Both the position numbers and the translations under genes were made by a program. A stretch of DNA of 64,000 nt from Acorus gramineus. Taxonomy: Eukaryota > Streptophyta > Magnoliopsida > Acorales > Acoraceae. Shown piece after piece: positions 1-64,000 of the stretch. Where the stretch lies: NCBI GenBank assembly GCA_030737835.1, contig CM060854.1, positions 18,136,859 through 18,200,858 on the forward strand, read 5' to 3'. Numbering within the stretch: position 1 is the stretch's first letter; each line of letters starts with the position of its first letter. The notes below the pieces were generated by a model. It searched no databases. It was not told the DNA's origin and saw nothing but the letters and a program-made list of their open reading frames with translations.

Positions 1-172
1 GATTTTAGCCTTGACAATATATGTATAATTATGGGATGTATTCGTATGTTCTCTGGATGAAAAAATATATATATATATATATATATAGAACTCTGAGATT
101 CGAGGAATTTAGTTAACGCACCCGGATTTCACGCTTCAAAACGGAGTCGTGGATTCGGGGGCGTTACAAGAC
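1..172 (-). mobile_element. Possible edge of an unidentified LTR running off the left end
   Basis: Read on the minus strand, a segment starts at 172 with TGTAACGCCCCCGAATCC and runs left out of the window. A TGTAACGCCCC-type start is common for plant Ty3/gypsy LTRs. It does not match the neighbouring Del/Tekay-like LTR. An (AT)n microsatellite lies at 65-87. The other end is not visible, so this is only a candidate. Confidence 0.25.
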
Positions 173-304
173 CATGCCGTTGGTCGAAGAGACGCAGACT
201 TACTGGTCTACTCAACACTACTGAATCATCTACATCTAGATAATCGCCCATCTATGTCCTTCAACATCCATCACGAGACCGGACGCAACATCTATGGGAA
301 CAGT

Positions 305-1078
305 CGAACCATGAATGGGTCACGAGGCGACGCGTCTTCGCCTCATCCACACCCTCACTCCTGAAAGGAGACATTTTGGGACTTTGGGAGAGACTTAGAC
401 TGCTCTACACCCCTGGTCCACCGGTAGCCTCTCCCCGCTCCGTAGCTAACCTGGTATACTCCCACGATTCAGCACAGTTCGAAACACATCAGGAGGTGCC
501 TACTGATGGGAGCCCTCTGTCAGGACAGCCTGTCTAACGCCGGGGATGTCACTACTCGGATCCAACGAAGGGGAGAATGATTCCACGCTCGCGACATCAT
601 TCAATAACCCTCTCCCGGGCAGTATCTATAACCCGATCTCCTCAACACACCACTCTCGATACTCGCTCATCGAGATGCCACACACATGCATAACAGCAAC
701 CAACATCCTCATATTAACCTCAAAGTAGTCATAGTCCCTAAACGGGAGTAACTACACAATCCAGTGGGTCGTTACATCGCCGACCCACCACACCCTCACC
801 CTCACCCTCGAAGGGGTGACATGGTCTTTTGGGACTGACTAGGCTGTTAATCACCCTTGGTCCACCGGTAGCCTCTCCCCACTCCGTAGCTCGCCTGGTC
901 TACTCCCACGATTCAGCACAGTCCGAAACAAAATCAGGAGGTACCTACTGATGGGAGCCCTCTGTCAGGACGGCCTGTCTAACGCTGAGGATTCCCTACA
1001 CGGATCCAACGAAGGGAAGAGAAACAGCCTACCCACACGGATATAATCCACTTGGATCCGCCGACACCGATTGCAACT
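305..1078 (-). repeat. Duplicated segment inside the inverted LTR
   Basis: Two related units, about 305-580 and 765-1078, both contain CTTGGTCCACCGGTAGCCTC-like sequence (the first has CCTGG at the start), TACTCCCACGATTCAGCACA, and GATGGGAGCCCTCTGTCAGG. The other two LTR copies in the window have this block once. The duplication is therefore specific to this copy or its subfamily. Confidence 0.6.
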
Positions 1079-1739
1079 CTACTAATGTCATGAATTCTTC
1101 AGAATTCCTCCAGGGCGCATAACTAAGATGCGGGGAGACATATATTATAACAACACGGTTATAATAATCTCTAAGGCATGCTTGCAACTAAATGCTCACA
1201 TAATCCCCTAAGATGCGGGGAGACATATATCATAACCACAAGGTTACAATATTCTCTAAGGCATGCTCACATTCTGATTTAATTAGATTAAACTAGATGG
1301 GAACATGCATAGCTCGGGGCTTGGTGTCTAAGCATGCATAGGCCGCTATACATGATATAAGGGTGCATATCCCTAGCATAAAGTCTAAGGTGGCATGGAT
1401 ACATCATATTGATCATGCATAGATCAAGGCTTTGAAGTACATGACATGGTGTCCAGGCATGTATGGGCCTCTATACACGATACATGGATGTGTATCCCTA
1501 GCATGCAAAATATCTACATATTAGTTAGGGAGCCCCATCGATGCGCGACGCGCGTCTATGCGGGTCGAGCGCATCCCTAGAGAGGGGGGGATTGGAATCA
1601 AACCACTCACCTTAACACCCGGGACCTCGCGCATCCCATCCGACAAGATCTGCAAGGTAGGGGCATCCAACTGGTGAGAAACAACACAATTTATACAAGG
1701 AAATCATTAGAAATACCCAATACTCGGACAAGCATGCCT

Positions 1740-2107
1740 ACGGGCTCGCACGCATGCGAGCACGCACGTACGCACGCGAGTCCGAGTGCCCCAACACCTA
1801 CCCGAACCCTCGGGCAGCCACACGCATGGCCCCCCGGCATGCGCACACACGAATGCGCACGCACGCACGCACCCCGGCACCATCGGCGCACTGCTGCGCG
1901 CCTTCCTCGCGCCCAGACGCGCTGCCGCATGCACGCGCGCGCCCGCGCACTGCACGCCCAGCCTGCGCCCCTCGCGCAGCACCCCGCGCACGCCCCAGCA
2001 CGCGCACGCATGCGCACGCAAGCACGCGCGCGCACTGGTCCCCAGCCCCGCGCCCAGGCGCATGCCCAGGCGCCTGCCCGCGCGCGCGCACGCTCGCGCG
2101 TAGGTGA
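1740..2107. repeat. GC-rich alternating purine-pyrimidine segment of LTR
   Basis: This is a roughly 370-bp CpG/CpA-rich tract of GCGCGC, GCACGC and ACGCAC runs inside the inverted LTR. It corresponds to 4310-4600 and 46370-46700 in the other copies. The composition contrasts sharply with the AT-rich surroundings. Several overlapping frames stay open here simply because of the composition; they are not genes. Confidence 0.7.
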
Positions 2108-2484
2108 ACTTTGACCTTAAGTTAACCTATCCACACAACCAAACAAAACCCATTGACCAAGTCAATGGTCAAACTTGACTTGGTCAAAGTCCTCTTTGAC
2201 TTGGTCAAGTCTTCCAATGACTTTTCGCTTGGTCAAAACCCGGATACGATTCGAAACTGTGAAATTCTGAACTTTACCGGAATTCGATGAAATTTTCGTG
2301 AGTGGCTTGAAATGGCACCAGGACACATAATGTGCAGTTAGATTTTCAATCGGAGTTCTCAAACTCATGATGATGGCTAAAAGTCTAAAATTTTAGCGGT
2401 TCCGATCGAAAAAAAGAAAAAGTTGAAAAACTGCCAGAATGCTCCAATGGTGACCAGAAGGCTAAAAATGACACATATATAACA

Positions 2485-3410
2485 CTCCCGTCAGCATCAT
2501 TTCTGATAGAGACGCGAGATTTACTTCGAGGTTCTGGCATAGCCTTCAGCACGCCCTTGGTACGAACCTCCACTTCAGTACAGCGTTTCATCCGCAGACG
2601 GACGGCCAGTAAGAGAGGACGATTCAGACCCTGGAGGACATGCTGCGAGCTTGCGTTCTCGACTTTGGGGGCAGTTGGGAGAGGCATCTTCCGTTGGTGG
2701 AGTTTGCCTACAACAACAGCTACCACTCGAGTATCCGGATGGCACCATATGAAGCGCTCTATGGCCGCAGCTGCAGGTCCCCCTTGTGTTGGGACGAGGT
2801 CGGAGAGTGCCAGTTGGAGGGACCAGAGATCATCCACCAGACCTCAGAGATGGTCAAGACGATTCGTGAGTGTATCCGAGTCGCTCAGAGCCGTCAGAAG
2901 AGCTACGCCGATCGTCGTCGCCGTGAGCTCGCCTTCGAGGTTGGTGACCATGTTTTCCTGAAGGTGTCCCCGATGAAGGGCATCTTCCGTTTCGGTGTGC
3001 GGGGCAAGCTGAGTCCGCGTTTCATTGGGCCGTTCCTCATCCTCGAGCAGGTTGGAGAGGTGGCCTATCGCATAGCCCTGCCCCCACAGTTGGCTCAAGC
3101 CCATGACGTCTTCCATGTCTCGCAGCTGAGGCGTTACGTCCACGATCCTGCTCACATCATTCAGTTCGAGCCGCTCGTCTTTGAGCCGGACTTGTCATTC
3201 GTGGAGCAACCGATCAAGATCTTGGACCGACATGAGAAGAGGCTCCGCACCAAGACCGTCCATCTGGTTAAGGTGCGTTGGCAGCACCGTTCTGGTGCCG
3301 AGGCCACTTGGGAGCGAGAGGACGCCATGCGTGGCGCATATCCGCATCTTTTCCCTTCCTAGATATTTTTGTATTTATTTTGTGGACAAAATTTCCTAAG
3401 GGGGGAAGAA
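2485..3410 (+). mobile_element. Ty3/gypsy pol fragment (integrase end and chromodomain-like tail)
   Basis: Plus-strand coding remnant of a chromovirus. Integrase core motifs are visible ([43 protein letters not shown]). A GPF..L linker, the HDVFHVSQLRRY motif and a chromodomain-like tail (VRWQHRSGAEATWERE) follow, ending near 3361. A purine-rich tract at 3399-3410 (AAGGGGGGAAGAA type) is the polypurine tract just before the LTR. This fixes the order pol, PPT, 3' LTR. Everything upstream of the middle of integrase is absent and replaced by the inverted LTR. It is a broken fossil with at least one interruption besides the large loss. Confidence 0.9.
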
Positions 3411-5965
3411 AGTTATATATGTGTCACTTTTAGCCTTCTGGTCACCATTGGAGCATTTCTGGTAGTTTTTAACTTTTTCTTTTTTCGATCGGAACCGCTA
3501 AAATTTTGGACTTTTAGCTATCTGCATGAGTTTGAGAATTCCGATTGAAAATCTAACTGCACATTATGTGTCCTGGTGCCATTTCGAACCACTCACAAAA
3601 ATTTCATCGAATTCCGGTAACGTTTCAGAATTTGGCAGTTCCGAATCGTATCCGGGTTTTGACCGAGTGGGAAAGTCAAAGGGGAGACTTGACCAAGTCA
3701 AGGAGACTTGGACCAAGTCAAATTTGACCATTGACTTGGTCAAATCCTTTTGTTTTTTTGTGTGGTTGGGTTGACTCAAGTCAATCCCCACCAAACCCTA
3801 TTGTTCCAAGTGTGTGAGTGAGTGTGTGTGTGTGTGTGTGTCACTAGTCTTGGGCGTCCACCCTTCTCTCCTCTTCTCTTCTCTTCTCCATCTCTCTCAC
3901 ACACTTTATCACTCACTCCCTCTTCTTTCTTTGCTCCATTAGAGGTAGTAGAAGAAGAAGAAAAGGAAAACCCTAGAAGGGAAAAAGAAAGGTAAGGGTG
4001 TGATCTACCTTTGCATGGTGTTTGTTTTGTTTTCCCCTTTCTTTACCTCCCTCTCATGGCTTCCCCTCCCCCCCTGTTTCAGCCATTTTTAGGCCTTGAG
4101 AGTGGCTGAGGTGGTGGTGGTCTTGGTGGTGGCGGTTGTGGTGGTTTGGTGCGCGAAGGGCACCCGAGCTTCCTCCCTTGTTCTTCCTCTCCTTGGGTAA
4201 GTCTTCCTCCTCCCCTAGCTTGGTTAGATGATTGATTAGGGTGTTTAAATGGTTATGCATGCTTTGCATAGGTGTTAGGGGGTGTGGGTGGGCTGAGGAG
4301 GGGGTGGAAGGGGCTCGGGCGCGCGCGCGGAGCCATCCGCGAGCGTGCGTGCGCGTCTGCGCGCGCAGTCGGGCGCTGGCGCACGCAGACGGGCGCACTG
4401 GCGGTGCTAGCGGGTACGCGCTGGGCTGGACGCGCGTGGGCAGGGCGCGACAGTGCACCAGGGGCGCATGCGTGCGTGCGCATTCGTGCGTGCGCGTGCG
4501 GGGGGCCATGCGTATGGCTGCCCGAGGGTTCGGGAGGGTGTCGGGGCACTCGGACTCGCGTGCGTACGTGCGCGCTCGCATGCGTGCGAGTCCGTATGCA
4601 TGCTTGTCCGAGTGTTGGGTATTTCTAGTAAATTTCTTAGGTATTTGTGTAGTTTACTCACCATATTGAATGCCCATGTCTTACAGATCTTGACGGACGG
4701 TCACGCAGTGACCCGGGTTTCGGTGAGCGGGACAATCCAACCCAGTAGGGAGGCGTTCGATGCACGTAGGCATGCATTGCCCTCCCCTGGGGCACCATAA
4801 TTGTGTATTAACTTGTGATAAATGTAAAACTATGCAATGCATGATTAATATGATGTAACCATGCCACATTAGACTTTGTATGCTAGGGATATGCACCCTT
4901 ATATCATGTATAGAGGCCTATGCATGCCTAGACACCATGTCCCTTGATTGGAAAGCCCCGAACTATGTATGTTCCCATCTAGTTTAATCTAATTAAATCA
5001 AAATGAGAGCATATTGTTATAAGCATGCCTTAGAGAATATTATAACCTTGTTGTTATAATATATGTTTCCCCGCATCTTAGTTATGCGCCTTGGAGGAAT
5101 TCTTGAGAATTCATGACATTATTAGTGTTACAAATCGTTGTCGACGGATCCAAGAGGATCGTATCCATGTGAGTAGGCTGTCTTCTCCTTTTGGTTGGAT
5201 CCGATGTAGGGACTCCCCGGCGTTGGAAAGCTGACCTGACAGAGGGCTCTCATCTGTAGGTACCTCCGATGCGTCGGACAGTGCTGATCGTGGGAGTATA
5301 CCAGGTAGAGGCTACGGAGTGTGGGAGAGGCTACCGAGTGGACCAGGGGTGGAGAGCGGTCTAGTATGCCCCAAGAGGCCCATGTCACCCCCGTAAAGGG
5401 TGAGGGTGAGGGGGGGGGGGTGGGTTGGCGATGAAACGACCCACTAGAATGTGTAGTTGCTCCCGTTTTAGGGACTATAAATTATTTAAGGTTAATATGA
5501 ATTGTGATGCATAGATTGTGCCATTCACTGAGCGTGTGGCTCACCCCTCGCATATTCTTTTCCTCTAGTTATATCTGAGTCGGATCTAAAGGAGGAGCTC
5601 CCCGAGGCACCACAGCAGTAGCGGAGCAGCGTCACGTTTTGGGTTCTGCGAGTGAGAGGCCATCAACATCCCCTTCTTGATTGTATGTATTGTTATCCGT
5701 GCTTGGGCACACACTTGTATTTGGATGTCATTGTGTATATTGGCTCTCACGGGACAGTTGATAAGTTATTCGGGTCTGTAATATGTCTTTAAATTACAGA
5801 CTCAATCGTTTAAGCTTCCGCTATTTGTATATATTATGTCAGCTACATTATTGTCTGTGTTGTCATTTTCGATGTTGTTTAGAGTATTTTATTGATCTCC
5901 TGTATAGATTGCTGATATTATATATATTTGCCACGTATCGGGGACGGCCACCCTGGGGCGTGACA
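3411..5965 (+). mobile_element. 3' LTR of Del/Tekay-like Ty3/gypsy element
   Basis: About 2.55 kb, from the base after the polypurine tract (family start TGTTATATATGTGTCAC; the first base differs here) to GGGGCGTGACA. The solo LTR at 45469-48032 matches it along its whole length. It contains a (TG)n tract near 3820, the GC-rich alternating segment, an 11-base G run at 5410-5420 and a conserved TATCGGGG(A)TGGCC-type end. Very long LTRs plus a chromodomain-type integrase tail suit the Del/Tekay lineage; the lineage call is inference. Confidence 0.9.
4310..4600. repeat. GC-rich alternating purine-pyrimidine segment of LTR
   Basis: Equivalent of 1740-2107 in the opposite orientation. It is rich in GCGCGCGC, GTGCGTGCGC and CGTGCG runs. 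Open frames within it are composition artefacts. Confidence 0.7.
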
Positions 5966-6384
5966 ATTTTCCCCCAAAAGTTTCCACCCATTTTTTTGAC
6001 TGCCACCCTTTTTTTTTATCTCTTTCTCTTTCATCCTTTTTGGTTTTCATTTACTGTTTCACTTTCTCTCTCTCTTCTCAGCAGCAGTCAAGGGACAAAA
6101 GTTGGTATATGCATAGTTTTAATAAGATTCCAATATTTATTTGTCTTCATCTTCTGTTTGAAATATTATTTCGTTATTTGTGACAACCTTTTCATCGAAG
6201 GTAGCTGTAAAGTTGATGATACTAAATATCCTCTGTTCACCACTGTTTATCCATGTGGAAAAAAAATTCTTTTGTTTTGGAATGCGTATGTACAGAGTTT
6301 TATAACGTATATACTTACTCAAATATCGCAGGTAAATCTCCGATGGTTGTCATGCATCAAATGGAGATGACAACCTATATAATT

Positions 6385-6655
6385 TGATTTTGCGTACTGT
6401 CCAAGAGATCGTGGAGATGGTGAGTTCATTTTCTGGTGCTTCTATGTTTGTTGTGACTTTATTTGAGGAACTGAAGAAGAAAACGGCGAACCATATCTCT
6501 ACATTGGTTGATGCAAGCTTCCCTTAACCGTGTAAGTAATAATATCAACATAGAGAAGGTGCTCGATCCTGTAGTAGCACAAGCTTAAGGGTTGTCCGAA
6601 GAGTAAAAAGGTCTCACGATGCAAAATTGTTCTCCACAAAATAAAAAATATGTAC
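6385..6655 (+). pseudogene. Possible remnant of a FAR1/MULE-type transposase C-terminus
   Basis: A stretch can be read as VLDPVVAQ followed, in a shifted frame, by KGCPKSKK. This resembles the 'DP..v.tKG.pk' region near the end of FAR1/FHY3-like and MULE transposases. An upstream piece reads EIVEMVSSFSGASMFVV. The frame is broken by a stop and a frameshift, and no TIRs or DDE motif are visible nearby. The match is short and could be chance. Confidence 0.3.
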
Positions 6656-6875
6656 CATTTAACATTAATTCTTTACATATTGCATGTGCTTTACATAATA
6701 AAGCATATGCTCCTTTATTGGTTTTTATGCAATTAGATTTCCCCTTTATATTTCAGAAAACACGAAAGACAAAGCAGCAGTATATGAGGTCTACCACATC
6801 CCCCACACCACCATTATAACCACAAAGTTCAGTTCATGACTTTCGGATGGGATTACAAATACTAAGTTCATAACA

Positions 6876-7010
6876 CAGTTCTTAGATGGGATCACAACCA
6901 CACCAGCTAGACGAGGAATTTGACACGTGGATGGCGTCTCAAATGTAGCATTGAACAATTTAGTTTTTTTCAAGGAAGTTAACATTCTATTCCCAATATA
7001 GCGTTCACAT
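6876..7010. repeat. Diverged direct repeat, copy 1
   Basis: The segment around GGGATCACAACCACACCAGC, with AGGAATTTGACACGTGGATGG, recurs at 7686-7850 with many substitutions but the same order. The spacing is about 810 bp. It carries no coding content that I can recognise. Confidence 0.5.
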
Positions 7011-7685
7011 TACTTAATCGCGTTGGTTATCAATTCCATACTAACGTATGATTATGCACATACATACTATACAAAGCATATACTTGACTGTTGAAGCATA
7101 TAACACAATCCATAATCACAGCACATAATAATTTATATGTAACATAATCATACGGTACATATTTTAAAGCAACATAATCACACCGCACACCAAAAATCAT
7201 AACCAAAGTTACTAGCCAAAACATGTCATCCTTTTTGTTTAATTGAGCATATACCTCGCTAGGTTCATATTTTCAAAAAGTTCATTTATTCTCAAAGGCT
7301 GAACTAATGAAGACACGTACTCTGTTATTGCATTATTTATAATTAGGTTGTATGGTACAAAAACTTGAAGGATTCTCTTTGCAGTCTCTTTTATGATTGT
7401 CTTACACACTACTATAATTTTATATATTGATCATGGTTTGGAACCGTAATTAAAAACTTTGTTATGGTGACAGTTGATGGATTTGAAGTTGGGTGAAAAA
7501 ATATGATTGAAGAACATCATATGGAGGACAATGCATGGTTGAACTTCTTGTACGAGGATCGTCATTGTTGGGTGCCAATATTTGTAAAGGACACATAACT
7601 GATGTTACATGCATATATTAGTTATATTATACATATTAGCTTAATCACACATGTATTGGAAATGAAGACGTCTTGAAAACATTTG

Positions 7686-7850
7686 AAGTAATTGGGATGA
7701 CAAGCACACCAACTAGATGAGGAATTTGACATATGGATGGCATCACAAATATAATATTTGTTAATTTGGTTATTTATAAAAAGTTGACTTATGGTTTCCA
7801 ACATGGCATACACATTTTTCATCACGTGACTTATCTAACCCATACTAACA
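7686..7850. repeat. Diverged direct repeat, copy 2
   Basis: Matches 6876-7010: GGGATGACAAGCACACCAAC, AGGAATTTGACATATGGATGG, then the ATGGCATACACATT block, then CCATACTAAC. This is an old segmental duplication or two copies of one non-coding repeat. Confidence 0.5.
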
Positions 7851-8445
7851 TGCCTACCTAGGCATCTTAGGCATGTACGTTACTTAACCAAGCATATACC
7901 TCATCTTACAAAGTATATAACGCAACTAACAATCACATCACACAATAATTATTAAACAAAATAAGCACACCACACAAATAATATAACACAACAAAAAATC
8001 ATCACGTATAAAACAGTCAAAACAGTACAGTTGTATGGGTGAATAAACATCAACCAAAACAGTACCATTTACTTGTTCAGATTTTACTAAATTCATCACC
8101 CATAAATCTAGTAATATTCATAGCACGCATATATGTCATATCATCATTGGTGCTAAAAGGGAAACGAATATCAAGCATCCTACAAGCAATCTAATGGTAG
8201 AGGAAAACACTGCAGTCTTGCCCACCGGATTGTTGCGGAGCAGGGATATCAAGAACGTGGGGTCACCCCTCTGCTTCCTTTAACATGGGGCCATCAAGTT
8301 ATATATACCATCCAAATTAAAGTACATACTAGTATTAAGGAGGTATATACCCGCATTGGTCACCATAGTTATTTTGCTTGATCCATAAGCAGATTTTGCT
8401 TCTACCTCATCAACCTTCTCTCCCTCCAACTCTGGAGGAACCTTT

Positions 8446-9421
8446 CTAAGGTGGATATTATTTCCCCCCTTCAGTTAAATTTGTAAATTTCTAGGGAAAA
8501 AGAACTCAAGCAATATGAATTCTTGTAGCCAGGCTTCGATTTTCTCAATGGCTGTATAGGAAATAACACAAAAATGACACATAATGATCGTGCTTGACTC
8601 AATGGATAACTTTTTTTACCTTGCTTGATTGTGCCTCTAGAGTGCTGAGCGAGCGACCTCTTTATAGGCTGCCTACGTACCCCTTGGGGATCAAGTCACA
8701 CGTAGTTCCTTTGGTGCTCTTGTAACCGCCTTGCCACTAAGTGTTTAGTGAGATTTTTTCTAGGGAAACCCCCCCCCCCCAGCATTTACTCTCCACGTCG
8801 GTCCTTGATTACCCACGTTCTGTTGGTAATGGGCCTTAAACGCTACCTTGGCAGTTACAGGCGTTAGTGGTCTTCTGACCGTTTCTTCATCTTGCTTGGG
8901 GTCTCTTGATGTGCTCGTCCATACGTTTCGCATCACGCCTTCGAGGAGTAAGGTCGACCGACCAGACCTCATGTCTAGTCATGCCTTAGACTACTCGCCT
9001 TCGAGGAGTAAGGTTGACCGACCAGACCTCATGTCTAGTCATGCCTTAGACTACTCGCCTTCGAGGAGTAAGGTTGACCGTCCAGACCTCATGTCTTGTC
9101 GTGCCTTAGACTACTCGCCTTCAAGGAGTAAGATCGACCGACCAGACCTCATATCTGGTCGTGCATTAGACTACTCGCCTTCAAGGAGTAAGGTCGACTG
9201 ACCAGACCTCATGTCTGGTCGTGCCTTAGACTACTCGCTTTCCAAGTGCCCGACCACTCAACTAGACATTGTATCTAGTTGTGCCAGTACATTTGGGAGA
9301 GTCATTATGACCAAGGATTAGAACTCGGATTTGCGGGTCCCACGGTAAGCCCACGTCCGTCCTGGTGTGACACATTACCCCTGATATGACACGTGTTGTG
9401 GTGAGGATTTTTACCTCCACA
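8446..9421 (-). mobile_element. 3' LTR of a minus-strand Tat-lineage Ty3/gypsy element
   Basis: On the minus strand it starts at 9421 with TGTGGAGGTAAAAATCC and aligns with the LTR at 44481-45228. Shared blocks include TTTATAGGCTGCCTAC, CAAGTCACACGTAGTTCC, GCCACTAAGTGTTTAGTG and GGCAGTTACAGGCGTT. A purine-rich stretch (minus strand AGAAGAGGGG, just right of 9421) fits a polypurine tract. That makes this the 3' LTR, with the internal region to the right. It is longer than the other copy, mainly because of the 60-bp tandem repeat. Fossil. Confidence 0.7.
8938..9240. repeat. 60-bp tandem repeat, five copies, within the LTR
   Basis: The unit is exactly 60 bp and includes TCGAGGAGTAAGGTCGACCG, ACCAGACCTCATGTCTAGTC and TGCCTTAGACTACTCGCC. 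Copies start near 8941, 9001, 9061, 9121 and 9181 and differ by a few bases each. Because 60 is divisible by three, an open frame (8848-9201) runs through the array. I treat it as an artefact. The related LTR at 44481-45228 has only about two much-diverged copies. Confidence 0.95.
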
Positions 9422-10500
9422 AATGCCCCTCTTCTGTTCTTTTGGCTTTTCAAGAGAGCAAGAGATCATGATAAATCACCTCGCCTCCATTCCTTTTTGG
9501 AGGTCAAAGATCTGGTTGTCTGCCTTCTCGGGATTCTCTGACCCGCCCATGATTTGACGGCTGATTTGCCATGTCAGCCTTAATGGCATGTGGCCTCTGA
9601 ATGATGTCTGGAAAATCCAAACGTCAGCATCCCTTCAAATTTTGTGAATACCCATTTTATTGGCACTGACGATTACGCCTTGATACTTGCAGTGAAATAA
9701 GTGCAGTTGTCTTCTCGAGGCGTCGCTTCAATGGATATTAAAAGGGGGTGAGAGGGAGGAGCCCCTCTTCCCATATCACGCCTTCCTTTATTATCATGAA
9801 GGAAACTGTCACTGCCGCAGCCCTCCACAGAGAGTTGGGCCTCTCGTCTTACTTCGCGATTGACGAGTTGGCCGAAGATGAGGTCCCGACCCTCTATCTT
9901 GATTCTGTTCTCCTCCATCCCAACTACTTCATAGATGGGGGTCTTTCTCTCCCTCTACCACGCTTGGTGGTAGAGTTTCTTGATTTCTTCAGCCTCCATC
10001 CCATCCTGGTCGTTCCCAACGTATACTGCGTCTTGATGTGCGTGGTCGCTTTGGGGAAGAAGACAGGAGTTGAGCTGGGCCTGACTGAGGTTCTTTGGAT
10101 CTATCAGGTCAAGGCTTCATCCTTCGGGCGGTCCCCGTCCTTCTACGTCTCTCGCCAGGCCAGAGCACCAGAGCTGGTCCTCAGCATGGCTCGAGGCGAC
10201 ATCCACGGCTGGGAGAGTCGCCCGATTCGGGTCTGAGGTTCTTGGATGCCAGTTGGTTGGGATTCATCCCATCACCATTTGTGTTGCCCCCGGAGGCTGA
10301 TGGTGGATGCCCCCAAGCCGGAGGTCGAGGAGGTGAAGATGGGCTACATCTCTAGGATGATGGACTATCTGGACCAATCGTGGTGAGAGCTCCTTGAATT
10401 GGAGGAACCGCAACGTGCTCCACCCGTTTCAACTCTTCTTACTGGTGTGGTTGAGTCAGCGGGTGACTCTGGTCAGGGGAGAGAGAAAAGTTGCATTGGA
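9422..10500 (+). mobile_element. Antisense reading frame of the Tat-lineage element ('putative gypsy type transposon' family)
   Basis: A reading frame with likely start 9797 (an earlier in-frame ATG is at 9748) runs to about 10236, with related coding traces to about 10480. It resembles the plant family Pfam calls 'putative gypsy type transposon' (PF04195): YFIDGGLSLPLPRLVVEFLD, then LVVPNVYCVLMCVVALG, then ELGLTEVLWIYQVK. It lies just inside the 3' LTR and on the strand opposite to the element. Grande/RIRE2-type Tat elements are known to carry an antisense frame in that place. A TATA-like ATATTAAAAGGGGG (about 9734-9747) precedes it. The role of the product is unknown. The fossil looks broken. 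Confidence 0.6.
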
Positions 10501-10899
10501 ACTCGAAAAGAATCAGTGAATACAGACAAATTGGTGGAACAACGTATATACCCCCATTATCGAAGTATATGCGCTTTGAAAGGTTATATGTACTCGTCAC
10601 ATTTGGAACCGCGCTTCCAGAATGCACGACGGGCCATGTGATGTTGTCAGAAACGTCTTTTCTACCATTTAATGCGGTGTCTGTCAATGTTTCTTATCGA
10701 CGAATTTTGAAATTTAAAATTTGAAACACCCATCCGGGCCCGCCAAAGGAAAACGAAAACAAATCCACGTCAGCCGGTCTCGTCATGTCGGATCCTATGT
10801 GGGGTCTGAGAAACTAACTGAGAAATCGTCTGAGTGTAATATTTTCCAAATGTTAGTTGGGTATCATGGGCTTGGGCCTAGGTAGCCTAGGTTGGATGG

Positions 10900-11151
10900 A
10901 AAATGTTAGACTCAGTCACATTCAACAACCAAAACTCAGACCTCACATACTTTTATTTATTTTTAAATAGTAAACATCATCTAATGAGGTATATGCTCTA
11001 ATAAAAAGTATCGCTCGATTTCGAGTTGAATGAATCCATTTTTATTAAGTGTAAGAAAATATTTAATGAAGTATATGCTTCACTGGATTTCTAACGAGGT
11101 ATATATGACTGTGTTTTGGATTGAAAAAAAACTGAGTGTAGCAACACTCAG
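10900..11151. mobile_element. MITE with 9-bp target duplication
   Basis: Inverted ends: AAAATGTTAGACTCAGTC on the left, and AGTGTTGCTACACTCAGTT as the reverse complement of the right. Flanking duplications are GTTGGATGG (10891-10899) and GTTGGATAG (11152-11160), 9 bp with one mismatch, as for Mutator-like elements. The interior carries ATGAGGTATATGCTC and GAAGTATATGCTTC. Non-coding, 252 bp. Confidence 0.65.
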
Positions 11152-11435
11152 GTTGGATAGTTTAGGTAATGGTTGAGTAACTTGGGTTGGGTCATACAAA
11201 AAATAAAACCATCAATATATATATTATATATATTATGGGTGGTCATGGCAGCCAAAATATTAGGGGGATTGGGATCGGTTCCATAGGATCGGGTCAAGTT
11301 AGACTCGGACCTGTCCCGTTTAAATGGTTGGGTTCTTCGGGTCAAGTCCATATTGCATCTCAGATCCTTTGGGTTAGATATTTTATGCCTTTTATTGGAT
11401 CGCTCAGGGTCGGGTCGGGTCGACGTCGACCGGCG

Positions 11436-11595
11436 ACCTATTGACAGGCCTACTCCCAAGTCTCCCTAAACCACCCCGAATATTCTTAAGTGTTGAGAAG
11501 CCATCTTTTCACACCACCTATTGACAAGCCTACTTCCAAGTTTCCCTAAACCATCCGAATATTCTAAGTGTTGAGAAGCCACCTTTTCACACCAA
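11436..11595. repeat. 80-bp tandem duplication
   Basis: Two adjacent copies (about 11436-11515 and 11516-11595) share ACCTATTGACARGCCTACT, then CTAAACCA, then AAGTGTTGAGAAGCCA and CTTTTCACACCA. The copies differ by a few substitutions and small gaps. Confidence 0.85.
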
Positions 11596-12118
11596 CTCTT
11601 CTTCATTCATACATTTTGCTTAATGCAATTCCATGAGGTCTTGTTGTATCTGAAACGGTTTGTATCGAATCCCTAGAACAACTCTTCTTCGAGTGTGAGC
11701 AAATCACGCTTTAAAGAAAGCATACTTGTTACATGCCTCAAAGCCACCGATTTCGACTCAACTTGTGACTCCATTTTTTTCCAATATAACAATCATTCCC
11801 TCACTTGTTTGTTTTTTATATCATTGACTTTGCATCCAAAAAATCAGATGGTTTGAATGTGGATACATGTATCGTGATATCCAAATCTGACATATAATAA
11901 ATAATATATACATGTATCATATGCTATTTAAATTCGATTATCGTATGCATTTTAATCGTAGTTCCCAAAATTTATATAATACATTCATTCTTTTTTTACG
12001 ATCTCTAAAAGTGGTGAAAAGAATTAGAGTCACAATTTCGGCCATAATTTTTTTAATTGTATCATCCCTCATTTGTCAACTGATCACCCCAACTGGTGTT
12101 TATATATTTTTTGGATAA

Positions 12119-12352
12119 TGTTAAGTCCAGTCCCATTTTCAGCCTCAATTCAAATCTACATATGTTTTGAATTTTTTAAAAATAGTATACTTATCTAATG
12201 AGGTACATGCTTTTATAAAAAAAATTGCATAGATGCATTTATAAAAAATGTAAAAAATTCTTTCAAAGCATATACCTTGTTAACATGAGCATATGTCATT
12301 AATTTTTTATCAACGCATATAAGACTGGAATTAAGACTGAAAATGGATCTAG
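12119..12352. mobile_element. MITE of the same GAGGTATATGC group
   Basis: Ends are imperfect inverted repeats: TTAAGTCCAGTCCCATTTTC on the left, and TTACACCTAGATCCATTTTC as the reverse complement of the right. The interior has AATGAGGTACATGCTTTTAT and AAAGCATATACCTTG, as in 10900-11151. The target duplication could not be resolved. Confidence 0.55.
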
Positions 12353-12543
12353 GTGTAAGAGCACCCATATTTTGTTATATATTTTTGGTTAAGTTTTATC
12401 ATATCATCATGAGTAAGGCTCAATCCCAAAGATCATTTGAAGGCCTACACATTAAAATGATCACGATGAACAGATCCTAGGGAATGACCAAGTGGTTCTC
12501 ATCCCCAGGATTTATAGTGATTTTCAAGTGCATAAATCAACTT

Positions 12544-12892
12544 AGGGTCCGTTTGGAAACACAGATTGAAAAGTAGCTTTTAGAATAAAGCTGCTTTTTA
12601 AGATGATTTTAGACCTTCACTTTTTTAGGATGTTTTTTTTTTAAATCAGGAATCAATATTTGAAAGAAGTTTAATGTTTGACAGAGAAAGTTGCTTTTCA
12701 ATTCAAAAAATCGATTCCGACCAAAAAGCGTTGTTTCTGAGCTTTTTAAAACACAGATTTCGAGGGAAAAATTAAAAGGAATCCAGCTTCCGATTCTGCA
12801 AAAAACTGCCCCGTTTGACTGCACGCTTTTAACTTTTCAGCTTTTTAAAAAGTAAAAGCGCGCTCCAACGCGCAACCAAACGGGGCAGACTA
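12544..12892. mobile_element. MITE with GTCCGTTTGG-type ends
   Basis: Left end GGGTCCGTTTGG. The right end, read as reverse complement, is GTCTGCCCCGTTTGGTTGCG. The interior is AT-rich and non-coding, with AAAAGTAGCTTTTA-like self-complementary pieces. This resembles the common plant 'GGTCCGTTTGG' MITEs. The target duplication is unclear. Confidence 0.55.
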
Positions 12893-13228
12893 AAGTAAAA
12901 GCATATATATTATGAGTGTACCTGCAGCTTGACCATCACAAATTCACAATGAGGGAAAAAAAATTAACAGGAAGAACCAAAATTAAATTATGGGAAATGA
13001 ACATACCATACAAAAATAGAGAGCCATAAATGGCATGTAACAAAGTGAAATCTAATTTGGTGATGGTGAGAGGTGTGAAATCACATCAGATTAACATATA
13101 AAGGAAACTTGTTAGTTGATTAAGTCCAACTGCTTTACTTAGTGTAGCTATAGCCTCACATAGGAAACACAGGCAACAGTTTTCATTCGGGAAAACAAAC
13201 ACATCACCATTGGTTGTTAATGACTTTA

Positions 13229-13754
13229 CCCCTGTATGGGGTGTGATTTGGGTTTTTCGCTCCTGATAGTTATACTGGGATAAATAACAATCCAGGCTGG
13301 ATAAACAACTTTTTTGTTTGGTTGTTTTTTTTTGTTATTCTCATTGGGAAACGTAAAAATGATTTTTTTGTTGTTTGGTTCACCTTGGATAAAGTGATGA
13401 TAAATGGTTGATAAGGGATGAATAAGAGTTTATGATTTTTTAAATGACAATTATACCCCTGGGAATAGTGTGAGAGATATATGATTGATTTGATAGATGT
13501 GACAGTTTTTGGAATATGTGTGAGTCTGTTAGGTGAGATAAATTTTTTAAAATGACAGAAAATGGTATTTTTATCCATTGGAATAGATAAGCCTTGATAA
13601 ACAAATCCACAATTTCCTTAGAATAGTTATAGGCCTTATCCTAGCTTATCCAGACATAACTATCGGGGTTTATTCTGTCAAAACAAACAGCTTTTTTTTA
13701 CTATTCTCCTGTATTCTTCCTTATTCTGAGTTTATTTCTCTAGCCATACGGGGG
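13229..13754. mobile_element. Tourist-like (PIF/Harbinger) MITE with TTA target duplication
   Basis: Terminal inverted repeats are CCCCTGTATGG on the left and CCCCCGTATGG as the reverse complement of the right. A TTA stands on each side (13226-13228 and 13755-13757). Inside, a second inverted pair (CTGATAGTTATACTGGGATAA and its counterpart near 13650) extends the palindrome. 526 bp, non-coding. Confidence 0.75.
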
Positions 13755-13757
13755 TTA

Positions 13758-15404
13758 AGGACCACGCAGCTCTTGGTGAGGAAACAAATTTCCTATCTTT
13801 GTGTATTGACATAAATGAGAGGATGGACCAGTAAAAGAATGATATAATTATTTGTCATGTATTCAACCATGTTTATGTTTTATTCTAAACCATGGGTTAG
13901 TTTTTGGACACTATTACACATAGTCTTTGTATACAGTTTCATGTGCAGTCCAACCGTGCTAATGTGGTACGTGCCTCTTCAAATGAAGCATGTAATATTT
14001 TTTATCTTTTCCTTCCATAAGAAGGTACATGAAATTTGAATATATGTGTCATTTTTATGATTATCTACCTCCATTTTCGGATAATTCTTACTAAAGGAGA
14101 GTTTATTATGTTAAGTGGATGTTGTTTTCTCTAAACACCCTTTTTGATATTATCTAACACAATTACTATAAACAACATTGTGTTAGTGCTGACCACCTTT
14201 TGAAACTCCAACATTTGGAGAAAAAGCAGTAGAAACACAAGCAAACGGATCTAGAGCATGCCAAAGACATAAAAAAGCCATTTAGAGTTGACACTGTGTG
14301 TGGCAAATAAATATTTGCCTAAACATAAGTTCTTACAATTTTCACATTGAGAATATAAACGTCAAATATATATGAAATCATGCATACTCTAAAATATATA
14401 GTAAAATCATGAAATAAAAAACTGAGAAATTATAAAATGTATCCGAAAATGTGGAAGCTAGTGAAGACACTTTGTCCTCAGTGAATAAGGCTCCCTCATG
14501 CACAGGGTTGAATGGCTCCTACCACTGAGAGATACGACCATAATAGGTTTTGTTTTTCTGGGATGCGAGCTACAGAAGAACCACGATGAATAGACTGCGA
14601 TCCTTTCAAAGCCCAAATCAAGGAAGGGAATAGCTAGAAAGATGATAGAATAGTGTATCGACACATCCTCTCACTAGTTGTAGTTTGTGGAAGAAAGAAA
14701 GATCACAAGAGGTTCAACCACTCATTCTGGTTGGAGATTTAATTTGATGGTGGAGCATTTCATTTTTTTCTCTTCTCCAAATGCAAATTCACATGAACCC
14801 TTTCTTATATGCAATAACATCACAAGGTCACAAAGAATTCTACACGTTCTATGTAACCGTTCACAGCATAAGTTTTATGCATATGATTAAATGAATAATA
14901 TATGACAACTTTAAATGTTGCATGAATATTGAATTTAAGAAGATGAAATATCAAATGCATTAGATGAAACATGCAACGGCTATCCACATATGTAACGCAT
15001 GAAATTGTATGGGATCGGATACAACTCACAACACATTGGATTATGTATTTTGGTCACAAAATTCCAACAGACAGCCATATCCATAGCTACTTCATGCTTC
15101 TTCTCCTTCTTCTTTCAGCCTAAAACAGAGCCATTTAGACTTAACACAGCATACAAAGACAAAAAGAGTTGTGAAAGTTGAAGAAATGGGGGTTCCTTTG
15201 ATCCTTGCAGCCTAAAACAGATGTAACATGTCATGTATTGACAGTATTGTGTCTTCTTTGGACTGAAGGGAGCTCCTAGTTCTTCTTCTTTTTTTTGGTA
15301 TTTTTATTTGTTTCTGGCAAATCTCCAACGAATGGATTTCATGGACGATTCATGTGATGTGGCCTTATGGGTAAGTTTTTCATTATCTCTAATGAGATAA
15401 ATTT
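13758..15404. other. Intergenic; nothing recognised apart from a base-balanced island
   Basis: The sequence is mostly AT-rich without a credible gene. At 14455-14665 the base composition becomes more balanced and one minus-strand frame stays open. It reads FLAIPFLDLGFERI near its start. This could be organelle-derived DNA, but I cannot confirm it. Confidence 0.35.
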
Positions 15405-15650
15405 TTTAGAGCACTATTACACTAGGTCATTTTTACAATATTTAATACTGGCTCATATATCTTTTTAACCATTTTCACTCATTTTAACGATATATATATT
15501 TCATTGAAAAATTTTCACATTTTATATAAATGTTATTATTTTAACTCATTGAAGTATTTATTTCATCTTTTATAAAATGATACACCTTATTAGATAAGGT
15601 ATGTATATTTATAAAAATAAAAACATGAAGGACTGTTTTAGACTGAAAAT
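15405..15650. mobile_element. Decayed MITE-like fragment
   Basis: The right part has GACTGTTTTAGACTGAAAATG, like the 12119-12352 element, and the left part has ACACTAGGTCATTTTTACA. In between are ACACCTTATTAGATAAGGTAT and repeated TTTATAAAA stretches. It is too eroded to define ends. Confidence 0.35.
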
Positions 15651-15748
15651 GAGAAACATTTTGTATGGATTAGTAAGTTATAAACTCCATAACATACATT
15701 GGTAGTTGGTCTATTCTTCCCCAGTAAAACAGTGACTATAAAAGAAAG

Positions 15749-16256
15749 GGCTATTCCACACCCCCCCCCCCCCCCCCTTTCAAACCCACCACCCATTGAG
15801 TGTGCCTTTGAAAAACTTAGAGTGGAGGAGAAAGAGAAGAAGAGAAAGAGATAGAATGGGAGAGGAGGGTGACGGGTGGAGGCGGCGGGGGCTGGAAAAT
15901 GTCGGTGAGAGGGCGGGGTAGAGAGAGAAAGGGGGGGGGGGAGAGAGAGAGAGAGAGCCATGGAGGGGAGGGCAAAGGGAGTGGAGGTGGGCGGCGGGGC
16001 GAAGATGGCCGGAGGTTCGTGCGACTTTCCCTCTCTCCCTCTCTCTCTTTCTTTCTCTCCCTTTCTCTCTCTACCCTGCACCCTGTTGGGCGTCCTCTGC
16101 CTCCGCCCCGCCACCTCCTTTGACCTACACCCCTCCTCTCTCTCCCTCTGCTTCTCTTTCTCTTCCCCTCCCTTCTCCTCGCTCAGTTTTTCAAACCCAT
16201 TGCACCAAAAAAATAAATTGAGTGGTGGATTTAAAAATGAGGGTGCCTAGTAGCCC
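15749..16256. mobile_element. Foldback element with purine-rich and pyrimidine-rich arms
   Basis: Left arm: GGCTATTCCACACCCC, then CCACCACCCATTGAG, then TTTGAAAAACTTAGAG and a GA-rich tract. The right arm has the reverse complement of each in order (GGGGCTACTAGGCACCC, CCACCACTCAAT, GTTTGAAAAACTGAG, then GA-rich). A 17-base C run lies at 15761-15777. The GA-rich and CT-rich arms leave several frames open by chance. No clear target duplication. Confidence 0.6.
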
Positions 16257-17609
16257 CTTCCGACTGTGAAACTAGTCTACATATGAACTATAAAGTGTTT
16301 GTATGGACAAAACTTTGTTATACCCATCTTTATTTTGATCTATTTTTAATTATACAAATTTTGTGAATGTGTATACATTCACAGCTAAATGTAGGGTTAA
16401 AACCGTCTTCAAAAACTATGAAAACAAGCAAAAACATGCTTCTATTTTTTGGAAGACAAAAGCTTCCAACATGTTTGCAAACCCTAAAAATTTGAATGAT
16501 TAATTGGAAGATGTGACTCAACTTTTTAGATATAAATGACATTCCAAAGCTGTTTTTCCAAATGAAAATTATTTAATAATAAAAAACTTGATCAATTTTA
16601 TGACTCAATTTGATGTAGACTAATCACTAAAACGATATCACACCTAAAAAAATATATAGAATTACATGTTCTTTTATTATTGGTTTGGATCACAAAATTA
16701 ATTCAGATTTTGCTCACATAATAAAAAAAACTATTATCAAATATTACAAAAATTGTATTTTTTGAAAATCAAATTTCAAAAAACAAAATTTATGATTTCT
16801 GAAAATCAAACCACCTTGCCGAACACACCCTAAAAATAAAATTCTAATTAAAGTTGATTTTCAAATTAAATTCTCGGACAGCATGCTTGTGAAATTCCTA
16901 AAAAGTTTACATTTTTCATTGTTTAAGCTTTTTCTTGCTTTGTAAAAAAAGCAGCGCCCGACATTGGGCGTCGGGAAACACATTTGTTAGACAATATTTA
17001 AAGAACGAGTTTGATCAGCTTTTCAAAATGTGTTTTTATAAAAATTATATTAAATTCAAACATGTTTTTAAATTCCTTTATTGTTTTAACATACTAAGAA
17101 AGCCAAAAATAATTTTTAGTTGTAAAAAAGTAAAGTTTCAAATACTATTACAAAACATGATTATAGAAAAATTATTTTCAAAAGCTACTAAAACACCTTT
17201 TAAACTTATTAATTTCATACTAGAGTCAACCAAAGTGTATTTGAGAATACAATTTGAGTAATTATTCTTTTGTATGGGGATAAAACACGTTTACAAACAT
17301 GTAAAAAAAATTTAAATGATTAATTAAAATTTTCTGACTTAGCTTTTTAATTATAAATGTCATTATAAAATAAATTTTCATAAAACTAAAAAAAGTAGAA
17401 AAATGTTATGTACAATTTTTTTTCAGTCTTAATTTCAGTTATAAATTTTTCAATTTAAAAAAAATAGTATATAAATAATGAAATATGTGTTTTTATAAAT
17501 AAAAAAATCAAATACATAATCTAATGAATTGTATGAATCTATTTATAAAATTACATGAAAAGTTAATTTGAATATATAACTATATATACATAAGACTGAA
17601 ATATATAAA
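16257..17609. other. AT-rich intergenic DNA; no gene seen
   Basis: No coding signal. At 17410-17600 there is a decayed relative of the GAGGTATATGC MITEs: TTCAGTCTTAATTTCAG on the left, TAAGACTGAAA on the right, and AATGAAATATGTGTTTTTATA inside. Confidence 0.5.
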
Positions 17610-19170
17610 TCTATATTACTATATAAAAGTCTCTTAAACCAAAAACCTGCCATTTGACCATTTTGCCCATGTCAATCCATTCAATCCCATTACAATCCAT
17701 TCACACCATTTTAATAACAACCATTTGACCATTTTGCCCCTACGTTTCTATTTAATTCCATGAAAATCCATTCACATCATTTTAATCATGTCATAATTTA
17801 TTCCAATATATTTTATCATATCTTTTACACACACACATATATATGTATATAATAAAATCATTTTAATAATTTACATAAATTATATGTATTTAGATTTTTC
17901 ATATATATTAACTGAAATTATATTAATATATTTATTAACTTATAATTAAATTCGGATATTATACTATTATTAAGATAAGAGGATGCTTATAAAATGAAAA
18001 GATATTCAAAATATAATTAATTGTTACCAATTGAAATTAGAATAATATATTTAATATTATAAGAATAAGGGGATGCTTATAAAATGAAAGGATATTCAAA
18101 ATATAATTCACTTTTAGAATATATTTTGTACCCTATTTTGATAAGGAAAATTAAAATTAATTTTTTTTGTGGTTTAGATAATATTGATAATCAAATGAGA
18201 AAAACGTTCTAATTAAATGGTTAAATGAAATATGACTTTAATATTAAAAGAATGACTGCAACAACAAAATATATTAATATTCGCATTTAAAAATGATAAT
18301 TAATATATAAATTTTTTAATTAATATTTAATGTTCCCATTACTTTCATATTTGTTTAAATTAGGATATATATAAAAGATATAATGAAATCCATTTAAAGT
18401 TTTCATATAATTTGCATATCAGTTTATCAATAAAAATATGAAATCTATTTAAATTTTATCTTTAATTTGATTTTATTCTGAATACTATCCAAATTATTAA
18501 AGACAATATAATTAACAGCAATTTTATTAAAGACAAGATTTGAATGACAATATTATTAAATGACAAGATTTGAAGAAAATCTGAAGACTAAGGAGACGAG
18601 ATTGTGTCCCTTGATATTCGTTGATTATATTTGCATTAAATTCAAATGTATTGTTTAAATTTGAAATGGTAAAAAAAAGAACAATCCCAAAAAATTATTC
18701 ATGTTTGCATTCAAAATTTGTAATTAATATATAAAAGTCTGTAATTAATATATTAATCCACTATAAATTTCATGTATAGCGGAGGTTACTTGTAGGTTAC
18801 ATATATTGATATGGATGTATTGATCATGTAATGCTCTTCAATTGAATTTATTCAATTTATTCCCTCAAACCTTGGCATTTACTATTTACTTGGATTTCTC
18901 TACTCTATTAATGCCCCAAATAATCAATAGTCAATAAGATCTACCCAACAAATTTTTTATAATTACATTAATAAATTTTTTTAAAATGATTAATAAAATT
19001 ACATTAATAAAATTTTTACTCATGAAAAAATTTCTTTACATCAATTATGATTAAATTACATTAATATGCCGACTAAAATTGTATTAATATGTTTATTATT
19101 TTATTATAATCATATTTGAATATCATTGTTATGATAATGTGAATGTACTACAATGCAAGTGCATCATCAC
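17610..19170 (+). mobile_element. Helitron-like sequence (candidate 5' end)
   Basis: TCTATATTACTATATAAAAG at 17610 closely resembles the TC-starting 5' ends of plant Helitrons (TCTATACTATTATA type). The sequence that follows is extremely AT-rich and shares blocks with 23640-23800 (AATAAAAATATGAAATCTA, ATCTTTAATTTGATTTTA). Within it, GAGGATGCTTATAAAATGAAA and GGGGATGCTTATAAAATGAA repeat 86 bp apart (17981 and 18067). A small hairpin TGCAAGTGCA lies near 19155, but the usual CTRR end is not clear. No helicase is coded. Confidence 0.4.
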
Positions 19171-22100
19171 TGTTGGTTGAATTGGCTTTTACCAAACGAA
19201 CTCATAAATCAAACAGCAGAAATAAAATTGACACAAGATATTAAACATCAAGAATGTTCCAAAAACAAGTTGTATTTTAATACTTTCGCACACATCTATT
19301 ATAAACACCACAAAAGAAATGCACACAGACGTTTCAAAAAACAGGAGCGGAAAAAATGGATCTATCATTCAATCTCCTCATCATTCATCCCCTCTCCATT
19401 CAATCCCCTCATCTTCCACAAACCCTCAAATTTATTTATGCAACATTGAATACCCATTTATTGTCATCCCCATTCATTTGGATAAATGGATCTATCATCT
19501 CTCTCTTTTTTCTTCTCTCTCTCAAAATTTTGGAATGTGGAGGTAGTGTTCATCTTTTTTTCTGATACGGGTATGTTTTTTAGTTTGTTTGATTGATTAC
19601 TCAGTTGTTTAATTTTTTTTTTGTCATTTATTTAGAATATAAAATTTTGTGATTTGTTCATTTCAAAATCCCAATTTTCGTATTTGTCAATTTGCATGAA
19701 TGAGTGAATGGTTTCATTTCCGAGATGGGTTCTGTTAAATTTGGTATGAATGAATGATCAAGCACACTTATGAAAAAGTTGGGGACAATAACCTGTTCAT
19801 TCCCTTTATTTTGTTTTATATATATTGCTCATATTGTCATCATAAATTATAATGATAATATATTATAATATTATTAAATTTTTAATATACAATATCTGAA
19901 AAGGAAAAATAAACATTAAAATCCTAATTTTAATTTTGGTATTCCTTTAAAATATCATTTGATTATTAAAATTAATGTTAAAATTTAAACATGTTAATTA
20001 TTTAAAAAAATATTCATATCTAATCCGTATTCGAAGGGGTTCGAATATAAAAATATATCCATATCAGATATGGATATATCAATAATAGCCTGTTCGTCTC
20101 CTTGGTTTCTTCCTCTTCACTCTTTCAACTACCCATTTTGGTTCCACATGCAGGTACTCGGACTATATTCAATTTATTCATTGATACATCATTTATTTAT
20201 TTTTATTGAATTTATTCAATTAATTCTCTTTATCCTCAACGTTTACTGATGAGAAAACGAGGAGTCCCCCATTTCGGAAATCTCAAAAAAAAAAAAAAAA
20301 TTGCTTCTCACCCTCTCTACTTTGTTTCAAAACTTTTGTCAGGACTTAAAGATGACAGAAGAGTGGGTGGGAGAGCAGACCGGGTGGAGGTAGGAGAAGA
20401 TGCGGAGGACCTCTTAGTGGGAAGAGGACCACCACCACCCGTCGATGCCGGTGGTTGTAACAGTTCAAATCCCTTGTTGTAAATTTTTTTAAAAAAATTT
20501 GTTCATCCATTCCTTGGATGGAAATTATAGTCAAATATATCTCCCAGACCGGGGTAGGGCTCTTTTTCATGTATTTTCTGAAATATTTTTTAATGGATTG
20601 AATAGCAGGAAAGTCTACCACCTTCATTCATAAGAAAAAAAAGGAATACAATTTCTACAGTTACCAACCAAAACCAAGAAAGAAAATAAAATTTATAAAG
20701 GATTGATGATTTAAGGGATTTATGCATAAGCATTACATATATACTGTACAGTTTCATAAGTATGAGATGTACGCTCCCAGCACTGTTCTCATGCTGTTTC
20801 TTCATATGTTTAAAACTCTTTGCTCTCCTATTCATGAAGACTTCATGATATGGCTATAAGTATACATGTTATTGCTGCTTCATATGCTCTGACCCATCTC
20901 TGACAAAATACATGTTGCGTTCAACTAACAAGTTTATAGCACTTCGTGTATATCTACATAGACAATGTTTAAATCGTTGGTGTATTGAGGATAGTTGTCC
21001 AAATTTAATTCACACGATGGATGGGCTAAATAGTGTGAAGCCAGGATTTCATGTAGGCAAAATTGACCAGTTTGAGGTGGGTAACAAGGCTGTCGATGCC
21101 TCCAGGGAGCAGTTTATAATCTCTCTCTCAATAGAGCATTGTTGAAATTTGATCGATTTAAGTTTTAGCTATCAATTTGGTTAAACTTAATGTAGAAAAA
21201 TGGATCTATCAGGAATAATTGTTGTGTGGAATTGTATTTCATCAATTTGTGTGTGTGTGTATAATATACCATCTTCTATCTTGAAAATCTATCAGTGAAC
21301 AGAGTCCCCATTGATGTGATATTTGTTTTGCTCTTGATTTAATTATTCATAGTAAATAATCTTGACTGTTCATACATTACATTTGAATTAAATAATTTAT
21401 GTAAAATGTCAATGCATGTTTATTGATTTTTATTGTAGATGTCCCACCATTTTAGTATCATGCATTTTGAATGCAATGGACATTTCAACTATTTGTTTAT
21501 CAAAGCAAATGATTATATTGCTCTATTGTTGTGGAGGGTTATAGCCTTTTGTAGTTATAGTTTAGATTCACATACAATGCCTTTTGTTCTTGTATTTTTG
21601 AATATACTGGCATATTATTTTTCTGCTTATTTATATTTTATATTTATAATAATTTATTTCTGGCTTTCACACAAAAGCTAGATCCATATATTGTCACACA
21701 TCCTCTTCCAAATATATTTAATTGTAAAACACTACTGTGAATCTTGGTTTACATACTCAACATGGAAATGCAATATGCATAAATATTGAATTATTAATAA
21801 AAAGCAATGAATATAATTCTTTTTCTAAATCAACCTATTTGACACCATATGATACTTCATTTCTTTGATTTAACGGATATAATTACTCTTTCAATCTATT
21901 GCTGGTGTATTTTTAAAGCATAATCTCAAAGCAATTGTTTTGGGTTGATTTTGTTTGTCTGCCTATTTTGAAGGCTTAGATATCTGTTTGAAGCAAAGCT
22001 TTCTACAAATTATATATGGTGGTGAGTTCCCAGATCTCCTTTTTATATTGGTGTCTTTTTTTATTTTCACATGACACTTTTATCAGTCCGTATGCTTTAG

Positions 22101-23639
22101 GTTATGACCAGTTGTTTTGGAAGGAATGTGCTACACTATTTCTTGTTTGAGACTGCTTCTAAAGGAGCCAAATGTCTAACTGGTAGAGAGGTAAATATTA
22201 CTATTTTTCTCTCACACTATTTAATTGGCTTGCGTAGAAATTCCACTCTCTTACCATATATGTATAAAAAAATGTTTCATTGTTTTCTTAATCAGTGCTA
22301 ATGGAAAACCACAATTATGCTTGCTCTTTGATGTCCTTGTCAGCTGTTTTGGGTATCAACATGAAATGTCAAATTATTTGAAAAAATGGTTCAACCTTAA
22401 AAGAAAATGCTACATTATATTAATGCACACGGTCTTGAGTTATATTAGATCTATTAGAACTACAAGTTAATATATTGCTAGATTTGTCCTCTCAAACCTG
22501 ACCTTTTTCTTGCACAGTAAGGAGAGAGGTTGAATGGTACCAGATATGAGCATGTTTTTAAATTTTTTGTACTCTCAGACCTCATTTCACTAATCATCCA
22601 CAAGAATTGCAATAGGAAAAAAATATTAATTGTATAAAATATTTTTTTTAAAATAAAAAATTGAACCGAAAAATTAAAAATTTGAACAATATGATAATAA
22701 AGATATCTAAAATGGCTATACCTTGTAGGTAGAACTTTCATCAAATTATTATTCCAAACTAACGTTTACTATTGAAAGAATTTTATATGATATCATCTTG
22801 AAAAAATAACAGTTGAACTATATGTTATTAAAACTATAGTCATTTTTAAAAATTCTACCTAAAACAGTATTCTTTCATAATCTTAGAATATAAAATTACT
22901 CGGTAACCCTTATGTTATCTACTATTTAAACATTCTCACACATATTTAATTGTTTAATACCCCAATTAAAGAATATTACTAAATAATGAAATATTTTTTA
23001 TTTGTGTATGAAGTTTATTATTATATTTTGTATATCTAAATACACCATTAAGAGTTAAATTGTAAAAAATTTAAATTTTTTTGTTATAAAATATATTTAG
23101 ATATTTCTGAATTTTATAAATTTTGTTGGGACACTTATGTTTATATATCCAAAAATTCCTTATGAAAGACATTTATCAGATATAAATAAATAAATAATTG
23201 GAAAAAAATTTAAAAACTTTAGAAAAATCTTGTAAATTCATGAACGATAATTTTTTACATTTTTGATAATTTTTACAAGTTTAATAACAGGTAAAATCAC
23301 TCTTAAATAAGAATTATGTTTTATTAATATTATTTTTCAATTAGATGATGGTGTGAAAAAATTTTAAATATGATGAGAGAGTCTAAAAATTATATGAGAG
23401 AATGTCATTTGTGTCATTTTAAATTATGAGATTGTTAAAGGAGATTTGTTTTGGTGGAATTTTTAGAAGTAGTCATTTTGGGTATTTGTTATGTTTGAAA
23501 GATTTTTTTGGGTTTTTTGCCCTTAATATAATTTATTTAAATTTTTTTGTGATATTTCTCCAAATCGATTCATTTTTTACATGAGTCCATTTTAATTTTA
23601 TTTGAATCTCTCTCACTAAAAGTTAATTTCATTTTTGAA
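19171..23639. other. Unrecognised block, possibly with gene-like fragments
   Basis: This stretch includes short frames with splice-like edges (20249-20480, 20912-21145, 21439-21681, 22104-22190). I cannot link them to any family or to each other. 19780-20090 holds an eroded, inverted copy of the hAT-type MITE at 58454-58933. The rest is AT-rich and without a signal. Confidence 0.35.
19780..20090 (-). mobile_element. Eroded hAT-type MITE copy
   Basis: The reverse complement matches the middle and right part of 58454-58933: ATATCCATATCTGATATGG, CGAATACGGATTAGATATG, AACATGTTTAAATTTTAAC and the AATAATATTATAATATATTATC core. The ends are lost. Confidence 0.5.
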
Positions 23640-23664
23640 AATTTGCTATAATGTGATTCGGGAT

Positions 23665-23798
23665 ATTTATATATTAATAAAAATATGAAATCTATTTAAC
23701 TATTATCTTTAATTTGATTGTTAATTTGATTATTTATATATTAATAAAAATATGAAATCTACTTAACTATTATCTTTAATTTGATTTTACTCTGAATA
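23665..23798. repeat. 67-bp tandem duplication
   Basis: Two copies of ATTTATATATTAATAAAAAT, then ATGAAATCTAYTTAAC and TATTATCTTTAATTTGATT, starting at 23665 and 23732. A related single copy lies near 18410-18480. Confidence 0.85.
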
Positions 23799-23975
23799 TT
23801 ATCCAAATCACAAAAGAAAAATTGAATTTTATATATTTTCAATCACGAAATTATAGTGATGAAAATTTATTTGATTCCTATATATATGGTTTAAAATTTG
23901 ATCAGGATTTTACCTCATTGAATTCTTTAATTTGTATTCATAATTATGAAGATATTACTTTAATTAAATTATTTG

Positions 23976-24016
23976 ACATGAATGTTAGACTTTGTCCATG
24001 TGCATTTGCACACTAA
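23976..24016 (+). repeat. Hairpin-plus-CTAA motif, candidate Helitron 3' end
   Basis: TTTGACATGAATGTTAGAC leads into the palindrome GTGCATTTGCAC (24000-24011), followed by CACTAA. A hairpin shortly before CTRR is the form of a Helitron 3' end, but the following base is A rather than the expected T. A second copy of the same block, without CTRR, is at 27075-27130. Confidence 0.3.
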
Positions 24017-26221
24017 AAAGAAAATGAGCAAATGGCATTACTAAAATTTCACACATACTAACATGCAAGATTGCAGTTTTTTTTGGGGTAATAGGGCAAA
24101 CATTCATAATTTGATTTTCATTTTTATGTTGAATTGCAAAACCTTATGGTGGTAAATAAAAATCCCGTATGCTTCTATTGGATGGATTAGGGTACTTTTT
24201 TAAAAAAACTATAAGTAGAAGTGCTAGGTTGTTTTTTATGCATGATGCATGTGGGATTAATCTGTGGGTGGATTAAGTTGATTGGGAAATAGAAGTTTGG
24301 TTGTCTTTTGTAGATTATGCATGGTGTGAATATATTAGATTGTCTCCTCAATGATGCTAAAACTGAGTGAAGTTAAAAAAAAATACATGTATTTAGGTTC
24401 TTTTTATTAAAAAAATGGAACATGGAAGTTCATTCAAACCATGTTTTTGTCTTATGTAGAATGTGAAGGGTATGAACAAAATATTCATTTTTTAAAAAAA
24501 TTTACTAAATGATGGAAAAAAAAATTCATATTTTTTAAAACATGTTTATTTTAAAAAAATAGTTCACACCTCCATAAACTATAAAAATTGATATAATTAT
24601 AATGGTGTGTCAACGATCAACTCCATTAATATCTTGATGTTGTGTCGCATAAGCATCATGCATCCACGCGTTGTCTGGTATTCAAAAACTAATTTTGAAT
24701 AGCAAAACTATCATTTCTTGATTGTTTGATATCATATGATTTTGTGTTCCTTATTGTTTTAAATTTGTTTTTACCTATTTAATTATTGTATCAATTGCAT
24801 TGTTCTCTTCTTTGTCTGTTAATAAACTTGAGCAATGGAAATTTTATTTTCTATGGTGATTTCTATCTACTCATGGAATGTTACCTTAATTTATTCTCAG
24901 GTGAAGCGATAAGGAGAAAAGAAAACGTCCTCTCTCTGTTGCAATATAGGTATTAATTCATTTTGTTTTTCAAACAAAAATTCAACCAAAAGAAATCCAA
25001 TGACATATTCTTGAGGTTGCCCTTTCACCGTGCATGGTGGAGCTTCATAAGTCAAGAAGGGATACACTAGAGTTTCACAAGATACAATTTCTTTCTATTC
25101 TTTCCGTTTTATAAGAACAAACTATTCTTTCAAATTTATAAGAACCTGTCCTTTGGGTTAAAAAAATTTAATTTAGCTTACCCAAGATGAAGCTAATGCT
25201 ACTGATGACTGTTAGTTTACTTTTCGATGCATGAAGATTTGGACAATTCACACTCAAGTTGTACAAAGTCATAGATGCACAAAAACTGACTAAGGTTGTG
25301 TGTGATTGATTTCACCTTTCTATAAACACGGATGCCACTCATATGTGATTCGATCAAGACTACACAAAAACGTTCTTTTTATTGGTAAAAGAGGCCCTTA
25401 ACTGGGCTTATGCAAGTTGCAACAGTTGTTGCCCTTCATTGTCATCAAAGTACAATATCAATTGTTTAATGATTTTATTTTTCTACTGGACTTGCTGCTT
25501 ATTTTATGATGGGCTATTTAGCAGTGCACAGTTTTGTAACTATACCAATATTGATTGTTGATCATTTTTTTAACTGGGATGTTTGTTCTGCATTTCATTA
25601 ATCCTTGACCTCTTTAATTTGAGCATTGTATGTCTCTGCGTCTTCAAACATCTTCAGGTCTTACACAATCTCTCATTATATTGGTAATGTCATAATCATA
25701 TCTTATTTTTAGGATTTTTCATTTATAAAGTATTTCCAGTGAAGTTTAGTATAGCAAATTTCTATTTATATTCATGATTCTTTCATAATGTAAGAGAGAT
25801 TATTTATGCTATATATTCAAGATCCTTTCATAATGTAATAGAGAATAATTATGCTGTAATGTGGATGCCAAATGGTGCATTTGTACTATATTGGATATGA
25901 AAATATCAAGAGATTCCCTTTCACAAATTTATCTACATTTCACATACATTTTGATTTATTTTTTTAAAATAATATACTTCTATATTTTTATAAAATGGTG
26001 AATGCGTCTTCTTTTTACTTTCTTTCTTCTTTTACATATTTATCTCTTCATTTTTATACATGATCACTTCACATCACTGTTTATAGTTTTTTTTTTAAAT
26101 CTCTACAACCCACAAATAAAATTTAATCAAAATGAGTCATGTTTTATTCTACCATCCAATCCACTCTACAATGACCAATGAATCTACCACTCTATTCTTT
26201 GTTTAATTTGTGCAACATTTA
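24017..26221. other. AT-rich intergenic DNA; no gene seen
   Basis: No credible frame. Near 25098 there is TTCCGTTTTATAAGAACAAA, then TTCAAATTTATAAGAACCTG, as in eroded Stowaway-type MITEs. The stretch 25730-25860 has short imperfect direct repeats (CTTTCATAATGTAAKAGAGA twice). Confidence 0.4.
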
Positions 26222-26658
26222 GCCCCGTTTGGATATAGAATGAGGATTGAAATATTCTGGAATAAATGAAAATTATAGATTTTGGTTATTTGGGAGCCTT
26301 GAATACCTATGGATAAACTATGCCGAAATAAATTGGTATAAAGTGGTGCATGAATTCTAACCAACTCCTAAATTAAAATTATTACATGTTATTTTACCCA
26401 AAGAACATGTGGGTCCACTGTCAAATCAACTGTCATCACCCAATATAACTCACCTATCAAATCAACTATCATCATTTTTTCACATTTTATAAATTTTTAT
26501 TCACATTTTATCCAAATAACAAAAATTTTACTATTACGTTTCCCAATGAGAATAATTCACCGCAATCAAACACAAAATCATTTATTTCACTGCTATACTC
26601 ACTTATATCGAAATAAATGTATACCAAGAATAAGTGATATTTTGTATCCAAACGGGGC
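26222..26658. mobile_element. Tourist-like (PIF/Harbinger) MITE with TTA target duplication
   Basis: Perfect start of the inverted repeats: GCCCCGTTTGGATA on both ends. TTA is present on each side (26219-26221 and 26659-26661). The interior is non-coding, with GGAATAAATGAAAATTATAG-like A/T blocks. 437 bp. It sits about 800 bp upstream of the HY5 start codon. Confidence 0.85.
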
Positions 26659-27465
26659 TTAGGATTGTAAATTTATTTTGCGGGCACTTACTTCTAATGC
26701 TATGCCATCTGCAAAAGCGGCGTTTTTTCTCCTTTGTGTACAATTTCTTAATATTATTTTTCCAGAGTCTACTGCCATTAACTGCCATAAATGAAATATT
26801 ATATGCTGGTAGATAAATTTGTGAGGCATAAATTTATGTAGGGTTTGTAAATTAGTTTAATCAAAAGAATAATATTTTTTCTTAATATTGATAGATTTTT
26901 GTTAGTTATTTCTCTTTAATTTTGTTTTGTCAATAAAAAAAAATGATGACTCATCAGTAATATAAACCATCCATATAGATATTTTGACTAAATGGATGAT
27001 TAACATACATTAAAATTCTTACAGTTGAACCTACAAGTCATGATCATTAACATTGTTATTGTAACTAGATTATTTGACATGAATGATACTAACAAAAAAA
27101 TGTTAGATTTTATTCATGTGCATTTGCACATACACAACAACGAGTAAATAAAAAAGACCGCACGGAAAGTCCGAGTTTGTTAGATCTGTAGTCAAATCTG
27201 ACGGCTCACAGATCTCCACGCTTCCACCTTCACGTCCTTTGGATTGGACTGCCGATTTATGGCTCCTCCTCCCTCTACGTTCACATCTCCAGCACCGTCA
27301 GATCATCCCCAATCCAGCGGTCCTTCGACACCCCCAAAAACCCTCCCAAGCCCGCAAAAAGAAAACATAAAAACCTCATTTTGAAACAGCTAAACCAAAT
27401 CAGATAAAAAAAAATCAGAAACACCGACAAATCGAAAATCAAATATATCACTCTCACTGAGAGAA
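26659..27465 (+). promoter_or_regulatory. HY5 upstream region and 5' UTR
   Basis: Repeat-like AT-rich sequence continues to about 27130. It ends with the GTGCATTTGCAC palindrome block (27118-27129) shared with 23976-24016. From 27150 on, the base composition becomes balanced (CT-rich leader, CACGTCC near 27231), as for a proximal promoter and leader. I see no clear TATA box, and the transcription start cannot be fixed. Unique promoter sequence is therefore only about 340 bp. Confidence 0.45.
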
Positions 27466-30400
27466 ATGCAAGATCAGCGGACCAATTCGATCCCCTCGAG
27501 CAGTGAGAGGTCTTCCAGCTCTGCTGTGCATCTCGAAATCAAAGAAGGTGAACTTCCCTGTCTTTTAATTTCTGATTCTTTTGGGGGTTCTAAAATGAGG
27601 TTGTTTGGCAATTTTTTCATCGGGGTCTGATAAAAATGAGATTTTTATTTGGTTTTCTTAGCTGGGTTTCTTTGATTTTGCTTTTGGTGGTGACAATTTT
27701 ATCTGTGTTTGATAAAAATGTAATTTTTATAGGCATTTAGTCCTTTTTTTTATTCTGTTTATATGATATTTGTTTCTCTTAAAGTTGCTTCATTTGCTGC
27801 AATCAACGAATAATTTTTCATTTTTATTATTGTTTCATAAACAATGTAAGATCATATTTTTAGCCAAAAGAAAAAGACATTTTTTTTCGATTTATTCAAA
27901 ACATTGACGCTAAAATTAATCAATCTCTGTCTTTTCTTTTAGGATTATTTAAAATTGATCCGAGAAGCATGGAGAGCGACGAGGAGATCCGAAGGGTTCC
28001 CGAGGTTGGTAGCGAACCGGCCGGTCCATCGACATCCAGTCGTGAACCCGGTTCGACAACCGGTTCGGACCGGGCCCAGGCCTCTGCCGAGCCGGGTCAA
28101 AGGAAGCGTGGGAAGAACCCGGCCGACAAAGAACATAAGCGTCTCAAAAGGTATTTGTAAAAACCCAACTTTGTTTATGAAAAAAAGTTAGCTCAATCGA
28201 ATATTCTTTGAATTTTATACTTGATTAATGAAATATATATTTTTATAATAAAAAAATAAAGTGCATACTCATTAGTACTCATTTTTTGGGATAAAATGCA
28301 TAGCCCCCCCCCCCCCCCCCCCCCAACACATGAAAATCCAGATAACCCCATGTCTTTCCCGAAATCCAAATATTTCAACATAACTAAAAGTAACCCTTAG
28401 TAAAATAACCACTGACAGGATTTGAATATTCCTAGTATTTTGTTTTTCTAACCAAGGCAAAATGCAATAATATAATTAAGTTCGTGTAAACTAGCAAAAA
28501 ACACAAATAACCCTGTGCCAATTACGTTTTACCCTTGCATATCACGCAAAGTCATAGGCGATGAGGGTGAACAAAGGTGTCATGTGAGGAGAACGAATGA
28601 AGGGGATGAAGGAGAATGTAATGTTTGGGGTTTCTCATGTTAATGGTTGATTGGGAGAATGTGTAAATGTCACTTTCCACATTCGGTTAAATTCAAGTTA
28701 TCCTTAGGTTAACTAACAGAATGTTGTATTTGGATTTTAGTTATGTTTTTGGGGGGTTATTTGGATTTTTGGGAAAAGACTAAGGGGTAATCTGAATTTT
28801 CATAAGATTGTCTGGATTTATATGCATTTATCTCTTCTTTTTTTTATTATAGAGTATATATTGTATTAGTGATATTATGACTAACAGGAATGCAAAATAT
28901 GAGCACCCTTTGCATATGCCTCCGGATTTAGATCACCTGTGGCGGGTCATACGGGGACACTAATGGGTCCAGATAGGAATAAGAGAATTTATTTTTTCGA
29001 TATAAAACCTGATAATTATGATTTGATTAATTAGAATAAATTTTGATAACTATTCTACGGTGAAATTACTTATAGAGCTATGCCAGAAGATAACGTTATC
29101 CCTAATAATTTTAAAAAAAATGGTCTCACATTAGCTAACACATCACTCACATGTCTCAATATCCCAAATCACAATCAATCCAATTCACCCACATTAGATT
29201 TTTGGAAGTACTCTTGAAATTTTAATATATCAAAAATAGCCATATTCTATTCAAATAAACCTCAATAATGGATTGTTCTTTATATGATTTGAATAAGAAA
29301 AAAAATTTACTAAACCAAACGGTGGAAAAAGTGAGATTTTGAGATGTAAAGGATTTCAAAGGTTGTACACCCCCCCCCCCCCCCCCCCCCCACCCAAACA
29401 AAAAATAAATAAATAATTATTCAAGATAACACAATTATATTATACCCATGGAAGGGCATTTTGTGAATAAATCAAATTCTGTGCATGTAGGTTGTTGAGG
29501 AACAGAGTGTCTGCACAACAAGCAAGGGAAAGGAAGAAAGCATACCTGAGTGAGCTGGAGACTAAAGTGAAGGACCTGGAGAGCAAGAATTCTGAGCTTG
29601 AAGAGAGGCTCTCCACATTGCATAATGAGAACCAGATGCTCAGACATGTATGTTCTTCTTCCTTTTTGTCATCTGAAACTTTATTTTTTGGTGTGTTGTA
29701 TCACATTTCACCGTCACTATCATCCTCATCATCTTTTGTTTTTGGTATGATGATCTTTATGAGCTATAAAGTCACTAAAGATAAACCACTACTAGTACTA
29801 GAGAAGTTTGAGCAACAACAATGACCAGAACAGTGAACCAAAACCCACTAGAAACAACTTATTAGAGATTTGTACACATCTTTTTTCCACCTACGACCAA
29901 GGTTGACCCCAAGGGGGCAGTATCCTTTACCATCAGGCGATCAGCCTTTGAGACATCCTCATCATCATTAGATTCCTTCACCCACTAGAATCAGCTTACT
30001 GTATTCATCTTTATTCAAGGTTGACCCAAAGGGGACACCGCCCCTTACCACCAGACCACCGGTCTTTGGGACACCCTCATCGTCATTAGATTCCTTCGCC
30101 CATCAGAATCTGCTTAGGGGATTGTACACATCTTTTTTCCCACCTGAGAAACAGACCAAGGTTGACCTCAAGGGGGCATCTTCATTATCTGATAATGATT
30201 ATCATTAGATTCCTTCTTTTCGTTTGCTTGCCTCCTATCCTCCCTTCTACTTTGCTGTGATTTTTTTGTGTGTGTGAGGGAGAAACCCCGACATTATTTT
30301 TTTGGGTTAAAGACATCTAAGTCCCTACAAACATGAGAAAACCCATATAAGTCCCTATTAAAATTGGGACAGACGTACGAGTCCCTGAAAACTCAGAAAA

Positions 30401-32062
30401 ACCCAATTATCATCCCTGAGTTAAATTTCCATCCAAACTTAACGGAATATTCCCAGAATATTCCATTACATATAATTGTGTTGACATTGAAGTCCTTATA
30501 AACAGTCATAAAGACAAATTAATCCCTGTAAAAGACAAAGTTGTCCCTAAAAGACTTTTACATTAAATTGTGTACACATTGCTGTCCCTATAAATAATCA
30601 TAAAGAAAATTAATCCCCATAAAAGACAAAATTGTCCCTGAAAGACTTTTACATTTAATTGAATAAACATTACAGTATTTATAAATAATCGTAAAGACAA
30701 ATTGGTCCCTGTAAAAGACAAAAATACCCTTAAAGGATTTTTACATTTAATTGTGTAGACATTGCAGTCTTTATAAACAATCATAAAGACAAATAATATA
30801 ATTTATTTATTTATTTTTTCATCTTCTATCCTATCAATCACACTCCACCTGAAGATCATAATTTGGATGTAAAACCAATATTTTAACCGGTAGAATGCAT
30901 TCTTCATGGGCATTTTGGTCTTTTATAGGGACTATTTTTGTCTTTACGATTATTTATAAGGACTGTAATGTTTATCCAATTAAATGTAAAAATCTTTCAG
31001 GGGTAATTTTGTATTTTGTATGGACTAATTTGTCTTTATGATTATTTATAGGGACTGTAATGCGTACACAATTTAATGTAAAAGTCTTTCAGGGGCAATT
31101 TTATCTTTTGCAGGGACTAATTTGTCTTTATGACTGTTTATAAGGACTTCAATATCTATACAATTATATGTGATAGAATATTCTGAGAATATTCTGTTAA
31201 GTTTGGATGGAAATTTAACTCAATGATGATAATTGGGTTTTTTTGAGTTTTCAGGGACTCGTACATCTGTCCCAATTTTAATAGGGACTTATATGGGTTT
31301 TCCAATGTTTATAGGGACTTAGATATCTTTAACCCTATTTTTTTCGTTCTTAATGTTGGGAAAACCCAATATACATAGAACTGATAGAATTACCTACAAA
31401 ATGAAATTACAAAATCATTTAATGAGTATGTGCTTTGATAAAAATGAATTAATATTTCACTCGTTGCATAAAAATAAAAAATCACATGCTTCATTCAACA
31501 GAAAAACATACTTTCATTGAAATGTCCATATGTTGTACTGCATATAAGAAACCCCTCATTTTAATTTTGGATATATCCCTCTCTTCTTGGAGGGTCATTT
31601 TGTATTTTTTGTGTAACATGCCAAAGTATGAATGCTGATTTTTTCCATTCCCTAAACAAGGATAAGAGGATATTTATAGATAATTTATGCTCTGTATTTT
31701 GAAGAACTATATAGATCAAACATACTTTCATAGAAATGTACCATATTTTGTACTGCATATAAGAAACCCCTCATTTTAATTTTGAATATATCCCTTTCTT
31801 ATTGGAGGGTCATTTTGTATTTTTGTGTAACATGCCAAAGTATGAATGCTGATTTTTTCCATTCCCTAAACAAGGATAAGAGGATATTTATGGATAATTT
31901 ATGCTTTGTATTTTGAAGAACTACATAGATCACACATTTCATTCGTTGAGGGGCACTTTTATTAATATTGAGTGACATTATTTTTTGTGTTTTGATTTGC
32001 AGATACTGAAGAATACCACTGTGAGTAGGAGAGGGTCTAGCAGCAGTGTCAGTGGAGAGTGA
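27466..32062 (+). CDS. HY5: HY5-type bZIP transcription factor (ELONGATED HYPOCOTYL 5)
   Basis: Nuclear bZIP activator of light-responsive genes; in the dark the family is degraded through the COP1 ubiquitin ligase. Exons: 27466-27547, 27943-28150, 29491-29647 and 32003-32062, all with GT..AG introns, giving 168 aa. Visible parts: a Ser-rich N-terminus ([10 protein letters not shown]), the COP1-binding [11 protein letters not shown] motif at residues 38-48, a basic region with N101-x7-R109 ([19 protein letters not shown]), and leucine heptads L119, L126, L133, L140 and L147. The tail begins ILKNTT. The length equals Arabidopsis HY5. Exon 2 starts after a strong pyrimidine tract and adds LFKIDPRS before MESDEE; Arabidopsis HY5 lacks these eight residues. 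Exon 2 is GC-rich in an AT-rich locus. Intron 3 is full of repeats. HYH is a less likely identity because of the full-length N-terminus. Confidence 0.95.
28304..28324. repeat. 21-base poly(C) run in HY5 intron 2
   Basis: An uninterrupted C run. A second one of 22 bases is at 29370-29391 in the same intron. Confidence 0.95.
29370..29391. repeat. 22-base poly(C) run in HY5 intron 2
   Basis: An uninterrupted C run about 100 bases before the acceptor of exon 3. Similar runs are at 15761-15777, 35226-35248 and 55230-55248. Confidence 0.95.
29898..30215 (-). repeat. Three ~119-bp direct repeats in HY5 intron 3, SINE-like
   Basis: Copies start near 29898, 30016 and 30160 with CAAGGTTGACCYCAAGGGG and continue to CATTAGATTCCTTC; the third is shortened. 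On the minus strand the unit reads GGTCTGGTGGTAAGGGG followed by GGGTCAACCTTG. This recalls tRNA-type A and B boxes, so a SINE head is possible. Confidence 0.55.
30304..31335. mobile_element. Palindromic Mutator-like MITE in HY5 intron 3
   Basis: Perfect 9-bp target duplication TATTTTTTT (30295-30303 and 31336-31344). Ends start GGGTTAAAGACATCTAAGTC on the left and GGGTTAAAGATATCTAAGTC on the right, and the near-identical inverted repeat continues for at least 150 bp. Beyond it, each arm holds about three tandem units of ~92 bp (CATAAAGACAAATTAATCCC, then GACTTTTACATT), inverted between the arms. Nearly the whole 1,032 bp is thus one palindrome around a ~100-bp centre near 30800-30900. Non-coding and mobilised in trans, if at all. 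Confidence 0.9.
31507..31933. repeat. 214-bp tandem duplication in HY5 intron 3
   Basis: Copy 1 is 31507-31720 and copy 2 is 31721-31933. Both begin CATACTTTCAT and include GTACTGCATATAAGAAACCC, GTAACATGCCAAAGTATGAA and CATTCCCTAAACAAGGATAA. Only about a dozen differences are visible, so the duplication is fairly recent. It ends about 70 bp before the acceptor of exon 4. Confidence 0.95.
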
Positions 32063-33153
32063 CCTATCATACTGTGTGGAAAAACAATCAATGAAAATAC
32101 GTAGACTTTTGAGAGGTTTTTTTTTAAAAAAATATGGTTGGTTGTAATTAGGGGTGTCAACGGGTCGGGTCCGGGCCGGGTCGGGGTGGACCCGGACCCG
32201 ACCCGTGACAGGATAATTAGGGGTGTCAACTTGTAATGTGTTGTATTACAAGATAGGGTTCTTTTCCCCCTGAAAGAAACAAATCAAAATGATGTTGGTG
32301 AGTAGTGTTATATCATACGTGGTAATGATTTTTCATGTACTGCATGAATTATCCGTTTTTACTAAAAAAAAATTCGAATTATCCGTGCGGACTAGGCTAA
32401 CATTTTTCCAAACTCAATATTCATGTATTATAAGTTCCTGTTTAGTTCGTGTTATTCTATAATGGAATTTGATTTAATGTGAAATTATAATGAAAGTATG
32501 TAAAATTTAATGTTCCGTTAGTGATAATCTTGTTGATGCCACTGGAATTAAAATCATGGCACTTGAAAAAATAGAGTAGATTTTAATTCACATACTTTTT
32601 GTGGTAATCTTAAATACTATTAAGAATCTTAAATTAAATAATTATTTTATTATTTATGAATTAATTAAATTACTATCTACATTCTTTTTGAAATAAATAG
32701 TCTCCTCTCTCTTTTTTTCTCTCTTTAATTATATAACCGGTTAATTTATTTATTTGCATTCGTTAAATATTTACAAAAAAATCACTCCTTCTGCATATTT
32801 GTAAATTTGTAATATGAGTAAACAAATAAATTTTGCAAGTAGACGTATAATAGTGAGTGTATTTTAAACATTTAAACCAAATTCATTTTCATTTTTCATT
32901 TATGAACAAAACACTAGAAAAGTAATTCTTTGAAGAAAGAACCAAACAGTCTACATGGATTCCTAGTAAATGATTCATGGTAAAATGATTACTGGTAAAG
33001 TAAATCCATGTAAAAAATGACATGAATTAAACCAGCCTAAGAGTGCTAATTTGGTAGTCCCATATGCAATGTACGAAAATTAAAAACAATATTTAAAAAA
33101 AATTGTTTTAAAAAAAATTAATGAATTTCAGTGCAAGTTCTATTTTTTAATAA
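32063..33153. other. HY5 3' flank and intergenic DNA
   Basis: The HY5 3' UTR probably occupies the first 200-250 bases; the end is not fixed. AATTAGGGGTGTCAAC occurs twice (32145-32160 and 32214-32229). Between the two is a short palindrome of CGGGTCGGGTCC and GGACCCGACCCG, like remnants of MITE ends. The remainder is AT-rich and shows no gene. Confidence 0.5.
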
Positions 33154-34884
33154 GGCTAAAAATATTTAAGTCCATATAAACATAAATAAACCCATATAAG
33201 TCATCGTAAACTTTTGGTGGGACATACACGTCTTTTAAACTATTATGATTAGTCAATTTAACTTTTCAGTTAAATTTTCATCCGGTCCAACAACCGTTAT
33301 GTCCCCAAAAACATTGAAAAGACATAAATCTTTTTAAATAACCGATTTATCGTTGAGCCCATTTTCACTTTTCTTCTTTTTAACCTTCCTCTTGCAGTCC
33401 TCTCATTTTCTTCAACTTCTTCTCATCTCTTTTAACAATGTCATGACCCAGTGTTCTGTTATGATATGCGCTCTGTGTGACCGCATATGCAACCGCACAG
33501 ACAGTTCGGTTGATCAATTGAACTGTCTCAGACAAAAAGCGCCCATATGTAGGATCAGGCCGCATATATGCGATTCGATTCGCATGAGTTGGAGCACAAG
33601 TTTTGAAAAAAAAAAAGTCGGGTGGACCAAACCACCCAACCCGTTTAATAACATAAAAAAAAAAAAGTGTTGGCCCTAATCAGGTCGTCTTCTTCACACG
33701 AACACAGACGCATACATCTTCTTCTTCATCAATCAGATCTTCTACTTCACACGGACTCACGCCTTCGGCCGTCATCAATCTGGTCTTCTTCTTGGCAAGC
33801 CTTCTTCATCGATCAAGTCTTCTTCAACTAATATTTTCTTCATCGATCGATCTTCTTCAGTTCTTCCTCGGCTTGTCTTCCTCGGCATCTTGACTTCTTC
33901 TTCATAGTTCCTTTCCTTTTCACTTTTTTTTATTAGTGTACCAAACATGTGTATATTATATTAAATGTAAAGTAAAATGAACAGCATGTGGACAGAGTGG
34001 TTGTGTGTAAAGAAAGAAAACAGTCCACCTGGCACAACAGACAAAGACACATGGTGTGTGTTTTTTTTTTTGGAAATCAAAGACACATGGGTTATTAGGT
34101 TTTGATTAATTCACAACTTCACATGGTTTTTAAACAATTATAATTAAGCTTATGTTTATCCATAAGTATCTCTGCATATAAAAAACTAGTAAACATTTTT
34201 ACTGATTAGGTCTCCCAGTCATAATGTGTGACTAAAATCATAGGTATCGATTTTGATGTCTTCAAAATTTATCATGTTATTTCTTATTTAAAAATAATCA
34301 CCTTACAATCATTTTTTTACTAATAAAAAATTACAGGATCGCATATACTCTCACATACTGCATATGCTCTGTGCGGTACCCCAATCACATACAAACCATA
34401 TACTGCATATGGAAACATTGTCATGAACCCATAGCTCCATGGAAGTGATGAAACATCCCAATGGTGCTCGTAGAAGCTTCAATAATATTCTGAATTCTAT
34501 ATTTTCTGAATTTCAAATCCCCCCAAAGCAAAAATATATCGTTCATTATTGATTCCCAAATCAAGCATGCATCAGATTACTATGCCAAGAAACAAAGTCA
34601 TTCGAACGACTTTACCACAAAAAAAAAAAATTTCATTTCTAACCCTAGGTGTCTAAAATCAAAAGCTTCAACAAAAATCAAAATAGAGGTTTTTAAATTT
34701 TTAGAGGGTATAATAGTCAAAGTATACCCATAGTTAAATCTAACAGTAGGTGAGTTAATAGCAGTTAATTGTAGGGATTTATATGACATTTTTTATGTTT
34801 GCTAGAACATGTATGTCCTACCCCAAGTTTACAAGAATTTATATGGGTTTACAAGTGTTTATAAAAACTTAATGCCTTTAACCC
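33154..34884. mobile_element. Long-TIR Mutator-like element of the HY5-intron family, with cargo
   Basis: Left end GGCTAAAAATATTTAAGTCC and right end (reverse complement) GGGTTAAAGGCATTAAG belong to the same family as 30304-31335. The repeat TTTTTTAATAA flanks it on both sides (33143-33153 and 34885-34895, 11 bp). Between the eroded arms lies about 1.3 kb of foreign-looking sequence: a CTTCTTC-rich region (33685-33910), and two blocks rich in GCATATGC near 33465 and 34340. No coding domain is recognised. Confidence 0.75.
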
Positions 34885-35951
34885 TTTTTTAATAATATGT
34901 AATGTAATTGAAGATCAGCTAAAATTCAACAGTTGTGATTGCATGGATGGGGATGAACCTTGTAATTTGATTCTTTGACATAACAATTCAACAGAATCAA
35001 CACTTCTCGAACATGACATATGGAAAATGTTTTTTTTTTATTTTTTAAAATGAACTTGGTGGGTCAGCCACTTTTTTGAATTACATACAAAGGAGTACAT
35101 ACATGGGAAATCATTGAAACAGCAAAATAAAGTAAAGAAAGAGAAAACAAAGGATAAGAATGGCAAGAGGGGAAACAGGAGCACATAGGTAAGAGATTTC
35201 CAGCACAACATATGATGAATAGATTCCCCCCCCCCCCCCCCCCCCCCCTCCCCCCAGCGGCCTCACCAAGCCGCCAGATTGCACAGAAGGCTTAGGTCAG
35301 GGGGCGCTCATTGTATGCAAGACACAGAAATACCCTTGCCTTCAAGGGAATCTTGCAGCTCGAGACCTGACAAGCTTTGCAGGCGATGCACTCTTTGAAG
35401 GGTTTGTCCCGACACCACCAGAAATATGCAAACTTTACAAAAAAAAACAACTAAAGGGAGGACATACAAGATTGGCATGTCGTCCCCATCCGAAGCAATG
35501 GAGAAATTGGCCAATACATATAACAATTGAGTGTATTGGAGCTCCTCCGATAGTCGCCTGGTAAGCTAAAGAACCCAGCCCCCACCATCATGCAATGGTG
35601 CCCAAAAGTCCCAAGCCAGCCCCTCCTTGTTGCGAGACACCATGAATAGCTCTGGATATGGCTCCTTCAACGGTCCCATGCCACACCAATTGTAGGACTA
35701 GAACCGAATTAAATCACCCTCGCCAAGCCTCTGACGTATTATAGAGACCACCAGTATGCTTCGCGACTGATAACCTTCCACACCACCGAGGAGCAAATGT
35801 TTGGACTGGGAAGAAGAAGAGAGCGTTGACCTCAACGTTGAAGGTTCCCCAACATCACCATCTTCCACAGTGACGACTAATCGCCCATGAATTTTCAAAC
35901 CCATTTAGATAAGAAATCTCTGTTAAAAACTCTCAAATTAATCACCCCAGA

Positions 35952-38900
35952 TGTCACACCCTAGGAGTGGCCGTCACCAAGGGGTGACACGTGAACGATA
36001 CCGAGTATATCATAATCAGAATAAATTACAAAGAATAAATGATTGAAGCATAATAGACGGCAACGGAAGAGTATATAAATAAATAAATGAATATTACGGG
36101 CCAAAAAAAAGATAATAGTGGCCCTCAGAAGAATACAATATCACCGTCCCGTGTGAACATAAGTCATAATTACAAATACAGTCAAATGCACACCAATAAT
36201 AACAAAACACCTGGTACGAAAAACAATAGGAAGCTAACAGGCTCACCAAATCACTGAGAGGTGCACAACCTTCAACAACATGCACAACACCTGGATGAAA
36301 CCCCTAAAAATATAGGGTGTAAGCCGGTGAAGGCCTAGTGAATGAGCCTAACCACAAGACACCTCACAGTACAATTCCCAACACATCCATAAAATATACA
36401 TAAATAACTATCAAATATAAGCCGACCAGCCTGCGTCCCATACCACAGAAGGCCAACTCACACTAACCTCATTATGTCCCTAACATAAAGACATATCCAT
36501 CTGTGTCCCATACCACAGGGGATCAATTCCATGTTAGCAACGCTATATATATATATATCCTAGTGACTGAAATGCCACTACACACAAATGCCTCACAGTT
36601 ACTCCTGTCGCACAGTGACTTCTCTTAGGTGACCCATTTCTGCAAATGCATTGGCTCAGCCAATACAGGGAGTACGACTCCACCCGTCAAATCCACCAAA
36701 GCCCGACTGCAATACAAACCGCATCAATGGATCCAACCCTAGACTCCATCACTTTGCGAACAGGGCCACCAAACCCAGTATCTTGGCTAAGGCTCTCCGT
36801 CATCCAACCACTCTGACGCGTAGCCGATTTGAACTATCGGATACCGTGGGCGTCCAGGATAAACCTTGAAAACGCTCCCCTCGTGAAGGACACCCAGAGT
36901 TTACCCTCACCTCAACTGACTCACACGAAGCATCTCAATGCAAAACTGAACCGCCAGACCCAGTGTCTTGACTAAGGCTCTCTGTCATCCAACCACTCTA
37001 ACGCGTAGCTGATTTAAAGTATCGGATACCGTGGGCATCCAGAATAAACCTTGAAAATGCTCCTCTCGTGAATGACACCCAGAGTTTACCCTCACCTCAA
37101 CTGCAGGTTCGCACTCATAACTCACAAGAAATATCATAATTAGCCCACCTCGAACAGGCTTGACACAGACCGGTCGAGGACTTACGAGGTAAATCACAAC
37201 AAGCAACAGGATTCTGACCCATACGATTAGACCCCCCCCATCCCTAGTGATGGCTTTAACCAGATCATGAGACATAGATCTATAAAGCATGCTGATACCA
37301 AAACATAAAATGCAATTGATAACGTAATGGATCATGATCATGCATGCATTCAGGATGATAATATTAAATCCTCCATTTAATTACATATTCCAAGTTAATT
37401 ATATATAGCAAGATAAACATGAACTTCAATTATAATCATTTATGGATGCCACCATAGTCATGCATACTGGATTAAGATCAAAGATACCATAAACATGACT
37501 TAGCATGGAACTATACTATCAGAATGCCAAGTCAGATCCACTCACTGATACAAGTACTGCGTCCAACAATGAATCACACGCCTCGAGTAGTACAACGGTA
37601 GCGCAATCGCTACTGGACTCATGGGAGTTTAGTCATTCCCACCACAAGATCACCACATTTCCTCACATTGAGAAAGCCCCTATGATAGACAAATATCAAC
37701 AACTCAGCCAAGAAATAAAGCATCCATGCATGAAAGAAAATAATCCAAAACATATCCTAAGATCCTAGCCAACAAATGCAAAATACACCCTATACCTCCA
37801 ACTACTAAACCAATTATTCTACACCATCAAAAGCCATTCATCCATAGGCTATCATCCAATTAAATCTCCTATAAATCAGCAAAAAAACATCACACCGTCA
37901 CAACAACAAATCTGGGCAGCAACTATATAAATCTGGGCAGCAAACAACCCTACTCTTTGATTTTCACAACATCAAATACTCATCCAATAATTTTAAAATA
38001 AATAATACATATTCATTGGCATGCTGGGATTGTAATCCATGACGACATCATAATCTGATTTAATCTCTAAATGCCCGAAATAAAATATTTTCAGAAACTG
38101 ATCAAGTCTCACTCGAATCTGGACAGTCCTTACAAAACAGCTCATAACTTATAACACAGGTAATATTATGATACCAAATTTCATATATAAGATCTAAACA
38201 CATAGATGATCATACCATATGCTGACACAATCCTCAGAATATGTCTCTAAATATCAAATTCATAAGTATCTTTAGAAGACAGAAATCTGCCTTACCTTTC
38301 TAAGCACATCTCAAGCCTCCCAACACTATCATCACCTCTTCTTCTTTCCCAAATCAACCATTAAAACCCTAGAACAAAATGAATATAACCTCCCCCAAAT
38401 AAAAATCCAAACCAACAAACTAAAACAAGTCACAAAAGAAAATCAAATGATTAAATGATCTCACCAAAACTCTCTATAATCCTTTCTCTTCTTCTCCTCC
38501 TTCCCTTCTCATCTTCTCTCCTCTTCTATTTTCACTTGAAAATGAGTCACACCATATACACAGCACCACAGACTTAGCAGTTCAATGGAATTCCTAAGTC
38601 TGCCAGATTACCAAATTGCCCTTCCTTGAAAAACATGTGCAGCTTCAACTAGAACAGCCATAACTTCCACAATCTATCTCCGAATTGTGCAATTCAAAAT
38701 CCATTAGAAAGCCAAGAAGATTATCTACAACTTTCATATGTAATCCAATCTTTAGTAACCCCTCTAACCATTCCGAATTATACAATTAACATCAAAAAGG
38801 GCTGCTGCCAGGTTTTTCTTATCCCCAGGGCATAATTGAAAAAACACTTATAACTTTTGCTACATGAATCCAGATGATCTGATTCCACTTTTGTATGAAA

Positions 38901-39139
38901 GCTAACTTAAAACCGAATGCTCCATGATAAAACCAGATTTAAACTACTCCATCTTGGGCATTAACAAAATTAAATCTGAATCATGCCAAACATGCAACTT
39001 AGGATATAACCTAAGCATACATGAACCTAATGCACTCCAAATGAATATTAATGTGAAATAACACGTATCATTATGTTATCCATCAATCCAAACAAATAAA
39101 AGAATAGCACAAGCCTAAATAGAAGTTTGGGTTCTTACA
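35952..39139 (-). mobile_element. 3.2-kb solo LTR inserted in the LINE
   Basis: On the minus strand it starts TGTAAGAACCC at 39139 and ends CTAGGGTGTGACA at 35952. Perfect 5-bp target duplications CCAGA lie at 35947-35951 and 39140-39144, and the LINE coding sequence resumes on each side. There is no internal region, so it looks like a solo LTR left by recombination. The end (GGCCACTCCTAGGGTGTGACA) resembles that of the Del/Tekay-like LTR at 3411-5965, but the body differs, so it is a related but separate family. It looks whole as a solo LTR. Confidence 0.85.
36768..37105. repeat. Tandem duplication (185-bp period) inside the solo LTR
   Basis: ACCCAGTRTCTTGRCTAAGG, CATCCAACCACTCTRACGCG, ATCGGATACCGTGGGC and CACCCAGAGTTTACCCTCAC all occur twice, 185 bp apart. 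It recalls the duplication of the equivalent downstream region in the inverted LTR at 305-1078. Confidence 0.85.
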
Positions 39140-39808
39140 CCAGATCTCCTTTGTGCAGACAGAATCCCAATTAACTAGGTGCACACGCCTAGTACCCTAA
39201 CTTGGGCCACTCTAGAAGAATCTACGGCAGAGCACATCCAGCCGATTGAGAATGGTCTGAGGGACCCTGAATAATGACAATAGAAACACCGAAAGATTGG
39301 ACAGAACCGATTGAAGCAGAACGAGGCCCTGCCCATCCTTCCAATCGATTCTCCAATCTGCACACAAGAGGGGTCCAGTCGTTGCAAGACAATGATCGAA
39401 GGCAGAGGGGTATCCCCAGGTATCTCGTAGGGAGGATGTCAAGGGAGCATGCAAATTGCGATGCCAAGTCACTGACCCCATCTCTTCCATATGAATACCA
39501 TAGAAGGAGCATTTCCTGCGATTGATAGTAAGCCTCGACAGCCAACCAAACACAGAGACGACAAACATGAACGTTCAATGACACGTGGATCTCCCTGACA
39601 TAGTAGCATGGTGTCGACAGTGTAAAGCACGTGGGAAAGGTTAGCATCCGATCTCCTACATTGAAGCCCATGCACCCAACCGTTTTCCTCCGCTCATTGG
39701 ATACCATAATGAACAGAAAAGGTGACATGCCACCTTGATGGAGGCCCTGCCTGATGGGGAAGAAATGGGATTTCGTTGACTAGGACGAGGATATATATAT
39801 GAAAAATG

Positions 39809-40467
39809 TTATATTTAATCATTTCTTCCATCACTCAAAGTTTAAAGTTTTTTTTTAAGCATTATATTTATCTGATAAATTACCAAGAAAAAATTTATAA
39901 TAATACACTCATCTTTATAATTTTTCTGGAGAGAAGTTATAAAGGCATGATAGAATATATACTATCATCAATCAGGACATTGTTTTACTTCATGATTCCA
40001 CGTGTACTCTCAAACTGGGCATATGATCTAATTGAAAAATGTTAGGGCAATCACTCCCAAAATGTTAGGGACAATCACACTCAAAATTTCTTCAGTAATT
40101 TTCAATATGTTTTAAATTTTTCTAAAGATATAGGTTTGTCTAATAAAATACATGGTTTTAAAAAATTACATATAAAAATAAATTAAAATGCACAACTTTT
40201 TGAACTTTCCTTAACCCCGTAATACTAGGTTATCCTAGATAGGGAAAAGTGGGGATAACAAAAGGGTTACAAAAGGAACTGTTTATATAGGTCAAATTCC
40301 ATGTAATTTTATTTGGATAGAAAATCTTGTATATCATTATCATACATATAATGCATATACTGAAGAGGGTTTGATCCAAATTGTCATCACACGTATTTGC
40401 CATTCAAAAATTTAATTTTACATCCCTCCAAACAGTTTTAAAAACAGTGTTAGAAAATGCCCAGTCA
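39809..40467. other. Intergenic; nothing recognised
   Basis: AT-rich. There is a short direct repeat around AAAATGTTAGGG (near 40036 and 40059). No credible gene. Confidence 0.5.
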
Positions 40468-40475
40468 ACCAAAAA

Positions 40476-40955
40476 TTGAGGTGTAGAACAGGTCAAACCA
40501 ACACAACACGACACATTAAGAAACTGACACAACACGACACGGTACCACACATTATTGGCATGACATGACATAACACATTTAAGGTATATAGGCCATGCCG
40601 GGTCAGTCTTATGGCACATGGGCCAAGCACGTTAGTGAGAACGATACGATAGGCACGACATGATAATTCCCAGTAGACGAGGCACATAATATGTTAGAAT
40701 GTCTCATCTCATTGTTATATTAAGTATATATAATATTTTTGTGTGTATATACGTATATGTAATATATATTCTTTATGTATATAATATTAAAAATAATAAA
40801 TTTTAAATTTAAAAATAAAAAATATTTTTTTATAAAAATTGGGTGGCCCGCTAGGCCCATGGGTGGGCCCATCAACCCAACGGGCCAAGCATAACACAGC
40901 CCGTTAGCCGATTTCCTTAACGGACCAACCCGACACGGCCCGTTTTACACATCTA
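40476..40955. mobile_element. hAT-type MITE with 8-bp target duplication
   Basis: Perfect duplication ACCAAAAA at 40468-40475 and 40956-40963. Ends are TTGAGGTGTAGAACAGG and, as reverse complement, TAGATGTGTAAAACGGGCC. The interior has CACAACACGACAC-type repeats on the left and GGCCCGTTAG/GGGTGGCCCGC blocks on the right, around an AT-rich core. 480 bp, non-coding. Confidence 0.85.
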
Positions 40956-41156
40956 ACCAAAAACAACCATGAAAAAAAAAAGACTCAATTCAAATCATCA
41001 TATGATCCCAATATTGAACCATAACCATAAAACAAAACATGTCTTTCCAACTAGAATTTCAAAGCTGCCTGAACCAACCCCTCATTCAAAAATACAAGAG
41101 AACAACTTTCCATCAATATGTACACATGACAAAACAAGATAAAAAGAAAAAAAGAT

Positions 41157-41495
41157 TTACACCTTGTGATGAAACCTTCCCTTCTTTGCTGCTCTCTTCG
41201 CCTTCATCGATTTCCCAAAAATCCCAAAGAACCCACACCCGGATACCTTCGGAGAAGGCGGGTCGATCACCGGAGCCACCTTCCCGCTCCTCGCGGACCA
41301 CCCTCCACCATTGGATTGGCTGCGCTTCATCATTCCAATCAAACCAACGCTGTGACAAGTCCTCATCTCTGCTGCTGCTCCTACTACTTTGTTCTTCATT
41401 TGTTTCAAGTCTCCTGAGAGAAACCTGTCCTCCCACACCAACCCAGATGAACCTGACCTTCTGAAAGACACTGAAGACCTCTGAAGGCCAGCCAT
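41157..41495 (-). CDS. MAPK-substrate-like small protein (At1g80180 family)
   Basis: Intronless 112-aa plant protein resembling those annotated 'MAPK kinase substrate protein At1g80180'. Members are small basic proteins, reported as targets of MPK3/MPK6-type kinases. Family marks: MAGLQRSSVSFRR at the start, GSSGLVWEDRF (15-25), RSQSNGGG (58-65), VAPVIDPPSPKVS (73-85) with a proline-directed serine at 81, then CGFFGIFGK and a Lys/Arg-rich tail. There is no signal peptide or membrane segment. The start is the first ATG after a 5' leader of some 40 bases, given the TATA box 72 bases upstream. It stands alone; the nearest neighbour upstream is a MITE. Function in this plant is inferred from the family only. 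Confidence 0.85.
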   Translation of the reverse strand: MAGLQRSSVSFRRSGSSGLVWEDRFLSGDLKQMKNKVVGAAAEMRTCHSVGLIGMMKRSQSNGGGWSARSGKVAPVIDPPSPKVSGCGFFGIFGKSMKAKRAAKKGRFHHKV

Positions 41496-41566
41496 CTCTC
41501 TTTCTCTATTGAGAATTATGATATGAGCAAGTTTATAGGTTTACATGAGACAATTCTATGTGCATG

Positions 41567-41575
41567 TTATATAAA
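41567..41575 (-). promoter_or_regulatory. TATA box of the MAPK-substrate-like gene
   Basis: TTTATATAA on the minus strand, 72 bases before the ATG at 41495. This suggests transcription starts near 41537. Confidence 0.6.
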
Positions 41576-42009
41576 GGAAGAACAAAGAGAACGGTCATTG
41601 GGAGGTATCTTTCAAGTCTTTCAAGGGGCTGTTTTTCTTGTGATAATATTTGTCATGACTTGGGGGTTAGATTAAGAGTTTCTCTTGCTAAGCTAATTCT
41701 ATATGTATGTTTTTTATTTTGTTTTGCGTTTGTCTATGTATGTGTTTTATTTTGTTTTGTGTTTGTCTTCTTTGACTGCTTCTATGACAATTCTCCTTTC
41801 CAGTCCATTGACAGAAATCTTTTCTTAATCTGCATCTAAAAAGATAATTCAAATGTAACAAATGACGTAGAAATTATGATCAGACTGAATAAGCTGATGA
41901 AAATTGGACAACTTGAAGAATCTAATTTTGTGTTAAAAAAATACATATATCAAATGCTCACATTCTCTGTAGGTGAACGAAAGGTGTACGAATATTACAA
42001 GGGAAAATG
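41576..42009. other. Upstream region of the MAPK-substrate-like gene
   Basis: No gene. It contains a short tandem repeat of TTTTATTTTGTTTTG and GTTTGTCT (41710-41770). Confidence 0.5.
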
Positions 42010-42275
42010 TTTGGGACAGCCCCACATACATACAGTCATGCTTTTTCTTTTTTTCCTAAAGGTGTGTACTATATGTAACAAAGCATATACTTACTTTCAT
42101 GAATTATATATGAGGTATATGTTCCAATGAATCAATCATATATGCCCACACGGGCCACACCTATAAAAGAAAAGAAAATGTACAAGCATTGTATAATGAG
42201 GTATACAAATCATCATCTTTTGTTTAATGAGGTATATATTTCATTAAACATGTATGATACGTGGGGCTATAAATA
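42010..42275. mobile_element. MITE of the GAGGTATATGC group
   Basis: Inverted ends: GACAGCCCCACATACATACA on the left and TATAGCCCCACGTATCATAC as the reverse complement of the right. The interior has AAAGCATATACTTA and three ATGAGGTATA motifs (42110, 42197 and 42229). The target duplication is unresolved. Confidence 0.55.
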
Positions 42276-42305
42276 GGATTGTGTATCATACCGCCCATCT
42301 ATATA

Positions 42306-43089
42306 TCTATACTATTACTTTAATTTGTCACAATAACGACAAATTTCGCCCAACCAGATCATTTTGGTAATTTCACCCAAGCACAACAATTCACCCAATC
42401 CGTTTGTGTGATTTTGTCCTCTTTTTTTTGGGCTATATAGGCCCCCAGGTTCTACTGGTTTCGCAACTAAACCCTACAAGTGTTACAAACGGTCCCTGAT
42501 ATTTATAATCAACTCCCTGGCAAAAATCGACTAATTGTGTCCTTTTTTGGGCTATTTTTATATCCGCCCCCAGGTTCTACCAGTTTGACAATTGGACCCC
42601 TATCTGTTTCACAAAAAAAGCCCTTAATTTAGATTTTCATATATATAACCAGATCCTTGGTCTCAAAACATGCTTTCTCAAACTTCAAATTTAATGAATT
42701 TTATCTAATGTTTTTTTAGACCATTAAGATACCCTTAAATGAATATTAAGATACCCTTAAAATTATAAAATAAATATTTTAATATCATTTAATTAAAACT
42801 AAAACTACAAATGGAATTAGAACCATATGAGCCTATAAAGTTATTGATGGCAAATCTCTGATGCGTTTTCAGTTTTCATTTTCATATTTACAACCATAAA
42901 TACTGTGGTTGCATTGCTATTTAAGAATTTTGGTAAAATATTTGTGGTTCCACATGAAAGAGCCTACCTTGAGGAGTTGTGGGAAAGCATAAATATATAA
43001 GAAAATTGTTTATTAAGTTCAACTAATTAATGTGATCTCAAGTTTAATTACTTGTTACATTTATTGATTATTAATATCATAAATATTAT
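42306..43089. other. AT-rich DNA with a Helitron-like start and small repeats
   Basis: TCTATACTATTAC at 42306 resembles a Helitron 5' end, but no 3' end was found. Two copies of a ~68-bp block (GGGCTATATAGGCCCCCAGG near 42429 and the related GGGCTATTTTTATATCCGCC near 42551) are followed by TTCTACYRGTTT. No gene. Confidence 0.4.
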
Positions 43090-43092
43090 TGA

Positions 43093-45228
43093 ATATTAGT
43101 TATTAGATATTGTGGTTGCACTGCTAATTGTGGTTGCACTGCTATTCTTGAATATTGTGGTTGCACTCATTAAGTTTTGCGGTGAAGGTGCGTTTGGTTG
43201 TGCGATTACACAAATTTTGCGATTGCAGGAAGCTGCTTCTACAAGTGCGGGAGTGGTGACCGTCAGCGAGGATCGGGATGCTACCACCACTTGCTTGAGA
43301 AGCTTAGATTCCTCCTCCACCTTTGCGTACTTTTCAGCACGCCTCATCAGATCACGCAGATTGAAAGGAGTGCGCCTGATAAGCGATTCCTTCAGGCCGT
43401 TCCCAGCTGGTAGTCCATTGCGAAAAGCCATGACTGTAGCATCCTCGTTGCAGTCTTCTACTTTGAACTTCAGGATAGGAAACGATCGACATATTGTCGA
43501 ATCGATTCTCCCCGTTGTATCTGGATCTTTATGAGATCTCCAAGGTCTTTCTTCCTTCGCCTGCTGCAGATGAAGTGCTCGGCAAACATTGTGCCGAGCT
43601 CTTCGAAAGTTCGGATCGTCGCAGAAGGTGGAACCAAGTGAGTGCGGCCCCTTCCAGGCTGGATGGGAAGAGGCGACACATTAGCCTATCGTATTGCTCG
43701 TACAGTGCCACGGAGTGACATAACTCCAAAATATGATCGTAAGGATCCGTTGTGCCATTGTACAATTTGAACTTAGGCTGAACAAACTTCCGTGGAAGGA
43801 TGGCCGTGCAAAACGGAGAGGCGAATCCCCGTAATGCATGCTCTACCATCCCGTGATCTCGGACTCGCCACACCTCTGAACGTAGGTTGTGGCGGGGTTG
43901 CACGACAGCTCCTTCTGTTTGCTGAGGGGGGTCGCCCCGGTATCCGTCGGATGCTTCGCGCAAGGCCGATCTTTCTTGATGAATCGGCTTCATAGTGCTT
44001 CCCTTCAGGCGGTCTGTTCTTGGCGTAGGGAACGTCCACGCCTTTGTTCCTCATGGTTCTGTTGGCTAGCTCGAGGGGAACGTGAACATCGACGGCTTCG
44101 TTGCCTACGATTCGAGGAAGAAGCACTTCCTTCCGAATCATGTACGGAGTTGGCTAGCGGATTAGACTGTGCCGGAGGCGATGGCAGGATACCCTATTGA
44201 ACGGGTAGTTGCTGACTCTGGTTGGCGTAGAACTGCTGCATTGATGCTTCAATCATTTGCTACATGGATCCTTAGAGGCTGGTGAAGAGAGTCTCTTGTG
44301 CGGATTCCACCACCCGCCGGAGATCCTGGGCCTGGCTGGTCAGGGTCCCGGGTGAATCATCGATGGCAACATATGGAGAGAGGTCAACTTAACTTTGTTG
44401 CCTCTCCGAATTGGTGTCATTTGGATCAGACATTGTGAACACTAGCTTTTTGTTACGAGTGTCCCACAGACAGCGCTAAACTAAGGAGGATAATTTCCCC
44501 TACAATTAAATTTGTAGAAGTGGGATTAAAACTTGGATTGAACTTTTTGTGCAAAAGAAAATTAATTTGGTAGCCTGAATCTGTCTTTTTCTATCTCAAT
44601 GACTGACTAGGCCTTTAAAGTGCTATCGCGTTACCTCTTTATAGGCTGCCTACTACCCCTTGGGGTTCAAGTCACACGTAGTTCCTTCATTGCCCTTGTA
44701 ACTGCCTTGCCACTAAGTGTTTAGTGGGCTTTTTTTCAGGGAAACGTTCCCCATGTTTACACTCCACGTCGGGCCCTTTATTACCCACGTTTCATAGGTA
44801 GTGGACTTTAATTGTCAACTTGGCAGTTACAGGCGTTGGTGGTCTTTTGACCGTTTCTTCAATCTACTCGGGGCCTCTTGGCCTACTCGTTTATCTGTTA
44901 CGTCTTTCGAGTGCATTTGCGAGATGAAAGATTGTCCAACCAAACCTCTTGTCTGGTCGTGTCTTCCCTGCTCGTACGCAAGAAGTTAGGTCGTCCAACC
45001 AAACCCCTAGTCTGGTCGCGCCTTAACTACTCGAGGTGGTATTCTTCCGCGAGATTCTTTGACTGTTTGACTAGACCCTGGATCTAGTCGTGCCAACGCA
45101 TTTTGGGAATGTCATCATGGCTAAGAATCCGGACTCAGATTTACGGGTCCCACGCATGGCCCATATCCGTCTTGCTATGACGCATCAGTTCTGTTCTGAC
45201 ACGTGTCGTGCGGATTTTTACCTCCACA
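43093..45228 (-). mobile_element. 5' end of a Tat-lineage Ty3/gypsy element: LTR plus partial gag
   Basis: Minus-strand order: LTR 45228-44481 (starts TGTGGAGGTAAAAATCC, matches 8446-9421), a primer-binding-like stretch TTAGCGCTGTCTGTGGGA near 44464-44480, then a gag-like coding remnant from 44433 (MSDPNDTNSERQQ) down to 43093. Gag marks: FKLYNGTTDPYDHILELC, EGAALTWFHLL, GESIRQYVDRF and LIRRTPFNLRDLMRRAEKYA. The element is cut off after part of gag. LTR repeat units are fewer than in the other copy. It abuts the LINE fragment starting at 45229. Broken fossil with several interruptions. Confidence 0.8.
43105..43170. repeat. Short direct repeats at the cut end of the gag remnant
   Basis: ATTGTGGTTGCACTGCTA recurs at about 43109 and 43126, and ATTGTGGTTGCACT again at 43154. 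A related ACTGTGGTTGCATTGCTA lies near 42904. They mark the junction where the Tat-lineage element ends. Confidence 0.6.
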
Positions 45229-45468
45229 ACAGTACTTTCAAGTTTCCAAATATATTGGTCCTTTGCCTTCTCCCTCCCTCCTGGTACTATTAAAGCTCTG
45301 GAGAAGATCATCCGGGCATTCCTCTGGGGCGGCCCTTCTCTAAAGAGGTCCATGCATCATGTTCGTTGGGAAATAGTGTGCACTCCAAAAGCAGAAGGTG
45401 GGCTGGGCCTCAAAAGAATTGCAGCTTGGCTCAAAGCGGCAATGGGTGCTAGGTTCTAAGAGGTGGCC

Positions 45469-48032
45469 TGTTATATATGTGTCACTTTTAGCCTTCTGGT
45501 CACTTTTGAAACATTCTGGCAGTTTTTCAATTTTTTTTTCTCTTTTTTCGATCGGAACCGCTAAAATTTTAGACTTTTAGCTATCATCATGAGCTTGAGA
45601 ACTCCGATTGAAAATCTAACTGCACATTATGTGTCCTGGTGCCATTTCAAACCACTCACAAAAATTTCATCGAATTCCGGTAACGTTTCAGAATTTGGCA
45701 GTTCCGAATCGTATCCGGGTTTTGACCGAGTGGGAATGTCTAAGGGAACTTGACCAAGTCAAAGAGAACTTTGACTAAGTCAAGTTTGACCATTGACTTG
45801 GTCAAATGGTTTTGTTTGTTTGTGTGGTTGGGTTGACTCAAAGTCAAACCTCACCAAATTATTTTTCACTAAGTGTGTGAGTGTGTGTGTGTGTGTGTGC
45901 AACCATTTGGACGTCCACCTTCCCTTCCCTTCTCTTCTCTCCTCTTCTCCTCTCACACACAAATCCATTTCATCTCCTCTTCCTTATTTTCCCCCATTAG
46001 AGGTAGTAGAAGTAAAGAAAAAGGAAACCCTAGAAGGGAAAAAGATAGGTAAGGGTTGGATCTACCTCTCCATGGTCTTTGTTTGGTTTTCCCCTTTGTT
46101 GACCTCCCTCTCATGGCTTCTCCTCCCCCCCCTGTTTCAGCCATTGTTAGGGCTGAGGGTGGTGGTGGTGGTGGTGGTCTTGGTGGTGGCGATTTGGTGC
46201 GCGAAGGGCACCCGAGCTTCCTCCCTTGTTCCTCCTCTCTTCGGGTAAGTCTTCCTCCTCCCCTAGCTAGGTTAGATGTTTGATTAGAGGGTTTAAATGG
46301 TTATGCATGCTTGCATGGGTGTTAGGGGGTGTGGGAGGGCTGAGGAGGGGGTGGAAGGGGCTCGGGCGCGCGTGCGGAGTCATCCGCGCGCGTGCGCGAG
46401 CGTCTGCGCGCGCAGGCAGGCGCTGGCGCGCGCAAACGGGCGCGCTGGCAAGCGCGCGCACGTACGCACAAATGCGCGGGCGTGCGCCGGGGTGCTGCAC
46501 GGGCGCGCAGTGCGCGCTGGCTGGGAGTGCGGGCAGGGGCGCGGCAGTGCGCCAGGGGCGCAGGGGCGCGTGCGGGCGTGCGCATTCGTGCGTGCGCGTG
46601 CGGGGGGCCATGCGTATGGCTGCCCGAGGGTTCGGGAGGGTGTCGGGGCACTCGGACTCGTGTGCGTACGCGCGTGCTCGCATGCGTGCGGGTCCGTATG
46701 CATGCTTGTCCGAGTGTTGAGTATTTCTAGTAAATTTCTTATGTATTTGTGTAGTTTACTCACCATATTGAATGCCCATGTCTTGCAGATCTTGACGGAC
46801 GGTCACGCAACGACCCGGGTTTCAGTGAGTGGGACAATCCAACCCAGTAGGGAGGCGTTCGATGCACGTAGGCGTGCATTGCCCTCCCCTGGGGCACCAT
46901 AATTGCGTATTAACTTGTAATAAATTTAATGCATGCATGATTTATATGATGTATCCATGCTACCTTAGACTTTGTATGCTAGGGAAATGCACCCTTATAT
47001 TATGTATAAAGGCCTATGCATGCCCAGACACCAAGCCCCGAACTATGTATGTTCCCATCTAGTTTAATCTAATTAAATCAAAATGTGAGTATATAGTTAC
47101 AAGCATGCCTTAGAGAATATTATAACCTTGTTGTTATAATATATGTCTCCCCGCATCTTAGTTATGCGCCCTGGAGGAATTCTTGAGAATTCATGACATT
47201 ATTAGCGTTACAATCGGTGTCGACGGATCCAAGAGGATCGTATCCATGTGAGTAGGCTGTCTTCTCCTTTTGGTTGGATCCGATGTAGGAACTCCCCGGC
47301 GTTGGCTGACCTGACAGAGGGCTCCCGTCCGTAGGTACCTCCGATGTGTCGGACAGTACTGATAGTGGGAGTATACCAGGTGGAGGCTACGGAGTGTGGG
47401 AGAGGCTACCGGGTGGACCAGGGTGGAGAGCGGTCTAGTATGCCCCAAGAGGCCCATGTCACCCCCCAGAAAGGGTGAGGGTGAGGGGGGGAGGTGGGTT
47501 GGCGATGAAACGACCCACTAGAATGTGTAGTTGTTCCCGTGTTAGGGACTATAAATCATTTAAGGTTAATATGAATTGTGATGCATGGGTTGTGCTATTC
47601 ACTGAGCGTGTGGCTCACCCCTCGCATATTCTTTTCCCCCAGTTATATCTGAGTCGGATCTGAAGGAGGAGCTCCCCGAGGCACATCAGTAGTAGCGGAG
47701 CAGCATCACGTTCTGCGAGTGAGAGGCCATCAGCATCCCCTTCTTGATTGTATGTATTGTATTCCGTGCTTGGGCACATACTTGTATTTGGATGTCATTG
47801 TGTATATTGGCTCTCACAGGACAGTTGATTATGTATCGGGTCTGTAATATGTCTTTGAATTACAGACTCAGTCGTTTAAGCTTCCGCTATTTGTATATAT
47901 ATTATGTCAGCTACCTTATTGTCTGTGTTGTCATTTCGATGTTGTTTAGAGTATTTTATTGATCTCCTGTATAGACTGCTGATATTATATATATTTGCCA
48001 CGTATCGGGGATGGCCGCCCTGGGGGGTGACA
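45469..48032 (+). mobile_element. Solo LTR of the Del/Tekay-like family in the LINE
   Basis: 2,564 bp, starts TGTTATATATGTGTCAC, ends GGGGGGTGACA, and matches 3411-5965 along its length. The LINE coding sequence resumes on each side. Flanks are TGGCC (45464-45468) and TGGCA (48033-48037), a 5-bp duplication with one difference. No internal region remains. By eye it is closer to 3411-5965 than to the inverted copy at 305-2484. It looks whole as a solo LTR. Confidence 0.9.
46370..46700. repeat. GC-rich alternating purine-pyrimidine segment of LTR
   Basis: Third copy of the tract seen at 1740-2107 and 4310-4600, here with long GCGCGCGC and GTGCGCGAGCG runs. The copies differ in length and in repeat number. 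Confidence 0.7.
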
Positions 48033-49828
48033 TGGCAACAAGGATGGAATCCTTATGGGTGTGTTGGGTGGCCAAGCAATACTTGTCCAAACAGAATATC
48101 TGGACAGTCAAACCAACCTCGGCGGGTTCATGGATTTGGCCAAAACTCTTAGCATCGCGTGATTGGATAAAGCCTGAGGTTCGTTACATCATATTCTCGG
48201 GCAACAATCTAAAGGTGTGGTCCGACCCGTGGATTAAAGGGAAATCACTGGCAGACCTCACCTCACTGCAGGATCAGCAAGGGATCCTTGACCCCTTCCT
48301 CTTAGTGTCCAAATTCATGATGGCTGACGCTTGGTACAAGCCCTCTTTGTGGCCAATCACCTGAGCTGCAGAATGGGCTGCCATTTCAGAACAGGAATGT
48401 GGTGGTTTGGGGGCGGATTTGATGGTCTAACCGCACTCTATAACGGGCTCGCTCACCACCTCGCTGGCATGGTCCTTCTTGAGGAACAAATATGTTAAAA
48501 TGAAAGGGTGTAAATGGCTTTGGCAGAGATTTCAGTCGCACCAAGCATCAGTGTGTACATTGCTAGCATTGCTCGATAGATCACCCACTCTTGTTAAGCT
48601 CCATAGCAAGGGTTTGACGAAGAAAGTTACTTGTATACTATGCAAGAGAGAACCTGAAACCATAGAACACTTGTTCCTACAATGTTCGTTTGCGGGTTTC
48701 ATATGGACTGCAGTGTTAAAAAAAATGGAAGCCAAGAAACCAAGGCTAGTCTCTCTCCATGCATTCGTTGAATGGTTGAAAAGTAAGTTTCTGGTGGGGG
48801 CTCCAAGACATGTCATGCAAGCTGCCTTTGTAGTCACAATCAAGGTGATATGGACTGAAAGATGCAACATGATTTTCAAAAATCAGGAATCCCACAAACT
48901 CCTCACAGTCAGACGCATTGTTTCCTCAGTCCAGGGAAGCTTCCAAGGCAGGCAATTAAAAGAAGAGATGCTGGACTTGGTTGTCAGACTTGCAATAAAC
49001 TGGGGAATCACTATTATCCCCCATAGAGCATTCCCAAATGGCTATTACCTGGGACCCTCCAAAGGAAGGCTAGACTAAGTCCAACTCTGATGGTTCGCTT
49101 TCCAGTGACCACGCAGGATATGGGGCTCTCCTGCGTACTTGGAGTGGGGGCGTTGTACGTGCTATGGTAGTCCAAGATGCAGGACTCAACTCCATTAATG
49201 TTCTTGAATACAAGGCCATCCTCGAGGGATTACGTCTTGGTCACCAGATGGGTCTTCGCCAAATTCACTTGGAGAGTGATTCATCTACTGCCGTCGCCTG
49301 GATCAACGGTAAGGGCAATCTCCCCTGGCAACTCTTTCGAGCTCACAAAGAGGTTCGGGGTATCTTGTCCACCTTCACTAAGTGGAAGGCTTCACACACC
49401 TATAGAGAGGGAAATCAAGCAGCGGATTACTTGACTTCATGGCGGTCTTCTCCTGGCATATCCCTCTTTCCCCCGAGCAAGTGGGATGACAAACTAAACG
49501 AAATTATTGCTAACGATGCTGCAAGGAAAATATTCAATCGAAGCTCTAGGAAATAGAAGTTTGGGCTTTCCTATTTCTTGAACTGGAAATAGGTGCAACT
49601 GATGCAATCCCATTCGTTTGGGGTCTCCCTCCTTGTACCTGTTCCCCGTCCAATAGTGGGGATGCTTCTCCTCTTCTTTTCTTCTATTTCCTTTGTAAAG
49701 TTGTGCTCTTCTCTCTGTATATTTCTTTTTGGCTGTAACGTTGGGCATTGCGCTTTGTAAATCCTCTTGGATAAGGCTCTAACATCCGTAATACAAATTC
49801 TTTTTTACTCACCAAAAAAAAAAAAAAA

Positions 49829-51965
49829 TGCGGTCTTTGTATATTGTGTTTTACTCTCTCATCGAATACCTTTTTATGTATTTAATGTGTTATATAATTA
49901 TATACAATCTATTTTATTTACCAAACATCTTTCAGGAAGAACTATTCATGTATAATTAATATAGAGTTTTTGTCTAATTTAGATTTAATATTTATTAAAG
50001 TTTTTCAATATTAAAATATGATCAACAACACGCACGTATTCATTTTTTAATATGGAAAAATCTTCTTTAACTCTCTGAAATATTCTTGAAATCACAAAAA
50101 GCCTCTCTAAAATCAGAGAATCATCCTAGATCCACATAAAGTGTATATGGTTAATGAATTTAGTCCCCCGATCAAGAGTATATTGAAATAAGTCCTCAGA
50201 AACTTACTAAAATTGGATTCAGTCCCTACAAACTTTATAAAATTAGATTTAGTTCTTTTGTAAGACAAAAATACCCCCAACATTTTTCAATATCCTCATG
50301 TCCTGAAATGTCATCCTCATCTGTAAAAATATATATATATATATCCGTCGAACCTTAATTGATCTGCAAAATTGAGTCCTTTTTTAACATTTTTCCCTCC
50401 TCAATCTCATTACAGAGATTGAACAAAAAAAAATTACTGTTAGATTAACTCCATTACAAAATCAGTAGAGAAAACAATTTAAAAACCAAATCAAAATTCA
50501 ATAATACATTCTTAACTCAAAATTACTAGCAATAAAAAGCATAACACCTTGACTATAAAACTATAATTTGTTTAATAAAATTTAAATAAATCAGTATATA
50601 TTTTTAGATAATCACATGGGTTTTTTATAATTTTTAGAAGATTTCAGATAGTCAAGACGATTTTTAAATTTCACAAAGACTTTTTTCGATTTTCATAAGT
50701 TTTCAGGGAGTTATATCGATTTTTTCTAACAAAGAATTTTTTTTTAAAGGGTATAACAGTAATTTACCATGCATGGTTAGGGTTAACCACACATCTGGTT
50801 GGTTATAGGGACTAAAATAAATATTATCTAATAAGATAGAAACCTGAGCGGATTTATCAATTTTACAGGAATTTTTTTTTATTTTCATAAGTTTTAAGTG
50901 GGATGATCGAGTTTTCCCTTTTTAATATTAAAATAGACTAGTAAAGTTTTTTAATATTAAAATAGACTAGTATAAATTAATATGTATGTAGTTGAATTCA
51001 AAAGGCACGAGTCATGCATTTTTTAATTTTGTCTTCATGATAAGATAAACCCACAAATTTGCGGTACCCAGTTGAATCAATCCACCCAACAAACAATAAT
51101 AGAAATATATAGAATCTCAGGTCAGATTTTGTTATTTATTTTATGGAGTTCAAAGAAGATTATGTTTGAACTACTAAAATCTTGACCTCGCCATCTCTTC
51201 AAGGTTTCATTCCCATTTTAAAATGTTAATATTGTCCACAACTTGAAAGCTTGAGTACATTGAATGTCTTTCCAGTGTCCCCCAATCATCAATAATTGAA
51301 TTGCATTTGTCAAAGAAACCAAAGAGACAATCCTCTTCAATTTTAGATGGAGTGTCTTCTGAACCAATCCAAAACAATTTGAAGAAATTGACTAGGAAAC
51401 CAAAATTTCATCAATAGATAATGATTAGGGTAAGTTCATCATTAGAATAATGGACATATCATCTGCACATATACTGCCATATAAAAATTTTGGCTGCGAC
51501 AGACCAGGATAACCATCCATGGGGAGGACAGAATAGGTTGTCCCAGTTTTTAATCAAATTTCCACCCCCAACAAAAAAAAAATGGAAGAAAGTGAAAATG
51601 CCCTCTCCCCGGTGGATTAATAGTTATATCCCATCTTATTCTACATGGGGGCACAGAGCCCCACAGAAGAAGCCACAGAAAGAGTGTTCATAAAAAAGAA
51701 TCAGAGAATTTTAAAAAAAGATGGAGAGAATCAAAGGCCCCTCCAGATCCATATATATTCCAAGGAATTGAACATACAACCTCACCAACAATTGTGTTCA
51801 ACAATCCCCTCCAAATGAGGCATACAACAAAAATGCCTACTAAGATGAGCTCAATCTTAAAAGGGAAAAAAAAAACCGGAAAATGAAAAGGAAAAGAAAA
51901 CAGTACCTCTGTACATAGAACAGAGAGAAGCATGAAAACATCTTCCCCAAAAGTGTCTATTCGGT
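49829..51965. other. Intergenic, AT-rich; possible decayed inverted-repeat element
   Basis: No gene. Between about 50055 and 50920 there are facing sequences (GGAAAAATCTTCTTTAACTC on the left; GGGAAAACTCGATCATCCC as reverse complement on the right) with inner 'AGTCCCTA' blocks. These could be an eroded long-TIR MITE. The last ~250 bases before 51965 are probably 3' UTR of the CCCH gene. Confidence 0.4.
50919..50972. repeat. ~29-bp tandem duplication
   Basis: TTTTTAATATTAAAATAGAC plus TAGTAAAG occurs twice in a row, the second copy ending TAGTATAA. Confidence 0.8.
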
Positions 51966-54900
51966 TTATGATGCCTCACCCAGGACCCTCTCCGCGAACC
52001 CTCCACCTTCTTCATCATTAAAGGACTCATCATCGTCGTAATCGAAATCACCATCAAAATCTTCCTTCAATGGTTTCAAATCCAATTTGTGATGACCATT
52101 GTCATTGCCTGAAAACCCATGCTCTTGCTTCGAGCCCTGCAAATCCAGAGACAAACCTCCATCTCTAGTTGCCTTTGCAGCTCTCTTCTCTTCCTTTATC
52201 TGCGCTAATGTCTTTGGCCCACTAAAATCACCATCTGCGTGAACAGGCCTCCTCTCCCTTGTAATCTCTGATACAATGTGTGGTGGCCGCCTCTCCTGCC
52301 TCCTCCTCTCCCTCTCCCTCTCCCTCTGCCTCGACCGGCTGCGGCTCCTCCGCTGTAGACGGCCTGACCAGCTCCTCCGGAAGACTCCACCGTTAAAACT
52401 AGATTCCGACTCGCTATGTGACCCAATCATGTTCATTCCGACCTCAGATACAAGCCTCCTACGGGTATCCCTGCCGTGCCTAAAATGCCTCTCTCTTTCC
52501 CTGCTATGACCCTCCCTCAGAGATGGGTGATGCCTATGTGGGCCTAAGTCATTCCTCCTCCGCTGCCTTAGTTGGTCCCGGAGATCCAGGCCATCATCAC
52601 GCCCGTTGATCACGCGCTCTCTAGGTGGCAGGACACGTCTTCTCTCCCTGAAGGATTCACCCCTCTCTCTTGGTTCTGCTGACAGCATCCTCTCCCCTTG
52701 GACATGATCAGGGATATATCCATCATCCACATGGTCAAAAGAGTTGTATATCGCATGGTCATACAACATAGCATCCATCTGATGATCTTCATACCCCACC
52801 ATTTCTTCAAACTCGTATGGGAGAAGATGGTCGTGCTCTTCATCGTAGGCCAGCTGGTCTGACCCATCATCAACTAGCACGTCAAACCCGGGTGATGACT
52901 CCCACCGTTCCTCCGGTTCGCCAGGGTCACTCGCCTGCTCCTCAGCCGAACTCTGATCATGGGACGGATGAGAACTTCGATTGCCCATGTACTCTGGTAG
53001 ATTCTCCAACAGATTGCCCGTGGCAGTCTCATTGAATTCAGGAATTGATGGCTGCAGAGAGGGGCTACGTTCGGAGACAACAATATCATTGATGGGAACA
53101 ATTGATGCTTTTGAATTACCCTCAAAAAAAATGCTGGGAGCTTCAATGGAGGCCGGTCCTGTATCACTTCCAGCTGAAGTCTTGTTTTCCGGTGGAGGAT
53201 GGTCGGCTGGCGGGGCTGAAGTTGAGTGTAGGGGTTTCTGAGGGGCAGGAGTGACGGAGTTTGGTGGGCCATGCAGGAATGGGCACAGATCGCCTTTAAT
53301 ACAGTGAGTATTGAAGAAGAAATAACAGGGAACATTGGTCTTTTGTATGGCAACTGCAGGCTGAGCTGGGTCGGATGAAGACTCGGATGGTCCCACCAAA
53401 GGCTGCAAAGATGACAAGACATCCATGAATTGATGATGCTAGTATTTATTCTTGAAAGAGAAAAATATGGAACAAATTGAAAAAATACATTATTGCTCAA
53501 ACTTTATGCATACTGACCAAATTCCAAGATTAGAATTTAATATTCCCAAGTAGATGGAGGATTTACTTCCAATGTACAATAACACTTAAGAAAATAACCA
53601 AAATAAGTGTAGGCACTACAAATTTGAGATCAACAAAACAAGTTATGAGCCTTATGACAAAAATCATTAAAATCAACATATCCTTGATTGTTTATTGGGC
53701 TGGCTAAAATTTGATCTTGTATAAGATTCAGTCTGATGGCCAAAATCATAACAATCCATATCAGGCTGTGTAACTGGATAGAAAATTGGAGAGTAAAGAG
53801 TTATACAGAAGACCAGCAAATACAATAGTAAGAGAAATAACGTCCATTTTATACATGCATACCATTTTCTCTTTTGTGATAGCTTTCACATACATACATT
53901 AATACATATTCAACAAAATCCCACAGGTGTATTTCTAAGAGAACCAAAAAAGAATCTGCAATTCAACATCATGCACCTTTCTCATGTGGGATAGATCTTT
54001 CTCAAATGGTAAATTGGTACCCCTATTGAAAGTATGAGTTATACGGAAGACAATTAATAACAATGGTCACAGATATATCACCTGTTTTGTACACGCATGC
54101 CTTTTTCTCTTTTGTGATAGCCTTCACATACACGTATATGCAAAAAAAAATCTACAGGCATGTTTCTAAGAGAACCAAAGAAAAATCTACAATCCAACAT
54201 CTACACAATATTAATAACATAAAACCTTGTTTCCAGCTTTTGAAGAGTGGCATGTGCTACGATATTGAAGTGATAATCCTAAGGCCAAAAATTACAAAAT
54301 TCTTGCACCTTTGTGATGCAGGGATAGTTCATTTTCGAATGGTAATATTAATATAGGTGTCCATGATTTATGTTAAAAGAGTTCATATGAAGGTGAAGTT
54401 CATAACAATAAAAAATATGCAAGAAAACCATATTTAATTCTATAAAACCACGCAAAAGCATCTTGATATTTTAAGAAATTCAGCAGATGTTTTAGGCACT
54501 GCATGACAGAACTTAAAGACCAACTAAAGTCCAGTCTTTGAAGACTCACAGGGTGCCGGAAAGGACATGCCGGATTGATACAATTCCCAGCCAACCAGTA
54601 CCAGCAATCTCTTGGGTTGAGCCTCGTGACCTCACTGTGTCGATACTCACACTCACTTCCCTGAAAAAATCAATAAAAATCAGGTAAATCTCATTAACAT
54701 AACAAACACGTCTATAAAAATAAGAAATCAATCTAATCAACAGCATTTCAAATTTCAATGAGCTTCAAAACATGATATGAGCCAAATTCCGATAGCGAAG
54801 AAACTGAGATACAAATCAGTGAATCACTTATATCTATGGTGTGCCAAATGTGTATAGGAACCACTACCAATAAAGTTGACAAAAGAAACAACTTTGCATT

Positions 54901-55538
54901 GTCATTAAAATGAACATGAGGTGAACTTTCCCTAACATGAAACCACAGAATGCAGCAATCATAAACCAGCTCTAACAATTAAAATCCAAATGAAGCCCAA
55001 ATTTCACCCCACATTCATTCAATGAATCTGAAATTCTCTGCAAAAATGACACATAAAACCATAACCATTAAGTCCCCATGAAAACACAAACCCTAACAAT
55101 CAAAGCCCTACATTTGCTTAAATTCCCGACCAAGACCAGTTTTTTTTCCCTATAACCGGAGAAAAAACAAAGTCACAGAACACGAACCCTAATCAACAAG
55201 TGGAAAACACCAACCAAAGCGAAACCGCACCCCCCCCCCCCCCCCCCCAAAAAAAAAAAAAAAGCACTGTATAGAGAACCCAAACCCTTCCAATTCAATT
55301 CGTATCCGTAATCATCACTTCCCAATCCCTAAAAACCCTAATATTTTAAACCCCCAAACGAAAACCAAGGAACGAAAGTAGCCTCAACAAAAACGAATCA
55401 AAAAAGGTAAGAGAAATCAAAGGAGAGAAACGAGAGAGAGATTACTTTCTTGCAAGTGAGGGGGGAAGCCAAGAAGTACACGCAATCGGTGTTCCTCTTC
55501 TGGATCTCGTCCTCCGTCGAAGATACGGAGACGGCCAT
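51966..55538 (-). CDS. Triple CCCH zinc-finger protein, AtC3H17/ZC3H11A type
   Basis: Nuclear CCCH protein of the plant AtC3H17 family, related to animal ZC3H11A, which acts in mRNA export. Exons: 55538-55446, 54660-54550 and 53402-51966 (GT..AG), giving about 546 aa. Finger 1 is C19-x9-C29-x5-C35-x3-H39 and is split by intron 1. Finger 2 is C50-x7-C58-x4-C63-x3-H67. Finger 3 is C94-x7-C102-x5-C108-x3-H112. Then come a Pro/Ser-rich stretch, an Asp/Glu-rich stretch, an RS/RE region (SRSRSRQRERERERRRQERR, 421-440), KTLAQIKEEKRAAKA (465-479) and an acidic tail (516-533). For exon 3 I chose the acceptor TTTGCAG at 53403 because it follows pyrimidines and gives CPFRHPPL, as in the family. An alternative CTAG acceptor at 53439 would add 12 residues. 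Intron 1 holds a 19-base C run at 55230-55248. Confidence 0.9.
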
Positions 55539-55557
55539 TTTTAGAGAGAGAGTGAGA

Positions 55558-55566
55558 TTAGGGTTT
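55558..55566 (-). promoter_or_regulatory. telo-box in the 5' leader of the CCCH gene
   Basis: AAACCCTAA on the minus strand, 20 bases upstream of the ATG. telo-boxes are common in promoters and leaders of plant genes for RNA and translation machinery. The role here is inferred. Confidence 0.4.
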
Positions 55567-55653
55567 CGAAATCAAAGGCATGTTACGATCAGAGAGAGAA
55601 AAATAAAAAATAAAAAATAAAAAAAGTTTGGAATTATATTCTGAGACTTTTAC

Positions 55654-55654
<1 letters not shown>

Positions 55655-55688
<34 letters not shown>

Positions 55689-55690
55689 GT
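55655..55690. repeat. (TG)n(AG)n microsatellite upstream of the CCCH gene
   Basis: A GT run passes directly into a GA run. On the gene strand it reads as a CT-rich then CA-rich tract, about 120-150 bases before the ATG. Confidence 0.9.
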
Positions 55691-55699
55691 CTATTGAGT

Positions 55700-56908
55700 C
55701 ATCTGCACCGCCGGTACATGTTAAGGGCTTCAGACTCTGGCCCAGGTTGGGCTGGCCCAGCCCATCTGACTGTTCAACCATTTTGCAATGTTTTAAAGAC
55801 CTAACCTCTAAGTGAATCGGAATAAAAATCGGGTTAGGGTCACTATTTCGATCATTGGATTAACTGGAATCGAATCATAACATTATCATTACGTAAAACA
55901 TATATTAATCATATTAATAATTCAAAATTATTTAATATTTTATAATTTGTTGGGAGACATAACCAAACTATCGATGTCTGTGAGAAAGATCTGGAGGTTA
56001 CAATTTGTAAGAGGATGTTCAGCATAAGCTAAACATAAATAAAAGAAAATAACTCAGTTTGTAAAAAGACATATCTGAATAATGCTTTGCCATTTAAAAA
56101 AAAAAACAATATATATTTTGTTGTTATACTGAAAAAATTGACTTTTGGTCTTTAAAACCTCATTTCAAGGGTTTTCTTTTTTTTTTACACCCACACAAAC
56201 AGGGGCGATTTGTGTAACCTGGCAACGAGTCTGCAAAACCGATGGTTCAACTACCGAGTTGAATGGTTTTCCAATTTTAGAATGGTTTTTGAAGTAGACT
56301 AGTTTCAAGGGTCTAACCGGTTGAACCGGCTAGTCTGGTCCAATTTTTAAAATATTGTCATTTTTTTATCAATTTTTATGGTATTTTGTGTACATGAAAG
56401 TGATAAAATTATTTTCTATCACTTTCCATTAAATTCTCATTTATGAGAAGGGAAACTTTTTTTAATAAAACAAAATAACTAATGGAAAGTGATGAAAAAC
56501 TTTTTTTTTTTCTTTGTTTGACACAAATTCTAGATTTTTGAATAGTGAAAAAAAAAAAAATTTGATTTTCTATTATTTTCCTTCACATGCCCTGTGGCAC
56601 AAGCAAGCATTTTAAAACTAGTTTGAAAAATAATTTTTTACCTAAAGCATATATTAAAATAGCTTTTTAATTCTTTTAGATTTTTAAGAATTTGTAGTTA
56701 AGTTTTTTTATATTGGCAAAAACTGGTATTGTTAGGGGTGTTTGAAATAAATTTAGATTAAATATGATTCTTGTAAAAATAAAATTTTCAAAGGCTATCT
56801 AAATTTATTTCCTCACGCATCCTTAAGCTGGGTTCAATTTTTTTTATTTTTTTTTTTGAGAAGGGGGTTCAAATTAAATCATGTTCAAGTTTGAGTTAAA
56901 AAATAAAA
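55700..56908. other. Intergenic; nothing recognised
   Basis: Contains homopolymer A and T runs and short GGTTGAACCGG-like palindromic bits near 56310. No gene and no element with clear ends. Confidence 0.45.
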
Positions 56909-57190
56909 GGGTTTTTTTTATTTTTAGATCCCTATAAACTATATGATTTAATAATCGATCCCTCACTTCTTTATATTTTGGTTTAAGTCCTTAGATTTAA
57001 AGGGTATGTTTCTTATTACTCACTGAGAGGGACCTATCCCTAAATTATTTGGTTTTCTTTTAGTCCTTGGGAGAGTGAAAGAGACCAAAAGGAATACATC
57101 TTTAAATCTAGGGATTTAAACCGAAATATGAAGAAATGAGTGATCGATCATTAAATTATATAATTTATAGGGACTTAAAAATAAAAAACC
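56909..57190. mobile_element. Foldback MITE
   Basis: Arms of about 85 bp: GGGTTTTTTTTATTTTTAG, ATCCCTATAAACTATATGAT, ATCGATCCCTCACTTCTT and ATTTTGGTTTAAGTCC on the left. The right arm has the reverse complement of each with few changes. The short centre has TTACTCACTGAGAGGGACC. 282 bp, non-coding; the duplication is unclear because of A-rich flanks. Confidence 0.75.
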
Positions 57191-57592
57191 TAAAATAAAA
57201 TAAATAGGTAAAGATAGATCTATGTGAAAATGTGAAAAGATAGGCTGACAGAGAATGAAGAAATAAAATCGTGAAATTGTGATAAATTTTAGAATTAAAA
57301 AAAAAATTGGACAATTAAATATTATATTATATTATATTATAGATTAAAATGGTTTTGATCATTGTCGGTGAAAGAGAAGCTTGGGTTGTTACTTGTTTGT
57401 AATTGTTAGTAATCTCAGTTGATCTCAAAAATGCAACAAAATGTTGAGCTTTCTAAGCAAGTCATTTTACCATTGGAGCACCTTTTTTAGGGATTGTCCA
57501 ATTTAAGGGTGGTCTCTGTTGAAAAATGTTAGAAACTTTAGTCTCCTTTCTAACTTCATACGTAATCCTCACCCTTTTTATAATTTTTTTAA

Positions 57593-58071
57593 GGAAAATC
57601 CGAAATAATCACTTTAAATTACCCAAAATCTGTATATAAGTCAATATTAACCGTCCAGTTAAATTTTTATTGACAGATGAAGAATATTTTATGAATATTT
57701 TATTTTGTTAACTCTCACTAAAAACACATTATATAAAAAAACCTATAATGTATTAAAAATCCAGAAAATTTTCTGTAAATAGCAATTTTACCGCTTTAAA
57801 TATAATTTTATATCGGAGGAATAAAACTATCATTTACAGAGGGTTTCTGCATTTTTAACACATTCTAGAGGTTTTTTTATATTTGTGTTTTCAGTTAGGG
57901 TTAATTAAATAGAATATTCAGATAATATTTCTTATCTGTCAATAGAAATTTTAATTCATGGGATTATTTAGATTTACATAGATGTGTTCGAAAAGTTATA
58001 TAGACTTTAGAAAAATTTAAAGGATTATATGGATTTTGGGCAGCTTATAGAAAGTTATTTAGATTCTTTCC
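57593..58071. mobile_element. Long-TIR Mutator-like MITE
   Basis: Left arm GGAAAATCCGAAATAATCAC, then TACCCAAAATCTGTATATAAG. The right arm as reverse complement is GGAAAGAATCTAAATAACTT, then GCCCAAAATCCATATAATCC. The inner inverted pairs continue to near the centre (AACCTATAATGTATTAAAAA and its counterpart near 57850). Flanks T7AA and T8AA allow a 9-bp duplication, shifted by one T. Non-coding. Confidence 0.7.
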
Positions 58072-58453
58072 TTTTTTTTAAATTAGTATACATAATCAAA
58101 TGAGATATGTACTTTTATAAATAAAAAATAATATATATTCTAATAAATCGTATAGACTCATTATTAAAATATGTAAAAAAGTTCTAACAATACATATCTC
58201 GAAGAGATGAGATTGTAAAATGGTTTTCAAGTATAACAACTAATTTCAAGAACCATGGTGTTTCTTCTACATCCTTTCCTTACCTACTCTCCCCCTTTCC
58301 GTTTATCTTATTTTGGACCTCTTGTAATCGCTTTGCTCAGTTATATAAAGTCTACAAGGTTATTACCTCTTTAAAAAAACAAAAAATAAAAAAAAACAAC
58401 GATCTTCTTTATCTGCACCCCACTAATCCTTTTGCACACCCCTGTGATTTGGG

Positions 58454-58933
58454 TAAGTTTGTCAATCGGACAGATACGGATTGGATATGCTAATATCTAT
58501 ATTCTAACTTTCGGATTCGGATACGGATATCAATTTTCGGATTTCAATCCCTTCATATATGGATATTTTTCGGATAATTGACATGTTTGAATGTTAATAT
58601 TAATTTGGATAATCAAGTGCTATTTTAGAGAAGACATTAAAATTAAAATTGAGATTTTAAGGTTTATTATCTCTTTCAGATATCATATATTGAAAATTAA
58701 ATAGTATTATAATATATTATCATTGTGATTAATCTTACAAGATAACAATATGAGCAATTAATATATAATTAAAAAAAATATTTTTATAATATATATCAGA
58801 TACAGATATTTTTTGAATAGGATAAACTGATATCCATATCCGCACTCTAGATATTCGAATATCGGATATTTTTTATGTTTCGGATACGGATTCGGATAGG
58901 ATTCAAATTTTTTTTGAATAATTGACAGGCTTA
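58454..58933 (+). mobile_element. hAT-type MITE with 8-bp target duplication
   Basis: Perfect duplication GATTTGGG at 58446-58453 and 58934-58941. TIRs are TAAGTTTGTCAAT and TAAGCCTGTCAAT. Near each end are GGATACGGAT-type repeats; the core is AT-rich. This is the widespread plant 'TGTCAATCGGATACGGAT' type. 480 bp. Confidence 0.9.
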
Positions 58934-59167
58934 GATTTGGGTATTAGAGGGGTGTGCAACACAGTGAAGGGTGCAATAATGGTGACTCGTAACTTGAGCA
59001 TATATTTGAAAAAAATTAAGATGATTAAACTAGATTGGACCTGATTTTTTTATTGGTTTCAATTTAAATACAGGCAAACATAAGTATAATTCAAATTAGG
59101 TGTAAGTTCATGTTTCTAGTTACAAGACAAGACAATATAGGGTGTGTCTATGACTTTTAACTTATAA

Positions 59168-59668
59168 CGGTTAAAGACATTTACGTCCCTACAAATATAA
59201 GTAATCTCATATAAGTCAATATCAAAATTATGATACACGTACAAGTTCTTAAAAATCACTAAAACTAAATTATCATCCCTTGTTAAAAAAACTATTCAAA
59301 TTTAATGGAATATTGTAAGAATATTCAATCACCATGTAATTGTGTAGACATTACAATATTTATAAACAATTATAAAGATAAATTAATCCAAGCAAAAGAC
59401 TAAATTACTTTTTTAGAAATTTTATATTTCGTCATCTTTTACCTCGATATTGTTACGAGGGGTTGGAAAAATTAGAGATAATTTAGTGATTTTGTGATAT
59501 ATATTAGAATTAACTAGGAAAATAGGTTAAATCATAGTTAAACTCTGTTAACGACAGAGATGTATAAAGGTTTTTTTAAGTTTTTAAGGACTTATATGTT
59601 TACCTAAACTTTAACAGGAATTTATATAGGATATTCTATATTTATGGGAACGTAGATGTTTTTAATCC
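59168..59668. mobile_element. Small member of the HY5-intron Mutator-like family
   Basis: Ends CGGTTAAAGACATTTACGTC on the left and GGATTAAAAACATCTACGTT on the right (reverse complement). Target duplication AACTTATAA (59159-59167) and AACCTATAA (59669-59677), one mismatch. It has the same inner blocks as 30304-31335 (AAACTAAATTATCATCCC, TTTAATGGAATATT, TTATAAAGATAAATTAATCC). The arms carry about one unit instead of three. 501 bp. Confidence 0.8.
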
Positions 59669-59898
59669 AACCTATAAATGGACACAGTCTGTTTTGAAAT
59701 ATTCACTACCAAAGTTACATCATAGTACTTTGAGACATAGCATTGCAAATCTTGAGAAAAGAATTATGTCCAAAACAATTGTTGTGTGCCCTCCAAATCA
59801 GATCATGCAAATGAATGGGCATGTCAGCAAGACTGCATTAATGTTGGCATTTTGGATGCTCTTTGTCATTTTCACCCTACCTATTATTAATGTTTGAG
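59669..59898. other. Short unassigned stretch between two elements
   Basis: A 67-codon open frame (59694-59897) begins MKYSLPKLHHS and has a hydrophobic end (LAFWMLFVIFTLPI). No family is recognised and no promoter is visible. I do not call it a gene. Confidence 0.3.
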
Positions 59899-60157
59899 TC
59901 CCCACATGTTTTGGCACGGTGGATAAGGACACCCTTTGGCACGGTGGATAAGTTTTCAAGGACTTATACGTTTACTTAAACTTTACCATACACAAGGGTT
60001 CGGGGAAAAAATGCCTGTATGGGCTTGGTTATGTTTTCGACCCCCATGGAGTGGTTCTAGATCTATAATGTTTACTACTAGTCAGTAAATAACGTGTTTG
60101 CTCTAGTATGAGGAAACCTTGTAGCTCTTTAGGGAGCATTTGTACCAAATTTTTTTT
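59899..60157 (+). mobile_element. SINE-like insertion with 17-bp target duplication and mixed content
   Basis: TATTATTAATGTTTGAG stands on both sides (59882-59898 and 60158-60174), a perfect 17-bp duplication. The insert has a B-box-like GGTTCGGGG (59997-60005), a GGGCTTGGTTATG and CCATGGAGTGG body, and ends in eight T, as in p-SINE/Au-type plant SINEs. TTTGGCACGGTGGATAAG occurs twice (59910-59927 and 59935-59952). Between it and the B box lies a ~37-bp piece (59951-59987) that matches the end of the Mutator-like MITE at 59579-59614. Confidence 0.7.
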
Positions 60158-60174
60158 TATTATTAATGTTTGAG

Positions 60175-60795
60175 ATCCAAATTCCAACATTTAATTTGGC
60201 TTATCTGTGGACAGTGTGTGTTTGTATAACTTATAATTAGACATAATTAATCACAATCATATATTAAAATAAGTGCTTAAAGAACGACTGGGTCGTATTT
60301 CATTTGAACTCATTTCAGTGTCATTGTAGATTTTTATCTTATACTAATCATGATAGTTTTTTAGTTAATTAAACATGAATTTTAAGATTTTTAAGTAAGA
60401 ATTTTGAGAGTGAACTCTATTATAGTAAGAGTACAAGATAAGAGGAAGATCACTTATTTTTTTCGTAGGGAACACTTTGAATTAACAATGGAGAAAACAA
60501 ATACAAGAAATATTTTTCAGTAGAACATACCATATTAGTAACAGTTCTTTTATATGTCATATATAGTAAAGACAAACTTTTTAATATATTTTTTATAAAC
60601 ATTAAGAACAAAACAATAAAATTCTTGAAGGAAAAAGTTCTAACTAACAATAATAAAAATAAAAATATGACTAAACGTAAAAATTATTAAAAACAATAAA
60701 TTGTTATAAATGATAATTTGTGTAAGAAGATTTTGAAGGAAAGTTTGAATGCATAATGGACAGTAATAGATCATAGAATCCACATGGCAGAATCA
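60175..60795. other. AT-rich intergenic DNA; no gene seen
   Basis: Nothing recognised beyond A/T-rich sequence. Confidence 0.45.
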
Positions 60796-61413
60796 AGGCC
60801 GGTATTGGGGCAAGGCTACTAAAACAAATGCCTAGGGCCCCTACTTAAAGAGGGCCCCCAAGAATCAACTGATCCAATGGAATTTAAAAAATTAGACAAT
60901 AATGTATCCATTTTCCTAATTTTAAATTAGTTTATCTTCTTAACAGACTTTCTCACTCTATTTAATATCTCCAAATCAAACTTAAAATTTCTCCCTCCCC
61001 AAGTCACTAACTATAATCACAATAAACATTAGAATTTTAATACACTCTTTCCAATGTCTCTCTCTCCCTCACTCCCCTCAAAACAATTTTTTCCACCCTG
61101 CCTCTCAAATTCAGCTCTCTCCTATGATAGAATAATATAGTGTTCACCCTTATTTTATTTTATAGATAATTTTTTTATTTTTATAATTTTCTTATTCTAT
61201 TAAAATTAATTTATTTTTATTTGTTACGCACATATGATAATGTAGAAGATTTTAATTTAAATGATTGTATAATATAATGTATCTATTTTATGACATTTAT
61301 AGCTTATGCAATATTCAATAATCTAGATTTTTTTTGTAAAAATATATGGGCCCCTTTTATAAAATTCGCGTAAGGCCTAGTCACGAAATTCAATTTTCAA
61401 GACCGCCGTGGAT
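60796..61413. mobile_element. hAT-type non-autonomous element
   Basis: Ends AGGCCGGTATTGGGGC and, as reverse complement, CCACGGCGGTCTTG; near them are GCCTAGGGCCCC and GGGCCCC blocks. Flanks CAGAATCA (60788-60795) and TAGAATCA (61413-61420) differ at one base, or share 7 bp. This matches the common plant 'GGCCGGTCTTG..GGGCC' type. The interior is AT-rich and non-coding. Confidence 0.75.
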
Positions 61414-61420
61414 AGAATCA

Positions 61421-62083
61421 TTGAACTACTTTGATTTGATACATTCTATAAATCATTTTGATGTCTATATTAAAACTTAGGATTGTTTTAAATTTAGCCC
61501 ATTCGATTGTTTAAAATATAAATATTACATTTTAACCATTCAATTTTTTTTGGAAAAGAAAAAGGAGAAAACAAAGAACAAGATATATAAAAGATGCCTT
61601 TTTATCTATCACAACAAGAATTTCTACAATCCATATAAAAATATTCTAAAATTCATATAATTTGTTTCTCTCTCCTTCAAATAAAAAATCAAAAGAGTCC
61701 AAGCCTCATATATCTCTCAATTTTCCTTCTAAAGTTCCAAACCATGTGACACTGAATGATGATGTAACATAATGTCAGCAGTGTTGTTCTTTCATTAAAA
61801 CTTAATTTTGTATTAGTGTTACAATGTATATTTATAACACTTTTATTTTTTTTTATAATTTTTCTTCAATGACGTAAGCTATTTGTTTTTTTCAGCATTA
61901 CATTATTGTCCATGGAAACACATGGGGCCTGAAAATGAGCACGATTTTTATCTCTCAAAATATAACAATTGATCTACCTCAACTATATAGCAATATTATA
62001 ACACATGGCACCATGAATGAATCTTACGAATATTACGCAACAACAAGATATATCTTTGCCCATTTCTTTAATACTAAAAAAGA
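61421..62083. other. Intergenic; nothing recognised
   Basis: AT-rich with short open frames such as 61935-62180 that show no family features. Confidence 0.45.
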
Positions 62084-62893
62084 AAAGAAAATGACCACAT
62101 TTTTTTTTATAAAAGTTAAAAATATCCAAATCAACCACTTTTTAAAATTATACCTAAAAAGTCTCATTTCACAATTTTAGAAACACAAAAGACTAATCTA
62201 CTCTTATGTAATTAGATCCTTAATATCCCTCTAACCCTTATTAGGTTATTTCACATCAAAACATATTTTTTCTACAAAACAATAATCTCACTCTACATGA
62301 CTCAAATCAATCCCCTTACAGGTTTTGTTAGTATATATCATATTATGTGTTTCTTATATATATCTTATCTGATGTTGTTTATTATTGTTCATTATATATA
62401 ATCATTATATGTAATTTAAATATGTGTTATGCCATAATATAGCAGATAATATTTTAGTAATTTAAATCCTTATTCACATTTTTTACTTGGCTATTCACAT
62501 ATTTTTATGGCGTCATTAGTTTATCATCAAATACTCAAATTAGTTTATATATCCATTTTTTTAAAGAAGCATCAACATTTAATAGAGTTTATTATAAAAA
62601 AATTCAAATTATATTGTCATATATCTCGCAAAATCCACTCAATCACAACAATTTTAGAATAAAAAAAAAATTCTCCATGAGAATGTGTGAAACACAATAA
62701 CAAAATTAAGAATGTGAAATATTTTAACAAAATTAAGAGGTATAAAATATGTTAAGGATTTAATTACATAAGGGTAAATTATTCTTTTATGTTTCCAAAA
62801 TTATGAAATAAGACTTTTTTTTGTATAATTTTAAAAAGTAGCTGATTTGAGTATTTGTAACTTTTAAGTGACTTTTTAGGTCATTTTCCAAAA
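62084..62893. mobile_element. Long-TIR Mutator-like MITE
   Basis: Arms of roughly 130 bp: left AATGACCACATTTTT, AATCAACCACTTTTTAAAAT, AAAGTCTCATTTCACAATTT, TCTTATGTAATTAGATCC. The right arm as reverse complement has AATGACCTAAAAAGTC, AATCAGCTACTTTTTAAAAT, AAAGTCTTATTTCATAATTT and CCTTATGTAATTAAATCC. A-rich flanks hide the duplication. Non-coding. Confidence 0.7.
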
Positions 62894-62932
62894 AAAAAAT
62901 GTAAATTACAAAACATAAACAAAAATAATAAG

Positions 62933-63551
62933 GGATTTTTTGAATATATACCCCTGTTAAAACTCAATATTGTGAAAATACCCCTGTTAAATCCCACAGT
63001 GCAAGAATACATCTCGAAAACCTTTAAGTTGTGCAACCGTACCCCTATCGCTGACGCCATTAAAAACTCTAGTTTACCTATGGTTAGAAACCCTAACCTA
63101 ACATAAGAAATGACTTAAATAGCCTAACTAATGTAAAGAAAGAAAAATTAACTTTATTCATCACAAACCCTAGCTCCTATTTAAACCTTTTAGGAAGAAG
63201 AAAATGAGGGATTTGTGAATAGATGCTCATTGTTGGACCTTCTGGGAAGAAGAGGATAAATGATTTGATGAAAAATGAGTATACAATGTGTTTAAGAGGT
63301 TTTGGAGAGGGATGAAATGATAGAGAAGAAGAAGAAGAAGAGAGGACTTGAAGAGGGGGTGTTTAAGATATTAAAATTGACTAAAAAAGGGCAAAAGAGT
63401 AATTTTCTGTCCATTAACGTTGAGCAAATAGTGAAAGTCGGGCAGAGTTGACGGAATTTTAACCTAGGGGCATAGTTGCACAACTTAAAGGTTTTCGATG
63501 AGTATTTTTATAATATTAAGTTTTAACAGGGATATATATATGCAAGAATCC
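62933..63551. mobile_element. Long-TIR Mutator-like MITE
   Basis: Left GGATTTTTTGAATATATACC, CCTGTTAAAACTCAATATTG, CGAAAACCTTTAAGTTGTGC. The right as reverse complement has GGATTCTTGCATATATATCC, CCTGTTAAAACTTAATATTA and CGAAAACCTTTAAGTTGTGC. The last 20-base block is identical. Flanks AAAAATAATAA and AAAAAGATAA are only a loose match. The interior is GA-rich and non-coding. Confidence 0.75.
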
Positions 63552-63686
63552 AAAAAGATAACCTAAATTATAGGTGACTGATTTGTCCAAAGTCACCACA
63601 AGTTCTCTTTGTAGAAGAGTAATAGACATGGATAAGCCACTCTATCTTATATCTGGACCACCCAATCAATAGTGGATGACAGAGAC

Positions 63687-63905
63687 TTATTTATTTATTT
63701 ATTTATTTTGATATCGGAGGGACCTTCCGTAGCTGACCTTACGGTCAAGCTGGGAAGACTACCTCTGTCTGTTTACCCTGGTCCCACCGAAAATTCTTTT
63801 GAATAATCGCCAACAAACAGGTGGGTAAGTCAGCGCCAAGACTCGAACCACCCAGGACTTATCGATAACACCGCTAAGCCATGAACCGTTGTGCTATGAC
63901 CACTG
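63687..63905 (-). mobile_element. tRNA-derived SINE
   Basis: On the minus strand: an A box TGGCTTAGCGGTG (63881-63869), 19 bases further the B box GGTTCGAGTCT (63849-63839), a tRNA-unrelated body, and an (AAAT)n tail (ATTT repeats at 63687-63709). The 5' end is near 63905. The order and spacing are those of a tRNA-derived SINE. Target duplications could not be fixed. Confidence 0.7.
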
Positions 63906-64000
63906 AGAACTGAATGGCGGAGATTGACCCAATTACAACATTCTATTGGAGATTGTTATGCTCAATCTTTTATGTTGTCACTTTTATGGACCAACACACG

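Follow-up and report, generated by a model that had tools for sequence, protein, structure and literature searches.

A Mutator-type foldback MITE in intron 3 of Acorus gramineus HY5 belongs to a large family whose C-to-T decay is faster in the hairpin arms than in the loop

The last intron of HY5 in Acorus gramineus carries a 1032-bp near-palindrome that is an ordinary member of a large family of foldback MITEs of Mutator type. What is new here is the way in which this family decays, mainly by C-to-T changes in all sequence contexts and faster in the arms of the palindrome than in its loop. We consider it probable that the element is a non-autonomous MITE mobilized by a MULE transposase, that splicing removes it together with intron 3, that its family has been methylated mostly in the arms and that HY5 itself is little affected.

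Structure of the element and of its host gene

HY5 lies on the forward strand of the window, the whole stretch of 64,000 nucleotides that was analyzed, and its coding exons were placed at 27466..27547, 27943..28150, 29491..29647 (the bZIP exon) and 32003..32062 (including the stop codon). The four exons join through canonical splice sites into an open frame of 168 aa, and the best solved relative of the encoded protein is the HY5 zipper 2oqq (E 6.2e-16). Intron 3, the last one (29648..32002, forward strand, 2355 bp, GT...AG), hosts the element at 30304..31335 within an A/T stretch, and the sequence-only reading that had located a near-palindrome there was correct. A perfect 9-bp target-site duplication, TATTTTTTT, likewise announced by that reading, flanks the element at 30295..30303 and 31336..31344 (both on the forward strand). 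The element has the termini GGGTTAAAG...CTTTAACCC, is overlapped by no ORF of at least 130 aa and was assigned to a 1031-bp subfamily of foldback MULE-type MITEs from its duplication, its arms and family comparison.

The left arm of the hairpin (30304..30738, forward strand, 435 bp) consists of an outer part of about 162 bp that is not tandem and an inner part made of 92-bp units, and the right arm (30899..31335, reverse strand, 437 bp) is its inverted copy. These limits follow both the mutual matches of the two stretches in the genome search and their pairing in the fold; the arms are thus inverted as had been proposed, but slightly shorter than the 450-490 bp first estimated. Between them lies a loop of 160 bp (30739..30898) that does not pair with the arms. 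Three inverted tandem units had been described: the units are indeed inverted, the left half containing 3.6 of these 92-bp repeats (30466..30794, forward strand) and the right half 2.9 (30903..31171, reverse strand), the last partial left unit being an unpaired fourth one that forms the first third of the loop (30743-30794). The outer inverted blocks (30304-30609 and 31030-31335) are 92% complementary and the inner ones (30607-30793 and 30937-31123) 83%.

As RNA, the element has a predicted minimum free energy of -606.2 kcal/mol, compared to -201.5 +/- 8.5 in 30 dinucleotide shuffles and to a lowest value of -351.9 among 21 stretches of the same length taken every 3 kb across the window, one of which (at 30001) overlaps the element. 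The predicted fold comprises 406 long-range pairs with seven unbroken duplex runs of at least 21 pairs, so that arms built of tandem subrepeats pair over most of the element. When the whole intron was folded, 900 of the 1032 bases were still predicted to pair inside the element, and the pre-mRNA could therefore form a long hairpin, as the sequence-only reading had suggested. Such folding is also predicted for another copy of the family (957 bp), which folds nearly end to end at -717.8 kcal/mol.

The element belongs to a large family of Mutator-type MITEs

The 23-bp terminus is found 752 times in the genome as an exact match and 1860 times with at most two mismatches (the reversed control gave none), which, counting two ends per element, would put the family at about nine hundred members. 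The family comprises several size classes, and some copies lie near genes. Forty copies were fetched, whose divergence from their consensus ranges from 1.55 to 4.95%, with the HY5 copy at 2.91%. Using strict boundaries, the target-site duplication is perfect in 20 of them and matches at 8 of 9 positions in 6 more, whereas mispaired flanks reached at least 8 matches in 43 of 1560 cases. The duplication falls below 8 of 9 in the other 14 copies, in two of which it becomes perfect after a one-base shift of one boundary. The 26 good duplications are A/T-rich, TA arrays not being the rule. With 9-bp duplications across the family, long palindromic terminal inverted repeats (435/437 bp in the HY5 copy), a short non-coding body and a high copy number, the proposed assignment to the Mutator-like MITEs is supported. 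Presenting the HY5 copy as something singular was misleading, given the family of about nine hundred members by termini and the twenty-third rank of this copy among the 40 when ordered by number of C-to-T changes.

No MULE transposase with the termini of the family was found among the loci examined, 150 of 1162 PF10551 candidates having been scored in the search for a parent: none of 30 fetched transposase loci (with 1.5 kb on either side; 30 of the 150 scored) matched the element, and, by eye, none of the 13 transposase matches listed on C1 and on C2 up to 10.7 Mb had an exact terminus within 90 kb.

The nearest described relatives are MuTAnT and FARE1. MuTAnT of Medicago truncatula, with 218 related elements ranging from about 200 bp to more than 1.6 kb, is reported to be Mutator-like, to have long modular terminal inverted repeats forming a foldback and a 9-nt duplication, and to be located in UTRs or introns when inserted into transcribed regions (PMC4486113). 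It differs from the family described here in that it targets (TA)n microsatellites and in that one of its elements carries a complete mudrA-like ORF (PMC4486113). The FARE1 foldback elements of Arabidopsis, which have long palindromic repeats at both ends and are now classed as MULEs (PMC4486113), resemble the family by description.

C-to-T decay is faster in the arms than in the loop

C-to-T or G-to-A changes account for 786 of the 1178 changes in the 40 copies. They affect 733 of 11262 site-copy cells in the arms (0.065 per site) and 45 of 1640 in the loop (0.027), and the rate is higher in the arms in 36 of the 40 copies. Taking context as a proxy for methylation, the rates per site-copy were.061 at CG,.048 at CHG and.063 at CHH, compared to.040,.026 and.012 in a coding and small control of 15 MULE transposase copies. 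Decay in all contexts fits past small-RNA-guided methylation, and the earlier suggestion that the hairpin could feed small-RNA production receives only indirect support, from the greater density of this methylation-like decay in the arms compared to the loop. Under the terms searched, no C-to-T footprint of this kind was found in the literature. A cruciform exposing single-stranded DNA to deamination was also considered and set aside, since by reasoning it would strike the loop more, not less.

Several explanations of the arm excess can be weighed against each other. The strongest, to which we give somewhat less than an even chance, is that siRNAs from the whole family would direct methylation in proportion to copy number, the hairpin of the HY5 copy playing no part. 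Allowing two mismatches, a word from the loop occurs at 208 places in the genome, compared to 1860 for the terminus and 2283 for a mid-arm word. A complete element contains each of the latter two words twice, which makes the loop rarer by a factor of about 4.5 per element and of 9 per occurrence. Against this, decay is slower in the middle third of the arms (171 changes observed, 212.2 expected; 24/5000 permutations) than in their outer third, although mid-arm words are no less frequent than termini.

Alternatively, double-stranded RNA of the arms may itself have directed methylation, whatever the cytosine context, mainly to the arms, with much less reaching the loop; C-to-T decay would then map the hairpin, and HY5 intron 3 would carry such a fossil patch of silencing. 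We hold this possibility to be rather unlikely. Compared to an arm/loop step (p 4.5e-5), a gradient from the ends of the element gives the better fit to the changes (p 1.9e-7), a clean step being thus discarded, and adding a loop term after distance raises the log-likelihood gain only from 13.55 to 14.89, so that the link of decay to the hairpin is a tentative one. A simple hairpin model is also disfavored by the mirrored G-C pairs, whose rates agree in the outer third and in the middle third of the arms, whereas the inner third gives 0.067 on the left and 0.046 on the right.

Sequence context, subfamily structure or gene conversion among the repeated units that the arms contain might have produced a spurious arm excess, but we regard this as improbable. 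CAA and CCA sites are indeed the most mutable, the loop is small (41 of the 323 C/G sites) with its 15 G sites changing less than its 26 C sites (.013 and.036, respectively), and its deficit is weak when sites are scored simply as hit or not hit (28 changes, 31.5 expected; 595/5000). Nevertheless, the deficit survives stratification by trinucleotide (45, 97.6 expected; 0/5000), removal of sites hit at least five times (34, 56.0 expected; 5/5000) and counting of steps on a tree (50, 92.1 expected; 0/5000). T-to-C changes (24 in the loop, 29.2 expected) and transversions (28, 30.9 expected) display no arm/loop difference, and gene conversion would be expected to raise T-to-C changes too.

Consequences for HY5

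We consider it improbable that the element is an active cis regulator, its hairpin in the HY5 pre-mRNA being diced into siRNAs that would silence or tune HY5 via intron methylation or chromatin looping. The great stability of the predicted fold with its long duplex runs would favor this, as would the methylation-like decay of the arms, where all 21 C-to-T changes of the HY5 copy lie. Precedents are the repression reported for intronic insertions in rice EUI (a MITE) and in FLC (a transposon), like HY5 developmental regulators (PMC7145194), and, at HaWRKY6, siRNAs of MITE origin together with loops (PMC12595863). EUI and FLC are reported to show reduced expression, and siRNAs (PMC7145194), whereas the HY5 case is known from sequence alone. 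Similarly, many near-gene inverted repeats of Arabidopsis are described as derived from MuDR-family MITEs, with 24-nt siRNAs and RdDM (Arce 2023, cited in the review PMC12595863); the likeness lies in an inverted repeat near a gene, but siRNAs and chromatin topology were measured there (PMC12595863) and the HY5 element is known by its mutational footprint. Among the titles and abstract openings of the papers listed under the terms searched, no report of an element in a HY5 intron was found.

Against a regulator of this kind, the HY5 copy decays like the others, and the absence of its 21 changes from the loop is not improbable by itself given the few C/G sites there. Across the family, double changes in the arms number 41 as compared to 42.7 +/- 5.8 in 300 shuffles, and Watson-Crick pairing of arms is 93.30% within copies and 93.26% between copies. 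Neither compensatory change nor gene conversion between arms was seen in the family copies; the two arms thus decay independently, with no sign that the hairpin is maintained, and selection preserving it, as expected of a functional HY5 regulator, was not detected in this family-wide test. It is most improbable that selection keeps the palindrome in HY5 as a conserved functional RNA or as the precursor of a miRNA, even though MITEs can evolve into such precursors (review PMC12595863). The arms decay independently, Rfam gave nothing at gathering scores for intron 3, and no part of the HY5 paralogue locus, which aligns with HY5 in exons and parts of introns, matched the element. An effect on splicing, also proposed earlier, receives no support, the frame being intact and the canonical splice sites of intron 3 lying 656 and 667 bp from the element.

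Discussion

Our preferred scenario is that of a non-autonomous palindromic MITE, presumably mobilized in trans by a MULE transposase, which would have inserted into the A/T stretch of HY5 intron 3 and persisted there because splicing would remove it with the intron. The family, including the HY5 copy, would have acquired cytosine methylation irrespective of context and strongest in the arms, with 24-nt siRNAs from its hairpin or from its many copies guiding RdDM to it. Nothing in the sequence indicates that the element alters HY5, and most likely it has little or no effect under normal conditions; any effect would probably operate through a silenced patch within the intron.

For HY5 the point is a modest one, namely that its last intron holds a candidate epiallele site of a sort with precedents in other regulators. 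The family itself offers a natural series of long hairpins, about nine hundred by termini, in several size classes and in some cases near genes. If C-to-T decay is truly tied to the paired arms, inverted repeats that were once targeted by small RNAs could be recognized from genome sequence alone.

Results

A foldback element in HY5 intron 3

The element lying in HY5 intron 3 (window 30304-31335, 1032 bp) is flanked on both sides by the perfect 9-bp duplication TATTTTTTT, and its left arm (30304-30738) is an inverted copy of its right arm (30899-31335), with a complementarity of 92% across the outer 306 bp and 83% across the following 187 bp. The outer ~160 bp of each arm are devoid of tandem repeats and the inner part is made of 92-bp units, 3.6 in the left half (the last one inside the loop) and 2.9 in the right half, while the central 160 bp (30739-30898) pair with neither arm. 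The predicted RNA fold reached -606.2 kcal/mol, as compared to -201.5 +/- 8.5 for 30 dinucleotide shuffles; 21 segments of the same length (1032 bp), sampled at 3-kb intervals along the window and including one that overlaps the element, went no lower than -351.9. When the whole intron was folded, 900 of the 1032 element bases were predicted to be paired, every partner falling within the element. The flanking duplication, inverted arms and predicted fold confirm the near-palindrome reported in the sequence-only reading, and the element is a genuine, well-built foldback Mutator-like (MULE) MITE, ordinary in kind.

The host gene was modeled from exons 27466-27547, 27943-28150, 29491-29647 and 32003-32062, which join into a 168-aa frame whose product carries a bZIP domain and has HY5 itself (2oqq) as its best solved relative. 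The exon-2 acceptor (window 27943-27968) was picked by eye to preserve the frame and places eight extra residues, LFKIDPRS, ahead of MESDEEIRR; by eye, these are absent from the HY5 paralogue found on contig C32 (L071, G000:C32:9361300-9366300). Intron 3 (29648-32002, GT...AG) places the element 656 bp from its donor and 667 bp from its acceptor. The same intron contains a degenerate 118-bp tandem repeat (80%) directly upstream of the element (29898-30116), a further short trace at 30154-30178 and, downstream, a tandemly duplicated 214-bp unit (31504-31937, 95% identity), and intron 2 carries poly-C runs at 28304-28324 (21 bp) and 29370-29395 (26 bp, 92% pure). The paralogue, whose intron 3 measures ~1.45 kb by eye, showed no match when compared with the element. 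C2 and C1 carry additional bZIP matches (64-65% identity), perhaps HYH. Elsewhere in the window we observed two related repeat copies with GC-rich low-complexity stretches (3412-5965 and 45470-48032, 88-92% identity), an ORF resembling by eye a retrotransposon integrase (2640-3362) and a 60-bp tandem unit repeated five times (8936-9242, 93%).

Family size and surroundings

In the 398.6-Mb genome, exact matches to the 23-bp terminus number 752 and those with <=2 mismatches 1860; the reversed control has 0. The 40 copies fetched are those scored among 1748 first-look candidates, a set of the most HY5-copy-like and not a random sample. At strict boundaries, 20 of them display perfect 9-bp duplications, 6 more match at 8/9 and 14 at less, whereas 43 of 1560 mispaired flank pairs used as control reach 8/9; the duplications of the 26 copies with at least 8/9 are nearly all A/T. 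In the list of exact termini, the first 100 entries contain, as counted by eye, 22 convergent pairs below 1.4 kb (533 to 1317 bp), six of them exactly 957 bp, and none of 1.4-20 kb. A fetched 957-bp copy (L072) is predicted to pair almost end to end at -717.8 kcal/mol, a better palindrome than those of the HY5 subfamily, and a 533-bp copy (L073) is also predicted to fold (-325.3). With boundaries taken strictly, neither of the two showed a 9-bp duplication; L072 has 8 shared flank bases once one side is moved by one. An autonomous parent was not found among the 150 of 1162 PF10551 candidates scored and the 30 transposase loci compared with the element. The window also carries an older, diverged relative at 59169-59665 (79% identity across the outer 240 bp; inverted stretch 59548-59665, 74%) and a further 49-bp trace at 33154-33202.

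The 1.5-kb flanks on each side of 39 copies contained 178 open frames of at least 75 codons, stop to stop. A Pfam search of 68 frames hand-picked from the 110 longest, several overlapping ones being omitted, returned two terpene synthase members, two lectin members, one each of P450, aldo-keto reductase, LRR, RNase T2 and DUF7733, and one reverse-transcriptase domain. This raw tally, which counts domains, some possibly sharing one frame, places several copies near genes.

Pairing between the arms was followed over 419 consensus pairs in the 40 copies. Cells changed on both sides numbered 41, as compared to 42.7 +/- 5.8 in shuffles, and the arms matched at 93.30% within one copy and 93.26% between different copies, so that these pairs give no sign, since the copies spread, of pairing being kept by selection or of arms being matched by gene conversion.

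C>T decay is denser in the arms than in the loop

C>T or G>A accounts for 786 of the 1178 changes from consensus in the 40 copies; 78% of C/G sites carry at least one C>T, and 9% of A/T sites the reverse change. The rates were alike in all contexts (CG.061, CHG.048, CHH.063), in contrast to a control of 15 MULE transposase copies from this genome (CG.040 > CHG.026 > CHH.012). The control consists of coding sequence, and the number of CG sites is small (20 and 30). Singletons alone gave CG.0075, CHG.0080 and CHH.0067 against.0111,.0062 and.0035 in the control, a weaker contrast than with all changes and one in which rates vary with how many copies are compared; when 15 family copies were drawn at random three times, the rates were CG.023-.033, CHG.024-.026 and CHH.017-.020.

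Changed C/G cells numbered 733 of 11262 in the arms and 45 of 1640 in the loop. Stratified by trinucleotide, the loop held 45 C>T changes against 97.6 expected (0/5000 permutations), and 50 tree-counted steps against 92.1 (0/5000); compared with the inner third of the arms alone it held 44 against 82.1 (6/5000). C>T was higher in the arms of 36 of the 40 copies. T>C and transversions displayed no significant loop deficit. Judged from these substitutions, the decay looks like a methylation footprint.

Several observations count against a simple hairpin as the explanation of this pattern. The loop effect is weaker when sites are scored as hit or not hit (28 vs 31.5, 595/5000), and distance from the element end explains more of the C>T changes, leaving little for a loop term. 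The distance effect is also present inside the arms (p 0.0006), and the inner right arm is less decayed than its left partner. Moreover, the loop word is rarer genome-wide than the terminus (208 vs 1860), ~4.5-fold per element because termini come in pairs. Copy dosage does not account for all of the arm-rich decay either, since a mid-arm word is found 2283 times, as often as the terminus, and yet decay is lower in the middle part of the arms than in their outer part.

The HY5 copy lies 2.91% from consensus and carries 30 changes. Of these, 21 are C>T/G>A; among the 21, CHH sites account for 13, and 13 are absent from its nearest relative, L002. All 21 fall in the arms, and their absence from a loop holding 41 of the 323 C/G sites is suggestive only. 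The copy ranks 23 of 40 by C>T count and, in the features tested, looks like any other.

Discussion

The Mutator-like foldback families MuTAnT and FARE1 have been reported to combine long modular arms with 9-nt duplications (PMC4486113). A review of inverted repeats (PMC12595863) places 634 of 885 Arabidopsis repeats within 3 kb of a gene, gives ~68% as probably transposon-derived, particularly from MuDR-family MITEs, reports 24-nt siRNAs from ~486 of the 634 and describes a sunflower case, HaWRKY6. Two intronic precedents, repression of EUI by a MITE and of FLC by transposons, are cited in PMC7145194, which also describes rice introns as enriched in short MITEs low in CHG methylation; RdDM-dependent and independent methylation is reported on intragenic transposons of transcribed genes (PMC4417168). 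With such precedents, the earlier suggestion that the HY5 element might feed small RNAs or affect splicing is plausible and known in kind, and would here be a candidate mechanism. The one result to pursue is the C>T decay, rich in the arms and present in all contexts, because it makes a small-RNA question partly testable from genome sequence.
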